Positions 1 through 64,000 of a DNA stretch of 64,000 bases are shown piece after piece. Under the pieces are notes generated by a model, which searched no databases, was not told the origin of the DNA, and worked only from the letters and a program-made list of their open reading frames with translations. The position numbers and the translations under genes were made by a program. This DNA comes from Gordonia sputi NBRC 100414 (GTDB taxonomy: Bacteria > Actinomycetota > Actinomycetes > Mycobacteriales > Mycobacteriaceae), in assembly GCF_000248055.1 (NCBI RefSeq), contig NZ_BAFC01000022.1, positions 62,001-126,000 on the forward strand. Direction: 5' to 3'. How positions within the stretch are numbered: position 1 is the first letter of the stretch; every line of letters begins with the position of its first letter.

Positions 1-407
1 CTGCTGTCGCCGACTTCCGTCCGGTCACCGTCAACGACACCAAGATCAAGAAGAACGACGATGGCCCCGCACCCATCGAGCTGACGACCAATCCCGACAT
101 CCTGCGGGGACTCGTGCAGTCCAGGGAGTCCGGTGCCATCCCGTCCGAGGTCGTGATCGTCGGCTTCGCCGCGGAGACGGGCGACGACCAGGGTGGTGTG
201 CTCGACCACGGCCGCGCGAAGCTGCGTCGGAAGGGCTGCGACCTGCTCGTCGTGAACGCGGTCGGCGACGGCAAGGCGTTCGGCACCGAGGACAATACGG
301 GCTGGTTGCTCGCGGCGAACGGCAACGAGACGTCGCTTCCCTACGGTTCGAAAACACTCATGGCGAGCCGAATACTAGACGAAGTTCGCGCTTTGCTGCC
401 TGATTAG
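1..407 (+). CDS. coaBC: CoaBC (Dfp) phosphopantothenoylcysteine synthetase/decarboxylase, C-terminal part
   Basis: The 5' end lies outside the window; the visible frame runs from base 3 to a TAG at 405-407, about 134 residues. It matches the C-terminal CoaB half, which joins cysteine to 4'-phosphopantothenate in coenzyme A synthesis. Visible family marks are AVADFRP at the start of the fragment, the lysine-rich KIKK segment about 15 residues in, NPDIL, the FAAETGD block and a final DEVRALL helix. The next gene is metK on the same strand after a 129-nt gap, as in M. tuberculosis (dfp-metK). Identification rests on these motifs and synteny. Confidence 0.9.
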   Translation, partial: AVADFRPVTVNDTKIKKNDDGPAPIELTTNPDILRGLVQSRESGAIPSEVVIVGFAAETGDDQGGVLDHGRAKLRRKGCDLLVVNAVGDGKAFGTEDNTGWLLAANGNETSLPYGSKTLMASRILDEVRALLPD

Positions 408-536
408 GTTCGCCCTCCACCTCGTCAATCGAATGTCGGGGCGAGTGTGTAGGTTTGTAATCCACGAGACCACCAACGGCGACCATTCGAGTTTGCCGTG
501 TGCTCCCACTGGGGGACACGAGTTTGAGAGGATCAG

Positions 537-1748
537 ATGACCAGCTCTGCGTCACGCCTGTTCACCAGTGAGTCGGTCACGGAGGGCCATCCGGACAAGA
601 TCTGCGACGCGATCAGCGATTCGGTGCTCGACGCCATCCTCACCGACGACCCGAAGGCCCGCGTTGCCGTGGAGACCCTCGTCACCACAGGGCAGGTTCA
701 TGTGGCGGGAGAAGTCACGACCACCGCCTACGTCGACATCCCCGGCATCGTCCGCAGCAAGATTCTCGAGATCGGCTACGACTCGTCGACCAAGGGCTTC
801 GACGGCGCGTCATGCGGTGTGAACGTAGCGATCGGTGCGCAGTCGCCCGATATCGCGGGTGGTGTCTTCAATTCGCACGAGAGCCGCAGCGGCATTTCCG
901 AGGACGAGATCGACGCGCAGGGCGCGGGCGACCAGGGACTCATGTTCGGGTACGCCACCGACGAGACCCCCGAGCTGATGCCGGTTCCGATCGCGCTCGC
1001 TCATCGGTTGTCACGTCGGCTGACCGAGGTTCGTAAGAACGGCACGCTGCCGTACCTGCGACCCGACGGCAAGACCCAGGTCACCATCGAATACGACGGC
1101 GACAAGCCGGTCCGACTCGACACGGTCGTCGTCTCGACCCAGCACGCAGCCGACATCGACCTCGAGAAGATGCTCACCCCTGACATCAAGTCGCAGGTGA
1201 TCGATCCGGTCCTCGCCGAGCTGGATCTGCCCGGCTTCACCACCGAGGGCTACCGACTGCTGGTCAACCCCACGGGCAAGTTCGTGCTCGGCGGTCCGAT
1301 GGGCGACGCAGGCCTGACCGGACGCAAGATCATCGTCGACACCTACGGCGGCATGGCTCGCCACGGCGGCGGTGCGTTCTCGGGTAAGGATCCGTCGAAG
1401 GTCGACCGCAGCGCGGCGTACGCGATGCGGTGGGTCGCCAAGAACGCTGTCGCTGCCGGTCTTGCCAGCCGCATCGAGGTGCAGGTCGCCTACGCCATCG
1501 GCAAGGCAGCTCCCGTCGGACTCTTCGTCGAGACCTTCGGCACCGAGAAAACCGATCCCGAGGTAATCCGCAAGGCGATCTCCGAGACGTTCGATCTGCG
1601 TCCGCTCGCGATCATCCGCGACCTCGACCTGTTGCGCCCCATCTACGGCCCGACCGCGGCCTACGGCCACTTCGGACGCACCGATCTGGACCTGCCCTGG
1701 GAGAACACCGACCGGGCCGACAAGCTGCGCTCGGCAGCGGGTCTCTAA
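537..1748 (+). CDS. metK: S-adenosylmethionine synthetase
   Basis: Makes S-adenosylmethionine from methionine and ATP in the cytoplasm. The 403-residue product has the family's usual length. [10 protein letters not shown] with its catalytic histidine lies at residues 12-21, the [12 protein letters not shown] block near 130-142, and the phosphate-binding [19 protein letters not shown] segment near 275-293. The ATG at 537 follows a purine-rich GAGAGGA site about 7 nt upstream. The 129-nt leader (408-536) shows no SAM-riboswitch architecture that I can recognise. priA follows on the same strand. Confidence 0.97.
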
Positions 1749-1812
1749 GACATAAGCCGAAGTTCTGCAGAAAGAACGTGCAGCGTCGAAGCCGGTCGCG
1801 AAGGTCCTGCCC

Positions 1813-3744
1813 ATGCTCGGGCTGGCCCATCTCGACCGGCCTTTCGACTATCTGATCGACGCCGAGCAAGATGCCGATGCCGCCCCGGGGGTCCGGGTGC
1901 GGGTTCGGTTCTCCGGCCGACTCGTCGACGGATTTCTTCTCGACCGCGTCGAAGAATCCGAGCATCCCGGCAAGCTGGGGTGGCTCGAACGGATCGTCTC
2001 GCCCGAGCCGGTGCTCTCACCCGAGATGATGCTCGTCTGTCGTGCGGTGGCCGAGCGCTACGCGGGCACGATGTCCGACGTGATCCGACTTGCGGTGCCG
2101 CCTCGACACGCGCGCACCGAAAAGGAGGAGACGCCTGCACCGACGTCGGACGTCGTCGTTCCCGAACCTGACGGGTGGCGTGCGTATCTCAACGCCGACT
2201 CGTTCCTCGACTCGCTCGCCGAGGGTGCTCCGCGGGCGTTGTGGCAGGCGACGCCGGGGGAGGACTGGCCGGCACGACTCGCCGAGCTCGCGGCGCAGGT
2301 CGCCGCGGCGGGGCGCGGTGTGGTCGTCGTGGTACCCGATCAACGTGACCTCGACCGATTGTCGGCGGCGTGCGAGCCGCTGCTCGGCGACCGGTGCGTG
2401 ACCCTCGCCGCAGGACTCGGCCCGACCGCCAGGTATCGGCGATGGTTGTCTGTGCGTCGAGGCGCGGTCGACGTCGTACTCGGAACCCGCAGTGCGGTGT
2501 TCGCCCCCGTGCACGATCTGGGGCTGATGGTCATCTGGGACGACGGCGACGACAGCCTCGATGAGCCGCGAGCGCCGTATCCGCATCCACGCGAGGTCGC
2601 GGTGTTGCGGGCGCACATCGAGCGCGCCGGACTCGTGATCGGTGGTTTCGCACGAACCGCCGAGGCGCAGGTGCTCGCCGAGGCCGGCTGGGCCCACGAC
2701 CTCGTTGCCGCGCGAACGACGGTCCGCGACCGCAGCCCCAGGATCGACGCGATCAGCGACGAGGATGCGCGCGTGGCACGTGATCCGTTGGCGCACAGCG
2801 CACGCATACCCGAGGTGGCGTTCGACGCCGCGCGAAAAGCCATCGCCGCCGACACCCCGGTCCTGTTCAGCGTGCCTCGGCGCGGATACATCCCGTCGCT
2901 CGCGTGCGCCCGGTGTCGTACCCACGTGCGCTGCAGGTCGTGTCATGGGCCGGTGCAGATGGGCGCCGACCAGCAGCTCACCTGCCGATGGTGTGGCCGG
3001 ATCGAGCTGCGTTTCCGCTGCGTCGAATGTGGCGGTACCCAGGTCAGGGCGCTCACGACGGGCGCACGCCGTACTGCCGAGGAGTTGGGACGCGCGTTTG
3101 CGGGTGTCCCGGTGCTCACCAGCGGCGGCTCGTCGATCCACGACCGAGTCGACGGTGGGGCGCGCGTCGTCGTGTCGACGCCGGGTGCAGAGCCGGTTGC
3201 CGACGGCGGTTACGGAGCGGCGATCGTCCTCGACACGTGGGCGCAGCTCGACCGATTCGACCTGCGTGTCGACGAGAACGCGGTCCGCCGCTGGATGGCG
3301 ATCGGTGCGCTGATCCGTGCGCGCCACGAGGGCGGTGCGATGGTGATCGTTGCCGACGCGTCGCTGAGCCCGGTGCAAGCGGTCATCCGGTGGGATCCGG
3401 TGGGTTTCGCCGCGCACGAACTCGGCAATCGGGTCGAGTTGGGTTTTCCGCCCGCGGTGACGATGGCCTCGATCGACGGCGACACCGCGTCGATCAACGC
3501 GTTCACCGATCTGATCGAATTGCCCGCCGGCGCAGACGTTCTCGGTCCTGTGCCACTGCCACCGGGCGTCCGGCCCCCCGCTGGTGTTCCCGACGGCGCC
3601 GAGATCGAACGCATTCTGGTGCGGACCGATCGCCGACACGGGCGAGAACTGACGGCGGCGCTGACCGAGGCGCAGGTGCGCCGCAACACACATCACGAGA
3701 CCGGGCCGATCCGTGTGCAGGTCGATCCACCTACCATCGGATGA
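1813..3744 (+). CDS. priA: PriA-type primosomal protein N', probably helicase-inactive
   Basis: Replication-restart protein of the PriA family. The N-terminal DNA-binding part (LDRPFDYLID, RVRVRFSGRLVDGFLL) and the zinc-binding cysteine cluster (CARCRTHVRCRSC, then CRWCG and CVECGG) are clear. The helicase part lacks the usual GVTGSGKT Walker A motif, with ALWQATPGEDWPARL in its place, and lacks a DEEH box. This pattern is known for actinobacterial PriA. The first ATG is at 1813, yet the in-frame residues just upstream (KPVAKVLP) match the family N-terminus. No ATG, GTG or TTG occurs in frame between the TAA at 1753 and 1813, so the true start may be a CTG near 1765. Confidence 0.9.
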   Translation: MLGLAHLDRPFDYLIDAEQDADAAPGVRVRVRFSGRLVDGFLLDRVEESEHPGKLGWLERIVSPEPVLSPEMMLVCRAVAERYAGTMSDVIRLAVPPRHARTEKEETPAPTSDVVVPEPDGWRAYLNADSFLDSLAEGAPRALWQATPGEDWPARLAELAAQVAAAGRGVVVVVPDQRDLDRLSAACEPLLGDRCVTLAAGLGPTARYRRWLSVRRGAVDVVLGTRSAVFAPVHDLGLMVIWDDGDDSLDEPRAPYPHPREVAVLRAHIERAGLVIGGFARTAEAQVLAEAGWAHDLVAARTTVRDRSPRIDAISDEDARVARDPLAHSARIPEVAFDAARKAIAADTPVLFSVPRRGYIPSLACARCRTHVRCRSCHGPVQMGADQQLTCRWCGRIELRFRCVECGGTQVRALTTGARRTAEELGRAFAGVPVLTSGGSSIHDRVDGGARVVVSTPGAEPVADGGYGAAIVLDTWAQLDRFDLRVDENAVRRWMAIGALIRARHEGGAMVIVADASLSPVQAVIRWDPVGFAAHELGNRVELGFPPAVTMASIDGDTASINAFTDLIELPAGADVLGPVPLPPGVRPPAGVPDGAEIERILVRTDRRHGRELTAALTEAQVRRNTHHETGPIRVQVDPPTIG

Positions 3745-3783
3745 GCGCAATGTCTGCGCCCAACGACGCCGAAGGAGTCTGAC

Positions 3784-4728
3784 GTGCGGATCGTGTTCGC
3801 CGGAACACCCGAGGTCGCGGTGCCCTCATTGCAGCGACTGCTCGAGTCGGCCGACCATGAGGTCGTCGGTGTGATCTCGCGACCCGATGCGGTCGCGGGG
3901 CGTGGTCGTAAGGTGTCGCGGTCACCGATCGCCGAACTCGCCGATGTGAACGGCATCGAGGTCATCACTCCGCGTCGGATGTCCGACGCGGAGGTCGCCG
4001 ACGCACTCGCGCGGTGGCAACCCGACGTCGGAGCCGTGGTCGCCTATGGCGGGCTGATTCCGCCCGACGTTCTCGAGATCCCACCGCACGGGTGGATCAA
4101 TCTGCACTTCTCGGTGTTGCCCGCATGGCGCGGGGCCGCACCGGTACAGGCCGCGATCGCCGCCGGTGACGAGACCACGGGCGCCAGCACCTTCCTGTTG
4201 GAGAAGGGCCTCGACACCGGCCCCGTCTACGGCGTGCTGACCGAGACGATCCGGCCGACCGACACCAGCGGAGAGCTGCTGGAAAGGCTGTCCGACGCAG
4301 GGTCGACGCTCCTTCAGTCCACTCTCGACGGGATCGCCGCGGGTGCGTTGTCGCCGGTGCCGCAGCCTGCAGAGGGAGTCAGCCACGCACCCAAGGTCGA
4401 GGTCGACGACGCGCGGGTCCGGTGGGATCTGCCCGCGCACCTGCTCGATCGACGTATCCGTGCCCACACTCCCGCACCTGGCGCGTGGACGACACTCGGC
4501 GACGCGCGCGTGAAGCTCGGCCCGGTCGGCCTCGTCGGCTCCGACGACCCGTCCGCGCCGAAGGATCTGGCTCCCGGGCGCGTCGTCGTCACCAAGAAGG
4601 TGGTGTTCGTCGGTACGGCCACAGATCCCGTGCGGCTCGGGTGGGTGCAGCCGCCGGGCAAGAAGCAGATGCCCGCCACGGATTGGGCGCGTGGTGCGCG
4701 ACTCGACGACGAGACGGTGCTGTCATGA
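3784..4728 (+). CDS. fmt: Methionyl-tRNA formyltransferase
   Basis: Formylates initiator Met-tRNA using 10-formyl-tetrahydrofolate. The 314-residue product starts [16 protein letters not shown], the family N-terminus, so the GTG at 3784 is the right start. The catalytic Asn-x-His is visible in [19 protein letters not shown] around residues 102-120, and the catalytic Asp in the GLDTGPVY segment near 144. The C-terminal OB-like domain is present ([13 protein letters not shown]). It lies 39 nt after priA and overlaps rsmB by ATGA, so fmt and rsmB are probably translationally coupled. Confidence 0.96.
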
Positions 4729-6098
4729 GTGATCCGAAACTGCGGAAGAAGGCCGCCGATCCGGTACGCGAGGTCGCACGCGACGTCCTGCGCGCGGTCC
4801 GTGAGCGCGACGCCTACGCCAACCTCGTACTCCCGAAGCTGTTGCGAGAGCGCAAGATCACCGGACGCGACGCCGCGCTGGCCACGGAACTGACTTACGG
4901 CACCGCGCGTGCACTCGGCACTCTCGACGCGATCATCGCCGCGGCCGCGAATCGTCCGGTGTCCGAGATCGACGGCGACGTTCTCGACGTACTACGTCTC
5001 GGTGCCTACCAGTTGCTGCGTACCCGCATCGGCGCACACGCGGCGGTCTCGACGTCCGTCGATCTTGTTCGTAGCGAAAAGGGCATGGGCCCTTCGGGTT
5101 TCGTGAACGCCGTGCTGCGCAAGATCTCTCAGCGCGATGAGGACCTGTGGGTCGACGAGTTGGCACCGCCGATCTGGGACGACCTCGTCGGGAACCTGGC
5201 GTTCCGATACGCGCACCCGCGCTGGATCGCGGAGGTGTTCTCCGACGCTCTCGGTGGCTCCGCGGGCGAACTGCAGGCCGCGCTCGCCGCCGACGACGAC
5301 CGGCCACCCGTACATCTCGTCGCCCGCCCGGGACTCATCACCGCAGAGGAATTGGCGCTGACGAGCGGTGGCGAGGTCGGTCGTTACTCGCCGTACGCCG
5401 TGTACCTGCCGGGTGGCGACCCGGGCGACATAGAGGCCGTGCGACGGGGCTATGCGGGAGTTCAGGACGAGGGGAGTCAGCTCGTTGCGCGAGCCGTCAC
5501 CGCCGCCGACATCGGTGAGGACGGCGGTCGATGGCTGGACATGTGCGCAGGCCCCGGCGGTAAGGCTGCGTTGATCGGCGCGATCGCCGACATCGACGGT
5601 GCGCATCTCGACGCCGTCGAGGTGAGCGAACACCGCGCCGACCTGATCCGGGGTGTCACCCGCGACATGCCTGTCGACGTCCACGTCGGCGACGCGCGCA
5701 ATCTGACGCCCGAGACTGGCTTGGCCCCCGGCTACGACAGAATTCTGCTCGACGCCCCGTGCTCGGGACTCGGCTCGCTTCGTCGTCGACCGGAGGCCCG
5801 CTGGCGGCGAACTCCCGACGACGTCACCGAACTCGTGGGTCTGCAGCGTGAATTGCTCACGGAGGCTTTGCGAATGGTCCGCCCCGGCGGCGTCGTCGTC
5901 TATTCGACGTGCTCGCCGCACCCCGCGGAGACGACCGAGCTCGTCGCCTCTGTTCTCGACGACGTCCCGGAGGCTCGCCAACTCGACGCCCGACCACTCG
6001 TCGGCACCGAGGAGATCGGCGACGGCCCACACGTACAACTCTGGCCCCATCGGCAGGGCACCGACGCGATGTTCCTGGCCGCGCTGACGAAGGAGTGA
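4725..6098 (+). CDS. rsmB: 16S rRNA (cytosine-967-C5)-methyltransferase RsmB
   Basis: SAM-dependent rRNA m5C methyltransferase of the Fmu/RsmB/NOP2 family, 457 residues from the ATG at 4725 (ATGA overlap with the fmt stop). An N-terminal NusB-like RNA-binding domain (about residues 10-150, with [19 protein letters not shown]) precedes the methyltransferase domain. Motif I is [16 protein letters not shown]. The two cysteine motifs are [20 protein letters not shown] and [17 protein letters not shown], carrying the catalytic and product-release cysteines. The open frame extends about 300 nt upstream inside fmt, but family length and the ATGA junction support this start. Confidence 0.95.
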
Positions 6099-6175
6099 TC
6101 ACTGCTCCTCGACGTGCTCGCACCGTCGCCTTCCCGATCGAAAATGCCTGCGACGCCGCCTGATTCGAGGTAGTC

Positions 6176-6191
6176 TAGAACAAACATTCGA
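6176..6191 (+). promoter_or_regulatory. LexA/SOS-like box upstream of the 13E12-type gene
   Basis: TAGAACAAACATTCGA agrees with the mycobacterial SOS box TCGAAC-N4-GTTCGA at 10 of 12 fixed positions. The box ends 17 nt before the GTG start of the next gene, and TAGTCT at 6171-6176 could be its -10 element. Such boxes are known in front of some 13E12-repeat genes in M. tuberculosis. The two mismatches make LexA binding uncertain. Confidence 0.45.
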
Positions 6192-6208
6192 CGGCGTCCG
6201 GGGGTCTC

Positions 6209-7519
6209 GTGTTCGCAGAAACCAGCGATCTGGAATCGCTGGTTTCTGCGCTCGGTGAGATGCCTGCCGCCGAGTCCGAAGCCGATGCCGCCGCTCGGCT
6301 CACCGTTCTGGAAGAGATCAAATCCGCCTGTGCCGCAGCACAAGCGCGTGAGGCGGCGCGGTTGGATGAACTCCGTCGCGCCGATGAACAGCAGCGTGGA
6401 GTACCGAAAACCAGGCAAGGCCGGGGACTGTCGGCTGAGATCGGAATTGCGCGAAAAGCCTCTCCGCAGAAGGGGTCTCAGTATCTCGGGTTCGCGCGGG
6501 CGATCGAGCACGAGATGCCCCACACACGCGACGCGCTGGCGTCGGGTCGGCTGACGGAATGGCGTGCCACAATCCTGGTTCGCTAGACTGCCTACCTCAC
6601 CCGCGAAACGCGCGAGGAGATCGACCGACGGGTCTGCGCGGATCCGACGACGCTCGACGGCGTCGGCGACTGTCAACTGGAGGCACTCGCGAAGCAGCAC
6701 GCGTACGAGTTGGAACCCCGGGCCGTGGTGGATCGAAAAGCGAAGGCCGAGAAGGATCGTCGAGTATCGGTACGTCCGGCGCCCGATCTGATGACTCAGT
6801 TGTCCGCGCTGCTGCCGATGAAGCAGGGAATCTCGGTCTACGCGGCACTCAAGCGGTACGCCGACTCGGTCGTCGGTGCAGACGACCGCAGCCACGCGCA
6901 GATCATGGCCGACACGCTCGTCGAGCGGGTCACGGGACAGGCATCAGCCGGCGCCGTGCCCGTCGCGGTCAACCTCGTCATGTCGGCCGACACGATGCTC
7001 GGGGGTGAGAAGGCGGCGGAGGTTCCGGGATACGGGCCGATTCCGGCGTCTGTTGCGCGCAGGCTCGTCTCCGAGGGCTTCGATCCCGACAGTGAGACCA
7101 CCTCGACCCTGAGACGCCTCTACGCAAGGCCGTCCGACGGCACCTTGGTCTCGATGGATGCCAAGTCGCGGTGCTTTCCCGCGGCGCTGGCGCTCTTCGT
7201 CGCCCGGCGCGACAGACGATGCAGGGTTGCCTACTGCAACGGCCACGTCGAACACATCGACCACATCCTCGCCCACCGCAGCGGTGGAGCAACGACAGCC
7301 GAGAACGGGGAGGGGCTGTGCCGTCTTCACAATCTGGTCAAGGAACTGCCCGGTTGGAAGTACCGTCGGCGCACCGAGTTCGGCGACATCACCGTGATCG
7401 ACGTCATCACACCCTCGGGGCGCGAGCACCGAAGCACGTCGCCGCCCGCTGTCGGCTTCCGGCCGGCGGGGGAGAGCGCGCTCGAGACCGAACTGGCGGC
7501 GCTGATCAACGCAGCGTGA
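6209..7519 (+). pseudogene. DUF222 / HNH endonuclease (13E12 repeat family), interrupted by an in-frame TAG
   Basis: The frame starting at GTG 6209 encodes an N-terminal DUF222 domain and stops at TAG 6584-6586 (125 residues). The same frame then continues open to 7519 and ends in an HNH nuclease domain (CNGHVEHIDHILAHRSGG followed by NGEGLCRLHN). The joint reads TILVR-stop-TAYLTRETR. From memory, family members have Glu there (VRETA), so one GAG to TAG change explains the stop. No frameshift is needed. The second half has only a TTG at 6710 as a possible start. The full product would be about 436 residues, the family's usual size. The last zinc-site residue reads CRLHN where relatives usually have CxxCN. 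A sequencing error or readthrough cannot be excluded. Confidence 0.82.
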
Positions 7520-7560
7520 CGTCGGTTGCGTAGCCGACGATGACGAGGGGTTCCGCCGAC

Positions 7561-7581
7561 CTCGTCGTCGACGACGACGAG
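7561..7581. terminator. Perfect hairpin between the 13E12-type gene and gtrA
   Basis: CTCGTCGTCG and CGACGACGAG form a 10-bp perfect inverted repeat around a single base. It lies 41 nt after the 13E12-type gene and upstream of the next one. There is no T-run on either side. It may act as a weak terminator or be a chance product of GTC/GAC-rich sequence. Confidence 0.25.
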
Positions 7582-7706
7582 CGCACATCACCTATGGCAG
7601 ATGGGCGAAATTCACCGCATTCAGAGCACACAATTATCGTCATTTCCGACGGCGCGCTGATTCTCGGTGCGGGAGTTTGAGCGTTGACCACGTATATTGC
7701 CCATAC

Positions 7707-8318
7707 GTGAACGATCTTCGCGCAGCCCGGTACGCCGAACACATACGTAGCATGGGCCAGTTTGTCCGTTTCGGCATTGTCGGGGCGTGCGGAGTCGTCG
7801 TCAATATGGTCGTCGCGATCCTGCTGAACAAGGCCCACGGTGGTACCACGAAGGCGAACGACGTGGTGTGGCACGTCAGCGGCACCGACTTCAACCTTCG
7901 CTTTACGGTTATCGTCTGGATCGTCGGATTTCTCGTGGCGAATTGCGTGAATTTCCAGCTGAACCGCACGTGGACGTTCAAAAGTGCCAAGCATGCGAGC
8001 TGGTGGTCGGAGTTTTGGCCATTTCTCGCCGTCGGCAGCGTCGCTGCGATCGTCGGCATGTTCCTGAAGGTCGGCTTCACCAATCCGACGTCGCCGATCT
8101 ACCTCTCGTCGTCGTTCTTCCACGAGGGTGCAGGCCTGCATTCGCGCGAGTACTGGGCCCAGATCATCACGATCGTGATCACGATGCCCATCAACTTCGC
8201 CGTCAACAAGCTGTGGACGTTCCGCGCGGTGCGGACACCGATCGCCGCGCGTGAAGAGCAGGTGCCGCCGGCTGCCTCCGCGGAACCTGCCACATCGTCG
8301 GGCCCGGTGGACAGTTAG
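7707..8318 (+). CDS. GtrA-family membrane protein
   Basis: Small polytopic membrane protein of the GtrA/DPMS3 family; members help flip or transfer polyprenyl-phosphate-linked sugars. Four hydrophobic segments are visible: [54 protein letters not shown] and a C-terminal [21 protein letters not shown]. The motif [10 protein letters not shown] before the third segment and NKLWTF at the end are typical. The start is GTG 7707 or ATG 7752 (MGQFVRFG); neither has a clear ribosome site. The partner glycosyltransferase is not adjacent, so the sugar cannot be told. The stop TAG overlaps the putative rpe -10 element. Confidence 0.88.
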
Positions 8319-8321
8319 ATT
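8316..8321 (+). promoter_or_regulatory. Putative -10 element for a leaderless rpe transcript
   Basis: TAGATT (TANNNT type) lies exactly 7 nt before the rpe ATG at 8329. This is the spacing expected when transcription begins at the start codon. It overlaps the gtrA stop codon, and no ribosome-binding site precedes rpe. Confidence 0.5.
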
Positions 8322-8328
8322 GACTGCC

Positions 8329-9027
8329 ATGACTGACGCCAACACGCCGATGATCGCGCCGTCGATTCTCTCCGCCGATTTCGCCAATCTCGCAGCCGAA
8401 TCTGCTGCGGTCGCGCATCCGGGCAGCACTCGCGCCGACTGGCTGCACGTCGACGTGATGGACGCACATTTCGTCCCCAACCTCACGCTCGGGCTCCCGG
8501 TCGTCGAGAGCCTGCTCAAGGCAACCGACATCCCCCTCGACTGCCACCTGATGATCGACGACCCCAAGCGCTGGGCGCCGCCGTACGCCGAGGCCGGGGC
8601 CTACAACGTCACCTTCCACGCGGAGGCGACCTCGGATCCCGTCGACGTTGCGCGCGACATCCGCGCGGCAGGGGCAAAGGCCGGCCTCGCGATCAAGCCG
8701 AACACGCCGCTCGAGCCGTATCTGGAGATCCTGCGCGACATCGACACGCTGCTCGTGATGAGTGTCGAGCCGGGCTTCGGCGGACAGAAGTTCATCGCAG
8801 AGGTGCTGGAGAAGGTCAAGATCGTGCGCACAATCGTCGACTCGTCGGATCTGCGACTGCTCGTCGAGATCGACGGCGGAATCAACGCCGACACCATCGA
8901 GCAGGCCGCCGAAGCGGGCGTCGACTGCTTCGTCGCGGGTTCGGCTGTCTACGGTGCCGACGATCCCGGTAAGGCTGTCGCAGCGTTGCGCGAGCAGGCC
9001 GCCACGGCCAGGGCTTGTGTCGACTGA
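8329..9027 (+). CDS. rpe: Ribulose-phosphate 3-epimerase
   Basis: Interconverts ribulose 5-phosphate and xylulose 5-phosphate in the pentose phosphate pathway; 232 residues. Family marks in order: [14 protein letters not shown] near the N-terminus, [17 protein letters not shown] (metal-binding His and Asp), [16 protein letters not shown] and [10 protein letters not shown] with the second catalytic Asp. ATG 8329 lies just before the conserved N-terminus; the open frame further upstream runs inside gtrA and is not used. The stop lies inside the start of ribD, so the two genes are linked, as in M. tuberculosis (Rv1408-Rv1409). The rest of the pentose-phosphate genes are on the other strand at 25-32 kb. 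Confidence 0.96.
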
Positions 9028-10030
9028 CAAACCCCTCGATTCCTCGATGCGGTCAGCCATCGAGGAATCGGTCGGCGCACTGGGGCTCAGCTCTCCCAAC
9101 CCGCCCGTCGGGGCGGTGATCGTGTCGCCCGATGGCGAGATCATCGCGCGGGGCCACACGCAGCCGCCTGGCGGGCCGCATGCCGAGATCATGGCGCTGC
9201 GTGCTGCGGGAGACGCCGCGCGCGGCGCAACCGCGGTGGTGACACTCGAACCGTGCAATCACACCGGCCGCACCGGCCCGTGTTCGCAAGCCCTGATCGA
9301 CGCGGGGATCGCGCGCGTGGTGTTCGCGGTTGCCGACCCCAACCCCACCGCCAGCGGGGGAGCAGGGCGGCTGCGCGACGCGGGCGTCGACGTCGAATCC
9401 GGTCGCCTCGACGTTGAGGCGCGCACCGGCCCACTGCGCCACTGGCTGTTCACGCAGGAGCACGGCAGGCCGTTCGTCACCGCGAAGATCGCGTCGACCG
9501 TCGACGGTCGGGTGGCCGCACCCGACGGCACGAGTCGTTGGATCACCGGCCCACAGTCACGGGCGCGCGCACACCGCCAGCGCGGACAGATCGACGCCAT
9601 CGTCGTCGGCACCGGAACCGTGCTCGCCGACGATCCCTCGCTCACCGCACGCCTGCCCGACGACACTCTCGCGCCACACCAACCGGTCCGGGTGGCGATG
9701 GGGTTGCGCGACGTCGAGACCTCGGCCCGCATCCGCGACGACGCCGCGCCGTTTCTGCAGGTGCGCAGCCACGATCCGGCAGATGTCCTCGCCGCGCTAC
9801 CCGAGGCCACCTGGGTGCTCGTCGAGGGCGGACCGGCGATCATCGGCGCCTTCATCGACGCGGGTCTCGTCGACGAGATCGAGGCCTACGTCGCGCCGAC
9901 GGTGCTCGGCGCAGGTGCTGCTTCGGTCGATCGGCCAGCGCTCACGACCCTCGCGCAAGCGCAGCGATTTGTCACCACCGACGTCGAGCGACTCGGTGAC
10001 GACGTCCTCATCCGCATGGCGCGCGACTGA
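9017..10030 (+). CDS. ribD: Bifunctional riboflavin deaminase/reductase RibD
   Basis: Two consecutive riboflavin steps: deamination of the pyrimidinone ring, then NADPH reduction of the ribosyl side chain. The deaminase domain (about residues 10-150) shows the zinc ligands in [10 protein letters not shown] and the paired cysteines in [12 protein letters not shown]. The reductase domain starts near [16 protein letters not shown], followed by [11 protein letters not shown], and ends with [22 protein letters not shown] 9017 overlaps rpe by 11 nt and has AGGG upstream; ATG 9047 is the alternative. The product is 337 residues. It lies apart from the riboswitch-controlled ribE-ribBA-ribH, so it is probably not under direct FMN control. 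Confidence 0.94.
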
Positions 10031-10033
10031 ACC

Positions 10034-10291
10034 CTACTTTCGCTTCAAGCGGTTCCGGCCGATGAACCATCCCGCGATCACGCCCGCGAGCGCGATGATC
10101 GTGAGGACGAGCCACAACGACGCTCCGACGTGGATGAACAAGAAATTGATGCGCACGTGCTGCGTGTTCTGCGCGATGAAGATGACGCCCACAACGATGA
10201 GCACGAGTGGAATCCAGTTGCGTGCGGCGAGTCCGAGCAACTTCGACGACGTCGTCTGCCCTGTTGAACTGCCCTCGGTGTTCGCGGTCAT
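10034..10291 (-). CDS. LapA-domain (DUF1049-like) small membrane protein
   Basis: 85 residues with two membrane segments, NWIPLVLIVVGVIFIAQNTQ and LWLVLTIIALAGVIAGWF, joined by the short turn VRINFLFIHVGAS. It ends in a basic GRNRLKRK tail. The QNTxxVxxxF pattern between two helices is typical of the LapA/lipopolysaccharide-assembly-A domain family, of unclear function in actinobacteria. It converges on ribD with 3 nt between stops. In M. tuberculosis this spot holds Rv1410c/lprG, so the reverse-strand gene here is a local replacement. Confidence 0.8.
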   Translation of the reverse strand: MTANTEGSSTGQTTSSKLLGLAARNWIPLVLIVVGVIFIAQNTQHVRINFLFIHVGASLWLVLTIIALAGVIAGWFIGRNRLKRK

Positions 10292-10476
10292 TGCGACACC
10301 GCCTTCCCATGAGTTTGAACCAAAGCGGCTGTACTGAACTTTGCGGTTGTACTGACTCTGCGGTGGGCGATGAACGCCCGCTGATCGGAATTATCACCCG
10401 GTGAGGGGCACCGGTGGCGGATTGCGGGTTTCGGGTGAGTGTCGCACCGCTTCACCTGCGTGCTAGCGTCGAATGC

Positions 10477-10633
10477 AGACGTTCTCGGGGCGGGGTGAAA
10501 GTCCCCACCGGCGGTGAGTGGTCGCGATCAGGTCGCGTCGACAAGCCCGCGAGCGCCCGGCCGCCAGGTCGGGGTCAGCAGATCCGGTGTGATTCCGGAG
10601 CCGACGGTCATAGTCCGGATGCGAGAGAACAAG
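10477..10633 (+). ncRNA. FMN riboswitch (RFN element)
   Basis: The conserved RFN blocks occur in order: GTTCTCGGGGCGGGGTGAAA, then AGTCCCCACCGGCGGTGA, AGCCCGCGAGCG, GGTCAGCAGATCCGGTG, ATTCCGGAGCCGACGGTCAT and AGTCCGGATGCGAGAGAAC. The first and last blocks pair (GTTCTC with GAGAAC) to close the junction. It senses FMN and should lower riboflavin-gene expression when FMN is abundant. It lies 122 nt upstream of ribE on the same strand. TAGCGT at 10464-10469 could be the -10 of its promoter. Confidence 0.96.
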
Positions 10634-10634
10634 A

Positions 10635-10650
10635 CGGCACAGGTGTGCCG
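10635..10650 (+). promoter_or_regulatory. Hairpin after the FMN aptamer (possible expression platform)
   Basis: CGGCACAGGTGTGCCG is a perfect self-complementary 16-mer starting 2 nt after the aptamer. It has no T-run, so a classical terminator is unlikely. It could be part of a translation-control or Rho-dependent platform in the 121-nt stretch before ribE, or an insulating stem. Pairing with the aptamer was not modelled. Confidence 0.35.
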
Positions 10651-10754
10651 CCCTGTCCGCCCCACGCGGGTTGCCCATTGTGTTCGCGCAGAACACGGCG
10701 GGTTATCCGGAACGCAGTGGGTCGCCCGCAACGAGGGCAGGACAGGAGCGCATA

Positions 10755-11405
10755 TTGTTCACCGGCATCGTCGAAGAACTCGGCACGATCGTCGCGCGCG
10801 ACGACCTTTCGGATTCGGCCCGATTCACCATTTCCGGACCGCTGGTCACCTCTGACGCCTCACACGGAGACTCGATCGCGGTCAACGGTGTGTGCCTGAC
10901 CGTAGTGGAGTTGTCGTCCGACGGCGCGTTCACGGTCGATGTGATGGCCGAATCCCTCAATCGCAGCTCGCTCGACGTCCTCGCGACCGGCAGCCGCGTC
11001 AACCTCGAACGCGCCATGGCCGCAGACGGCCGCTTCGGTGGGCACATCGTCCAGGGTCACGTCGACGGAACCGGCACGGTGACCGCGGTGACGCCCTCCG
11101 AGCACTGGACCGTCGTGCGGATCGCCGTTCCCGACACACTGTCGCGCTACCTCGTCGAGAAGGGATCGATCACCGTCGACGGTGTGTCCCTCACCGTGTC
11201 CGCCATCGGTGGCGACCCCGCTGGGCAGGGGCAGAGCTGGTTCGAAATTTCCCTGATCCCCACCACGTTGAACGAGACGAACTTGGGTACGGCGCAGGTG
11301 GGTGCCGTGGTCAACCTCGAAGTCGACGTCATCGCCAAGTACGTCGAACGTCTTGCGTCGGCAAACACCACCGCAACACCCGCGGACGCAGCAGGAGTGA
11401 AGTGA
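10755..11405 (+). CDS. ribE: Riboflavin synthase, alpha chain
   Basis: Dismutates two 6,7-dimethyl-8-ribityllumazine molecules to riboflavin; 216 residues. Two tandem lumazine-binding barrels are visible: [10 protein letters not shown] to about residue 95, with the VNGVCLTV motif, and [15 protein letters not shown] onward, with VDGVSLTV. The family N-terminus is MFTGIVEE, so the start must be the TTG at 10755. AGGAG at 10744-10748, 6 nt upstream, supports it. The longer upstream open frame runs through the riboswitch leader. The stop is embedded in GTGA at the ribBA junction. Confidence 0.94.
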
Positions 11406-11410
11406 CACAG

Positions 11411-13751
<2,341 letters not shown>

Positions 13752-13786
13752 CCGGCGGGTGCACCGCTCTGGTCGGTGCCGCGTAC

Positions 13787-13792
13787 TAGCCT
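13787..13792 (+). promoter_or_regulatory. Putative -10 element for a leaderless uvrC transcript
   Basis: TAGCCT (TANNNT) is followed by 7 nt (GGAATCC) and the GTG start of uvrC at 13800. No ribosome-binding site is seen. This is the leaderless arrangement common in mycobacteria. Confidence 0.5.
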
Positions 13793-13799
13793 GGAATCC

Positions 13800-15848
13800 G
13801 TGGCAGACCCGACTACCTACCGTCCCGCACCGGGGACGATTCCGACCGACCCCGGGGTCTACCGTTTCCGCGATGCACATGGCCGCGTCATCTACGTCGG
13901 CAAGGCCAAGAACCTCCGCTCGCGTCTGACGTCGTACTTCGTCGACGTCGCGTCGCTGCATCCACGTACGCGCCGGATGGTCACCACCGCGGCGTCGGTC
14001 GAATGGACGGTCGTCGGCACCGAGGTCGAGGCGCTTCAGCTCGAGTACAACTGGATCAAGGAATTCGATCCTCGGTTCAATGTCCGCTATCGCGACGACA
14101 AGACCTACCCGATGCTCGCGGTCACCATGAACGAGGAGTATCCGCGGCTGTTCGTCTACCGGGGTCCACGTAAGAAGGGCGTCCGGTACTTCGGTCCCTA
14201 CTCCCACGCCTGGGCGATCCGCGAGACCGTCGACCTCCTCACCCGCGTCTTCCCGGCCAGAACCTGCTCGGCAGGCGTGTTCAAACGCCACCGCCAGATC
14301 GATCGTCCGTGTCTGCTCGGCTACATCGACAAGTGCGCTGCACCGTGCATCGGTCGTGTGAGTGCCGACGAGCACCGTGCAATCGTCAACGACTTCTGCG
14401 ACTTCCTCGCCGGACGTACCGACCAGATGATTCGACGCCTCGAACGCGAGATGAACACGGCGGCAGAGCAACTCGACTTCGAACGTGCGGCACGGCTGCG
14501 CGACGACGTCGGTGCGATGCGACGCGCGATGGAGAAACAAGCCGTTGTGCTCGGTGACGGCACCGACGCCGACGTCGTCGCGATGGTCGGCGACGACCTC
14601 GAGGTCTCCGTGCAGATCTTTCACGTCCGCGACGGTCGTGTGCGCGGGCAGCGAGGGTGGGTCGTCGAGAAACCCGACGACGAGTCACCCGCCGAGCAGG
14701 TCGCGCAGTTCCTCACACAGTTCTACGGTCGGCAGGACGATCTCGACGGCAGCGAGGCGATCCCGCGAGAAGTACTGGTCCCTGAGCTGCCGCCAGACGA
14801 GGAGCAACTCACCGCGTGGCTGTCGGGGTTGCGCGGGTCGAAGGTCAGTCTGCGCGTGCCGCAGCGTGGCGACAAGCGCGCACTCTTCGAGACCGTCGAG
14901 CGTAATGCGGGCGAGGCGCTCGCCCAGCACAAGCTCAGGCGCGCAGGCGATCTCACCACCAGGTCGGCCGCACTGACAGAATTGCAGGAGGCGCTCGGAC
15001 TCGACCAGGCCCCCCTGCGCATCGAATGCGTCGACATCTCGCACGTCCAGGGAACCGACGTCGTCGCATCGCTCGTCGTCTTCGAGGACGGACTGCCCCG
15101 CAAGTCCGACTACCGGCACTATTCGATTCGGCAGGCGGCGGGCGACGGACACTCCGACGACGTGGCATCCATCGCGGAGGTGACCCGCAGGCGGTTTCTG
15201 CGGCACCGCGCCGACCAGGACGCTGCCGCGGCGACCACGGTGCACGTGACGTCCGGCGAGATCTCCGCGCGTGCGGTCGATTCCGCGCCACCGCCGCCGA
15301 AGAAGTTCGCGTATCCGCCCAACCTCTACGTCGTCGACGGCGGCGCTCCTCAGGTCCATGCGGCGGCAGCCGTTCTCGACGAGCTCGGCGTCAACGACGT
15401 CTCCGTCATCGGCCTCGCCAAACGCCTCGAAGAGGTGTGGGTGCCCGGCGACGACGACCCGGTCATCCTGCCGCGCAACAGCGAGGCGCTGTTCCTGCTG
15501 CAACGCGTACGCGACGAAGCCCACCGGTTCGCGATCACCTTCCACCGCAGCAAGCGCAGCAAGCGGATGACCGAATCGGTGCTCGACGGTGTCGCCGGTC
15601 TCGGGCGCGCACGCCGCACCGCTCTGGTCACCCATTTCGGTTCGGTTGCCCGACTGCGCGAGGCGTCGATCGACGAGATCGCACAGGTCCCCGGCATCGG
15701 TGAGGCGACGGCGCGCGCCGTTCACGAGGCGCTGGAACCGGTCAACGCGGGTGCTCCGGCCCAGAACGGTGTGTCAGATCAGAACGGTGTGTCAGAGCAG
15801 AACGGTGTCCCAAGTGTTCCAACCCAGACGGGAGCAGAGAGTGGCTGA
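13800..15848 (+). CDS. uvrC: UvrABC excision nuclease subunit C
   Basis: Makes both incisions in nucleotide excision repair. In order: a GIY-YIG nuclease domain ([26 protein letters not shown], residues about 19-44), the cysteine-bearing segment [16 protein letters not shown], a UvrB-interacting UVR motif ([15 protein letters not shown]), the RNase H-like second nuclease domain ([17 protein letters not shown] and VVDGGAPQV) and a C-terminal helix-hairpin-helix pair ([13 protein letters not shown] and [12 protein letters not shown]). GTG 13800 gives the family start and 682 residues. The tail after the second HhH carries three QNGV repeats not expected in the family. The stop overlaps rapZ. 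Confidence 0.95.
15762..15809 (+). repeat. 18-bp tandem repeat in the uvrC 3' end
   Basis: Two complete 18-bp units (CAGAACGGTGTGTCAGAT and the same ending in AG) plus a 12-bp partial unit encode [16 protein letters not shown]. They sit in a disordered C-terminal tail, and unit number is likely to vary by slippage. Confidence 0.85.
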
Positions 15849-16743
15849 GATCGCCGACGACGATCAACTCGTCGTGCTGTTCGTGGCAGGCATGTCGGGT
15901 GCGGGCCGATCGACCGTCGCCAACATCCTGGAGGATGACGGTTGGTACGTCGCCGACAACGTTCCCGCCCCGTTGCTCTCGACGCTGGTCGAGACCGTGC
16001 GCGAGTCCGACCCGCCGGTCACCCGGCTGGCGGTGGTGCTGCGGGCTTCCGATCCGTCGATCGGTGCGCAGTTGGAGTCCCTGCGCACCGAACTCGAACT
16101 CGCGGGGATCGCCACCAAGGTGTTGTTCCTCGATGCGACCGATCCTGTCCTGGTTCGCAGATTCGAGCAGGTTCGTCGTCGACATCCGTTGCAGGGCAAA
16201 GAGACTCTCGTTGAAGGTATCGCTCGCGAACGTGTCATCCTCGCCCCGATCAAGAACTCCGCCGACCTCGTCGTCGAGACGTCGTCGTTGACGGTGTCGA
16301 AGCTGCGTGAGCTCGTCGAGGAGGTTTATCCGCACGACGGCGAGCCACGACTGTCCGTCGCGGTGCAGTCGTTCGGGTTCAAGTACGGGTTGCCCATCGA
16401 CTCCGACATGGTGGCCGACGTTCGATTCCTGCCCAACCCCTACTGGGTGTCGGAACTGCGCGAGAAGAACGGACGCGACGCACCGGTTCGCGACTACGTA
16501 CTCGGGCACGACGAAGCGGGGCACTTCCTCGGCCTCTACACCGATCTCGTTGGGGTCGTCGGAAAGGGCTACCTGCGCGAGGGCAAGCGGTACATGACGA
16601 TCAGCGTCGGCTGCACCGGCGGCAAGCATCGCAGTGTCGCGATCGCCGAAGAACTCGCGTCGCGGTTGAAAGCTGCGGGAGACGACGCCGGTTCGACGCG
16701 ATACGACGTGCGTGTGATGCACCGCGATCTGGGGCGCGAATGA
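15841..16743 (+). CDS. rapZ: RapZ-type nucleotide-binding protein (YvcJ family)
   Basis: P-loop protein of the RapZ/YvcJ family; in E. coli RapZ controls GlmZ small RNA, while in actinobacteria the role is unsettled. Walker A is GMSGAGRS at residues 17-24 (a usual GxSGAGRx variant), followed by [12 protein letters not shown]. The conserved C-terminal domain has the [18 protein letters not shown] motif near residues 258-275. GTG 15841 overlaps the uvrC stop by 8 nt and is preceded by a purine-rich GGGAGCAGAGA. The 300-residue length is normal. It overlaps yvcK by ATGA. The uvrC-rapZ-yvcK-whiA order is conserved across actinobacteria. Confidence 0.93.
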
Positions 16744-17750
16744 GCAGCCCGGACCGCATCGTCGCGCTCGGCGGAGGCCACGGCCTGTACGCGACGTTGA
16801 CGGCGATGAGGTACCTCAGCCCGAACGTCACGGCGGTGGTGACGGTTGCCGACGACGGCGGTTCGTCCGGCAGGCTCCGAAGCGAACTCGACATCATCCC
16901 TCCCGGCGATCTACGGATGGCGATGGTCGCGCTGATGAGCGCACCCGCCGCGCTCGACGATCGAGGCGACAACCCCGAACCGGGCGCGATGGAACGCTCG
17001 CGTCACGAGCTGTGGGCACGCACGCTGCAGCATCGTTTCGGTGGATACGGCGCACTCGCAGGGCATCCCATCGGCAACCTGCTCCTCGCGGGCCTGTCCG
17101 AAGTTCTCGGCGACCCGGTCGCGGCCCTTGATGAATTGGGCAGACTTTTCGACGTCGACGGCCGGGTGCTTCCGATGTCGACCGGGCCGTTGGAGATCGA
17201 AGCGGATGTGTCCGGTCTCGAATCCGATCCACGGATCAGTCGGGTCATCCGGGGACAGGTCGCGGTCGCGACGACGCCGGGCAAGGTGCGTCGCGTGCGT
17301 CTGCTGCCGCCCGACCCGCCTGCCTGTGACGATGCTCTCGACGCCATCGCCGCTGCCGACCTCGTCGTACTGGGACCCGGCTCGTGGTTCTCGAGCGTCA
17401 TCCCACACGTGCTCGTGCCCGCGCAGCGAAAGGCGTTGCGGCAGAGCGCAGCCCGCAAGATGCTGTTCGTCAATCTGGCGCCCGAACCAGGGGAGACGCC
17501 GGGCTTCTCGGTCGAGCGTCACCTCCATGTCCTGCACGCGCACGACGACACGTTGTCGATCGACGACGTCGTCGTCGACTCGGCATCTGTACCGTCGGGT
17601 GCCGAGCGTGATCACCTGGTGCGGGCGGCGAAGAATTTCGGCGCACAACTGCGCGTCGGGGATCTGGCCGTCCCCGGTCAGCATGTGCACGACCCCGTCA
17701 AGGTTGCGTCGCTGGTGAAGCAACTGTGCGAAGGTGAAGGCACCGACTAG
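16740..17750 (+). CDS. yvcK: YvcK/CofD-like (GlmR family) protein
   Basis: Member of the CofD-like YvcK family, which binds UDP-sugars and supports cell-wall precursor supply (CuvA in M. tuberculosis). The N-terminus has the nucleotide-binding GGGHGLYATLTAMRYL, followed by the signature VVTVADDGGSSGRLRSELD. PPGDLRMAMVAL, GHPIGNLLLAGL and VLGPGSWFSSVIPHVLVP are further family blocks. The product is 336 residues. ATG 16740 is within the ATGA overlap with rapZ. Its stop TAG forms part of a TANNNT sequence (TAGGCT, 17748-17753) that may be the -10 of a whiA promoter. Confidence 0.94.
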   Translation: MSSPDRIVALGGGHGLYATLTAMRYLSPNVTAVVTVADDGGSSGRLRSELDIIPPGDLRMAMVALMSAPAALDDRGDNPEPGAMERSRHELWARTLQHRFGGYGALAGHPIGNLLLAGLSEVLGDPVAALDELGRLFDVDGRVLPMSTGPLEIEADVSGLESDPRISRVIRGQVAVATTPGKVRRVRLLPPDPPACDDALDAIAAADLVVLGPGSWFSSVIPHVLVPAQRKALRQSAARKMLFVNLAPEPGETPGFSVERHLHVLHAHDDTLSIDDVVVDSASVPSGAERDHLVRAAKNFGAQLRVGDLAVPGQHVHDPVKVASLVKQLCEGEGTD

Positions 17751-17852
17751 GCTGGGTCCATTGTCTGAGGCGCGGACGTTGCGAGACTCGGGTGTCTGAA
17801 GTATCGCCCGAGCGAGGGGTGTGGGAACCAGGTGACAGGAGGCAAGGGACCG

Positions 17853-18836
17853 GTGGCAATGACCGCGGCCGTGAAGGACGAGTTGAGCCGGCTCACGGTG
17901 ACACAGGTGAGTTGCCGCAAGGCCGAGGTGTCTGCGCTGTTGAGGTTCGCAGGGGGCCTGCACATCGTCGCGGGTCGCGTGGTGGTCGAGGCCGAAGTCG
18001 ACATGGGCAATGTTGCGCGCCGCCTTAGGCGCGACATCCACGACCTCTACGGCTATGCCTCAGAAGTCCACGTGCTCCGTAGCGGGGGCATCCGCAAGAG
18101 CGCTCGCTACATCGTGCGGGTCACCAAGGACGGCGAGGGACTCGCGCGTCAGACCGGCCTTCTCGACCTGCGTGGCCGCCCGGTCCGCGGACTGCCCGCG
18201 CAGGTGGTCGGTGGCAGCGTCGCCGACGCCGAAGCCGCTTGGCGCGGAGCATTTCTCGCGCACGGATCACTCACCGAACCCGGTCGTTCGTCGGCCCTCG
18301 AGGTCAGTTGTCCCGGGCCGGAAGCGGCCCTCGCGCTCGTCGGCGCCGCGCGTCGGCTCGGTGTGTCGGCCAAGGCTCGCGAGGTGCGCGGTGCCGACCG
18401 CGTGGTGATCCGCGACGGCGAGGCCATCGGTGCGCTGCTCACCCGCATGGGCGCACATGACACGCGATTGGTGTGGGAGGAACGACGGATGCGACGCGAG
18501 GTGCGCGCGACCGCGAACCGCCTCGCGAACTTCGACGACGCCAACCTGCGACGGTCCGCGCGTGCCGCCGTCGCCGCGGCCGCTCGTGTCGAACGGGCAT
18601 TGGAGATCCTCGGCGACGAAGTCCCCGATCACCTCATCGCGGCAGGGCAACTGCGTGTCACGCACAGGCAGGCGTCGCTGGAGGAGCTCGGTCAACTCGC
18701 CGATCCGCCGATGACCAAGGACGCCGTTGCGGGACGGATCCGACGCCTGTTGTCGATGGCCGACAAGAAGGCTCGCACCGAGGGGATTCCCGATACCGAG
18801 TCGGCGGTCACGTCGGATCTTCTCGACGACGCCTGA
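17853..18836 (+). CDS. whiA: WhiA sporulation/cell-division transcription factor
   Basis: DNA-binding regulator with an N-terminal LAGLIDADG-like fold ([21 protein letters not shown] and later the [15 protein letters not shown] and [13 protein letters not shown] blocks) and a C-terminal helix-turn-helix ([28 protein letters not shown]). In Streptomyces it acts with WhiB on cell-division genes; in non-sporulating relatives its targets are less known. GTG 17853 gives [14 protein letters not shown], the usual N-terminus, and 327 residues. A GGAGG lies 10 nt upstream. GTG 17832 and ATG 17859 are alternatives. Confidence 0.94.
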
Positions 18837-18877
18837 CGCTAGCGACCCTAATGGGTGCCGGAGGTGTTCGAGACCAC

Positions 18878-18883
18878 TAGGCT
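18878..18883 (+). promoter_or_regulatory. Putative -10 element of the gap operon / uORF
   Basis: TAGGCT (TANNNT) lies 5 nt upstream of a GTG that opens a 25-codon reading frame. The frame ends at the gap ribosome-binding site. Transcription starting near 18889-18890 would give a leaderless upstream ORF. No convincing -35 was seen. Confidence 0.45.
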
Positions 18884-18888
18884 GGACG

Positions 18889-19998
<1,110 letters not shown>

Positions 19999-19999
<1 letters not shown>

Positions 20000-21210
20000 T
20001 GAGTGTGAAGACTCTGAAAGACCTTCTGGCCGAAGGCGTTTCAGGGCGCGCGGTGCTGGTCCGGTCGGATTTCAACGTTCCGCTCGACGGAACGAAGATC
20101 ACCGATCCGGGCCGCATCATCGCGTCGCTGCCGACGCTCAACGCACTGATCGACGCGGGCGCCAAGGTTGTCATCGCCGCCCACCTCGGTCGTCCCAAGG
20201 GCGAACCGGACCCGAAGTACTCGTTGGCGCCGGTCGCAGAGCGCCTCGGTGAAGAACTCGGACGCAACGTCCAGCTCGCCGCCGACGTCGTCGGACCCGA
20301 TGCGCTCGCGCGCGCCGAGGGATTGACCGACGGCGACGTGCTGCTGCTCGAGAATGTTCGATTCGATGCCCGCGAGACGTCGAAGGTCAATGCCGAGCGC
20401 GAGTCGATGGCCGCCCAGCTCGCCGAGCTCGTGGGCGACGACGGCGCGTTCGTCTCCGATGGTTTCGGTGTGGTCCACCGCAAGCAGGCGTCGGTGTACG
20501 ACGTCGCCAAGCTGCTGCCGCACTACGCGGGTCAGCTCGTCGAGCGTGAGGTCGACGTGTTGACGACGCTGACGACCGATCCGGCGCGGCCCTATGCCGT
20601 CGTGCTCGGTGGCTCGAAGGTGTCGGACAAGCTCGGCGTGATCGAATCGCTGGCCCCCAAGGTCGACACCCTGGTCATCGGCGGCGGTATGGCGTTCACT
20701 TTCCTTGCCGCGCAAGGACATTCGGTCGGTAAGTCGCTGCTGCAGGAAGATCAGATCGACGTCTGCAAAGACCTGCTCGACCGGTTCGCCGACGTCATCC
20801 ACCTTCCGGTCGACGTCGTCGTCGGCGACAAGTTCGCCGCCGATGCCGAGTCCGACACCGTCTCGGTCGAGGACATCCCCGACGAGTGGATGGGCCTCGA
20901 CATCGGGCCTGAGTCGGTCAACCGCTTCGCCGCGGTGCTGACCGGGGCCAAGACCATCTTCTGGAACGGCCCGATGGGCGTGTTCGAGTTCCCGAAGTTC
21001 GCCGCGGGCACCAAGGGTGTGGCCGAGGCGATCATCACCGCGACCAACAACGGCGCGTTCAGCGTCGTCGGCGGTGGCGACTCGGCTGCTGCCGTGCGCA
21101 CGCTCGGGCTGCCGGAAGAGGGCTTCTCGCACATCTCGACGGGTGGCGGCGCGTCGTTGGAGTTCCTCGAAGGCAAGGAGCTTCCGGGTCTGAAGGTGCT
21201 GGAGGACTGA
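19999..21210 (+). CDS. pgk: Phosphoglycerate kinase
   Basis: Transfers phosphate from 1,3-bisphosphoglycerate to ADP. The N-lobe has [13 protein letters not shown] and AAHLGRPKG, the hinge [16 protein letters not shown], and the nucleotide-binding C-lobe [10 protein letters not shown] and GGGDSAAAV, ending with [18 protein letters not shown]. The product is 403 residues, the normal size. ATG 19999 shares its first base with the gap stop codon, and the pgk stop shares its last base with the tpiA ATG. Confidence 0.97.
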
Positions 21211-21998
21211 TGGCTGCTCGTAAACCGCTCATCGCGGGCAACTGGAAGATGAATCTCAACCATCTCGAGGCGATCGCCCTGGTGCAGAAGATCGCGTTCG
21301 CGCTGCCGGCGAAGTACTTCGAGAAGGTCGACGTGACGGTGATCCCACCGTTCACCGACATCCGCAGCGTGCAGACCGTCGTCGACGGCGACAAGTTGCT
21401 GCTCACCTACGGTGCGCAGGATCTGTCTGAGCACGATTCGGGTGCCTACACCGGCGAGATCAGCGGAGCGTTCCTCGCGAAGCTCGGCTGCACCTTCGTC
21501 ATCGTCGGGCACTCCGAGCGTCGGACCCTGCACGGTGAGACCGACGAGGTGGTGTTGGCCAAGACCAAGGCGGCGCTGCGTCACGGGCTGACCCCCATCG
21601 TGTGCATCGGCGAGCACCTCGACGTCCGTGAGGCCGGAAACCAGGTCTCGCACAACGTCGAACAGCTCAAGGCGTCGTTGGCAGGTCTCTCGGCCGAGGA
21701 GATCGGCAAGGTCGTCGTCGCCTACGAACCGGTCTGGGCGATCGGCACCGGCCGTGTTGCCAGTGCGCAGGACGCCCAAGAGGTGTGTGGCGCGGTTCGC
21801 GGTGCGCTTGCGGAACTGGCCGACGAGGCCACCGCGGCGACGGTCCGTGTGCTCTACGGCGGCTCCGTCAACGCCAAGAATGTCGGCGACCTCGGGGCAC
21901 AGCCCGACGTCGACGGCGCACTTGTCGGCGGTGCATCGCTGAAGGCCGACGATTTCGCAACGCTCTCGGCCATCGCGGCAGGTGGTCCACTGCCCTGA
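21210..21998 (+). CDS. tpiA: Triosephosphate isomerase
   Basis: Interconverts dihydroxyacetone phosphate and glyceraldehyde 3-phosphate. Catalytic Lys lies in [10 protein letters not shown] near residue 13, His in [10 protein letters not shown] near 100, Glu in [13 protein letters not shown] near 172; the phosphate loop is [11 protein letters not shown]. The product is 262 residues. Downstream, CCCAC and GTGGG (22008-22022) form a short stem that is at best a weak terminator before the separate secG promoter region. Confidence 0.97.
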
Positions 21999-22051
21999 GG
22001 GGTGGTGCCCACACGCCGTGGGTCGCTCGCGGGGTCATAGCTCCCGACGCG

Positions 22052-22147
22052 TAGACTGTGGCAGGTTGGTTTCGTCATGCGCGCTCATGTGTGCAACGAG
22101 GCCAACCTGCCCTCTGCCGTACACGACGAAACAGGAATGCTCACCGG
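22052..22147 (+). promoter_or_regulatory. secG promoter and structured 5' leader
   Basis: A TAGACT -10-like element (22052-22057) is followed by GGCAGGTTGG (22060-22069), perfectly complementary to CCAACCTGCC (22102-22111). Inside the resulting loop, GTTTCGTC (22069-22076) is perfectly complementary to GACGAAAC (22125-22132), which lies just before the AGGAA ribosome site. Together they would form an H-type pseudoknot next to the ribosome site. An alternative TCGT/ACGA stem inside the loop is also possible. Function is not known. Confidence 0.4.
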
Positions 22148-22381
22148 ATGAAGCTCGCGCTCGAAATCGGTCTGATCGTGACCAGTGTTCTGCTGGTCGT
22201 CCTCGTGCTGCTGCATCGCGGCAAGGGCGGTGGCCTGTCCTCGCTGTTCGGCGGCGGCGTGCAGTCGAGTCTGTCGGGTTCGAGCGTTGTCGAGCGCAAT
22301 CTCGACCGGTTGACGGTCTTCGTCGGCCTGGTGTGGTTCATCCTCATCATCGGCGTCGAACTCGACATCAAGTACTCCTGA
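22148..22381 (+). CDS. secG: Preprotein translocase subunit SecG
   Basis: Small integral membrane subunit of the SecYEG protein-export channel; 77 residues. Two hydrophobic helices (LALEIGLIVTSVLLVVLVLL and LTVFVGLVWFILIIGVEL) flank the cytoplasmic loop GKGGGLSSLFGGGVQSSLSGS, which is highly conserved in actinobacterial SecG. ATG 22148 gives the family start MKLALEIG, with AGGAA upstream. The frame is open further upstream through the structured leader, but that part shows no SecG similarity. It follows tpiA as in M. tuberculosis and precedes a strong terminator. Confidence 0.95.
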   Translation: MKLALEIGLIVTSVLLVVLVLLHRGKGGGLSSLFGGGVQSSLSGSSVVERNLDRLTVFVGLVWFILIIGVELDIKYS

Positions 22382-22407
22382 CCAAGATCACGTACTTCTG
22401 ACACTTT

Positions 22408-22446
22408 CAGCACGGGGGCCGCGCACAGTGCGCGGCCCCCGTGCTG
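22408..22446 (+). terminator. Strong hairpin terminator after secG
   Basis: An 18-bp perfect stem, CAGCACGGGGGCCGCGCA paired with its exact complement, closes on a 3-base CAG loop 26 nt after the secG stop. There is no long T-run, as is usual for actinobacterial terminators. It separates secG from ppc. Confidence 0.85.
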
Positions 22447-22553
22447 TGTCTGCCCAAGTTGTGCTGTCGGCCCCTTCTTGTGCTGTGTCTGGTCTGTCGT
22501 GTTCGGTTCGCGTCGAGATGCCCCGTTCGCTGAATACCTGAATACTTGAGGAC

Positions 22554-25388
22554 ATGACCTCAACCGATCCGTCCCACGGTGCCCCGGCCTGGCGTCCATC
22601 GACGTCCATCGATGATCTGATCTCCGTTGACGACGAGGGGCGAGCCCTCACCGAACCGTTGCGTGAGGACATCCGGTTGCTCGGCGGCCTACTCGGCGAT
22701 GCGATCAGAGAGCACGCGGGTGACGAGGTCTTCGATCTGGTCGAAGCTGCGCGCGTCGCTGCTTTCCGAATCCGACGTGCGGAGATCGACCGCGACGAGC
22801 TCGCCGACATGTTCACCGATCTCGACATCGACACCGCGATGCCGGTCATCCGTGCATTCGGCAACTTCGCGCTGTTGGCGAATCTCGCCGAGGACATCCA
22901 CCGCGAGCGTCGTCGTGCCATTCACGTGCGCGCGGGCGATCCTCCGCAGGACAGCAGCCTCGCCGCCACCTACGCGAAGCTCGCGGCCGCCGACCTGTCC
23001 GACGCCCAGGTGGGAGCGGCGCTCGCCGACGCGACGGTCGTCCCGGTGATCACCGCCCATCCGACCGAGACCCGACGCCGCACGGTCTTCGACGCGCAGA
23101 ACCGCATCACCGAGCTCATGCGCTTTCGCGGACGCACCAACCTCACCTCCGACGAGGACGCCGAGGTCATCGAGGCGATCGAGCGCCAGATCCTGACACT
23201 GTGGCAGACGGCACTCATCCGTCTCGAACGTCTCACCATCCAGGACGAGATCCGGTCCGGCCTCCGCTACTACGACGCCTCGTTCTTCGACGTCGTACCG
23301 AAGATCAACACGTCGGTGCGGTCGACACTGCAGGCGGCGTACCCCGACGCCGGCCTGTCCGACGAGCCGATCCTGCGGATGGGTTCGTGGATCGGCGGCG
23401 ACCGTGACGGCAACCCGTATGTGACCGGCGATGTGGTCGCGTTGGCGACGTCCCTCGCGGCGCGCACCGCGATCGGACACCACCTGTCCGAACTTCGGCT
23501 GCTCCGTCAGGAGCTGAGCATGTCGGCGCGGTTGATCGAAACCAGCGGGCGGCTCGTCCAACTCGCGGGTGTCGACGCAGACGACCCGGCGACCGACGAG
23601 CCATTCCGGTTGGCACTCAAGCACATTCGTGCGCGACTCGTCGCGACGGCTGAAGCGTTGTTCGGCCCGGACGTGCTGCAGAAGGAGGATCTCGACCTCA
23701 TCGACGGCAAGCCGCCGTATGCCGATTCGGCCGAACTCCTCGCCGATCTCGACGTCGTCGACGAAGCGCTCCGCGAGAATCGTGATGAGGCCATCGCCGA
23801 CGATCGGCTGCTGCGCCTGCGTGAGGGCGTCCGGACGTTCGGATTCAATCTGTCGGGTCTGGACATGCGGCAGAACTCCGACATGCACGAAGAGGTCATC
23901 GCCGAGCTGCTGGCGTGGGCGGGCGCCACACCCGACTACTTGTCGTTGTCCGAGGAGGATCGCGTTGCGGTGCTGTCGGCGGAGCTGCAGGCCCGCCGTC
24001 CGCTCACCAGGCCCGATTCGGACCTCTCGGAGCTCGCACGCAAGGAACTCGACATCGTTCGCGCTGCTGCCGCCGCCGTCGCGGCATTCGGCCCGCAGTC
24101 CGTACCGAACTACGTCATCTCCATGTGTACGTCGGTCAGCGACATGTTGGAGCCGATGATCCTCCTCAAAGAAGCAGGCCTCATCGACATCGACGACGAC
24201 GGCAAGCTGGTCTCGACGGTGCGGATCGTCCCGCTGTTCGAGACGATCGAAGATCTCCAGCAGGGCGCCGAAACGCTGCTCGCTGCGCTCGATTTGCCGT
24301 TCTACCGCGATCTCGTCGATTCGCAGGCCGGGATGCAGGAGGTCATGCTCGGATACTCGGATTCGAACAAGGACGGCGGGTACATGGCCGCCAACTGGGC
24401 GCTCTATCGCGGTGAGCTCGACCTCGTCGAGGCGGCCAAGAAGGCGGGTATCCGCCTGCGTCTGTTCCACGGTCGCGGTGGCACGGTCGGTCGCGGTGGC
24501 GGCCCGAGCTACGACGCGATCCTGGCCCAACCGCCGGGGGCGGTGCAGGGTTCGCTGCGTATCACCGAGCAGGGCGAGATCATCGCGGCCAAGTACGCGG
24601 AACCCGTTGTCGCCGAACGCAATCTGGAAACGCTACTCGCGGCAACCATCGAGTCGTCGTTGCTCGACGTCGAGGGTCTCGGTGATGAATCGGAACAGGC
24701 GTACCAGAATATGGACGAGGTAGCGGCCCTTGCCCGTGCCGCGTACTCGAAGCTCGTGCACGAGACGTCCGGGTTCGTCGAGTACTTCACCACGTCGACA
24801 CCGCTGTCGGAAATCGGCGCACTCAACATCGGCAGCAGGCCCGCGTCGCGCAAGCAGACCGAGAAGATCTCGGACCTGCGCGCCATTCCGTGGGTGCTGT
24901 CGTGGACGCAGTCCCGTGTGATGCTGCCGGGGTGGTACGGCACCGGCACGGCCTTCGAGCAGTGGGTCGGCGACGACCCGCAGCGACTCGAGACCCTCCA
25001 TCGGTACTACGAGAAGTGGCCGTTCTTCCGCACGGTGATGTCGAACATGGCGCAGGTGCTCGCCAAGTCGGACATGGGTCTCGCGCACCGGTACGCCCAG
25101 CTCGTTCCGGATGAAGCGTTGCGCGACAAGGTATTCGGGATGATCGTCGACGAGCACGAGCGCACCCTCGCGATGTACGCGAAGATCACCGGCACCGATG
25201 ATCTTCTCGCCGACAACGCCGCACTGAAGCGTTCGGTGTACAACCGATTCCCGTATCTCGAGCCGTTGAATCTGCTGCAGGTGGAACTGCTGCGGCGGTT
25301 CCGTGCAGGCGACGACAGCCCGCGGGTCCGACGTGGCATCCAGCTCACGATGAACGGTCTGGCGACGGCGCTGCGTAACAGCGGCTAG
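22554..25388 (+). CDS. ppc: Phosphoenolpyruvate carboxylase
   Basis: Anaplerotic carboxylation of phosphoenolpyruvate to oxaloacetate. The 944-residue protein shows the family blocks in order: [15 protein letters not shown] with the catalytic His, [34 protein letters not shown], the glycine-rich [34 protein letters not shown], and the C-terminal [14 protein letters not shown] ending in the invariant Gly. M. tuberculosis lacks this gene at this spot; Corynebacterium has ppc next to the tpi genes. It converges on pgl with 33 nt between the stops. Confidence 0.97.
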
Positions 25389-25421
25389 CGCGGCCGACGG
25401 CAGCCGCCGCCGACCGGGGAA

Positions 25422-26174
25422 CTATACCGAGAGTTTTCCGGCGGCGGCGTCGTCGAGGAACCACACGGTCTCCGACGTTCCGTGCGCACCCGCACACGGC
25501 CAGTCGTCGCGCGACGCCCCCGAATGTGCGGCGGCCACAGCGTCGGCCTTGTCGGCGCCGGACACCAGGAACCACACCGCCGACGACCGATTCAGCGCGG
25601 GGAAGGTCAACGTGATCCGACGCGGCGGTGGCTTCGGCGAGTTCTCGACCGGAACAACTGTCCGCACGTTCTCTGCGGTCGCGTCGGTGTGGGGGAAGAG
25701 CGAGTTGATGTGACCTTCGCCGCCCATCCCGAGTAGGTGCAGATCGAACGCTGGGGAGATGCCGTTATCCGCGTTGGCCGCGAGGACGGCCGCGTAATCC
25801 TGTGCGGCAGCCTCGATGTCGTCGCCGAACGGTCCGTCCGACGCCGCCACCGGATGCACTCGGGCCGGGTCGACCGGCACATGCGCGAGAAGGGCCTCGG
25901 TGGCCTGTCCGACGTTGCGTTCGGGGTCGTCGTTCGGAACGAAACGTTCGTCACCCCAGTAGAAGTCGATCCGCGACCAGTCCAGCGGGCTCGTGTCGAC
26001 CTCGCCTCCCGGTGCCAGAGCGCGCAGAATGCCGATCCCGTTGCTTCCTCCGGTCAGCACCACCGACGCGACGCCACGCTCCTTCTGCGCACGTGACACT
26101 ATGTCGACGAATCGTGCTGCCGCCGTGGTGGTCAGCATGTCGCGGTCGTCGAACACGAGGGTTTCCGTCGTCAT
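25422..26174 (-). CDS. pgl: 6-phosphogluconolactonase
   Basis: Hydrolyses 6-phosphogluconolactone in the oxidative pentose phosphate pathway (DevB type). The 250-residue product has VVLTGGSNGIGIL near residue 40, the signature IDFYWGDERFVPNDDPERN and the catalytic LLGMGGEGHINSLFPH near residue 146. Its ATG overlaps the opcA stop by ATGA. It is the last gene of the minus-strand chain tkt-tal-zwf-opcA-pgl, the same order as in M. tuberculosis Rv1449c-Rv1445c. Confidence 0.95.
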   Translation of the reverse strand: MTTETLVFDDRDMLTTTAAARFVDIVSRAQKERGVASVVLTGGSNGIGILRALAPGGEVDTSPLDWSRIDFYWGDERFVPNDDPERNVGQATEALLAHVPVDPARVHPVAASDGPFGDDIEAAAQDYAAVLAANADNGISPAFDLHLLGMGGEGHINSLFPHTDATAENVRTVVPVENSPKPPPRRITLTFPALNRSSAVWFLVSGADKADAVAAAHSGASRDDWPCAGAHGTSETVWFLDDAAAGKLSV

Positions 26175-27088
26175 ACCGGCGCTCCCTGTGCCTGTAGCTC
26201 CACCGCGCCGCGCAGGGCGAGTTCGTACATGTCATCGGTGTCGAGTCGGCGTAATTCCTCTGCCAGGCAGATCGGCAGGTCGCGGTGCATCATCGCCACA
26301 CGGCCGTCGGGTTTGCCCGGGGCACTCAGTACGGCGTTGCCGTTCTGGTCGATCGACATGACCGTGGTGCCCTCGTCACGGTGAAGACGTACCTCGAAGC
26401 TGCCGATGTACCGCCGTGTCGGAACGCCGAGCGTCGAAAGAAGCCATCCCGCAAGCAGATCGACGCTCGGGGAGGTCGCGGGTCCGGTCACCTCCGCAGC
26501 AGTGATGGGGGTGTGCGGAGGCCGCTCGACAGCCGACGCGAGCAGGGCTCGCCACCCGGTGATCTGCGTCCACGCGAGGTCGGTGTCGCCGGGAGCGTAC
26601 GTGGCCAACCTGCGTTCGAGGACCGTCTCCGGGTTCGCCGACTTCGTCGCGTCGAGAATCCGCCGACGCCCGATCTTGCCCATCGTGTCCTTGGCGGGAT
26701 CCTCGGGCGCGGCACCGGGCCACCACGTCACGATGGGGGTATCGGGCAGCAGGAACGGCGTCACGACGCTGCGTGGATGATTCGCCAGCTCACCGTGAAG
26801 CGTCAGGAGCACGACCTCCGACGCACCCGCATCACCACCGACACGGATCTCCGCGTCGAGTCGTGACTGTTCGCCGCGCGGATCGCACGAGATCACGATC
26901 ACCCGGCTCGGGTGTTCGCTACTGGCACCGATGGCCGCTTCAATGGCCGCCTCGGTCGGTTCGCCGTGTTCGGCGACGACCACCAGGGTCAGCACGCGTC
27001 CGAGGCTGATGGCGCCTCCGGACTCGCGGACCATGACGATCTTCTTGGCGACCTCGTTGGTCGTCGTGTCGGGCAGGGTGACGATCAT
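26171..27088 (-). CDS. opcA: OpcA, glucose-6-phosphate dehydrogenase assembly protein
   Basis: OpcA promotes assembly or activity of the actinobacterial and cyanobacterial glucose-6-phosphate dehydrogenase next to it. The 305-residue product has the family N-terminus MIVTLPDTTTNEVAKKIVMV, the VISCDPRGEQSRLDAEI region and TPFLLPDTPIVTWWPGAAPE near residue 135. No catalytic motif is expected. It lies 61 nt after zwf and overlaps pgl by ATGA, so the three proteins are made together. Confidence 0.94.
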   Translation of the reverse strand: MIVTLPDTTTNEVAKKIVMVRESGGAISLGRVLTLVVVAEHGEPTEAAIEAAIGASSEHPSRVIVISCDPRGEQSRLDAEIRVGGDAGASEVVLLTLHGELANHPRSVVTPFLLPDTPIVTWWPGAAPEDPAKDTMGKIGRRRILDATKSANPETVLERRLATYAPGDTDLAWTQITGWRALLASAVERPPHTPITAAEVTGPATSPSVDLLAGWLLSTLGVPTRRYIGSFEVRLHRDEGTTVMSIDQNGNAVLSAPGKPDGRVAMMHRDLPICLAEELRRLDTDDMYELALRGAVELQAQGAPV

Positions 27089-27149
27089 CAGTGCCTCCTC
27101 GGCGCGGGCGGGGGATGCGGCAAAAACCGGACGATCGGGCTCGGCCGGG

Positions 27150-28685
27150 TCAGGGTCGACGCCACGTTCGTCCGGTGCGGGCCATCATTTCGTCGGCGGA
27201 GTCGGGTCCCCAGGTGCCCGACTCGTAGGTGTCGGGACGCCCGGACTGCGCCCAGTGGTCGAGGACGGGATCGAGGATCTTCCACGACAATTCGACCTCG
27301 TCGTTGACCGGGAACAGCGACGGCTCACCGAGCAGCACGTCGAGGATCAGCCGCTCGTAGGCCTCGGGAGATGCTTCGGTGAACGCCGTGCGGTAACTGA
27401 AGTCCATGTTGACGTCGCGGACCTCCATGCTCGACGCGGGCACCTTCGACCCGAACCGCAGTCTGATGCCCTCGTCCGGCTGCACTCTGATCACGAGTGC
27501 GTTCTGCGACAGCTCCTCGGTCATCGTCTTGTCGAACGGAAGGTGCGGTGCACGCTTGAAGACCAGTGCAATCTCGGTCACCCTGCGGCCCAAGCGTTTT
27601 CCCGTGCGCAGGTAGAAGGGCACGCCCGCCCAGCGTCGTGAATCCACCTCGAGCGCGATCGCCGCGTAGGTCTCGGTGATGGAGTCGGCGCTGAACCCTT
27701 CCTCCTCCAGGAGTCCCGGGACCTTCTGGCTGCCCTGCCAGCCCGGCCCGTACTGGCCGCGCGCAGTGTTCTCGTCGAGAGGCAGGATGTTGCTCGTCGC
27801 CGAGAGCACCTTGATCTTCTCGGCCTGTAATTGCTTGGGCTCGAACGAGATCGGCTCCTCCATCGCGACCAGTGCCATGAGTTGGAGCAAATGGTTCTGG
27901 ATCACATCGCGCGCGGCACCGATGCCGTCGTAATAGCCGGCACGTCCGCCGAGGCCGATGTCCTCGGCCATGGTGATCTGGACGTGGTCGACGTAGTGCG
28001 AACTCCACAGCGGATCGAACAGTTGGTTCGCGAAGCGCAGCGCGAGAATGTTCTGCACCGTCTCCTTGCCGAGGTAGTGGTCGATGCGGAACACCGACGA
28101 CTCCGGGAACACGGCATTGACGATGGCATTGAGTTCCTTGGCCGACTGCAGATCGTGCCCGAAGGGTTTCTCGATCACCACGCGACGCCAGTTGTCGCCT
28201 TCCTCGGCGGCCAGCCCACTGCGTTCGAGTTGCTCGCAGACCGTGGGGAACGCGTTGGGCGGAATCGAGAGATAGAAGGCGTGATTACCGTCCGTGCCGC
28301 GCTCCTTGTCGAGCCGCAGGAGCGTCTCGTGCAGGCGGTCGAATGCTGCATCGTCGTCGAAGGAACCCTGGACGAACCGAAATCCCTCCGACAAACGTTC
28401 CCAGACCTCCTCGCGGAAGCCTGTCCTTGCGTGCTCGCGAACGGCGTCGTGGACGACTTTCGCGAAATCCTCGTCGTCCCAATCCCGTCGGGCGAAACCG
28501 ACGAGCGCGAACCACGGCGGCAACAACCCCCGATTGGCGAGGTCGTACACCGCCGGCATCAACTTCTTGCGTGCGAGATCTCCGGTGACGCCGAAGATGA
28601 CGAGGCTGCACGGGCCTGCGATACGAGGGAGACGTTTGTCACGTGGGTCGCGCAGCGGGTTCTTCCATCCCGCGGTGTCTGCCAC
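27150..28685 (-). CDS. zwf: Glucose-6-phosphate 1-dehydrogenase
   Basis: First enzyme of the oxidative pentose phosphate pathway, producing NADPH. The 511-residue product shows the coenzyme-binding GVTGDLARKKLMPAVYDL at residues 33-50, the catalytic RIDHYLGKETVQNILALRFAN near 201-221 and VPFYLRTGKRLG near 361. Tal lies 5 nt upstream and opcA 61 nt downstream on the same strand. It corresponds to zwf2 of M. tuberculosis. Confidence 0.97.
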   Translation of the reverse strand: MADTAGWKNPLRDPRDKRLPRIAGPCSLVIFGVTGDLARKKLMPAVYDLANRGLLPPWFALVGFARRDWDDEDFAKVVHDAVREHARTGFREEVWERLSEGFRFVQGSFDDDAAFDRLHETLLRLDKERGTDGNHAFYLSIPPNAFPTVCEQLERSGLAAEEGDNWRRVVIEKPFGHDLQSAKELNAIVNAVFPESSVFRIDHYLGKETVQNILALRFANQLFDPLWSSHYVDHVQITMAEDIGLGGRAGYYDGIGAARDVIQNHLLQLMALVAMEEPISFEPKQLQAEKIKVLSATSNILPLDENTARGQYGPGWQGSQKVPGLLEEEGFSADSITETYAAIALEVDSRRWAGVPFYLRTGKRLGRRVTEIALVFKRAPHLPFDKTMTEELSQNALVIRVQPDEGIRLRFGSKVPASSMEVRDVNMDFSYRTAFTEASPEAYERLILDVLLGEPSLFPVNDEVELSWKILDPVLDHWAQSGRPDTYESGTWGPDSADEMMARTGRTWRRP

Positions 28686-28690
28686 CTACG

Positions 28691-29812
28691 TCAGCTCTTC
28701 TTCGCAGCGGAGAGCTGCTCCTCGGTTGCGCCGAGGAGGTCGGTCCACGCGTCGACGAACTTGGTCACGCCCTCGTCCTCGAGCACCTTGAACACGTCCG
28801 AGAAGTCGACGCCGACAGCCGAAATGGCGTCGAAGACCTCACGCGACTCCTTGGCGCGACCCACGATCGACTTGGTGTCGACCCAGCCGTGGTCGGCAAA
28901 CGCGTCCATCGTCTTTCTCGGCATGGTGTTGACCGTGTTGGGAGCGACGAGTTCGCTGACATAGAGCGTGTCGGCGTAGTCGGGGTTCTTGGTACCGGTC
29001 GATGCCCAGAGTGCGCGTTGCGGCAACGCGCCCTGCTCTCGCAGAGCGGGGAAGCGGGAGTCGATCTCGAACGCCTGCTGGTAGGCGTGGTAGGCCAGGC
29101 GAGCGTTCGCGAGTGCGGCAGAGCCCTTGAGCTGCACGGCCTGTGGCGTGCCGATCGCGTCGAGGCGCTTGTCGACCTCGGTGTCGACGCGGGAGACGAA
29201 GAACGACGCAACCGAGTGGATCTTCGAGATGTCGTGTCCCGCAGCGAGTGCGGCGTCGAGTCCGTTCAGGTAAGCGTCGATGACCTCCTGGTAGCGCTCG
29301 ACCGAGAAGATCAGGGTGACGTTCACGCTGATGCCCTCCGCGAGGGTGCGGGAGATCGCGGGCAGGCCCTCCTTGGTCGCCGGGATCTTGATCAGCGCGT
29401 TGGGACGGTCGACGATCTTCCACAACTCCACGGCCTGCGCGGCGGTGTTGTCGGTGTCGTGTGCAAGACGCGGATCGACCTCGATCGACACCCGACCGTC
29501 GAGTCCGTTCGTGCTGTCGAAGACGGGCTTGAGGACGTCGCAGGCGTTACGGACGTCGTCGGTGGTCAGCGTCCGGACCGCACTGTCGACGTCGGTGTCG
29601 CGCGCGGCCAGTTCGTTGATCTGGTCGTCGTACGCGGTGCCCTTCGACAATGCGGCCTGGAAGATCGACGGGTTGGTCGTCACACCGACCACCGACTTGG
29701 TGTCGATCAGTTCCTGGAGCTGTCCCGAGCTGATCAGATCTCGGGACAGGTCGTCCAGCCACACCGAAACCCCGGCTGCGGACAATTCTGCGAGCTTCTC
29801 GTTCTGTGTCAC
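28691..29812 (-). CDS. tal: Transaldolase
   Basis: Transfers a three-carbon ketol unit in the non-oxidative pentose phosphate pathway. The 373-residue product is of the longer actinobacterial TalB-like type: [14 protein letters not shown] near the N-terminus, [16 protein letters not shown] around residue 44, the Schiff-base lysine in [15 protein letters not shown] and a [15 protein letters not shown] block. It lies between tkt (97-nt gap) and zwf (5-nt gap) on the minus strand. Confidence 0.96.
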
Positions 29813-29909
29813 GGTTCTCTCCTCCGGCAGTGCGTTCCTTGTGGGAGCGCCTCTAGTGGGTGTGCCTCGGTTGGGATTTCGATGTTCAGTTGTGGATCTC
29901 GTCCGGTGA

Positions 29910-31988
29910 TCAGCCCGCCACTGCGCGTAGCGACGCCGCGACGACGGCTTCGGCGGTGATGCCGAACTTCTCGTAGAGGACCTTGTAGTCGGCCGATGCG
30001 CCGTAGTGCTCGAGCGACACGATCTGATCGCCGTTGCCCACCCAGCGGTACCACGGCATCGCGATACCAGCCTCGACCGATACCCGTGGCACTGCGGGAG
30101 GCAGCACCGAGTCGCGGTAACCCTGTGGCTGTTCGTCGAACCACTCCATGCTCGGCATGGACACCACGCGGGCCGCGATTCCCTTCTCGGCCAAAGTCTT
30201 CTGTGCCTCGAGTGCCAACTGCACCTCGGAGCCGGTGCCGATGATGACGACCTGCGGGTCGTCGTCGGAGTCGCTGAGCACGTAGGCGCCCGCGGCGACT
30301 CCCTCGACCGACGTTCCCTCGAGGACCGGGACGTTCTGTCGGGTGAGCACCAGGCCGACGGGATGGTTTCGACGCGTCAGGAGATGCGCCCATGCCGCTG
30401 CGGTCTCGTTGGCATCAGCGGGACGTACGACGTCGAGGTGGGGGATGGCACGCAGCGCGGCGAGATGTTCGACGGGCTGATGGGTCGGGCCGTCTTCGCC
30501 GAGTCCGATCGAATCGTGCGTCCACACGTAAATCGGATCGATCTCCATGAGTGACGCCAGCCGGACCGACGGACGCATGTAGTCGGCGAACTGGAGGAAC
30601 GTACCGCCGTATGCCCGTGTCGGTCCGTGGAGCACGATCCCGGAGAGCACGGCGCCCATCGCATGCTCGCGAATGCCGAAGTGCAGTGTGCGGCCGTACG
30701 GATTGGCCGACCATTTCTTCGTGGAGATCGCGGTCGGGCCGAACGACGCCGCCCCGTCCATGGTGGTGTTGTTCGAGCCTGCGAGGTCGGCCGAACCGCC
30801 CCACAGCTCGGGCAGGATGCCGCCGAGTGCTGAGAGCACCTTGCCCGACGCCGCGCGGGTCGCGAGGTCTTTGTCGCCGGGAGCCCACGTCGGGATCACA
30901 TCGCGCCAGCCCTCGGGCAGCTCATGTGCATACAGGCGGTCGAACAGCTTCTTGTTCTCGGGGTTGGCGCCTGCCCAGGCGTCGAACGCCTTGGTCCACG
31001 ATTCCTTGGCCTCGATCCCGCGCTCGACGAGTTTGCGGGTGTGGCTGATGACCTCTTCGGAGACGTCGAAGTTCTTGTCCGGATCGAATCCGAGAGCTTC
31101 CTTGGTCTTGGCGACCTCGTCGGCGCCGAGAGCCGAGCCGTGGACGGCGCCCGTGTTCATCTTGTCGGGAGCGGGGTAGCCGATGATGGTGCGCACGCAG
31201 ATCAGCGACGGCTTGTCGGTGACCTTCTTGGCCGCCTCGATTGCCGCCTCGATCGCGACGACGTCCTCGCCGCTCTCGACCGTCTGCACGTGCCAGCCGT
31301 ATGCCTCGTAGCGCAGCGCGGTGTTCTCGCCGAGCGCGATGGTGGTGTCGTCCTCGATCGAGATCTGGTTCTGGTCGTAGAACACGATCAGGTTGCCCAG
31401 CTCCTGGGTGCCCGCGAGCGACGACGCCTCGGACGTCACGCCCTCTTCGATGTCGCCGTCGGAGGCGATGACGTAGATGAAGTGATCGAAGGGGCTGGCT
31501 CCTGGCGCGGCGTCGGGGTCGAAGAGGCCACGCTCGTAGCGCGACGCCATGCTCATGCCCACGGCTGACGCGAGTCCCTGACCCAGCGGACCCGTCGTGA
31601 TCTCGATGCCCTTGGTGTGACGGAACTCGGGGTGTCCCGGCGTCAGCGAATCCCAGGTGCGGAGCGCTTCGAGGTCGCCGAGTTCGAGTCCGAATCCGCC
31701 GAGGTAGAGCTGGATGTACTGCGTGAGGCTCGAGTGTCCACACGACAGGACGAAGCGGTCACGACCGACCCAGGTGGTGTCGACCGGGTCGTGACGCATG
31801 ACGCGCTGGTAGAGCGTGTAAGCCAGTGGAGCGAGACTCATCGCGGTGCCGGGGTGTCCGTTGCCGACCTTCTGGACGGCGTCGGCAGCAAGAATGCGAG
31901 CCGTGTTGACCGCGCGCGTGTCCACGTCGGACCAGTCCTCGGGGTAGGCCGCCTCGGTGCGTTCGCGGATCTCGTCGGTATCAGCCAC
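29910..31988 (-). CDS. tkt: Transketolase
   Basis: Thiamine-diphosphate enzyme of the pentose phosphate pathway; 692 residues. Motifs: [19 protein letters not shown] near residue 42, the ThDP-binding [16 protein letters not shown] and FYDQN near 160-190, the catalytic [20 protein letters not shown] near 480 and the C-terminal [16 protein letters not shown] chose the GTG at 31988 ([19 protein letters not shown]) because it fits the family N-terminus and AGGAG lies upstream. The open frame to 32060 adds 24 non-family residues. It is the first gene of the block tkt-tal-zwf-opcA-pgl. Confidence 0.96.
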
Positions 31989-32299
31989 GTGTGCCGTCTC
32001 CTGTACGTGTTGGGGTGCCTGCGTGATGCGTGTGGTGCTGGTGCGTCGGGCGAACGCCAACTCGCGGGCGTTACGTCCGAGTGCTGATGCAGGGCCTTTC
32101 GACCCACGATGACCAGAGTAATCGGCCGGTGCCGTCGGTGTGGGGGGTGGCCGGTAACGATCGTCATGTCAGCCGGTCTTCGCAGGTCGGCTACGGCGCG
32201 GAGCCTCAATTCTTTGATCGAACACCCCAGCGTCTACCATGCTGAGTAGTAGTCGGAAATGCCCGCGAGCCGAATCGTCGGCGGGGCAGGGGAGTTGAC
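31989..32299. other. Divergent intergenic region between tkt and ctaB
   Basis: This stretch of 311 nt carries no gene I can support. The tkt ribosome site (AGGAG on the minus strand) lies at its left end. Near the right end, TTGATC (32214-32219) and TACCAT (32235-32240), 15 nt apart, could be a weak promoter for ctaB. GGGGAG just before 32300 is the ctaB ribosome site. Both outward promoters should lie here. Confidence 0.5.
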
Positions 32300-33313
32300 G
32301 TGAGGATCGGTGAGCGTGTGAGCGGAGATGGTTCCGCCACTTCTCGCGGCACGTCCGAGGTGGATTCTGACCGCCCCGTCAGCGAATCGAACACGACCGC
32401 CGACACGAGTTTCGTTGCTCGCGTACGCGGCACGGTGATGGCGTACATCGCGCTCACCAAGCCTCGTGTCATCGAATTGCTGCTGGTGGCGACCATCCCG
32501 GTCATGCTGCAGGCAGATCGTGGACACGTCGACCTCAGAATCATCGCGTTCACGCTGCTCGGTGGTTGGTTGGGTGCGGCGAGCGCCAATACGCTCAACA
32601 TGGTCGTCGACGCCGACATCGACAAGAAGATGCGACGCACCGCCAAGCGTCCGCTCGCCCGTCACGCGGTGACGAGAACCAATGCGTTGATCTTCGGATT
32701 GCTGCTCTGGGTGGCGTCGTTCGCTGTCCTGTGGTGGTCGGCGAACCTTCTGAGTGCGCTTCTCGTATCCGCCACGATCATCTTCTACGTCGGGGTCTAC
32801 ACCCTGATCCTCAAGCGCCGCACCTGGCAGAACGTGGTGTGGGGCGGTGCAGCCGGATGCATGCCGACGCTGGTCGGCTGGGCGGCGGTCACGGGTTCGC
32901 TCAGTTGGCAGCCGATCGTGCTGTTCGGTGTGATCTTCTTCTGGACGCCGCCGCATACCTGGGCACTGGCGATGCGCTACCGCGAGGATTACAAGGCCGC
33001 AGGCGTGCCGATGCTGCCGGTGATCGCCACCGAGGAGCACGTCACCCGCCAGATCTTCATCTACACGTGGCTCACCGTGATCTGCTCGTTCCTGCTCATC
33101 GGAGCTGCGAGCTGGATCTACGCCGGCGTCGCGGTGTTGGCAGGCGTGTGGTTCCTCAACCGTGTGCACAAGCTCTACCGCGACACTCGACGCGGCGTCG
33201 AGGTGGCACCGTTGAAGGTGTTCCTGCAGTCGAACGAATACCTCGCGGCGCTGTTCTGCGGACTCGCCATCGACGCCGTCGTCAACCTGCCGACCATCGC
33301 CAGCTACTTCTGA
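32300..33313 (+). CDS. ctaB: Protoheme IX farnesyltransferase (heme O synthase)
   Basis: UbiA-family membrane prenyltransferase that converts heme B to heme O for cytochrome aa3 oxidase. About nine membrane segments follow a polar N-terminal extension of about 40 residues. The prenyl-diphosphate motif is [21 protein letters not shown] (NxxxDxxxD) near residues 99-119, with [17 protein letters not shown] and [19 protein letters not shown] later. GTG 32300 has GGGGAG 5-6 nt upstream; starts further in (for example a GTG giving VSGDGS) are possible. The product is used by CtaA, encoded at 35369-36430. Confidence 0.95.
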
Positions 33314-33340
33314 CGAGTGGCCGCAGGTTTCGTGACCGCC

Positions 33341-34303
33341 TCACGGAATGAGTGCGGTTGCTCCCGTGGTGATCCGGTTCTCCAGGTCGGTTTGGGCCTG
33401 CGCGGCGTCGGCAAGGCGATATTCCTGGCCGACTCGGGCATCGAGGCCGTCGAGAACGGCGTCGAAATATTCACCCGAACGCCACCGCAATTCGTCCGTG
33501 TTCGCGATGAAATGGCCGAGCGTCGGGCGCGTCACCGACAGTGAGCCCGCCGGGTTGAGCCGCTGGATATCGAACGGCGGGACAGGTCCGCTCGCCGCCC
33601 CGAACACGACGACGATCCCGCGCACCGCGGTCGAGGCCAGTGACTGTTCGAAGGTGTCGGCTCCGACGCCGTCGTACACCACCGGCACGCCCTTGCCGTC
33701 GGTGAGTTCACGGACCTGTCCGACGAGGTCGTCACCGTATCGCAGGACGTGGTCGGCGCCTGCCTGCGTCGACAACGCTGCCTTCTCGTCTGTCGACACC
33801 GTGGTGATCACCGTGATGCCGCGACGCTTGGCGAGCTGCGTCAGGATCAGGCCGACGCCGCCGGCGCCCGCGTGGAGCAGGATCGTGTCACCGGAAACCG
33901 GGTGTGCGCTGCCGTCGAGCAGATAGTGGGCGGTGAGGCCGCGCAGCATCGTCGAGCCTGCAACGACGTCGGGAACGCCGTCGGGGACCGGGATCGCGCG
34001 GGCGGCGCGCACCGCGACGAGTTCGGCGTACGAACCGGGCGCGTCGACCCACGCGATTCGTTGGCCCGGCTCGAGGTCGGTGACCTCGCTGCCGACCGCG
34101 ATAATCTCTCCCGCACCCTCGGTGCCCGGGACGTAGGGCGGGGTCGACGGGTACATGCCGCGTCGTAGATAGGTATCGATGAAGTTGACCCCGATCGCGC
34201 TGGTCCGCGCGATCACCTCGTCGGGAGCGGGGATGGGGTCGTCGACCGTCCCGTAGTTGAGCACCTCGGGACCGCCATGATGTGTCACCTGAATTGCGCG
34301 CAT
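33341..34303 (-). CDS. qor: NADPH:quinone oxidoreductase (zeta-crystallin type)
   Basis: Zinc-free medium-chain dehydrogenase/reductase that reduces quinones or similar acceptors with NADPH. The 320-residue product begins MRAIQVTHHGGPEVLNY and contains GVNFIDTYLRRGMYP and VPGTEGAGEIIAVG. The Rossmann motif is LLHAGAGGVGLILTQLAK near residue 143, and the C-terminal blocks match quinone reductases. The zinc-binding cysteines of alcohol dehydrogenases are absent. It is convergent with ctaB, as in M. tuberculosis (Rv1454c). Confidence 0.92.
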   Translation of the reverse strand: MRAIQVTHHGGPEVLNYGTVDDPIPAPDEVIARTSAIGVNFIDTYLRRGMYPSTPPYVPGTEGAGEIIAVGSEVTDLEPGQRIAWVDAPGSYAELVAVRAARAIPVPDGVPDVVAGSTMLRGLTAHYLLDGSAHPVSGDTILLHAGAGGVGLILTQLAKRRGITVITTVSTDEKAALSTQAGADHVLRYGDDLVGQVRELTDGKGVPVVYDGVGADTFEQSLASTAVRGIVVVFGAASGPVPPFDIQRLNPAGSLSVTRPTLGHFIANTDELRWRSGEYFDAVLDGLDARVGQEYRLADAAQAQTDLENRITTGATALIP

Positions 34304-34357
34304 GAGTCGTTTCTACACGGCGCCGAATTCTGGCCGTCGCCGGTACCGAACGCCGCG

Positions 34358-34876
34358 CTAGGGGTTTGATTCGCTGCTGGAGTTCCGCGTGCCGACGACC
34401 GGCGGGTCGACCGACCACGGGAAGTTGATCCACTTGTCCGTGGTGCGCCAGCAATAGTCGGGAGTCGTGATGGTGTGCGGCTTCTGGTAGATCACCGCAT
34501 TGCGGACCTCGGCGACGCGACCCTGCTGCTCGCAGAAGTCGTCGACAAGTTTGAGCGTCTTTCCGGTGTCTGCGACGTCGTCGACGACCAGCACCCGCTG
34601 ATCGTGCAGGCCGCTGCTCTCGAGCAGCGAGGGGAGCATCACGGGCTCGGACAGCGTCTCACCGATGCCGGTGTAGAACTCGACGTTGAGCGAGAGCATC
34701 AGCTTGCAGTCGAGGGCATATGCCATTGCTCCGGCGGGGATGAGACCGCCGCGGGCTATCCCGATGATGATGTCGGGGACGTAGCCGTCGTCGGCGACCA
34801 TCTGAGCAAGCTCGCGGCAGGCGACGCCGTTGAGTTCCCAGGTGAGGATTTCGCGCTCCTGCGCGGGCGAGTTCAT
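34358..34876 (-). CDS. Purine-type phosphoribosyltransferase
   Basis: 172 residues with the type I phosphoribosyltransferase PRPP loop VLVVDDVADTGKTL near residue 95 and an IIGIARGGLIPAGAMAYAL block near the N-terminus. This resembles the small COG2236 xanthine/guanine-like group; the substrate cannot be told from sequence alone. The start is taken at ATG 34876 (MNSPAQEREILTWE). The open frame upstream to 34927 adds residues with no family similarity. It lies divergently from the next gene and has no obvious pathway partner here. Confidence 0.85.
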   Translation of the reverse strand: MNSPAQEREILTWELNGVACRELAQMVADDGYVPDIIIGIARGGLIPAGAMAYALDCKLMLSLNVEFYTGIGETLSEPVMLPSLLESSGLHDQRVLVVDDVADTGKTLKLVDDFCEQQGRVAEVRNAVIYQKPHTITTPDYCWRTTDKWINFPWSVDPPVVGTRNSSSESNP

Positions 34877-34956
34877 AGATGACAACTCTGCCAAGTCTGC
34901 GGCTGCCGCACACCTCGGATGGGCCACCGGCCGCCGGTCGGTATGCTCTACAGACC

Positions 34957-35349
34957 ATGAGCGACGAGCAGAACACCGAAACCGCCGAGAGTGACAGCGT
35001 CGAGAGCTCGGCAGCGCCGGTTAAGGCGCCTGCCGCGGTCGTCGCGTCGATCAAGAAGTTCGTCGCCACCGAAGGTGGGGCCGCGAAAGCCGTCCTGCAG
35101 CCCATCGGCACCGCCGGGGTGCGCATCACGCTCGTCGGGGAGTCCAACGGATACCTCGGCGACCGGGTCGTCGACGACGTCGCGACCGCGCATGCCGTCG
35201 TCGACGCCGTGCCCGGCCTCGAAATCGGGGAGTGGGATCGGGAACTGACGTCGAAGGCGACCGTGTCGCCCGAGCACTATCGCAAGATGGCCGGCTGGGT
35301 TGCCCATTCCGAGCATTTCCCCAAGGCGCGCAACAGCGCGATCATCTGA
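34957..35349 (+). CDS. Conserved actinobacterial hypothetical protein
   Basis: 130 residues, no signal peptide or membrane segment. An acidic low-complexity N-terminus (residues 1-22) is followed by a compact domain: VVASIKKFVATEGGAAKAVL, ITLVGESNGYLGDRVVDD and a C-terminal YRKMAGWVAHSEHFPKARN. I do not recognise a named family. The position between qor and ctaA matches M. tuberculosis Rv1455, which may be the ortholog. TATGCT lies 9 nt before the ATG, a near-leaderless spacing. It converges on ctaA with 19 nt between stops. Confidence 0.75.
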   Translation: MSDEQNTETAESDSVESSAAPVKAPAAVVASIKKFVATEGGAAKAVLQPIGTAGVRITLVGESNGYLGDRVVDDVATAHAVVDAVPGLEIGEWDRELTSKATVSPEHYRKMAGWVAHSEHFPKARNSAII

Positions 35350-35368
35350 CGGTTAGGTGGGCGCCCGG

Positions 35369-36430
35369 TCAGTTGACGGGTGCGTCGCCGCGTTCGCGCT
35401 GGCCGACCTCGTCAGTGTGCTCCCTGCCCGAGGATTGATCACTGCCCGACCGCTGATCACTGCCGAACCACAGCACCAGCCAGGTGGCGCCGATCATCAG
35501 CAGCGCGCTACCGAGCATGTGCGCGATGACCAACGCCATCGGAAGGTTGGTGGCGTACTGGATGCCGCCGATCACGCCCTGCAGTGCAAGCAGCCCCACG
35601 TAGATGAGCGCGGCTCGGGTCTGCGGCATGTGGAGAACCCGTGCTGTGACGGCCACCGCCAGTGCCAGACCCACCAGCACGAACACGAAGTCGGCGTGCA
35701 GCTGTGTCATCGCGCCCGGGTCGAGTCCGTTGCGTGGCGCGTCTGCGTCACCCGCGTGAGGCCCCGATCCCGTGACGACGGTCCCGACGTAGATGGTCGC
35801 CCAGGTGAGGAGATAAATCAGCCACGACAGGGCGCTGCCGAGGCGGGCCGCCACGATGTTCGTCGTCTTGTCACGCTCGCGCGGCGAGGTCCGGAACACC
35901 AGAACGGTTGCCAACGACACCAACGCCATCGACAACACAAAGTGCAGCGAGACGACCCACGGATTCAGATCGGTGAGCACCGAGATGCCGCCGATGATTG
36001 CCTGGAACGGGATGCCGAGCGCGATGAGTGTTGCCAACCAGCGGTCGCCGCGCGTCGAGCCGCGTCGACGGAACACCGCGAGCCACGTCCCGATGGCCAC
36101 AACGACGAGGACCCAGGTGAGCATCCGGTTGCCGAACTCGATGGCTCCGTGCATCCCCAGCGCCTGATGCGGAACGAAGGAACCGTCGGTGCACTGAGGC
36201 CATGTCGGGCAGCCGAGACCCGAACCGGTGAGGCGCACTGCGCCGCCGGTGACGACGATGCCGACATTGACGACCAACTGTGAGATGGCCCAGCCATATA
36301 CGAAACGCGCCGTCGGGTCTGCGAATCCAGGGACGCGGCCGAACAGGCCACGACGTCGGGTCGTGGTGTCGCGCGATGCGGCATCGGGGGATTCGGGGGA
36401 GCGCTCGGTACGCGTATCTGACGTCGTCAT
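35369..36430 (-). CDS. ctaA: Heme A synthase (COX15/CtaA)
   Basis: Oxidises heme O to heme A for the aa3-type oxidase; 353 residues, about eight membrane helices. The conserved extracellular loop after the first helix is present, VVTGGAVRLTGSGLGCPTWPQC, with its cysteine pair. The heme-ligand histidines are in HGAIEFGNRMLTW and later HADFVFVLVGLAL. ATG 36430 overlaps the permease stop by ATGA. It is the last gene of the chain mptB-ABC ATPase-permease-ctaA, the M. tuberculosis order Rv1459c-Rv1456c. Confidence 0.93.
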   Translation of the reverse strand: MTTSDTRTERSPESPDAASRDTTTRRRGLFGRVPGFADPTARFVYGWAISQLVVNVGIVVTGGAVRLTGSGLGCPTWPQCTDGSFVPHQALGMHGAIEFGNRMLTWVLVVVAIGTWLAVFRRRGSTRGDRWLATLIALGIPFQAIIGGISVLTDLNPWVVSLHFVLSMALVSLATVLVFRTSPRERDKTTNIVAARLGSALSWLIYLLTWATIYVGTVVTGSGPHAGDADAPRNGLDPGAMTQLHADFVFVLVGLALAVAVTARVLHMPQTRAALIYVGLLALQGVIGGIQYATNLPMALVIAHMLGSALLMIGATWLVLWFGSDQRSGSDQSSGREHTDEVGQRERGDAPVN

Positions 36431-37233
36431 TGGAATCGAAACCACCTCACCGCCAGCGCAGAGCCTATCGCGGCCCAGGCCAGCAAAACCACTACGCCGA
36501 AGACGTCGACACGCCCATCGGCAGCTTGTTGCAGCGCTTCGGTCAACGCACCAGACGGCACCACGCGAGCCACCCACCAGACCGAGTCGGGTACACGCGA
36601 CGACATCACGACGAGACTGCCGATGCCCAGCATCGCGAACCACAGGAGATTGGCCAGCGCCAGGACGATCTCTGCCTTGAGTGTTCCGCCGAGCAGTAAA
36701 CCGAGAGCGGAGAACGCAGCCGTGCCCAGCGCGATGATCAGCGCGCCGATCAGCAGACCGACGGGTTCGGGACGCCATCCGAATGCGACGCCGATAGCTC
36801 CGAGCAGGATCGCCTGTGCGATGACGACGATGACGACCGCCATCGCTTTGCCCGCGATGATGCCCCACCGCGGAATCGGCGTCGCCCCAAGCCTTTTCAG
36901 TGCGCCGTATCGTCGGTCGAACCCGACGGCGATGGCCTGTCCGGTGAATGCGGTCGACATGACCGCGACGGTCAGGATGGCGGGCACGAAGGTCGCCGCG
37001 CGTTCGGCGTTGGTCGTGCCGAGGTCGGTGTCGAGGGGTAGCAGACACAATCCGATCAGCAGGGTGATCGGGATGAACATCGTCAGCAGCAACTGCTCGC
37101 CATTGCGGAGCAGCAGGGTCAACTCGAGCCGCGTCTGCGCGGCGAGCATCGCGGGAAGCGACGCGGGTTGCGGGTGCGGGGCGAAGGTTCCCGGCGGGAA
37201 CTGCGACGTCGACCGAGTGCGTGCGGCGGTCAT
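36427..37233 (-). CDS. ABC transporter permease (ABC-2 type)
   Basis: 268 residues with six hydrophobic helices, among them LLLTMFIPITLLIGLCLLPL, AMAVVIVVIAQAILLGAIGV and LIGALIIALGTAAFSALGLLL. The GFDRRYGALKRLGATPIPR loop is typical of ABC-2 export permeases. ATG 37233 overlaps the ATPase stop by ATGA, so permease and ATPase are partners. The same pair precedes ctaA in M. tuberculosis (Rv1457c-Rv1458c). The substrate is unknown. Confidence 0.92.
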   Translation of the reverse strand: MTAARTRSTSQFPPGTFAPHPQPASLPAMLAAQTRLELTLLLRNGEQLLLTMFIPITLLIGLCLLPLDTDLGTTNAERAATFVPAILTVAVMSTAFTGQAIAVGFDRRYGALKRLGATPIPRWGIIAGKAMAVVIVVIAQAILLGAIGVAFGWRPEPVGLLIGALIIALGTAAFSALGLLLGGTLKAEIVLALANLLWFAMLGIGSLVVMSSRVPDSVWWVARVVPSGALTEALQQAADGRVDVFGVVVLLAWAAIGSALAVRWFRFQ

Positions 37234-38201
37234 CGACGCAACTCCCGTCCGGTGAGGTCGAGGAAGACGTCCTCGAGGCTGCGGGTCTCGACGCGCAGAT
37301 CGGTGGCGAGAACGTTGATCTTGGCGCACCACGCGGTCACCGTCGCCAACACCTGTGGTGTCACGTCGCCGCTGACCAGGTAATTGCCCGGCAGCGGTTC
37401 GGTACAGCGATAGTCCTCGGGCAGCGCGAGCTCGAGCATCGTCAGGTCGAGCCCGCGCGGTGCGGTGAACCGCAGTTCGTTCTCGGCCCCGCGACTCGTC
37501 AGCTCCGCCGGGGTGCCGTTCGCCACGACCTTGCCGTGGTCGATGATCACGACCTGGTCGGCGAGTTCTTCTGCTTCGTCCATGAGGTGGGTGGTGAGCA
37601 ACACCGAGACGCCGTCGCCGCGCAGACGGTCGATGATCTCCCAGACCACCAGGCGTGCCTGGGCGTCGAGTCCGGCGGTGGGTTCGTCGAGGAAGACCAG
37701 TTCGGGTCGGCCGACGATGGCGCACGCGAGCGAGAGCCGCTGCTGCTGACCACCGGAGAGGCGTCGGAACGGGGTACGCGCGGCCGATTCGAGACCGAGA
37801 GCGTCGAGCAGCCAATCGGGATCGATGGGGTCGGCCGAGTACGCGGCGCACAGCCGCAGCATTTCCTCGGCGCGAGCACCGGGATATGCGCCGCCACCCT
37901 GCAGCATGACGCCGATCCGGGTGCGGAGTCTGTCGTTGTCGCGCCAGGGGTCGAGGCCGAGCACTGACACGCTGCCCTCATCGGCGTGCAGGAACCCCTC
38001 ACAGATCTCCACCGTCGTGGTCTTGCCCGCGCCATTGGGGCCGAGGAGCGCGAGGACGGTTCCGGACTCCAGGTCGAGGTCGAGCCCATCGACGGCGGCC
38101 CGGTCGTCGTAGCGCTTCACCAGTCCGCGTACGCACACCGCGGCGTCGGGTTTTGTCGTCGAGTCCGTCGAGACGGATCCGCGAGAGCGACGATCGGTCA
38201 T
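37230..38201 (-). CDS. ABC transporter ATP-binding protein
   Basis: 323 residues, a single ATPase domain partnered with the permease just downstream. Walker A is LLGPNGAGKTTT near residue 55, the signature LSGGQQQRLSLACAI near 147, Walker B LVFLDEPTAGLD near 166 and the switch histidine in LLTTHLMDEAEELAD. The C-terminal regulatory part (LELALPEDYRCTEPL and on) is typical of drug- or lipid-export ABC-2 systems. I chose ATG 38201; the open frame to 38246 adds 15 residues. The substrate is not evident. Confidence 0.92.
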   Translation of the reverse strand: MTDRRSRGSVSTDSTTKPDAAVCVRGLVKRYDDRAAVDGLDLDLESGTVLALLGPNGAGKTTTVEICEGFLHADEGSVSVLGLDPWRDNDRLRTRIGVMLQGGGAYPGARAEEMLRLCAAYSADPIDPDWLLDALGLESAARTPFRRLSGGQQQRLSLACAIVGRPELVFLDEPTAGLDAQARLVVWEIIDRLRGDGVSVLLTTHLMDEAEELADQVVIIDHGKVVANGTPAELTSRGAENELRFTAPRGLDLTMLELALPEDYRCTEPLPGNYLVSGDVTPQVLATVTAWCAKINVLATDLRVETRSLEDVFLDLTGRELRR

Positions 38202-38319
38202 CGGATCGTCTGCCGGCGATGGTGAAGGTGAAGCCGTGCTGCGCACACGCCAAGACTATGCGGTGAGGGGTGCTGGAGAGAAAACGGTGCTGCTCCCGAC
38301 GCCCCTGTGCCCGACGTCG

Positions 38320-40095
38320 TCACGTGTCGGGGTTCGACGTCGAGCGGCTGCGTCTATGCCGGGTGAACGGCAGATCCTCGAAGAACAGCGCCGTCAGTAT
38401 CGCGACCATGATCACACCGGCGAGCAGGCCCTGCGCGAGCACGACGCCGCTCGTGTTGGAACTCGTCGGCATGACAACGATCGCAATGATCGCCGACGCC
38501 GCGATGCTCAACACGCGGAACCACGGGCCGGTCGCCCACGCGGCGAGGGGGATGACGGCCCACAACAGGTACCAGGCCTGCACGAACGGGAAGAACAAGA
38601 CGACGGTGGCCATCGCGATCCCGAGCCCGCCGAGCGGGTGGAGTCGTCCGGCGAGGGTCGCCAGCATCCAGCGGACGACGAAAATCGCGGCGATGAGCTG
38701 CCCGATGGGGCGCGCGACGTCGAGGATGGCCTGCGTCTGATCGCCGAGGCCGAGCCACACGCCGACCCTGCCGGTACTCACCGACATCAACGTCGGCATC
38801 GACATCCAGGACCGCACGATCTCGCCCGTCGACAGCGTCGTCGTCCACCCGAAACCGAGTCCTGTCCCGGCACAAATACCCACCACGACTATGGCGAGAA
38901 TCACGAAGAGGAAGCCTGCCGACGCCGCGAGCGCACGCACCGAATCCCGCGACCGCGACCACCACGTACTCACCGGAGCATGACGAAGCGCGGGCAGCGT
39001 GGCGCCCCACCGTCTTGCGAGGGCGACGCCGACGAATCCGAGGGCGAGCATCGATGTGACCTTCACCATGGACGACGCAGCGATCACCGCCGTGCCCGCG
39101 ATGAGCAACCAACCCGCCTGGCTTGGCCAGAATCCGGAGCCTCGCAGCCTCCCGCTGCTGTAGATCCCCGCGAAACACAGCTCCAGTCCGACGAGCATCA
39201 GGCCGAGCATGAGTGCCTCGTTGTGGATGCCTCCGACGAGGTGCAGGATCACGAGCGGATTCATCGCGCCGAGCCACAGAGCCGCAACGCCCGACACCCC
39301 GCAGCGCCGTGCGAGGCGGGGCAGCGCCCAGACGATCAAGCCAACCCCGAGCAGTGCCACGAGTCGATGCAGGAAGATCGCCGCGGGGATGTTGTCCCCG
39401 GTGATCTTGGTGATGCCCTCACCGATCCAGATGAAGAACGGACCATACGGCGCGGGGGTGTCTCGCCAGAGATTGGGCACGGATCGCGTGAGGACGTCGT
39501 CGACGCCGAGTCCGCGAACAGGACTCACCGAGTAGGGATCCATGCCGCGTTCGGCGATGGCGCTCTGTGCCAGATAGGAGTAAATGTCCTTGCTGAGCAG
39601 CGGTGGAGCGACGAGGATCGGGGCGATCCAGAGCAGCAGCGTGCTGTCGGCCTGGCGTCGGGTCATGCGCCGCTGCGGGCTTCGACCCTCCAGCACCTCG
39701 ACGCTGAACCGGCCGACCGCGAAGCGTCCGATCATCAGCCACGCGACGACGAGCATCAGCGTTCCGCCGATCGACATCGTCAGTGCCGTGCTCCACATCC
39801 GGGACGGCAGCGACAGGAGGCGCATTCCCGCGACGGGATTCTGCAGCACGGGGATCTGGCCGGTACCCAGCGAACCGATCAGCAGCAGCACCGATCCGGT
39901 GGCTCCGAAGATCTTGATCCGGAAGAGTCGCCGATTCTCCTCCGCGTTGAGTGGGCCGACTTCCTGTTCGGTCTCGTGCAGTGTCGCGACCGACCGGCCG
40001 TAGTCGCCCGTCGTGTCCGAGTCCGTGTCGGCTTCTCGCGCAGACTTCAGCCCGAGGTACGTCGCAGCACGACGCAGGACACTGGTTTCTGACAC
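38320..40095 (-). CDS. mptB: Alpha-(1->6)-mannopyranosyltransferase, MptB type
   Basis: Polytopic GT-C glycosyltransferase of the MptA/MptB family that extends the alpha-1,6-mannan core of lipomannan/lipoarabinomannan from polyprenyl-phosphomannose. The 591-residue product has a cytoplasmic N-terminus of about 60 residues, then about 13 helices. The periplasmic loop PPLLSKDIYSYLAQSAI near residues 160-176 carries the catalytic acidic residue. It is the homologue of Rv1459c by position and family. The gene marks the host as a lipoarabinomannan-type actinobacterium. It is transcribed away from sufR. Confidence 0.93.
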   Translation of the reverse strand: MSETSVLRRAATYLGLKSAREADTDSDTTGDYGRSVATLHETEQEVGPLNAEENRRLFRIKIFGATGSVLLLIGSLGTGQIPVLQNPVAGMRLLSLPSRMWSTALTMSIGGTLMLVVAWLMIGRFAVGRFSVEVLEGRSPQRRMTRRQADSTLLLWIAPILVAPPLLSKDIYSYLAQSAIAERGMDPYSVSPVRGLGVDDVLTRSVPNLWRDTPAPYGPFFIWIGEGITKITGDNIPAAIFLHRLVALLGVGLIVWALPRLARRCGVSGVAALWLGAMNPLVILHLVGGIHNEALMLGLMLVGLELCFAGIYSSGRLRGSGFWPSQAGWLLIAGTAVIAASSMVKVTSMLALGFVGVALARRWGATLPALRHAPVSTWWSRSRDSVRALAASAGFLFVILAIVVVGICAGTGLGFGWTTTLSTGEIVRSWMSMPTLMSVSTGRVGVWLGLGDQTQAILDVARPIGQLIAAIFVVRWMLATLAGRLHPLGGLGIAMATVVLFFPFVQAWYLLWAVIPLAAWATGPWFRVLSIAASAIIAIVVMPTSSNTSGVVLAQGLLAGVIMVAILTALFFEDLPFTRHRRSRSTSNPDT

Positions 40096-40192
40096 GAGAC
40101 GACTGTAATGGTTGCCTCGTCGTGTCCTTCCGACGCCGCACCCGAGTCACCGCTTAGGTCACCCTTGCTGGAAGCGGGGAAGTAATTACGTC

Positions 40193-40207
40193 ACACTGGC
40201 GTTGTGA
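40193..40207 (+). promoter_or_regulatory. SufR operator
   Basis: ACACT-GGCGT-TGTGA fits the ACACT-N5-TGTGA operator reported for M. tuberculosis SufR, as I recall it, with no mismatch. Its right arm overlaps the GTG start of sufR at 40204. This supports autorepression of the suf operon by the Fe-S protein SufR. Confidence 0.72.
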
Positions 40208-40986
40208 AAACCATGCGGAGTGATGCAGTGCTGTCTGCCGACAGCGCCCGTCCCGGTGTGGTCGCCGATCCAGGAGCCATGCACGCCGACGGGCAGACGC
40301 GTGCTGCCGTGGTGTCGCTGCTCGTCGAAGACGGGCCACTGACCGCGGGAGAGATCGCCGAGCGGTTGGGTATCAGTCCAGCAGGCGTGCGTCGTCATCT
40401 CGACGCGCTCGTCGATGCCGGTGATGCCGAACACGCCTCGCCCGGTTTCGGCCGGGGCGGTGAGCGCGGTCGGGGCAGGCCTGCGAAGTGGTTCCAATTG
40501 ACGGCGACCGGTCGCGGAAAGCTTCAACACGCATACGACGACCTCGCCGGGGCAGCCATGCGCAAGCTCCGCGAGATCGCCGGTGAGGAAGCGATCGGCG
40601 AGTTCGCACGTGACCGGATCGAGGGCATCGTCGACGGGGTACGTCCCGTAGCGGAGTCCGGCTCGGTCGCCGACACCGTCGAAGAGATCGCCGACGCTCT
40701 CACCAGCGCCGGTTACGCCGCCAACACCAGATTGGTCGGCTCCGGCGTCCAGATTTGCCAACATCACTGCCCCGTGGCACATGTCGCGGCTGAGTTCCCC
40801 GAACTCTGTGAGGCAGAAACCGCGGCGTTCACCGAGCTTCTCGGTACGCACGTACAACGTCTCGCGACGATCGCCAACGGCGATTGCGCGTGTACAACGC
40901 ATGTCCCCCTGATGATCGGCGACAACCAGCCCGGCAATGACGCCGTCGCCGACCCGAAGCAGACGAGTCGAAAGGCCCAGCGATGA
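40204..40986 (+). CDS. sufR: SufR, Fe-S-sensing ArsR/DeoR-like repressor of the suf operon
   Basis: Winged-helix repressor that binds a 4Fe-4S cluster and represses suf genes when clusters are sufficient. The HTH lies near residues 36-80 ([38 protein letters not shown]). The cluster cysteines are in [21 protein letters not shown] and GDCACTTH toward the C-terminus. The product is 260 residues; GTG 40204 or ATG 40213 could be the start. The operator overlaps the GTG. The stop overlaps the sufB ATG (ATGA), so it is the first gene of the operon, as in M. tuberculosis Rv1460. Confidence 0.94.
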
Positions 40987-42416
40987 CAGTTACAGATGGA
41001 CAGGCTCCATTGACCCAAGAGGAGACCATCGCCTCACTCGGCACGTACGGATACGGGTGGGCCGATTCCGACGTCGCAGGAGCGAGCGCGCAGCGTGGAC
41101 TCTCAGACGCCGTGGTCGCCGACATCTCGTCGAAAAAGAGCGAACCGGACTGGATGCTCGAGAACCGCCTCAAGGCGCTGCGCATCTTCGACCGCAAGCC
41201 CATGCCGCACTGGGGTGCCGAGCTCGACGGCATCGACTTCGACAACATCAAGTACTTCGTGCGCTCGACCGAGAAGCAGGCCGCTTCCTGGGACGACCTG
41301 CCCGAAGACATCAAGAACACCTACGACAGGCTCGGCATCCCCGAAGCCGAGAAGCAGCGTCTCGTCGCAGGCGTCGCGGCGCAGTACGAGTCCGAGGTGG
41401 TCTATCACCAGATCCGTGAGGACCTCGAGCAGCAGGGCGTGATCTTCCTCGACACCGACACCGGTCTCAAGGAGCATCCCGAGCTCTTCCGCGAGTACTT
41501 CGGATCGGTCATCCCGGCGGGCGACAACAAGTTCTCCGCGCTGAACACCGCGGTCTGGTCGGGCGGTTCGTTCATCTACGTGCCCCCGGGCGTGCACGTC
41601 GACATCCCGCTGCAGGCCTACTTCCGGATCAACACCGAGAACATGGGCCAGTTCGAGCGCACGCTGATCATCGTCGACGAGGGTGCCTACGTGCACTACG
41701 TCGAGGGCTGCACCGCACCGATCTACAAGACCGACTCACTGCACTCCGCCGTCGTCGAGATCATCGTGAAGAAGGGTGGACGCTGCCGCTACACCACCAT
41801 CCAGAACTGGTCGAACAACGTCTACAACCTGGTCACCAAGCGTGCCAAGGCCGAGGCGGGCGCCACGATGGAGTGGATCGACGGCAACATCGGCTCGAAG
41901 GTCACGATGAAGTACCCGGCAGTCTGGCTGACGGGCGAGTACGCCAAGGGCGAGGTGCTCTCCGTCGCATTCGCCGGTGAGGGTCAGCATCAGGACACCG
42001 GATCGAAGATGGTCCACCTCGCGCCGCACACCTCGAGCAACATCGTCTCCAAGTCGGTGGCACGCGGCGGCGGACGAGCGTCGTACCGCGGTCTGATCAA
42101 GGTCAACAACGGTGCGCACGGCAGCCGTTCGACGGTGAAGTGCGACGCACTGCTCGTCGACACCATCAGTCGTAGCGACACCTACCCGTACGTCGACATC
42201 CGCGAGGACGACGTCACGATGGGTCACGAGGCCACCGTCTCCAAGGTCAGCGACGATCAGCTCTTCTACCTGATGAGTCGCGGACTGACCGAGGACGAGG
42301 CGATGGCCATGGTCGTGCGCGGATTCGTCGAGCCCATCGCGAAGGAACTCCCGATGGAGTACGCGCTCGAACTCAACCGCCTCATCGAACTCCAGATGGA
42401 AGGAGCCGTCGGCTGA
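40983..42416 (+). CDS. sufB: Fe-S cluster assembly protein SufB
   Basis: Scaffold subunit of the SufBCD complex, where the Fe-S cluster is built. The 477-residue product has the family length, starting with the [16 protein letters not shown] region. Conserved blocks are [40 protein letters not shown] with a conserved cysteine, and [15 protein letters not shown] near the C-terminus. No intein is present; the M. tuberculosis ortholog Rv1461 carries one. It overlaps sufR (ATGA), and its stop shares a base with sufD. Confidence 0.96.
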
Positions 42417-43603
42417 TGGCTGATCCGACAATCCCGGTCTCGGTTCCGGGCAGCACAGTCGCGCCCGTCAACAAGGGTGAGTTGTTCACCTCATTCGACG
42501 TCGAGGCGTTCGAGGTTCCCAGCTCACGTGAAGAGGCGTGGCGATTCACCCCGTTCCGACGCTTGCGCGGTCTGCACGACGGCAGCGCGACGGCCGACGG
42601 ACAGGCAACTGTCTCGGTCACCGGCGCAGGTGACGGCGTCACCGTCGAGACCGTCGGACGCGACGACAAGCGACTCGGTCAGGGTGGAGTGCCGTTCGAT
42701 CGCATTGCGGCGCAGGCGTATTCGTCGTTCACCGAGGCTACGGTCATCACCGTCGCCCGCGAGGTCGAGGTCGGCGAGCCGATCGTGATCACACTCGAGG
42801 GCCCCGGCGTCGACAAGACGGCGTTCGGTCACGTGCAGATCCGCCTCGAGCCCTTCGCGCGTGCGGTCGTCGTCCTCGACCAGAAGGGCAGCGGAACCTA
42901 CGCGGAGAACGTCGAATTCATCGTCGACGACCAGGCAGCGTTGACCGTCGTCAACGTCCACGACTGGGCCGACGACGCCGTGCATGTCGCAACGCACCAC
43001 ATCAAGGTGGGTCGCGATGCCGTGCTGCGTCACTTCGCGATCAGCCTCGGCGGCGACCTCGTCCGCCTCTCACCGCTGGTCCGCTACGCGGCGCCGGGCG
43101 GCGACGTCGAACTCTGGGGTCTGTACTTCGCCGATGCCGGACAGCATCTCGAACAGCGACTCCTCATCGACCACAACCAGCCGAACTGCCGCTCCAACGT
43201 GGTGTACAAGGGTGCGCTGCAAGGAGATCCGTCCGGCGACCGCAGTCGTGAGGCGCACACGGTCTGGATCGGCGACGTGCTGATCCGTCCGGAAGCCGAG
43301 GGCACCGACACGTTCGAGCTCAACCGCAACCTGCTGCTCACCGACAACGCGCGTGCCGACTCGGTGCCGAACCTCGAGATCGAGACCGGCGAGATCGTCG
43401 GCGCAGGCCACGCCAGCGCCACCGGCCGATTCGACGACGAGCAGCTGTTCTACCTGCAGGCCCGCGGCATCCCGGAAGACCAGGCCCGACGCCTCGTCAT
43501 CCGTGGATTCTTCGGCGAGGTCATCGCCAAGATCACGGTGCCCGAACTGCGCGAACGTCTCTCCGCCGCCATCGAACACGAACTCGAGATCTCCGGCGCC
43601 TGA
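42416..43603 (+). CDS. sufD: Fe-S cluster assembly protein SufD
   Basis: Second beta-helix subunit of the SufBCD scaffold; 395 residues, related to SufB. Family blocks: SSREEAWRFTPFRRLRGLH near the N-terminus, FAISLGGDLVRLSPLVRYA near residue 202, LLIDHNQPNCRSNVVYKGAL and GHASATGRFDDEQLFYLQAR near the C-terminus. ATG 42416 shares its A with the sufB TGA stop. A 205-nt interval with a repeat array separates it from sufC, unlike the tight spacing elsewhere in the operon. Confidence 0.95.
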   Translation: MADPTIPVSVPGSTVAPVNKGELFTSFDVEAFEVPSSREEAWRFTPFRRLRGLHDGSATADGQATVSVTGAGDGVTVETVGRDDKRLGQGGVPFDRIAAQAYSSFTEATVITVAREVEVGEPIVITLEGPGVDKTAFGHVQIRLEPFARAVVVLDQKGSGTYAENVEFIVDDQAALTVVNVHDWADDAVHVATHHIKVGRDAVLRHFAISLGGDLVRLSPLVRYAAPGGDVELWGLYFADAGQHLEQRLLIDHNQPNCRSNVVYKGALQGDPSGDRSREAHTVWIGDVLIRPEAEGTDTFELNRNLLLTDNARADSVPNLEIETGEIVGAGHASATGRFDDEQLFYLQARGIPEDQARRLVIRGFFGEVIAKITVPELRERLSAAIEHELEISGA

Positions 43604-43616
43604 TCGCGCGTGGACC

Positions 43617-43794
43617 GCTGATCGAGCTTCAACCCGCTGATCGAGACCGAACCCGCCGATCGAGACCGAACCCGCTGATCGAGACCGAACCCGCTGATCG
43701 AGACCGAACCCGCTGATCGAGCTTGTCGAGATCACCGAACCCGCCGATCGAGCCCCGAACCCGCTGATCGAGCTTGTCGAGATCACCCAGCCCC
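43617..43794. repeat. Tandem GATCGAG repeat array between sufD and sufC
   Basis: Eight units begin GCTGATCGAG or GCCGATCGAG. Units 2-5 (43636-43711) are exactly 19 bp; three of them are identical (GCTGATCGAGACCGAACCC) and one differs by a single base. Units 1, 6, 7 and 8 vary; 6 and 8 contain GATCGAGCTTGTCGAGATC, in which TCGA-GCTTG-TCGA can form a hairpin. Similar dispersed palindromic elements are, as I recall, common in Gordonia and related genomes. The array fills nearly the whole gap between two genes of one operon. Confidence 0.9.
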
Positions 43795-43808
43795 AGAAAG
43801 AAAGCCAC

Positions 43809-44582
43809 ATGAGCACACTCGAAATCCGTGACCTGCACGTCGACGTCGCGCAGTCCGACACCGACGCCGAGCCGATCCACATCCTCAAAGGCGTCGACCT
43901 GACGGTGAAGTCGGGGGAGACCCACGCACTGATGGGCCCCAACGGCTCCGGCAAGTCGACGCTCTCCTACGCGATCGCAGGCCACCCGAAGTACAAGGTC
44001 ACCAGCGGCACCATCACCCTCGACGGCGAGGACGTGCTGGAGATGAGCGTCGACGAGCGCGCCCGCGCAGGTCTGTTCCTCGCGATGCAGTACCCCGTCG
44101 AGGTTCCCGGCGTCTCGATGTCGAACTTCCTGCGCACCGCGGCGACCGCCGTCCGTGGCGAGGCTCCCAAGCTGCGCCACTGGGTCAAGGAGACCAAGGA
44201 GGCGATGACCGCACTCGAGATCGATCCGTCGTTCGCCGAGCGCTCGGTCAACGAGGGCTTCTCCGGTGGCGAGAAGAAGCGTCACGAGATCCTGCAGCTA
44301 GACCTGCTCAAGCCGAAGTTCGCAATCCTCGACGAGACCGACTCCGGCCTCGACGTCGACGCTCTGCGCGTCGTCAGCGAGGGCGTGAACACGTACAAGG
44401 CCGAGGAAAACGGCGGCATCCTGCTGATCACGCACTACACGCGAATCCTGCGCTACATCAAGCCGGACTTCGTGCACGTGTTCGTCAACGGTCGGGTCGT
44501 CGAATCCGGTGGGCCCGAGCTGGCCGACGAGCTCGAAGAGAACGGTTACGTCCGCTTCACGACGGCTGCTGCGGCGGGCTGA
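43809..44582 (+). CDS. sufC: Fe-S cluster assembly ATPase SufC
   Basis: ABC-type ATPase that drives the SufBCD scaffold; 257 residues. Walker A is MGPNGSGKSTLSYAIAG near residue 43, the signature FSGGEKKRHEILQLDLL near 151, and Walker B FAILDETDSGLDVDAL near 174, followed by the switch His in LLITHYTRIL. A good AGAAAGAAAG purine tract precedes ATG 43809. It lies 3 nt before sufS. Confidence 0.97.
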   Translation: MSTLEIRDLHVDVAQSDTDAEPIHILKGVDLTVKSGETHALMGPNGSGKSTLSYAIAGHPKYKVTSGTITLDGEDVLEMSVDERARAGLFLAMQYPVEVPGVSMSNFLRTAATAVRGEAPKLRHWVKETKEAMTALEIDPSFAERSVNEGFSGGEKKRHEILQLDLLKPKFAILDETDSGLDVDALRVVSEGVNTYKAEENGGILLITHYTRILRYIKPDFVHVFVNGRVVESGGPELADELEENGYVRFTTAAAAG

Positions 44583-45869
<1,287 letters not shown>

Positions 45870-45870
45870 C

Positions 45871-46341
45871 ATGCGTATGGAGCAGATGTATCAGGACGTG
45901 ATCCTCGATCACTACAAGCACCCGCACGGGCGCGGGCTGCGCGAGCCGTTCGGCGCCGAGGTCCATCACGTCAACCCGACGTGTGGTGACGAGGTGACCC
46001 TGCGCGTCGCGCTCTCCGACGACGGCAATACCGTCACCGACATCTCCTACGACGGGCAGGGTTGCTCGATCTCGCAGGCGTCGACATCGGTGCTGTTCGA
46101 CCAGCTCGAGGGCGCCAGCGTCGACGACGCCTTGGCGACGGTCGCATCGTTCAACGCGATGATGACCTCCCGCGGCTCCGACGAGGGCGACGAAGACGTC
46201 ATCGGCGACGGCATCGCGTTTGCCGGAGTGAGCAAGTATCCGGCACGCGTCAAATGTGCACTGCTGGGCTGGATGGCGTTCAAGGACGCCCTGGCGCAGT
46301 CGGTGGAAGAACGTGAATCAGAACAGGTGGAAGCCCCATGA
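45871..46341 (+). CDS. sufU: SufU-type sulfur-transfer scaffold
   Basis: Zinc-dependent SufS partner that accepts the persulfide sulfur; 156 residues. The three ligand cysteines are visible: PTCGDEVTLR near residue 37, YDGQGCSISQAS near 63 and ARVKCALLGWMAFKDAL near 128. An 18-20-residue insert before the third cysteine (MTSRGSDEGDEDV) separates SufU from IscU. ATG 45871 begins MRMEQMYQDVILDHYKHP, the family start; the open frame upstream lies inside sufS. The stop overlaps sufT by ATGA. Confidence 0.94.
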   Translation: MRMEQMYQDVILDHYKHPHGRGLREPFGAEVHHVNPTCGDEVTLRVALSDDGNTVTDISYDGQGCSISQASTSVLFDQLEGASVDDALATVASFNAMMTSRGSDEGDEDVIGDGIAFAGVSKYPARVKCALLGWMAFKDALAQSVEERESEQVEAP

Positions 46342-46763
46342 CCGAACAGCCTTTGGCAGAGACTCCGGCAGTCGAGACGCCCCCGGTCGAGACCCCCGCA
46401 GCTCAGACACCCGTAGCTCAGTCACCCGTGAGTGCACCGAGCACCTCGCTGCCCCAACTCGAGGACGTCGAGGAGGCGATGCGCGACGTCGTCGACCCGG
46501 AGCTCGGTATCAACGTCGTCGATCTCGGACTCGTCTACGGCATCGAGATCACCGACGACGCCGTCGCCAAGATCGACATGACACTGACGTCGGCGGCGTG
46601 TCCGCTGACCGACGTCATCGAGGACCAGTCACGCGCAGCGCTCATCGGCAGCGGCTTGTGCACCGAGTTGGAGATCAACTGGGTGTGGCTGCCGCCGTGG
46701 GGCCCCGACAAGATCACCGACGACGGCCGCGAGCAGCTGCGCGCGTTGGGATTCACTGTCTGA
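46338..46763 (+). CDS. sufT: SufT/DUF59 metal-sulfur cluster assembly factor
   Basis: MIP18/DUF59 family protein, a late Fe-S assembly or carrier factor; 141 residues. The domain begins near residue 41 (LEDVEEAMRDVVDPELGINVVDLGLVYGIEI), with the conserved cysteine in TLTSAACPLTDVIEDQ and a C-terminal WLPPWGPDKITDDGREQLRALGF. The first 38 residues are a Pro/Thr/Ala/Glu-rich repeat (VETP, AAQTP, VAQSP), probably disordered. It is the last gene of the suf operon and corresponds to Rv1466. Confidence 0.93.
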   Translation: MTEQPLAETPAVETPPVETPAAQTPVAQSPVSAPSTSLPQLEDVEEAMRDVVDPELGINVVDLGLVYGIEITDDAVAKIDMTLTSAACPLTDVIEDQSRAALIGSGLCTELEINWVWLPPWGPDKITDDGREQLRALGFTV

Positions 46764-46794
46764 GCCGTCGGAGACACGGAGACGCGGGGACACG

Positions 46795-47250
46795 GTGACT
46801 GGACATATGGACGAACCCGAAGGACGGTTTCGTCGTGTCCGCCGCTGGAAGCCGCCCACGTACGAAACGCGCGTGGAGAAGATGATCCGCGAGGCCACCG
46901 AGCGCGGCGAGTTCGACAACCTGCCGGGCATGGGCAAGCCGCTCGACCTCTCCGATACCGACGACCCCGACTGGTGGGTCAAGCGCAAGATCCGCGACGA
47001 AGGACTCGATTCGACGGCCCTGCTGCCCGCTTCGCTGCAACTCCGCAAGGAGGCGCAAGGCTTTCCCGATTCCCTGGCCGACATCGCCGACGAATCAGCA
47101 GTGCGCGAGATCCTGGCCGACTTCAATCGCCGTGTGCGCGAAGCACATCTGACCACGCGGGCGGGGCTGCCGTCGGTCGTCACTGCCCACGTCGTCGACG
47201 TTGACGAGATCGTCGAGCAGTGGCGGTCGCTCAGGCGGGGGAGTCGGTGA
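46795..47250 (+). CDS. DUF1992 (DnaJ-homolog subfamily C28-like) protein
   Basis: 151 residues with the conserved DUF1992 core: ETRVEKMIREATERGEFDNLPGMGKPLDL near residues 22-50, then WVKRKIRDEGL and LRKEAQGFPDSLADI. The function is unknown, though human DNAJC28 shares the domain. GTG 46795 (or ATG 46807) lies 31 nt after sufT, so it may be cotranscribed with the suf operon without known link. It converges on the VOC gene. Confidence 0.85.
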   Translation: MTGHMDEPEGRFRRVRRWKPPTYETRVEKMIREATERGEFDNLPGMGKPLDLSDTDDPDWWVKRKIRDEGLDSTALLPASLQLRKEAQGFPDSLADIADESAVREILADFNRRVREAHLTTRAGLPSVVTAHVVDVDEIVEQWRSLRRGSR

Positions 47251-47713
47251 TTCGGTGCCCGGCGACCGGCTGCACGATGATGGAGCGGTCGAACATGGCC
47301 GACTCGAATCCGTCTGCCGGATCCGTGTAGATCTGAATCGTCATGCCATCCGGTGTGGAGAGGCGAACGACCTGCCCGATGTAGCCGGTGATCGGTGGGC
47401 TGTGCGGCACTCCGAGTCGGTCGAGGTGTTCGATCCATTGCTGCAGCGCGGCATTGTCGACCACGCCGAAGGTGACCGGATCGAAGCCCGCGATTCCCTG
47501 CGCCGCAGCGGGATCAAGTCGCAGTTCGATTAGTTCCGCGATACCGGGAATCGAGATCACGACGGCGTAGCGATGACCGGTCCTATCGTAATGGTCGAAT
47601 CTCGTGATGTGGGTGGCGTCGAAAACCCTTGTGTACCAGTCGATACTCAGCTCGAGGTTGGTGACCGGGAACTTGAGGTGGTGCAGTCCGGTGAGTGTCG
47701 TCGCCATGATCAC
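47231..47713 (-). CDS. VOC-family (glyoxalase/dioxygenase-like) protein
   Basis: 160 residues, one vicinal-oxygen-chelate pair: LTGLHHLKFPVTNLELSIDWYTRVFD with the first metal His near residue 12 and RFDHYDRTGHRYAVVIS, then the second half ending VVRLSTPDGMTIQIYTDP. The GTG at 47713 overlaps the monooxygenase stop (GTGA), with ATG 47707 as alternative. The two are probably one operon under the TetR gene across the divergent region, which suggests catabolism or detoxification of an aromatic compound. The substrate is unknown. Its 3' end overlaps the convergent DUF1992 gene by 20 nt. Confidence 0.85.
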   Translation of the reverse strand: MIMATTLTGLHHLKFPVTNLELSIDWYTRVFDATHITRFDHYDRTGHRYAVVISIPGIAELIELRLDPAAAQGIAGFDPVTFGVVDNAALQQWIEHLDRLGVPHSPPITGYIGQVVRLSTPDGMTIQIYTDPADGFESAMFDRSIIVQPVAGHRITDSPA

Positions 47714-48861
47714 GCCACGAGCTCTGCCATGTGCAACGCCATCTGCTTTCGGGCGGGTGGCAGATGCCCGATCGCATTCATGGCGAGGTCTCGGATCTTC
47801 ATCGCCACCGGATTCTCGGCAACCGATGCGGTCGTCATCAGGTTGGTCAGCAGCACGGTCGACGCAGCGATCGGACGCCTCCGGTGTTCGTACGTGTCGA
47901 GATGCACTGTGGGAGTGGGCGAGAGCGCTGCCGCGAGCACCAGGCCGAGTTCGTAGGCATCCTGGATGCCGAGGTTCATGCCCTGTCCGCCGGCAGGGCT
48001 GTGCACATGTGCGGCGTCACCCGCGAGGAAGATGTGGCCCTTCCGGAAGTGCTCGGCGATGCGGTGATGAACGTGGAATTGGGATCCCCAAGCGATGCGC
48101 GAGACTCTCGCTCCCCGTGGACCGCGAGTGTCGAGCACGTTCTGCACGAGGGCAACGTCGACGTCGTCGACCTCCTCCGGCCACGTGAACAGCACCCTAC
48201 GGCGGCCCTCGGGCAAAGGACCACTCACGACGATTCCGTTGGGGGAGAAGAAGTTCTGCACCTCGTCGAAGCGCAGCGGCCACTCGTCGAACTCGGCGTC
48301 GGCGAGTACGAAAGACTGTGGATAGTCGCCTCCGACGAACTCGATGCCAGCCGATTCGCGGACCACCGAATGCGTGCCGTCGGCTCCGACGACGAACCGG
48401 GCTCGTACGGTCTCGAGGCCGTCAGGTCCATCGACATGGACGTCGATGCCGGACGCTGTCTCGTCGAGTCCGGTGACCCTGTATCCGCGGGTGATGTGAC
48501 CACCGAGTCGGTGCAGGTTCTCGGTGAGTACTTCTTCGGTCCGCCACTGCTGGATCGTGGTCACGTGCGGATACCGCGTGTCGAGATCGGCGAATCGCAG
48601 TCCGTTGAGCAGCTTCTCGCGGTTGCGGAACGTGAAGTAGGGGACCACGACGCCCTCGTCCACGAGAGTGTCGGCGACGCCGAGCTCCTGCAGGATCTCC
48701 ATTGTCCGTGCCTGAATGGCCGCGGCCCGGGAGGCGTTGTGCCCTTCGGGTTGTTCGTCGAGGGTGAGTACGTCGCGTCCCGCGCGTGTCAGGACTGTCG
48801 AGGCGACAAGTCCGGTCGGGCCTCCGCCCACGATCAGCACGTCGATGTTCTCGGGCAACAT
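47710..48861 (-). CDS. FAD-dependent monooxygenase (aromatic hydroxylase type)
   Basis: 383 residues of the PHBH/MhpA-like flavin monooxygenase fold. The FAD-binding GGGPTGLVASTVLTRAG lies near residues 12-28, the DG motif VVGADGTHSVVRESAG near 154-170, and the GD motif FLAGDAAHVHSPAGGQGMNLG near 290. It lacks the C-terminal thioredoxin-like extension of phenol hydroxylases. ATG 48861 has AGGAGAAG 3-10 nt upstream on its strand; the frame runs on to 48909 without family similarity. Divergent from the TetR gene and probably controlled by it. Confidence 0.92.
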   Translation of the reverse strand: MLPENIDVLIVGGGPTGLVASTVLTRAGRDVLTLDEQPEGHNASRAAAIQARTMEILQELGVADTLVDEGVVVPYFTFRNREKLLNGLRFADLDTRYPHVTTIQQWRTEEVLTENLHRLGGHITRGYRVTGLDETASGIDVHVDGPDGLETVRARFVVGADGTHSVVRESAGIEFVGGDYPQSFVLADAEFDEWPLRFDEVQNFFSPNGIVVSGPLPEGRRRVLFTWPEEVDDVDVALVQNVLDTRGPRGARVSRIAWGSQFHVHHRIAEHFRKGHIFLAGDAAHVHSPAGGQGMNLGIQDAYELGLVLAAALSPTPTVHLDTYEHRRRPIAASTVLLTNLMTTASVAENPVAMKIRDLAMNAIGHLPPARKQMALHMAELVA

Positions 48862-48903
48862 GACCTTCTCCTTGATGGTGTGAGGATCTGTGCGAGAGCT
48901 GGT

Positions 48904-48929
48904 CAACACCTGTTGGCCAACACGTGTTG
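48904..48929. promoter_or_regulatory. Tandem palindromic operator between monooxygenase and TetR gene
   Basis: Two 12-bp palindromes, CAACACCTGTTG (48904-48915) and CAACACGTGTTG (48918-48929), are 14 bp apart. Together they form a larger near-palindrome (48901-48932, 14 of 16 positions pairing). They lie just upstream of the TetR -10 element (TAGACT, 48942-48947) and 43 nt before the monooxygenase ATG. This is a typical position for a TetR operator controlling both genes. Confidence 0.75.
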
Positions 48930-48954
48930 ATCATAACTCGCTAGACTGGGGATC

Positions 48955-49557
48955 ATGCAACCCCCGACGGCGACCAACAGGGAGCGGCCGACCAAGAAGG
49001 AGCGAGCGCAGCGCTCCCGTGCCGCGATTCTCGCCTCGGCACAAGAACACTTCGCGCGCAGCGGATTTGCCGGTGCCACCGTGCGGGCCATCGCGCAGGA
49101 TGCAGACATAGACCCGTCCATGGTGATTCGTTATTTCGGCGACAAGCGGGGCCTGTTCACCGCCGCGACCACCGTCGACGTCGAGGTCCCGGACCTATCG
49201 GTGTTGCCCGAAGAGCAACGCGGTCGAGCAGTTGTCGAACACTTCCTGCGCATCTGGGACGACGGTGCTTCGAGCGATCTGCTCAGCGTGTTGCTCCGCA
49301 GTGCAATGACGGACCCGGTGGCGCGGGATCGGGTGGTGGAGATCGTCGAGGCGCATATGCTGCCCATGGTTACTGCCGTGGTTTCCGATGAGGACGAGGC
49401 GCCGACACGCACGGGTTTGATTGCCGGTCAGGTCCTCGGTTTGGCGTTGAGCCGCAAGGTTCTCGAGCTTCCACTGACCACAGACATTCCCGCGCAGGTC
49501 CTGGTGAACAGCGTCGGAGCGACGATTCAGCAGTACCTGACGGCACCGCTCGACTGA
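48955..49557 (+). CDS. TetR-family transcriptional regulator
   Basis: 200 residues with an N-terminal TetR helix-turn-helix: RSRAAILASAQEHFARSGFAGATVRAIAQDADIDPSMVIRYFGDKRGLF (about residues 18-66). The C-terminal ligand domain is the TetR_C type with an acidic LSVLPEEQRGRAVVEHFLRIWD start. ATG 48955 is 7 nt after TAGACT, so the mRNA is probably leaderless. It is divergent from the monooxygenase/VOC pair and probably represses it through the palindromes in between. The inducer is unknown. Confidence 0.93.
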   Translation: MQPPTATNRERPTKKERAQRSRAAILASAQEHFARSGFAGATVRAIAQDADIDPSMVIRYFGDKRGLFTAATTVDVEVPDLSVLPEEQRGRAVVEHFLRIWDDGASSDLLSVLLRSAMTDPVARDRVVEIVEAHMLPMVTAVVSDEDEAPTRTGLIAGQVLGLALSRKVLELPLTTDIPAQVLVNSVGATIQQYLTAPLD

Positions 49558-49561
49558 CAGC

Positions 49562-50698
49562 TCAGACGTCGGACCAGCTGTGGCCGGTCGCCGCACCGCG
49601 CGCGATGGCCATCCCGGTTCGCATACCGACGCCCTTCACCACGCGGCCCATCGCCTCGAGTGTGCCCGGGAGGTTGTCACGCTCGCTGAGGTAACTGCGT
49701 TGGGCGTCGATCGGCATGGTGAAGAAGGCGTCGAAGAAGTCGAGGGTCTGCTCGGCCGAGAGATCCAGCAGCGCCGACAGACCGCGGATTCGGAGTTCGT
49801 GCACCGAACGTGCCGACGTCGGCCACAGGGCCGCTGCGGGGTCGGCGCCGTCCGCAATCGCGGTCGCGACGTCGTCGGCACAGGCCAGCGAGGTGGCGAC
49901 GCTGTAGCCCGTCGTCGGATTCTTCATCCCGCCCGCCGCGCCGAACCGGAAAACCGAGTCTCTCCACGGCGTCGTCGACGCGCCGACGAGCGGGAAGTTC
50001 ACCACCTCGGTGCGGAGCGCGGTCGGCTCATGGTCGCCCAACCGCACCCGGAGACGATGTTCGAGCTCTGGGATCGACAGCGCGGGATGCCCTGCGAGAC
50101 AGGTCTCTTCGAGCAGCACAGTCCCATCAGCGAGCGGCACGGCGTAGAGAAACGACGGAAGTGGTGAGCCTGCGGCACCGAGTCGGCGGGGACTCGCCCA
50201 CTCCATCAGTAGCGTGTCGGCGCCGTCGAGTACCGCCGCCGCGTCCTTCGCGTCGACGACGATTCCGAACGCGGTTTGGTACGGGGCGTCATGCGGCAGC
50301 GCACCGCGACAGTCGATGATCTGATCGGCCTGCACGACCGAGCCGTCAGCGCACACCACCCGATCAGCGGACACCGACGTCGCTGCCGATGTCACGAGAG
50401 ATATCCCGCCGAGGTCCAATTCGGTTGCGAGAGCGACATTGTCGAGAACTGTGTATCCGCGCGCGATGTGGTGACGGGTCCGCGCAGACACCTGCACGGC
50501 GTCGGTCTGCGCTGCTATGGCGTTGTCGCTCAACCAGTTCGGCAGTTCGTCGGTCCATGCCGCATAGGTGGCGTGCCACGCCCTGTCCGGGTGGGGATCG
50601 ACGAGAGTGGTATCCACCCCGTGGTGGCGCAGGCGATGGGCCAGGCCTCTGCCCGCCGGACCGCCACCCACGACCACCGCCGAACGGGACACGGTCAC
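49562..50698 (-). CDS. crtL: Lycopene beta-cyclase (CrtL/LcyB type)
   Basis: FAD-dependent cyclase that closes the beta-ionone rings of carotenoids; 378 residues. The N-terminus VTVSRSAVVVGGGPAGRGLAHRL is the dinucleotide-binding fold, IIDCRGA is a typical middle block, FLYAVPLADGTVLLEETCLAG the substrate region and FRFGAAGGMKNPTTGYSVATSL the later signature. GTG 50698 overlaps the SDR stop by GTGA. No other carotenoid gene lies in the window, so it is detached from its pathway. It is transcribed with the SDR and toward the TetR gene. Confidence 0.9.
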   Translation of the reverse strand: MTVSRSAVVVGGGPAGRGLAHRLRHHGVDTTLVDPHPDRAWHATYAAWTDELPNWLSDNAIAAQTDAVQVSARTRHHIARGYTVLDNVALATELDLGGISLVTSAATSVSADRVVCADGSVVQADQIIDCRGALPHDAPYQTAFGIVVDAKDAAAVLDGADTLLMEWASPRRLGAAGSPLPSFLYAVPLADGTVLLEETCLAGHPALSIPELEHRLRVRLGDHEPTALRTEVVNFPLVGASTTPWRDSVFRFGAAGGMKNPTTGYSVATSLACADDVATAIADGADPAAALWPTSARSVHELRIRGLSALLDLSAEQTLDFFDAFFTMPIDAQRSYLSERDNLPGTLEAMGRVVKGVGMRTGMAIARGAATGHSWSDV

Positions 50699-51501
50699 AT
50701 CGATCCGGTGGCCAACAGTCCGCCGTCGACCTGCAAGGTCTGACCGGTGATCCACGACGCGTTGTCGCTGACGAGGAAGGCGGCAGCCTGCGCGATGTCT
50801 TCCGGGTTACCGAGTCGCCGCAGCGGATAGCCGGCAATCGCGCGCTCTTCGTTGTCGCCCGCGATGAGTGCGTCGGCGAACTTCGTCTTGACGATGGCAG
50901 GCGCGATCGCGTTGACGCGGATCTGCTTGGGTCCGAGTTCCCACGCGAGCTCCGCGGTCAGGCGGATCAACGCGGCTTTCGACGCGCCGTAGGCGGCGAT
51001 GACCCCGGTGGAGCGGATTCCGGCGACCGAGGCGATGTTGAGCACAGCTCCTCCTGATTCGGCCATGCCCGCCCGATAGGCCTCCTGCACGAACCCGAGG
51101 GCGGCGACCACGTTCGTGTCGAAGATCTTGCGTACCGCGTCGAGATCGGCGTCGACGAGCGGCCCATACGTCGGGTTGATTCCCGTGTTGTTGACCAGTA
51201 TGTCGATTCCGCCCCCGAGCCGCACCGCGGTCGCAACGGCGTCGGCCCGATGAGCGGCGTCGCCGGTGTTGCCGGGACAGATGTCGACCTTCGCCCCGTC
51301 AACCGCAGTCCGGATCGACTCGGCTGCCTGCTGCAGCGGTTCGGGTTTACGGCCGGTGATGACCACCGTGGCGCCTCGACGGGCGAGTTCGGTGGCGATG
51401 GCCAATCCAATGCCGCGGCTCGCGCCGGTGACGAGTGCGGATCGCCCGGTGAGATCGGGTGTCGGCAACATTCCGGTGGGTTCAGCTGTGCGTTCGGTCA
51501 C
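50695..51501 (-). CDS. SDR-family oxidoreductase
   Basis: 268-residue classical short-chain dehydrogenase: NAD(P)-binding ALVTGASRGIGLAIA near residue 22, NNTGINPT near 108, catalytic Ser in NIASVAGIRS, Tyr and Lys in AAYGASKAAL near 167-176 and a C-terminal DNASWITGQTLQVDGG. It is FabG-like; the substrate is unknown. It overlaps the lycopene cyclase by GTGA, so carotenoid processing is one possibility. The order with crtL is not one I know. Confidence 0.9.
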   Translation of the reverse strand: MTERTAEPTGMLPTPDLTGRSALVTGASRGIGLAIATELARRGATVVITGRKPEPLQQAAESIRTAVDGAKVDICPGNTGDAAHRADAVATAVRLGGGIDILVNNTGINPTYGPLVDADLDAVRKIFDTNVVAALGFVQEAYRAGMAESGGAVLNIASVAGIRSTGVIAAYGASKAALIRLTAELAWELGPKQIRVNAIAPAIVKTKFADALIAGDNEERAIAGYPLRRLGNPEDIAQAAAFLVSDNASWITGQTLQVDGGLLATGSM

Positions 51502-51573
51502 CCTGCCACCGTATCGAGCGACGTGAGGAAGTCGCGGCCGCCCGGGGAGGAAAAACCACGGGCCGGCGCACAG

Positions 51574-51579
51574 TAGACT
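51574..51579 (+). promoter_or_regulatory. Putative -10 element for a leaderless ABC-F transcript
   Basis: TAGACT (TANNNT) is followed by 8 nt and the GTG start of the ABC-F gene at 51588. No ribosome-binding site is present in between. Confidence 0.45.
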
Positions 51580-51587
51580 GGACCGTC

Positions 51588-53216
51588 GTGATCACCGCGA
51601 CCGACCTGGAAGTTCGAGCGGGCGCTCGGACCCTGCTGTCGGCGCCCGGCTCAGCTCTGCGTATTCAACCCGGCGACCGGATCGGCCTCGTCGGCCGCAA
51701 TGGTGCAGGTAAGACGACCTCGCTGCGCATTCTCGCGGGCGAGACCGAACCCTACGCCGGGACGGTGACCAGGACCGGCGATCTCGGCTATCTGCCGCAG
51801 GACCCCAAAGAAGGCGACCTCGACGTCGTCGCCCGCGATCGAGTGCTGTCGGCGCGTGGCCTCGACGACATCATGCATCAGATGGAGAAGCAGCAGGCGT
51901 TGATGGCCGAGGCCGCCGACGACAAGGTGCGCGACAAGGCTGTCGCACGCTACGGGCGTCTGGAAGAGCGCTTCTCCGACCTCGGCGGCTACGTCGCCGA
52001 GTCCGAGGCCGCGCGCATCTGTAACAGCCTCGGATTGCCCGATCGCGTACTCGGCCAGCCGCTGCGCACGCTCTCGGGCGGACAGCGCCGTCGCATCGAG
52101 CTCGCCCGCATCCTGTTCGCAGCCTCCGACGGTTCGGGCAAATCTGCGACGACGCTGCTCCTCGACGAGCCGACCAACCACCTCGACGCCGACTCGATCA
52201 CCTGGCTGCGCAGCTTCCTGCAGAACCACGAGGGTGGACTCGTGGTGATCAGCCACGACGTCGACCTGCTGGCCGACGTGGTCAACAAGGTGTGGTTCCT
52301 CGACGCCGTCCGCGGCGAGGCCGACGTCTACAACATGGGCTGGAAGCGCTACCTCGACGCACGCGCAACCGACGAGCAGCGTCGTAAGCGTGAGCGCGCC
52401 AATGCGGAGAAGAAGGCGTCCGCGCTGCGCGCACAGGCTGCAAAGCTCGGCGCCAAGGCCACGAAAGCCACTGCGGCACAACAGATGCTCAAGCGTGCCG
52501 ATCGGATGATCGATTCCCTCGACGAGGAGCAGGTGGCCGACCGCACCGCCCGGATTCGCTTCCCGGAGCCTGCGGCGTGTGGCAAGACTCCGCTGATGGC
52601 GTCGGGACTGAGCAAGTCCTACGGCTCGCTCGAGATCTTCACCGGCGTCGACCTCGCGATCGACAAGGGCAGTCGTGTGGTCGTGCTCGGACTCAACGGT
52701 GCGGGTAAGACCACCCTGCTCAAGGTGCTCGCCGGTGTCGAGGCGTCGGATACGGGTTCGCTGGAGCCCGGCTACGGACTCAAGATCGGCTACTTCGCGC
52801 AGGAGCACGACACCCTCGACGACATGGCGACGGTGTGGGAGAACATTCGGCACGCCGCGCCCGACGCAGGCGAACAGGATCTTCGTAGCCTGCTCGGTGC
52901 CTTCATGTTCACCGGACCTCAGCTCGACCAACCCGCAGGCACGCTGTCCGGTGGCGAGAAGACGCGACTGTCGCTGGCAGGACTCGTGTCGTCGGCGGCC
53001 AACGTGCTGCTGCTCGACGAGCCGACCAACAACCTCGACCCGATCTCGCGCGAGCAGGTGCTCGACGCCCTGCGCAGCTACACCGGCGCCGTGGTCCTCG
53101 TTACTCACGACCCCGGTGCCGCGGCGGCGCTCGATCCGCAACGCGTGATTCTGCTGCCCGACGGCACCGAAGACCACTGGAGCGACGAGTACCAGGAGCT
53201 CATCGAGCTCGCGTGA
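51588..53216 (+). CDS. ABC-F family ATPase (translation factor)
   Basis: 542 residues with two ATPase domains and no membrane part, the ABC-F architecture of ribosome-associated translation factors such as EttA. Domain 1: Walker A GRNGAGKT at 36-43, signature LSGGQRRRIELARILF and Walker B LLLDEPTNHLD. A lysine-rich linker (about residues 260-320) follows. Domain 2: GLNGAGKTTLLKVLAG, LSGGEKTRLSLAGL and LLLDEPTNNLD. GTG 51588 gives the family start VITATDLEVRAG. It is the ortholog of M. tuberculosis Rv1473 by position, length and family. Its substrate or antibiotic link is not shown by the sequence. Confidence 0.95.
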   Translation: MITATDLEVRAGARTLLSAPGSALRIQPGDRIGLVGRNGAGKTTSLRILAGETEPYAGTVTRTGDLGYLPQDPKEGDLDVVARDRVLSARGLDDIMHQMEKQQALMAEAADDKVRDKAVARYGRLEERFSDLGGYVAESEAARICNSLGLPDRVLGQPLRTLSGGQRRRIELARILFAASDGSGKSATTLLLDEPTNHLDADSITWLRSFLQNHEGGLVVISHDVDLLADVVNKVWFLDAVRGEADVYNMGWKRYLDARATDEQRRKRERANAEKKASALRAQAAKLGAKATKATAAQQMLKRADRMIDSLDEEQVADRTARIRFPEPAACGKTPLMASGLSKSYGSLEIFTGVDLAIDKGSRVVVLGLNGAGKTTLLKVLAGVEASDTGSLEPGYGLKIGYFAQEHDTLDDMATVWENIRHAAPDAGEQDLRSLLGAFMFTGPQLDQPAGTLSGGEKTRLSLAGLVSSAANVLLLDEPTNNLDPISREQVLDALRSYTGAVVLVTHDPGAAAALDPQRVILLPDGTEDHWSDEYQELIELA

Positions 53217-53455
53217 CGCGCAGATCACTTCCTCTTGCTCGTCGTGATTGCGCTCCCATCTCTGCTGTGAGGTGAATCGCTGCCCAAGCGGCGTGGACGC
53301 ACTGCCAATCTTCATTAGCCGTGCGAGGTTTGTCTGAGCGTCACGAATCATTCATGTGAGCGCCCGGCATCCACCTCACCTAGGAGTACTGCGTCCGTGC
53401 GGCAACCTTTGCGATCGCTCATCCTTTTCCTCGCTGCACGGTTCGGGGAGGTCCG

Positions 53456-55216
53456 GTGACGGCGGCGCATCGTCGCCGTTCGTGGCTCGTCGCGGCGATC
53501 GCCGCGCTGACTGTGTCCGCAGGGTTCGTGGTGCCGACCGGAGCCGCCCAGGCGGCCCCAATGCAGTCCGAGAATGTCGCCTGGGCGCCGGGGGCGCATT
53601 GGTCGCAGGCCTACATCCCCGAGAAGGACGGCACCGTCCTTCACGCCGACATCTTGCGGCCCGCGCACCTGTCCGCAAGCGCGAAGACGCCCGTAATCCT
53701 CAGTGTCAGTCCGTATTTCAATCATTCGGGCTCCGGTGGCGTCGCCGGTGCGCTTGACGGATTCACCTATAAGCCCCTTCCGCCCGCACAGCCGAACGAC
53801 AGATTCTCCGATCTGGTCACCCAGGGTGACCTCATGCGCAAGGGGTATACCTACGTGATGGTCGACCTCCGAGGATTCGGAGGGAGTACGGGATGCCTGG
53901 ATTATGACGGGCCGGGTGAGCAGGCCGACGTGCGCGCAGCGGTGGAGTGGGCAGCGAGTCAGCCGTGGTCGACCGGCGCTGTGGGCATGTACGGCAAGTC
54001 CTACGATGGCAACACCGGGATTATGGGAACGGCACTGGCCCCGAAGGGGCTGCGTGCGGTGGTCGCGCAAGAGCCGATGTACGACGGCTATCGCTACCTG
54101 TATCAAAACGGTGTGCGCTACCTGAACTCGCTCTACATGGGGATCTGGTACGACCAGATTGCCTCGGCGTCGGGGGTGCCGTTCGGCGACGACGCGCGCT
54201 ACATGAAGTCCTCGCTGTATGAGCTCCAGCATCCGGAGTGCTTGTCGCGCAACGCATCAGCGCAGATGGCCGATTCGGATCACAACTCGTCGTACTGGCG
54301 GGAGCGGGGCTTCGCCGAGGCCGCCCACGACTCGCCGGTGCCGCTGTTTCTCACCCAGGGCCTGATCGAGAACAACACGTGGCCCGACGGGTTGTACGAG
54401 ACGATCGCCGGGCGCAAGGCTCCGACGAGGGCGTGGCTGGGCATGTGGGACCACGTGCGCGGCAACGAGACCGCCGCCGACGGGCGACTGGCGATGGGGC
54501 GACCCGGATGGTTCGCCGAGGTGATGCGCTGGTACGACAGGTATCTCAAGGGCACTGACGTCGCAAGCGATCCGTCCATCGTCGTGGAGGACAACACCGG
54601 GTCGTGGCGTGCGCAGCCGTCGTGGCCGATGCAGACGTCCACGCAGACGGTCGCACTTCCGACCGGAAGCTATCGTGACGGCGTCACAGCAGTCGGCTCA
54701 TACGGAACCCAGGCTTCAGCGATCTCGGCGCCGTCGGGACTCGATCGCAACCGGGGACTGTGGCGGGTCAGCGCGCCGGTCAGCAGGGCCGTCCGCATCT
54801 CGGGTGCGCCGCAGGTGTCGGTGCGCACAACGACTGCTCAGGCGGGCGCGCATCTGGTTGTCGACCTCTACGATCTCCCCCCATCCGGGCAGGCAACTCG
54901 GATCACCCGTGCCGCATCGGTTCTCGAACGCGGCGCCGCGACGACGACATTCCGGTTGCTCCCCAACGACTGGGTGTTGGCGCCCGGGCACCGACTCGGC
55001 ATCCGCATCGTGAACACCAACTCCGAGCTCTATCTGCCGTCGGGCAGCAGTGCGACGGTCACGGTGACCGGTGGAACGTTGTCTCTGCCCATCGATGCCC
55101 ACAGGTGGCCACCAACCGCGGGTGGCCGATCGGTGTTCCTCGACGACTACCTGGCCGGGGCGGGCCGCTACACGCTGCCCGCTGGCACACCGACGGATCA
55201 GTGGGTGATCAAGTAG
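53456..55216 (+). CDS. Secreted CocE/NonD-family hydrolase (X-Pro dipeptidyl peptidase-like)
   Basis: 586 residues with an N-terminal signal peptide (RRRSWLVAAIAALTVSAGFVV, cleavage likely at AQA-AP near residue 35). The alpha/beta-hydrolase domain has the nucleophile in GMYGKSYDGNTG at Ser182, the acidic residue in the LFLTQGLIENNTWPDG region and the catalytic His in MWDHVRGNE. A C-terminal beta-sandwich XPP domain follows (about residues 420-580), with VSVRTTTAQAGAHLVVDLYDL. GTG 53456 has GGGGAGG 4-5 nt upstream. The 239 nt upstream hold the promoter but no recognisable motif. It converges on the sortase-locus gene at 55234. Ester or peptide substrate is unknown. Confidence 0.88.
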   Translation: MTAAHRRRSWLVAAIAALTVSAGFVVPTGAAQAAPMQSENVAWAPGAHWSQAYIPEKDGTVLHADILRPAHLSASAKTPVILSVSPYFNHSGSGGVAGALDGFTYKPLPPAQPNDRFSDLVTQGDLMRKGYTYVMVDLRGFGGSTGCLDYDGPGEQADVRAAVEWAASQPWSTGAVGMYGKSYDGNTGIMGTALAPKGLRAVVAQEPMYDGYRYLYQNGVRYLNSLYMGIWYDQIASASGVPFGDDARYMKSSLYELQHPECLSRNASAQMADSDHNSSYWRERGFAEAAHDSPVPLFLTQGLIENNTWPDGLYETIAGRKAPTRAWLGMWDHVRGNETAADGRLAMGRPGWFAEVMRWYDRYLKGTDVASDPSIVVEDNTGSWRAQPSWPMQTSTQTVALPTGSYRDGVTAVGSYGTQASAISAPSGLDRNRGLWRVSAPVSRAVRISGAPQVSVRTTTAQAGAHLVVDLYDLPPSGQATRITRAASVLERGAATTTFRLLPNDWVLAPGHRLGIRIVNTNSELYLPSGSSATVTVTGGTLSLPIDAHRWPPTAGGRSVFLDDYLAGAGRYTLPAGTPTDQWVIK

Positions 55217-55233
55217 GCGAGGCCTCGGCAGCA

Positions 55234-55773
55234 TCAGGGCCGCTCCGTCGGTCCAGCCACGATGCCCGACAACTGCACGCGCTTGCCGACGTCCCGCGTG
55301 CTGACGTGACCGACGGGAGTGGCCAGGATCTCGTGGTGATCGGTGGCGTCGGACTCGACGTGAATCGTCCCCGCCGCTCCGTTCTCAACGTATCCGCTCG
55401 GGGCCGCCACCTCACGGGCGCGGTAGCAGCCTGTCGGGAGGGTACGAATCAGCAGGCCCCGTGCATCGGTCGCTCCCGACCCGCGTGGGTGCCCGGCACA
55501 CGTCGTGATCGCGAATCGCGCGCCCGGCAGCGGGTGGCCGTCGATGCGGTCGCGAACAGCGATTCGCAGTTGGCCTGAGCCGTCGTCGAATCCGCCGTTG
55601 CGTTCGACCCCGGTTCCGATGGACCGACTCGGTTCCTGGTCTCGCGTCGTCACGGTGAACGTTCCCGAACCGGGTGCGGCCGAGGCGGCCGCCGACGCTC
55701 CGACGATTCCGGCGAGCGCCATTGCGCCGACAACCGTGAGAGTCGTTGTCACACGGACGAATCGGCCGTTCAT
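55234..55773 (-). CDS. Secreted SpaA/Cna-B-like protein with RxxLSxIxxGPxERP tail
   Basis: 179 residues: signal peptide (VTTTLTVVGAMALAGIVGASAAASA), then one SpaA/Cna-B-like beta-domain (LRIAVRDRIDGHPLPGARFAI to TPVGH). A cysteine pair, ITTCAGH and PTGCYRAREVAAPSGY, matches that in the protein at 56363. The Lys expected for an isopeptide bond is Val here. The extreme C-terminus is KRVQLSGIVAGPTERP, close to that of the two other secreted proteins. There is no LPXTG signal and no hydrophobic tail. ATG 55773 overlaps the sortase stop by ATGA. Probably a sortase substrate or partner, by inference. Confidence 0.8.
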   Translation of the reverse strand: MNGRFVRVTTTLTVVGAMALAGIVGASAAASAAPGSGTFTVTTRDQEPSRSIGTGVERNGGFDDGSGQLRIAVRDRIDGHPLPGARFAITTCAGHPRGSGATDARGLLIRTLPTGCYRAREVAAPSGYVENGAAGTIHVESDATDHHEILATPVGHVSTRDVGKRVQLSGIVAGPTERP

Positions 55774-56366
55774 GCTCGCGTCGCCCACGCGATGATGTTG
55801 TCGGCGTAACCGAGCGGGGGACCGACGAACGCCCCGCCACACGTGACGAGGGCGAGGGTTTCCGGACCGTCGAGGCGGTTGAGTTCCTCTGCGGGAAAGC
55901 CCTTCTCCTTATCGGCCTTCTGGACGTTACGCACCCGGTAGTGGACGGTCTCACCCTTCGCTGTGGTGACCGCGACATCGGTTCCCGGTGCGAGAGAACT
56001 GAACCGGGCGGCGAAGCCACGCCCCTGCGAGGCCTCGTCGACGTGCCCGGTCACGACGATTGTGCCCTTGCCCGATCCGGGTAACGCCGAATCGACCCAC
56101 CAGCCGAGACGATGGACGTCCTGTGGCGGCAGGAGCGCACCGGTCGTATCCGTCGCAACCGCATCGGTGACAGCGGAATCACCGCCGACCTCAATACTTT
56201 TCGGTGCGGCCGGCTCGTCGGTGCGTGCGGCAACGGGTGCGGGTAGCTGGGTCTGCGCAGACGGTGTTGCCACGGACGATTCGCTCGTGCGTGTCGAGCA
56301 GCCGACGAGAAGCGTCAGACTCAGAGCCAGCAGGCAGAACAGTGTGCGTATCGGCGTGGTCTTCAT
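55770..56366 (-). CDS. Class F sortase, lipoprotein type
   Basis: 198 residues. The N-terminus has a lipobox, LTLLVGC with Cys23, so the enzyme is probably membrane-anchored through a lipid. The sortase domain has the catalytic His in IVVTGHVDEA at His108 and the catalytic Cys in LALVTCGGAF at Cys176. The arginine expected 12 residues after the Cys (family YRDN) is Ala188 (GYADN). ATGA overlaps link it to the SpaA-like genes on both sides. Actinobacterial class F sortases mostly lack known substrates; the flanking proteins are candidates. Confidence 0.85.
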   Translation of the reverse strand: MKTTPIRTLFCLLALSLTLLVGCSTRTSESSVATPSAQTQLPAPVAARTDEPAAPKSIEVGGDSAVTDAVATDTTGALLPPQDVHRLGWWVDSALPGSGKGTIVVTGHVDEASQGRGFAARFSSLAPGTDVAVTTAKGETVHYRVRNVQKADKEKGFPAEELNRLDGPETLALVTCGGAFVGPPLGYADNIIAWATRA

Positions 56367-57313
56367 GGTCGATCCACCGGTCCCGACGGAATCGACGACA
56401 GCGATGTCCTGCCCGACGGATTGCGGTCGGTCACGTGGTCGACGGGGGTGTTGTAGACCGTCACCGTCGACACCTTGTCGGTGGACACGTCGACGGTGTA
56501 CGAGCGACCCTCGGGCACATAGCCTTTCGGTGCCGCCGTCTCCTTGACGCGGTAGCAGCCCGGTGCCACCTCACGGTTGACCACGCCGCCTTCGCCGGTG
56601 GTTTCCCACCCCAGCACGTCTCCGGAGCATGTGGACACGATGAAGCTCGCCCCCGGCAGCTTGGCGCCGGTGACTCTGTCGGCCTTGACCACCTGCAGGG
56701 TTCCGGTGCGATCTCCGCCGTCGTCGATGCGTGCGAAGGAAATCTGGATGTGGTTGCCGAGCAGTCCGAGTTCGACTGTGCCGCTTCCCGAAATCAGCCT
56801 CAACCCGTCGGGCCAGCTGATCGTCTCGTAGCTGTAGGTTCCCACGTTCAGGGTCAGATCGGCGGGGGCGGTCACCATCGTCACCGCGCCGGTTTCGTTG
56901 TTGGTGAGACGTACCCGAGCGCCCTGCACCGGCGTGATCCCGCCGGGATATGGGATGAACGATGTGACATAGAGATGTGCGGTCCCGGACTCCGGAGGAG
57001 TGGTCGGAGAACTCGGGGTTGTCGATGTCGGCGCTTCGACGGTCGTCGACGGCCCGGGCGCGGAGGTGCTCGGTGCCGACGAACTCGGGAGTGACGGATC
57101 GGTGGTGGCGGGTGTCGTGGTTGGGGGCGCCTGCGTCGTCGGCTGGTCAGCGGTCGTGGCGGGTGCCACGGTGGTCGACGACGTTGACGGGGTATCCGCC
57201 CAGCCGACCGCGGGAGCCATCGCAAGGCTGAGAAGCATCCCCGTTGCGAGGGCTGCGGTGCGTGTCCGCGGAGTGCGGAACCTGGTGTGGTGCTTGGGTG
57301 ATCGATTCGACAT
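56363..57313 (-). CDS. Secreted two-domain SpaA/Cna-B-like protein with Thr/Pro stalk and conserved C-terminal motif
   Basis: 316 residues: signal peptide ending about ...GWA-DT, a Thr/Pro/Ser-rich stalk (about residues 40-110), a first beta-domain (AHLYVTSFIPYPGGITPVQG to HIQISFARI) and a SpaA-like domain starting near TGTLQVVKADRVTGAKLPG. Its Lys (VVKAD) and Glu (RVKETAAPKGY) fit an isopeptide bond. It also has the cysteine pair FIVSTCSGD and APGCYRVKE. The C-terminus is GRTSLSSIPSGPVDRP. ATG 57313 gives the natural signal peptide. The stop overlaps the sortase ATG by ATGA. The 132 nt before it hold a CCCGAC/GTCGGG stem (57344-57364) that could be attenuator-like. Confidence 0.82.
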   Translation of the reverse strand: MSNRSPKHHTRFRTPRTRTAALATGMLLSLAMAPAVGWADTPSTSSTTVAPATTADQPTTQAPPTTTPATTDPSLPSSSAPSTSAPGPSTTVEAPTSTTPSSPTTPPESGTAHLYVTSFIPYPGGITPVQGARVRLTNNETGAVTMVTAPADLTLNVGTYSYETISWPDGLRLISGSGTVELGLLGNHIQISFARIDDGGDRTGTLQVVKADRVTGAKLPGASFIVSTCSGDVLGWETTGEGGVVNREVAPGCYRVKETAAPKGYVPEGRSYTVDVSTDKVSTVTVYNTPVDHVTDRNPSGRTSLSSIPSGPVDRP

Positions 57314-57445
57314 GGGAGTGAGCCTTTCGGTGGGGTGGACGGCCCCGACACCCGTGAAGTCGGGTAGGCCAATCGATTCGTTATCGCGAGGGGCCCGCGG
57401 AGGGCGGAAATCATTCATGTGTCGTACGGCCTGAGAACGTGTGGC

Positions 57446-58057
57446 TCAGGGCCGGTCGACTGGCCCTGAGGGAATCGAGCTCAGCGGAGTGCGTGCGCCC
57501 GGATCACGGCCGGGAGCCACGGTTCCCGGACCCGACGTTCCCGTTGCGGTGAGGTGAATCGTGTAGATCGTGTCCCGACCGCGCTCGAGCGCGATATCGA
57601 ACGACGACGGCCCGACGAGCGTCAGTCCCGCAGGCACCTGCAGCACAAGAACACTCACCGTCCCGGTCGGGGACTGCACGGTCGCGGGCAGGGTCGTGAC
57701 GTACGGATTGACCGCGACCAGACGCACCGACACACCGTTGACCCCGTCGTGGGCGCCGTCGAGCACAGCGTTGATCGTCACGGACCCGTAAGCGACAGGG
57801 CTTGTGGGCGCGGAGGTTTCGGTGCTCGCGGGTGTACTCGGGGGTGTTGAGGACGAAGGTGGGGTGGTCGTCGGCGGTGTTGTTGTTGGCGGTGTCGTCG
57901 GCGGCGTTGTTGTCGTCGGTGCTGTGGTGGATGGGGTGGTTACCGACGGCGCGGACGTGCCGACGTCGGCGTGGGCACCACCCACCCCGAGAGACAGGCA
58001 CGCCGCGACGACGGCGACCGTACTCGAGAATGAACGGAAATACGTGACGGTACGCAT
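57446..58057 (-). CDS. Secreted Thr/Pro-rich protein with conserved C-terminal motif
   Basis: 203 residues. A signal peptide (SSTVAVVAACLSLGVGGAHA) is followed by a long Thr/Pro/Ser stalk (residues about 31-85) and a single beta-domain (SVTINAVLDGAHDGVNGVSV to DTIYTIHLTAT). This domain resembles the first domain of the protein at 56363: both have (A/N)GVSVRL/ARVRL and a GxxL turn. The C-terminus, ARTPLSSIPSGPVDRP, is nearly identical to that protein's end. No sorting-type membrane helix follows. It lies 132 nt upstream of the 56363 gene on the same strand, so the three proteins and the sortase form one locus. Confidence 0.8.
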   Translation of the reverse strand: MRTVTYFRSFSSTVAVVAACLSLGVGGAHADVGTSAPSVTTPSTTAPTTTTPPTTPPTTTPPTTTPPSSSTPPSTPASTETSAPTSPVAYGSVTINAVLDGAHDGVNGVSVRLVAVNPYVTTLPATVQSPTGTVSVLVLQVPAGLTLVGPSSFDIALERGRDTIYTIHLTATGTSGPGTVAPGRDPGARTPLSSIPSGPVDRP

Positions 58058-58211
58058 GAGCGGACTCGTGTTCTCCCCGACCCGGTTCGGATCACTGTGT
58101 GACCCCCGATGTCTGATGAGTCCGAATCGGGAGGGGGATTGTTAGCACACGTGAAGAACCGTTATCGACGCGTTACCCGGTGTCATTCACGTATTCGACG
58201 GTGAGCACTGC

Positions 58212-59756
58212 TCACCTCGACGCCGCATACCGCTTGGTGAGTTCACCCTTCACCAGCTTGCCCGTGGGTGTGCGAGGTAGATCTGCAACGAAATCGACCG
58301 AGCGTGGAACCTTGTACCGTGCAAGCGATTCGCCCGCGAAGTCGAGCAGGTCGTCGGCAAGCGCCTGTGAGGCCTCGTAGGCCGGATCGAGTTGCACGAG
58401 CGCCTTGGCGACCTCGCCGAGATCCTCGTCGGGTACACCGATCACTGCGACGTCGTAGACGGCCGGGTGGTTGATGAGAACGTTCTCCGCCTCTTGCGGA
58501 TAGATGTTGACGCCACCGGAGATGATCATGAACGCCTTGCGGTCGGTGAGATACAGAAATCCCTCGTCGTCGACGTAGCCCATGTCGCCTGTCGTGGCCC
58601 AGGTCGGGTGCTGTGGGTGATAAGCCGACGCTGTCTTTCCCGGGTCGTTGTGATACTCGAACGCAGGCGTCTCGCGCTCGAAGTACACGAGGCCGACATC
58701 GCCGACGGGCACCTCGTCGCCGGCGTCGTCGCAGATTCTGATCACGCCCATACCTGCTCGCCCGACGGAACCGGGATGTGTCAACGCGTCCTCGGGGCCG
58801 ATGAACGTCGCGCCCGCGGCTTCGGTCGATGCGTAGTATTCGTGGATCACCGGACCCCACCATTCGATCATTGCGCGCTTGACCTCGGCGGGGCACGGAG
58901 CTGCGGCGTGGATCGCCACCTTCAGGCTCGACACGTCGTACTTGTCGCGAATATCCGTGGGCAGCTTGAGCATCCGGATGAACATCGTCGGCACCCATTG
59001 GCTGTGCGTCGCGCGATACTCCTCGACGAGTCTCAGCGCTTCCTCCGGCTCGGAGTGGTCCATGAACACCACCGTGCCCCCGACAGAATTGGTGACGCCG
59101 CAAAAGCGCAGTGGCGCAGCGTGATACAGCGGCGCAGGGGATAGGTAGACGCTCTCGGCGTCGAATCCGTACAGCGGGCCGAAGACTGCGGTGTACGCAT
59201 CGGGGATCTCCGCGACCAACCCGTCCGGTAGTGGTGTGCGAATCCCCCTGGGGCGTCCCGTGGTTCCCGACGAATAGAGCATGTCGGTCCCTCGGGGTTC
59301 GTCGGTGCGCGGTGTGTCCGGTGCTGCTGCAAGCACGTCGTCGTAGTCATCGAAGCCGTTGATAACCCCACCCCAGGCGATGCGATGACCTGGCTCGGCA
59401 AGTGCTTCGATGGTGCCGCTCGTCGAGACCGCTTCTGCCACAGCGGCATCGGCGAACAGTACCTTCGCCGCGCTATCGGTGAGGATGTAGCTGGTTTCGT
59501 CAGCGGTCAGGTGGTGATTGATCGCGGTGACGTAGAGCCCACTGCGCAGCGCTGCCCAATACACCTCGAACATGTGAAGGTTGTTGCGCGACACCATCGC
59601 GATGGTGTCGCCCGGGCGTAGGCCGAGTTCGTCGAGATGGTTCGCCAACCGCGCGGAGTTGTCATCGAGTTCGCGGTACGTCAGGGTGGTTCCGGTCGCG
59701 GCGTCGACGACGGCGGCTTTGTCAGGGGTGCTTGCGGCGATGGTTCCTGGGAACAC
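58212..59756 (-). CDS. Acyl-CoA synthetase (AMP-forming, FadD type)
   Basis: 514 residues of the ANL superfamily. The phosphate loop is MLYSSGTTGRPRGIRTP near residue 157, the A5 motif YYASTEAAGATF near 304, A7 TGDMGYVDDEG near 393 and the A8/A10 region DRKAFMIISGGVNIYPQE and PRTPTGKLVKGEL, with the catalytic Lys near the end. The GTG at 59756 has GAGGAG 6 nt upstream; upstream starts lack family support. Activates a fatty or carboxylic acid with CoA; the chain type is unknown. A GGTGAGC/GCTCACC hairpin (58200-58216) overlaps its stop. Confidence 0.92.
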   Translation of the reverse strand: MFPGTIAASTPDKAAVVDAATGTTLTYRELDDNSARLANHLDELGLRPGDTIAMVSRNNLHMFEVYWAALRSGLYVTAINHHLTADETSYILTDSAAKVLFADAAVAEAVSTSGTIEALAEPGHRIAWGGVINGFDDYDDVLAAAPDTPRTDEPRGTDMLYSSGTTGRPRGIRTPLPDGLVAEIPDAYTAVFGPLYGFDAESVYLSPAPLYHAAPLRFCGVTNSVGGTVVFMDHSEPEEALRLVEEYRATHSQWVPTMFIRMLKLPTDIRDKYDVSSLKVAIHAAAPCPAEVKRAMIEWWGPVIHEYYASTEAAGATFIGPEDALTHPGSVGRAGMGVIRICDDAGDEVPVGDVGLVYFERETPAFEYHNDPGKTASAYHPQHPTWATTGDMGYVDDEGFLYLTDRKAFMIISGGVNIYPQEAENVLINHPAVYDVAVIGVPDEDLGEVAKALVQLDPAYEASQALADDLLDFAGESLARYKVPRSVDFVADLPRTPTGKLVKGELTKRYAASR

Positions 59757-59876
59757 GACGATCTCCTCGATGACGCGGGGTGCGAACGATGCCGAGTGTG
59801 ATCGGCATCTCATGCGAGATCGTAGACCGAGCGATAGTTCGGTGGGCCGAGATTGCCACAATGGCAGATGCCTACC

Positions 59877-60455
59877 TCATGACTCCGCCGTGGCGCGCGA
59901 GCGCACCGACGCCTCCACGAGGTCGAGGACGGCCGACAGGTCGTCGGTAGGTCGTCCCGATGCCAATCGCGTGATCAGCCCGTCGAGGACGAGGTCGAGG
60001 TAGTCGAGCAGAACGTCGGTGGGGACGTCGTCTCGCAGTCGGCCGGTCTCACGGCCGCGTTCGAGTCGATCGAGAGTGGCCTTCTCGAGCTCAGCCGAGC
60101 GTTCCAGCCAGGCCGACCGGAACGTCGGATCGGTGCGGAGCTTCCGCGCGATTTCCAGCCGCGTGCCCAACCAATCGAAATCCTGTGGGCGCGCGAGCAT
60201 GTCGCGCATGACCTGAACGAGACCCTGCTCTGCCGCGACGTCGGCCATACGCTCGGCGTCTTCTCGCGCGAGGGCGAGGAAGAGCGCCTCCTTGTCGCGG
60301 AAATGATGAAAGATCGCACCGCGAGAGAGTCCTGTCGACTCCTCGATGCGTTTGACCGTTGCTCCGTCGTAGCCGTACTCGGCGAAGCAATGCCGCGCGC
60401 CGTCGAGAATTTCCCGACGACGCGCGGCAAGGCGGTCATCACTGACCTTGGGCAC
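59877..60455 (-). CDS. acnR: AcnR, TetR-type repressor of aconitase
   Basis: 192-residue TetR regulator. The HTH is visible: RRREILDGARHCFAEYGYDGATVKRIEESTGLSRGAIFHHFRDKEALF (residues 12-59). In Corynebacterium AcnR represses acn by binding CAGNAC-type palindromes. The gene lies 13 nt after acn on the same strand, the same order as in Corynebacterium and M. tuberculosis (Rv1475c-Rv1474c). The start is GTG 60455 (MPKVSDDRLAARR). The operator is seen in the acn promoter at 63541-63556, so an autoregulated acn-acnR operon is likely. Confidence 0.92.
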   Translation of the reverse strand: MPKVSDDRLAARRREILDGARHCFAEYGYDGATVKRIEESTGLSRGAIFHHFRDKEALFLALAREDAERMADVAAEQGLVQVMRDMLARPQDFDWLGTRLEIARKLRTDPTFRSAWLERSAELEKATLDRLERGRETGRLRDDVPTDVLLDYLDLVLDGLITRLASGRPTDDLSAVLDLVEASVRSRATAES

Positions 60456-60468
60456 TGCTATCGCCCTG

Positions 60469-63303
<2,835 letters not shown>

Positions 63304-63533
63304 GACTTAATCCACTCTCCTCGTGCCGACGGGCTGCGTCGGCGTCGTTCGACGTCTCACGTGTGCGCACGTGGACTGCGTGGCCGGCTCGTCGACGAAC
63401 GCCGCTCGTCGACTCCGACCGTGACCCGACGGGCTGCGCCGGGTGTTCGAGTGCTGTCGGTGGCGCCGGTGGGTGGTACCGATGCCTCCCTGCCCTCGCG
63501 GGGCGGCCACGGGGCCGCCGTGGTCACCATGTC
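63304..63533 (-). promoter_or_regulatory. Long structured 5' leader of acn
   Basis: About 225 nt separate the inferred start (near 63527) from the acn GTG. Several perfect stems are visible: GGCGGCC/GGCCGCC (63502-63519), CACGTG/CACGTG around TGCG (63358-63373) and CCGACG/CGTCGG around GGCTG (63326-63342). The last lies directly upstream of the ribosome site (63313-63320). A 15-bp sequence GACGGGCTGCG-CGG recurs at 63328 and 63427. No known riboswitch class is recognised. Confidence 0.5.
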
Positions 63534-63563
63534 ATCTTAACAGTACGGCTGTACTGTTTACAA
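63534..63563 (-). promoter_or_regulatory. acn promoter with AcnR operator in the spacer
   Basis: On the minus strand TTGTAA (63558-63563) and TAAGAT (63534-63539), 18 nt apart, form a good sigma-70-type promoter. The spacer holds CAGTACGGCTGTACTG (63541-63556, plus-strand reading), the core of a perfect 20-bp palindrome (AACAGTAC/GTACTGTT). It fits the Corynebacterium AcnR consensus CAGNACnnncGTACTG at all but one fixed base. AcnR bound here would block RNA polymerase. Confidence 0.8.
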
Positions 63564-63801
63564 CACGCGACACGCCCGCTTACCGCCTACCTCCAGCATC
63601 CTCCATTCTGGCGCATGCCACGAGGCGAGGGTCACGCGGTCGTGTGCGCGTCGGCGACATTTAATGGCTGCGAAACCTTCTTAGGTGACACGCGGGGGTG
63701 GGTCCCCGACCGCGATCGGCCATTGGGCAGGATTGGCGTGGCAGCGCGCATGCCTTCCGGGTATGGGGTTCTACTGCAGAGCAGAAAGTTGGGTACAGCT
63801 G

Positions 63802-64000
63802 ATGAGTCCAGGTCCACAGGGCTACCCCGCGATCATCCCTGCGAACGTCGACATGACAGGCCTGCGGCAGGAACTGCTCGCCGACCACGTTGCCGCACCC
63901 GCCGATCAGGAACCCGCGCTTCGCGCCCTGGTGGCCCGCGCACAGTCCGACGGGCACGACCTCAACGTGGTCGTCCTGACCGAGCCACAGCCGAACTTCA
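63802..64000 (+). CDS. Rv1476-like membrane protein, N-terminal part
   Basis: The gene runs past the window end. The visible 66 residues start MSPGPQGYPAIIPANVDMTG and continue with HVAAPADQEPALRALVARAQSDGHDLNVVVLTE. The GYPA/IPANVD start and position match Rv1476, upstream of ripA in M. tuberculosis. The function is unknown. The 238 nt between the acn promoter and this ATG show no further gene or known riboswitch. Confidence 0.7.
   Translation, partial: MSPGPQGYPAIIPANVDMTGLRQELLADHVAAPADQEPALRALVARAQSDGHDLNVVVLTEPQPNF

Follow-up and report, generated by a model that had tools for sequence, protein, structure and literature searches.

The window, by which we mean the whole 64,000-nucleotide stretch of Gordonia sputi DNA that was analyzed, contains an operon of three tailed proteins, here called substrates A, B and C, with one sortase; two of the three carry SpaA domains. 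ATGA overlaps join the sortase gene to the genes for B and C, and the sortase is the sole match to PF04203 in the whole genome. The start of B was placed by eye at 57313 (MSNRS..., with GAAAGG upstream) in preference to 57418. The features of the locus are the following.

57446..58057, minus strand: substrate A, a small protein with a signal-peptide-like start (by eye) and a Ser/Thr/Pro-rich linker, stop codon included; no Pfam domain was found in it
57464..57478, minus strand: pentapeptide S-I-P-S-G of A, followed by PVDRP and the stop; predicted scissile bond between S and G, with the register taken from related loci
56363..57313, minus strand: substrate B, with a SpaA (prealbumin-like) domain, PF17802
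56381..56395, minus strand: pentapeptide S-I-P-S-G of B, followed by PVDRP and the stop
55770..56366, minus strand: sortase (class F-like), with the lipobox LLVGC and invariant H108, C176 (TCGG), Y187 and N190
55234..55773, minus strand: substrate C, with a SpaA domain, PF17802; its start, at 55773, overlaps with the stop of the sortase gene
55252..55266, minus strand: variant pentapeptide G-I-V-A-G of C, followed by PTERP and the stop

The sortase matched PF04203 with 52.7 bits (cut-off 26.6) and has the sortase fold. H108 and C176 (in T-C-G-G) are invariant in 46 aligned sortases, and the catalytic His and Cys were present in 61/61 sequences of another alignment. Its best-scoring curated NCBIfam class was class F (NF033748); the score, 83.8 bits, falls below the curated cut-off of 166. 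Four relatives scored 63.7-80 bits, and a Micromonospora relative whose neighbors carry helix-type signals scored 172.1 bits, above the cut-off. RefSeq names the Tsukamurella and Amycolatopsis relatives class F sortases, and no class B model was among the NCBIfam matches listed for the sortase. A PDB sequence search with one protein gave no match, and a PDB profile search reached no more than distant sortases, the best at E 2.6e-06. Clade sortases of the Gordonia, Tsukamurella and Rhodococcus branch are lipoproteins, and those of Corynebacterium are membrane-anchored. According to PMC5148588, an arginine (R329) comes directly after the strand-8 tyrosine in the class E sortase SrtE1 of Streptomyces coelicolor. 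Arginine occupies this place, with equivalence assigned by sequence only, in 7/41 clade sortases and in 0/6 Corynebacterium ones, and neither of two sortase alignments has an invariant Arg column. Given that this Arg is mostly absent, catalysis may differ. Loss of the canonical Arg was rejected as a hallmark of the clade; 14 related sortases vary there too (three have R).

The earlier note had reported that the three secreted proteins share a C-terminal tail, and indeed all three tails lie directly before a TGA: ARTPLSSIPSGPVDRP in A (57449-57496), GRTSLSSIPSGPVDRP in B (56366-56413) and KRVQLSGIVAGPTERP in C, ending at 55237. The tails of A and B are identical at 14 of 16 residues, with 11 of the 14 shared codons synonymously different and 3 identical. 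Among the window's 595 open frames with 60 codons or more, a looser tail pattern, chosen after the tails had been seen, matched three, and these were exactly A, B and C. In 80 named loci it matched 65/7,627 frames of at least 60 codons, as compared with 6/38,135 shuffled C-termini, and no matching frame was found in these loci on the strand opposite the sortase. Likewise, GP-[TAIMV]-[DE]-R-P before TAA or TGA has three sites in the 4.95-Mb genome, namely A, B and C.

The extent of the motif had to be revised. A shared tail was confirmed, but the GPxDRP ending that had been included in it is local, and the core is R-x-x-[LIV]-x-x-[IV]-P-[SAT]-G, after which come 3-6 residues, or 12-15 in Corynebacterium. 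In 48 tails from 45 loci, no exception was seen at R(-10), P(-3) or G(-1), and the other positions are [LIV] at -7, [IV] at -4 and [SAT] at -2; because the set was gathered with preset [LIVM](-7), [SKQ](-5), [IV](-4), [PVA](-3), [SAT](-2) and G(-1), circularity is absent only for R(-10) and for P as the residue at -3. The tail of C, with G-I-V-A-G, deviates at -5 and -3 and lies outside this set. R or K follows the Gly in 44/48 tails, with D or E as well in 14/48. No membrane helix was found among 65 tailed proteins, of which no locus contributed more than two; the top Kyte-Doolittle mean of any 18-residue stretch within their final 40 residues was 1.01. The tail is borne by unrelated proteins, including ones with SpaA domains, ones with VaFE/T-Q repeats and a TIGR04089-like protein, the latter being the neighbor of the sortase in Rhodococcus erythropolis. 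Both Corynebacterium substrates examined by Pfam (2/2) are long T-Q repeat proteins, and a tailed adhesin of C. tuberculostearicum has at least 1,834 residues. Most fetched loci have one tailed protein adjoining the sortase.

The tail is tied to this sortase clade, independently of domain type and gene linkage. The clade is present in 48 of 301 family genomes, and in 47 of these profile searches also turned up the tail. Among the 253 genomes without the clade, profile A1 (E<=4.3e-4) found the tail in none and profile A5 (E<=4.9e-4) in one (G193). This match was taken as false: it lies 23 residues ahead of the stop in a 105-codon frame that is nested, on the same strand, in a 352-codon frame. 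The earlier note had proposed that the tail is a non-LPXTG, helix-less signal for the co-encoded sortase and had named wide occurrence in sortase-free genomes as the finding that would count against it. The two profiles gave no such picture, and the proposal is supported both by the co-occurrence and by the related loci described below. Tailed proteins unlinked to the sortase gene occur in sortase-bearing genomes; C. lowii has five scattered tail copies, and the clade sortase is the only sortase there. Four Corynebacterium genomes that had at first seemed to lack tails proved to be no exceptions when the second profile and the T-Q repeat proteins revealed unlinked tailed proteins, and in Corynebacterium macginleyi (L175) the sortase is present and no tail was found. 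Since A5 recovered tails that A1 had missed, the negative counts are not absolute; and since most Gordonia-type genomes have only neighboring substrates, much of the association represents one co-inherited locus.

Weaker A5 matches (E 0.001-0.05) were seen in 29 further sortase-free genomes, of which three were read. Those in G250, G068 and G131 were taken as false, as were second A5 matches in the sortase-bearing genomes G122, G245, G097 and G074. In G131 the match sits in a 45-codon frame, 17 residues from its stop, and that frame lies inside a 732-codon one; in the other six genomes at least 28 residues follow the match, which in G250 reads I-P-C-G. At E<=1, profile A1 matched 281/301 genomes, which is background. 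The sole phylum-wide match outside the window's own genome contained an internal stop and was discarded.

Elsewhere in the phylum, sortases of the same type have neighbors that end in x-[VI]-x-[STA]-G, a membrane helix and an Arg-rich end (45/65, against a shuffled mean of 4.0), and this pentapeptide with a helix is a candidate signal for the class F-type sortases of other actinobacteria. GVPSGTGG, of the Pseudonocardiaceae type, is an example from such helix-type neighbors. S-I-P-S-G and G-I-V-A-G are not LPXTG itself and fit the pattern x-[VIP]-x-[TSA]-G that precedes the helices in related loci, and the S-I-P-S-G of the window matches the helix-type pentapeptide in the LPXTG register. This match points to a probable single loss of the helix, in the lineage whose Gordonia-type sortases are lipoproteins. 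Neighbors of neither kind were found for 27 of 152 labeled loci, 10 of them among the 14 distant Mycobacteriaceae sortases. Two groups were tried and rejected as bearers of bare tails, Micromonospora sortases (none in 13 loci) and the more distant Mycobacteriaceae sortases (none in 14 loci). The support that comes from helix-type neighbors of related actinobacterial sortases had not been foreseen in the earlier note.

We consider the tail likely to be a minimal cell-wall sorting signal, which would be cleaved between [SAT] and G, the protein then being joined to the envelope. The export route, cleavage site, acceptor and covalent attachment that we infer are as follows. A, B and C would leave the cell via signal peptides (recognized by eye), with no C-terminal helix to keep them membrane-bound. 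The lipid-anchored sortase would capture them through the extended R-x-x-[LIV]-x-x-[IV]-P-[SAT]-G, and Cys176, with His108, would attack the bond between [SAT] and G, yielding a freed short tail (GPVDRP in A and B) and a thioester. The putative cleavage targets are peptides ending ...RVPIASIPSGRTL or ...RTSLSSIPSGPVDRP. An amine of the envelope would then resolve the thioester; the likeliest candidate is the side chain of diaminopimelate in peptidoglycan, another being a lysine on an adjacent subunit. The outcome would be adhesins covalently fixed to the envelope. To a broader scenario we give an even chance: in one mycolic-acid lineage a class F-type system may have become a means to catch and attach free exported proteins, the helix being lost and recognition being lengthened upstream (R-x-x-[LIV]), such that in Gordonia, Tsukamurella and Rhodococcus, where the sortase is a lipoprotein, adhesins would be caught between the membrane and the mycomembrane and fixed to the envelope.

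The sortase could instead polymerize the tailed proteins into a pilus-like or cross-linked fiber, with a lysine of another subunit, not peptidoglycan, as the acceptor. Three substrates in one operon, two of them with the SpaA domains that are common in pilins, would fit such a fiber, as would the pilus-type class C sortases among the best structural matches (the best class A and class E matches lie within about 1 Z). Polymerization is nevertheless rather unlikely, given the single tailed protein beside the sortase in most fetched loci and the long T-Q repeat proteins of Corynebacterium. We hold it to be improbable that the sortase mainly trims the tail by hydrolysis, releasing to the medium proteins that act in secreted form. 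The adhesin-like substrates have Ser/Thr/Pro-rich stalks or T-Q repeats, and related sortases adjoin helix-tailed, hence presumably membrane-held, proteins; what favors trimming is that no membrane helix holds the substrate ahead of cleavage and that AbpA, with a similar short tail, is described as partly in the supernatant (PMC4974636).

Two further accounts leave the sortase out of the explanation of the tail. It is very improbable that the tail serves another factor as a docking or export motif and is linked to the sortase through operon inheritance only. The brevity of the tail, in which the hydrophobic half of known sorting signals is missing, would fit this account, but tails unlinked to the sortase are still seen in sortase-bearing genomes, the 253 genomes without the sortase gave no tail with A1 and one apparently false match with A5 at the thresholds, and a matching pentapeptide adjoins related sortases. 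The alternative raised in the earlier note, that the tail binds another surface factor, is conceivable, but the data do not call for it. To recent duplication or chance, already judged unlikely from the codons, we give virtually no credence: A and B are identical at 14/16 residues, but 11/14 shared codons differ, and proteins with unrelated domains have kept the tail across several genera, a cross-genus pattern that refutes this account.

A minimal sorting signal of this kind has a parallel in AbpA and SrtB of oral streptococci, for which helix-less anchoring was shown by experiment (PMC4974636). There, too, a sortase gene is paired with an exported adhesin that has a pentapeptide-like motif and a very short tail with no hydrophobic helix (KAGKALPKTSAVK in AbpA), but the enzyme is a sortase B, the motif is LPKTS, and the system is reported only from oral streptococci. 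The window system, in contrast, has a class F-like lipoprotein sortase and [IV]-P-[SAT]-G, and extends over several Mycobacteriales genera and substrate families. Like LPXTG signals, the window tail is C-terminal and has a five-residue core with a small residue and Gly at the fourth and fifth places; unlike them, it has no Pro at the second place, no helix and only a short tail, and it has a conserved upstream R-x-x-[LIV]. With class E (S. coelicolor SrtE1, LAXTG) the system shares the actinobacterial sortase fold and a non-Pro residue at P3, whereas the SrtE1 Arg after the strand-8 Tyr is mostly absent in the window clade and the SrtE1 substrates are LAXTG proteins (PMC5148588). Among the literature matches listed, those for SIPSG were only unrelated papers, and no paper was found on VPSGTGG, PATGFGG, VQTGAGG, IASIPSG, SSIPSGP or VPAGNAGL.

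A 2026 paper describes the physiological roles of class F sortases as unknown and a substrate search that used LPXTG-like motifs together with a helix and a basic end (PMC13251363). Such a search is blind to proteins of the window type. The motif provides substrates that can be tested directly in Gordonia, Rhodococcus, Tsukamurella and Corynebacterium, and it suggests that the helix, usually counted as part of the sorting signal, can be dispensable across a whole lineage. It also puts on offer a short tag (about 18 residues) for the ligation of soluble proteins. Finally, matches to the sortase occurred in 17 plasmid records, two of which were inspected.

The three tailed exported proteins of the window, A, B and C, are encoded on the minus strand together with one sortase, in four consecutive genes in the order A, B, sortase, C. 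ATGA overlaps join B to the sortase gene and the sortase gene to C.

58057-57446, minus strand: protein A, signal-peptide-like start (by eye), no Pfam domain found
57313-56363, minus strand: protein B, SpaA prealbumin-like domain (58.1 bits, cut-off 23.1), signal-peptide-like start by eye
56366-55770, minus strand: sortase, PF04203 (52.7 against a cut-off of 26.6)
55773-55234, minus strand: protein C, SpaA prealbumin-like domain (36.2 bits, cut-off 23.1), signal-peptide-like start by eye

The earlier note had described a common C-terminal motif in these proteins and counted synonymous codon differences between two of them; on rechecking the sequence, the three tails and the codon count were exact. 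The pattern GP-[TAIMV]-[DE]-R-P-stop occurs at three places in the 4.95 Mb genome, which are the three window tails, and the window sortase, whose domain is 99% identical to that of its nearest named relative, from G. jacobaea, is the one PF04203 match in the whole genome. The G. jacobaea relative points to a Gordonia genome. By eye, the SpaA domain of C lacks Lys at the expected internal isopeptide site (IAVRD, versus VVKAD in B), and a Cys pair is kept in both proteins.

A search of 301 family genomes with the window sortase gave some match in 141, and 48 of these (E<=3.1e-26; next match 1.2e-22) were taken as the sortase clade. Loci of up to ~6 kb per side were collected from 46 of these (40 of Gordonia/Rhodococcus/Tsukamurella type and six of Corynebacterium), with the window as the 47th and G231, a genome in which a contig end truncates the sortase, left out. 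In 46 of the 47 the sortase adjoins an ORF with the tail, that is, a C-terminal R-x-x-[LIV]-x-x-[IV]-P-[SAT]-G plus a few residues and no membrane helix; the sole exception, L073, is a contig of 5,133 bases in which the sortase match begins 160 bases from the end. The consensus of 48 tails from 45 loci is [RP]-[ND]-x-x-x-R-x-P-[ILV]-x-S-[IV]-P-[SAT]-G, and 3-6 residues follow the Gly (12-13 in Corynebacterium, with up to 15 among the named loci described below). Most positions from -7 to -1 (Gly being -1) were preset because the tails were gathered by pattern; the Arg at -10, which was not preset, is present in all 48.

A profile of 35 tails (A1, without G231), searched in the same 301 genomes, matched 47 genomes at E<=4.3e-4, every one within the 48 of the sortase clade; the next match anywhere was at 0.0019, and the background at E<=1 comprised 281 genomes. 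A second, broader profile (A5) at E<=4.9e-4 recovered the same 47 and one more genome, G193, in which the match lies in a 105-codon frame nested in a 352-codon frame on the same strand. Part of the 47-of-48 agreement follows from the profiles having been made from tails beside sortases; the near-absence of the tail elsewhere and the existence of unlinked tails do not follow from it. Among 396 phylum-wide genomes (E<=0.003) the tail was found only in the window's own genome and in one stop-containing match, such negatives being limited in that A1 missed Corynebacterium tails that A5 recovered.

One scan of 84,980 species yielded 105 relatives; 80 loci were retained, in part from species already in the family set. 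The tail lies beside the sortase in 35 of 37 loci from Gordonia, Rhodococcus, Tsukamurella, Williamsia, Antrihabitans and related MAGs (the other two, L159 and L160, are both contig-truncated), in 24 of 30 from Corynebacterium and in none of 13 from Micromonospora. Five of the six Corynebacterium genomes without an adjacent tail have tailed proteins elsewhere: C. lowii has five spread over four contigs, two were found in C. mastitidis, Corynebacterium sp. zg-331 gave two matches, both at contig ends and with the same tail, and C. oculi and sp. MSK297 have one each. No tailed protein was found in the C. macginleyi genome, also with A5. Apart from the clade sortase, C. lowii, sp. zg-331 and sp. 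MSK297 have no PF04203 match; two such matches were counted in each of C. mastitidis, C. oculi and C. macginleyi, and four in each of three further Corynebacterium genomes. Thus, tail and sortase occur together also without linkage, and this implies recognition in trans.

The tail is not tied to any one kind of protein. SpaA domains occur in the B-type tailed proteins, in C. minutissimum the tailed protein has 3 T-Q ester-bond stretches, that of C. tuberculostearicum has 10 together with 10 VaFE repeats, the sortase neighbour in Rhodococcus qingshengii matches TIGR04089 at 51.9 bits (under the cut-off of 60), and the Williamsia protein, like A, has no Pfam domain. Among 14 B-type proteins mean pairwise identity is 0.63 in the tail versus 0.43 in the SpaA domain, the tail being the more alike in 83 of 91 pairs.

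Searches further afield gave more distant sortases of this type in 77 of the 396 phylum genomes (E<=1e-12; 40 loci taken) and, for another family of the order, in 14 of 200 genomes (E<=1e-27; all 16 matches taken). Addition of the 80 named loci, one Amycolatopsis plasmid, the window and 14 loci with distant Mycobacteriaceae sortases brings the set to 152 loci, labelled by script as having a bare tail (60), a helix-tailed neighbour (65), or neither (27). In 45 of the 65 helix-tailed neighbours, [VI]-x-[STA]-G stands at most 28 residues before the helix (for example GVPSGTGGQA, AVPAGNAGL, RVDAGSAGL and GVQTGAGGTA); 1,000 shufflings of the same stretches average 4.0 such cases and never exceed 11, and 3 of 40 other helix-tailed ORFs of those loci have it. 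Of the remaining 20, 12 are from Micromonospora and read GPATGFGG, six have a different form each (GPHTG, GMQTG, AVNTGSP, HSPGTAG, AINGG and AIDGG), and two, the ORFs of L181 and L251, are probably not genes. Read in LPXTG register the signal is x-[VIP]-x-[TSA]-G, which fits both S-I-P-S-G of A and B and G-I-V-A-G of C. A hydrophobic stretch close to the C-terminus is absent from all of 65 bare-tail proteins (highest 18-residue Kyte-Doolittle mean in the last 40 residues, 1.01). We propose x-[VI]-x-[STA]-G followed by a helix and an Arg-rich end as a candidate sorting signal of class F-type sortases, missed by LPXTG searches.

In a quick sortase tree (142 columns, 152 rows, rooted on one distant sequence), for which the program warned of few columns and long branches, including that of the Amycolatopsis gene, a single group with SH-aLRT 99 unites 38 rows of Gordonia-type sortases, 30 of Corynebacterium and the plasmid gene of Amycolatopsis. 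The helix/bare label changes twice over the tree, one change probably being the doubtful L181. The Amycolatopsis SpaA protein ends ...VVVRQVTAGPVSAAAAAAAE; the labelling script did not call it a bare tail, and we read it as a divergent one. The window sortase has a lipobox in place of an N-terminal membrane anchor, where its Corynebacterium relatives have a hydrophobic segment. In it and its relatives, Tyr187 and the Asn three residues later show no variation, and the residue after Tyr187, the place of the strand-8 Arg known from SrtE1, the class E sortase of S. coelicolor, is mostly Glu or Ala; catalysis may use a residue other than this Arg.

We commit ourselves to the tail as a sorting signal without a helix. 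The sortase would capture the exported protein via the extended motif, acyl transfer would take place at the bond between [SAT] and Gly, and the protein would then be attached to an amine of the envelope; the position of the cut, the acceptor and the covalent nature of the bond are presumed here by analogy with general sortase chemistry. The closest shown case is the oral streptococcal adhesin/sortase pair AbpA/SrtB, in which KAGKALPKTSAVK, likewise without a helix, anchors the protein (PMC4974636). Because the Mycobacteriales system differs from it in both motif and sortase class, it seems to represent a second and independent case. Class F is the nearest class of the window sortase, but membership is not claimed because the cut-off of the NCBIfam model (NF033748) is not reached. 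A 2026 paper gives the roles of class F sortases as unknown and reports no phenotype on deletion of four in Actinoplanes (PMC13251363). A literature search by peptide strings and topic found no description of the motif in titles and abstract starts, subscription journals being mostly and preprints wholly outside its coverage.

Finally, several features of the neighbourhoods may be recorded. In outgroup loci from several actinobacterial groups (L241-L296), class F-type sortases adjoin proteins ending in x-[VI]-x-[STA]-G, a helix and an Arg-rich end, in the 45 of 65 cases counted above. Gordonia spumicola (L135, 10059-10919) has a second tailed SpaA-like protein ~4 kb downstream of the sortase. 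Downstream of the sortase in the Corynebacterium loci L173, L179, L181 and L182 lies a common repeat protein ending ...LPDIPQS[IV], whose neighbour we take to resemble a mycolyltransferase. In Tsukamurella tyrosinosolvens "plasmid 2" (L239, NZ_LR134444.1) the SpaA-sortase pair adjoins an SDR oxidoreductase and an ABC-F gene, by eye apparently the same two genes as at 50695-51501 and 51459-53216 of the window; the neighbourhood seems to be conserved between the two, and the Tsukamurella record may be a chromosomal piece.
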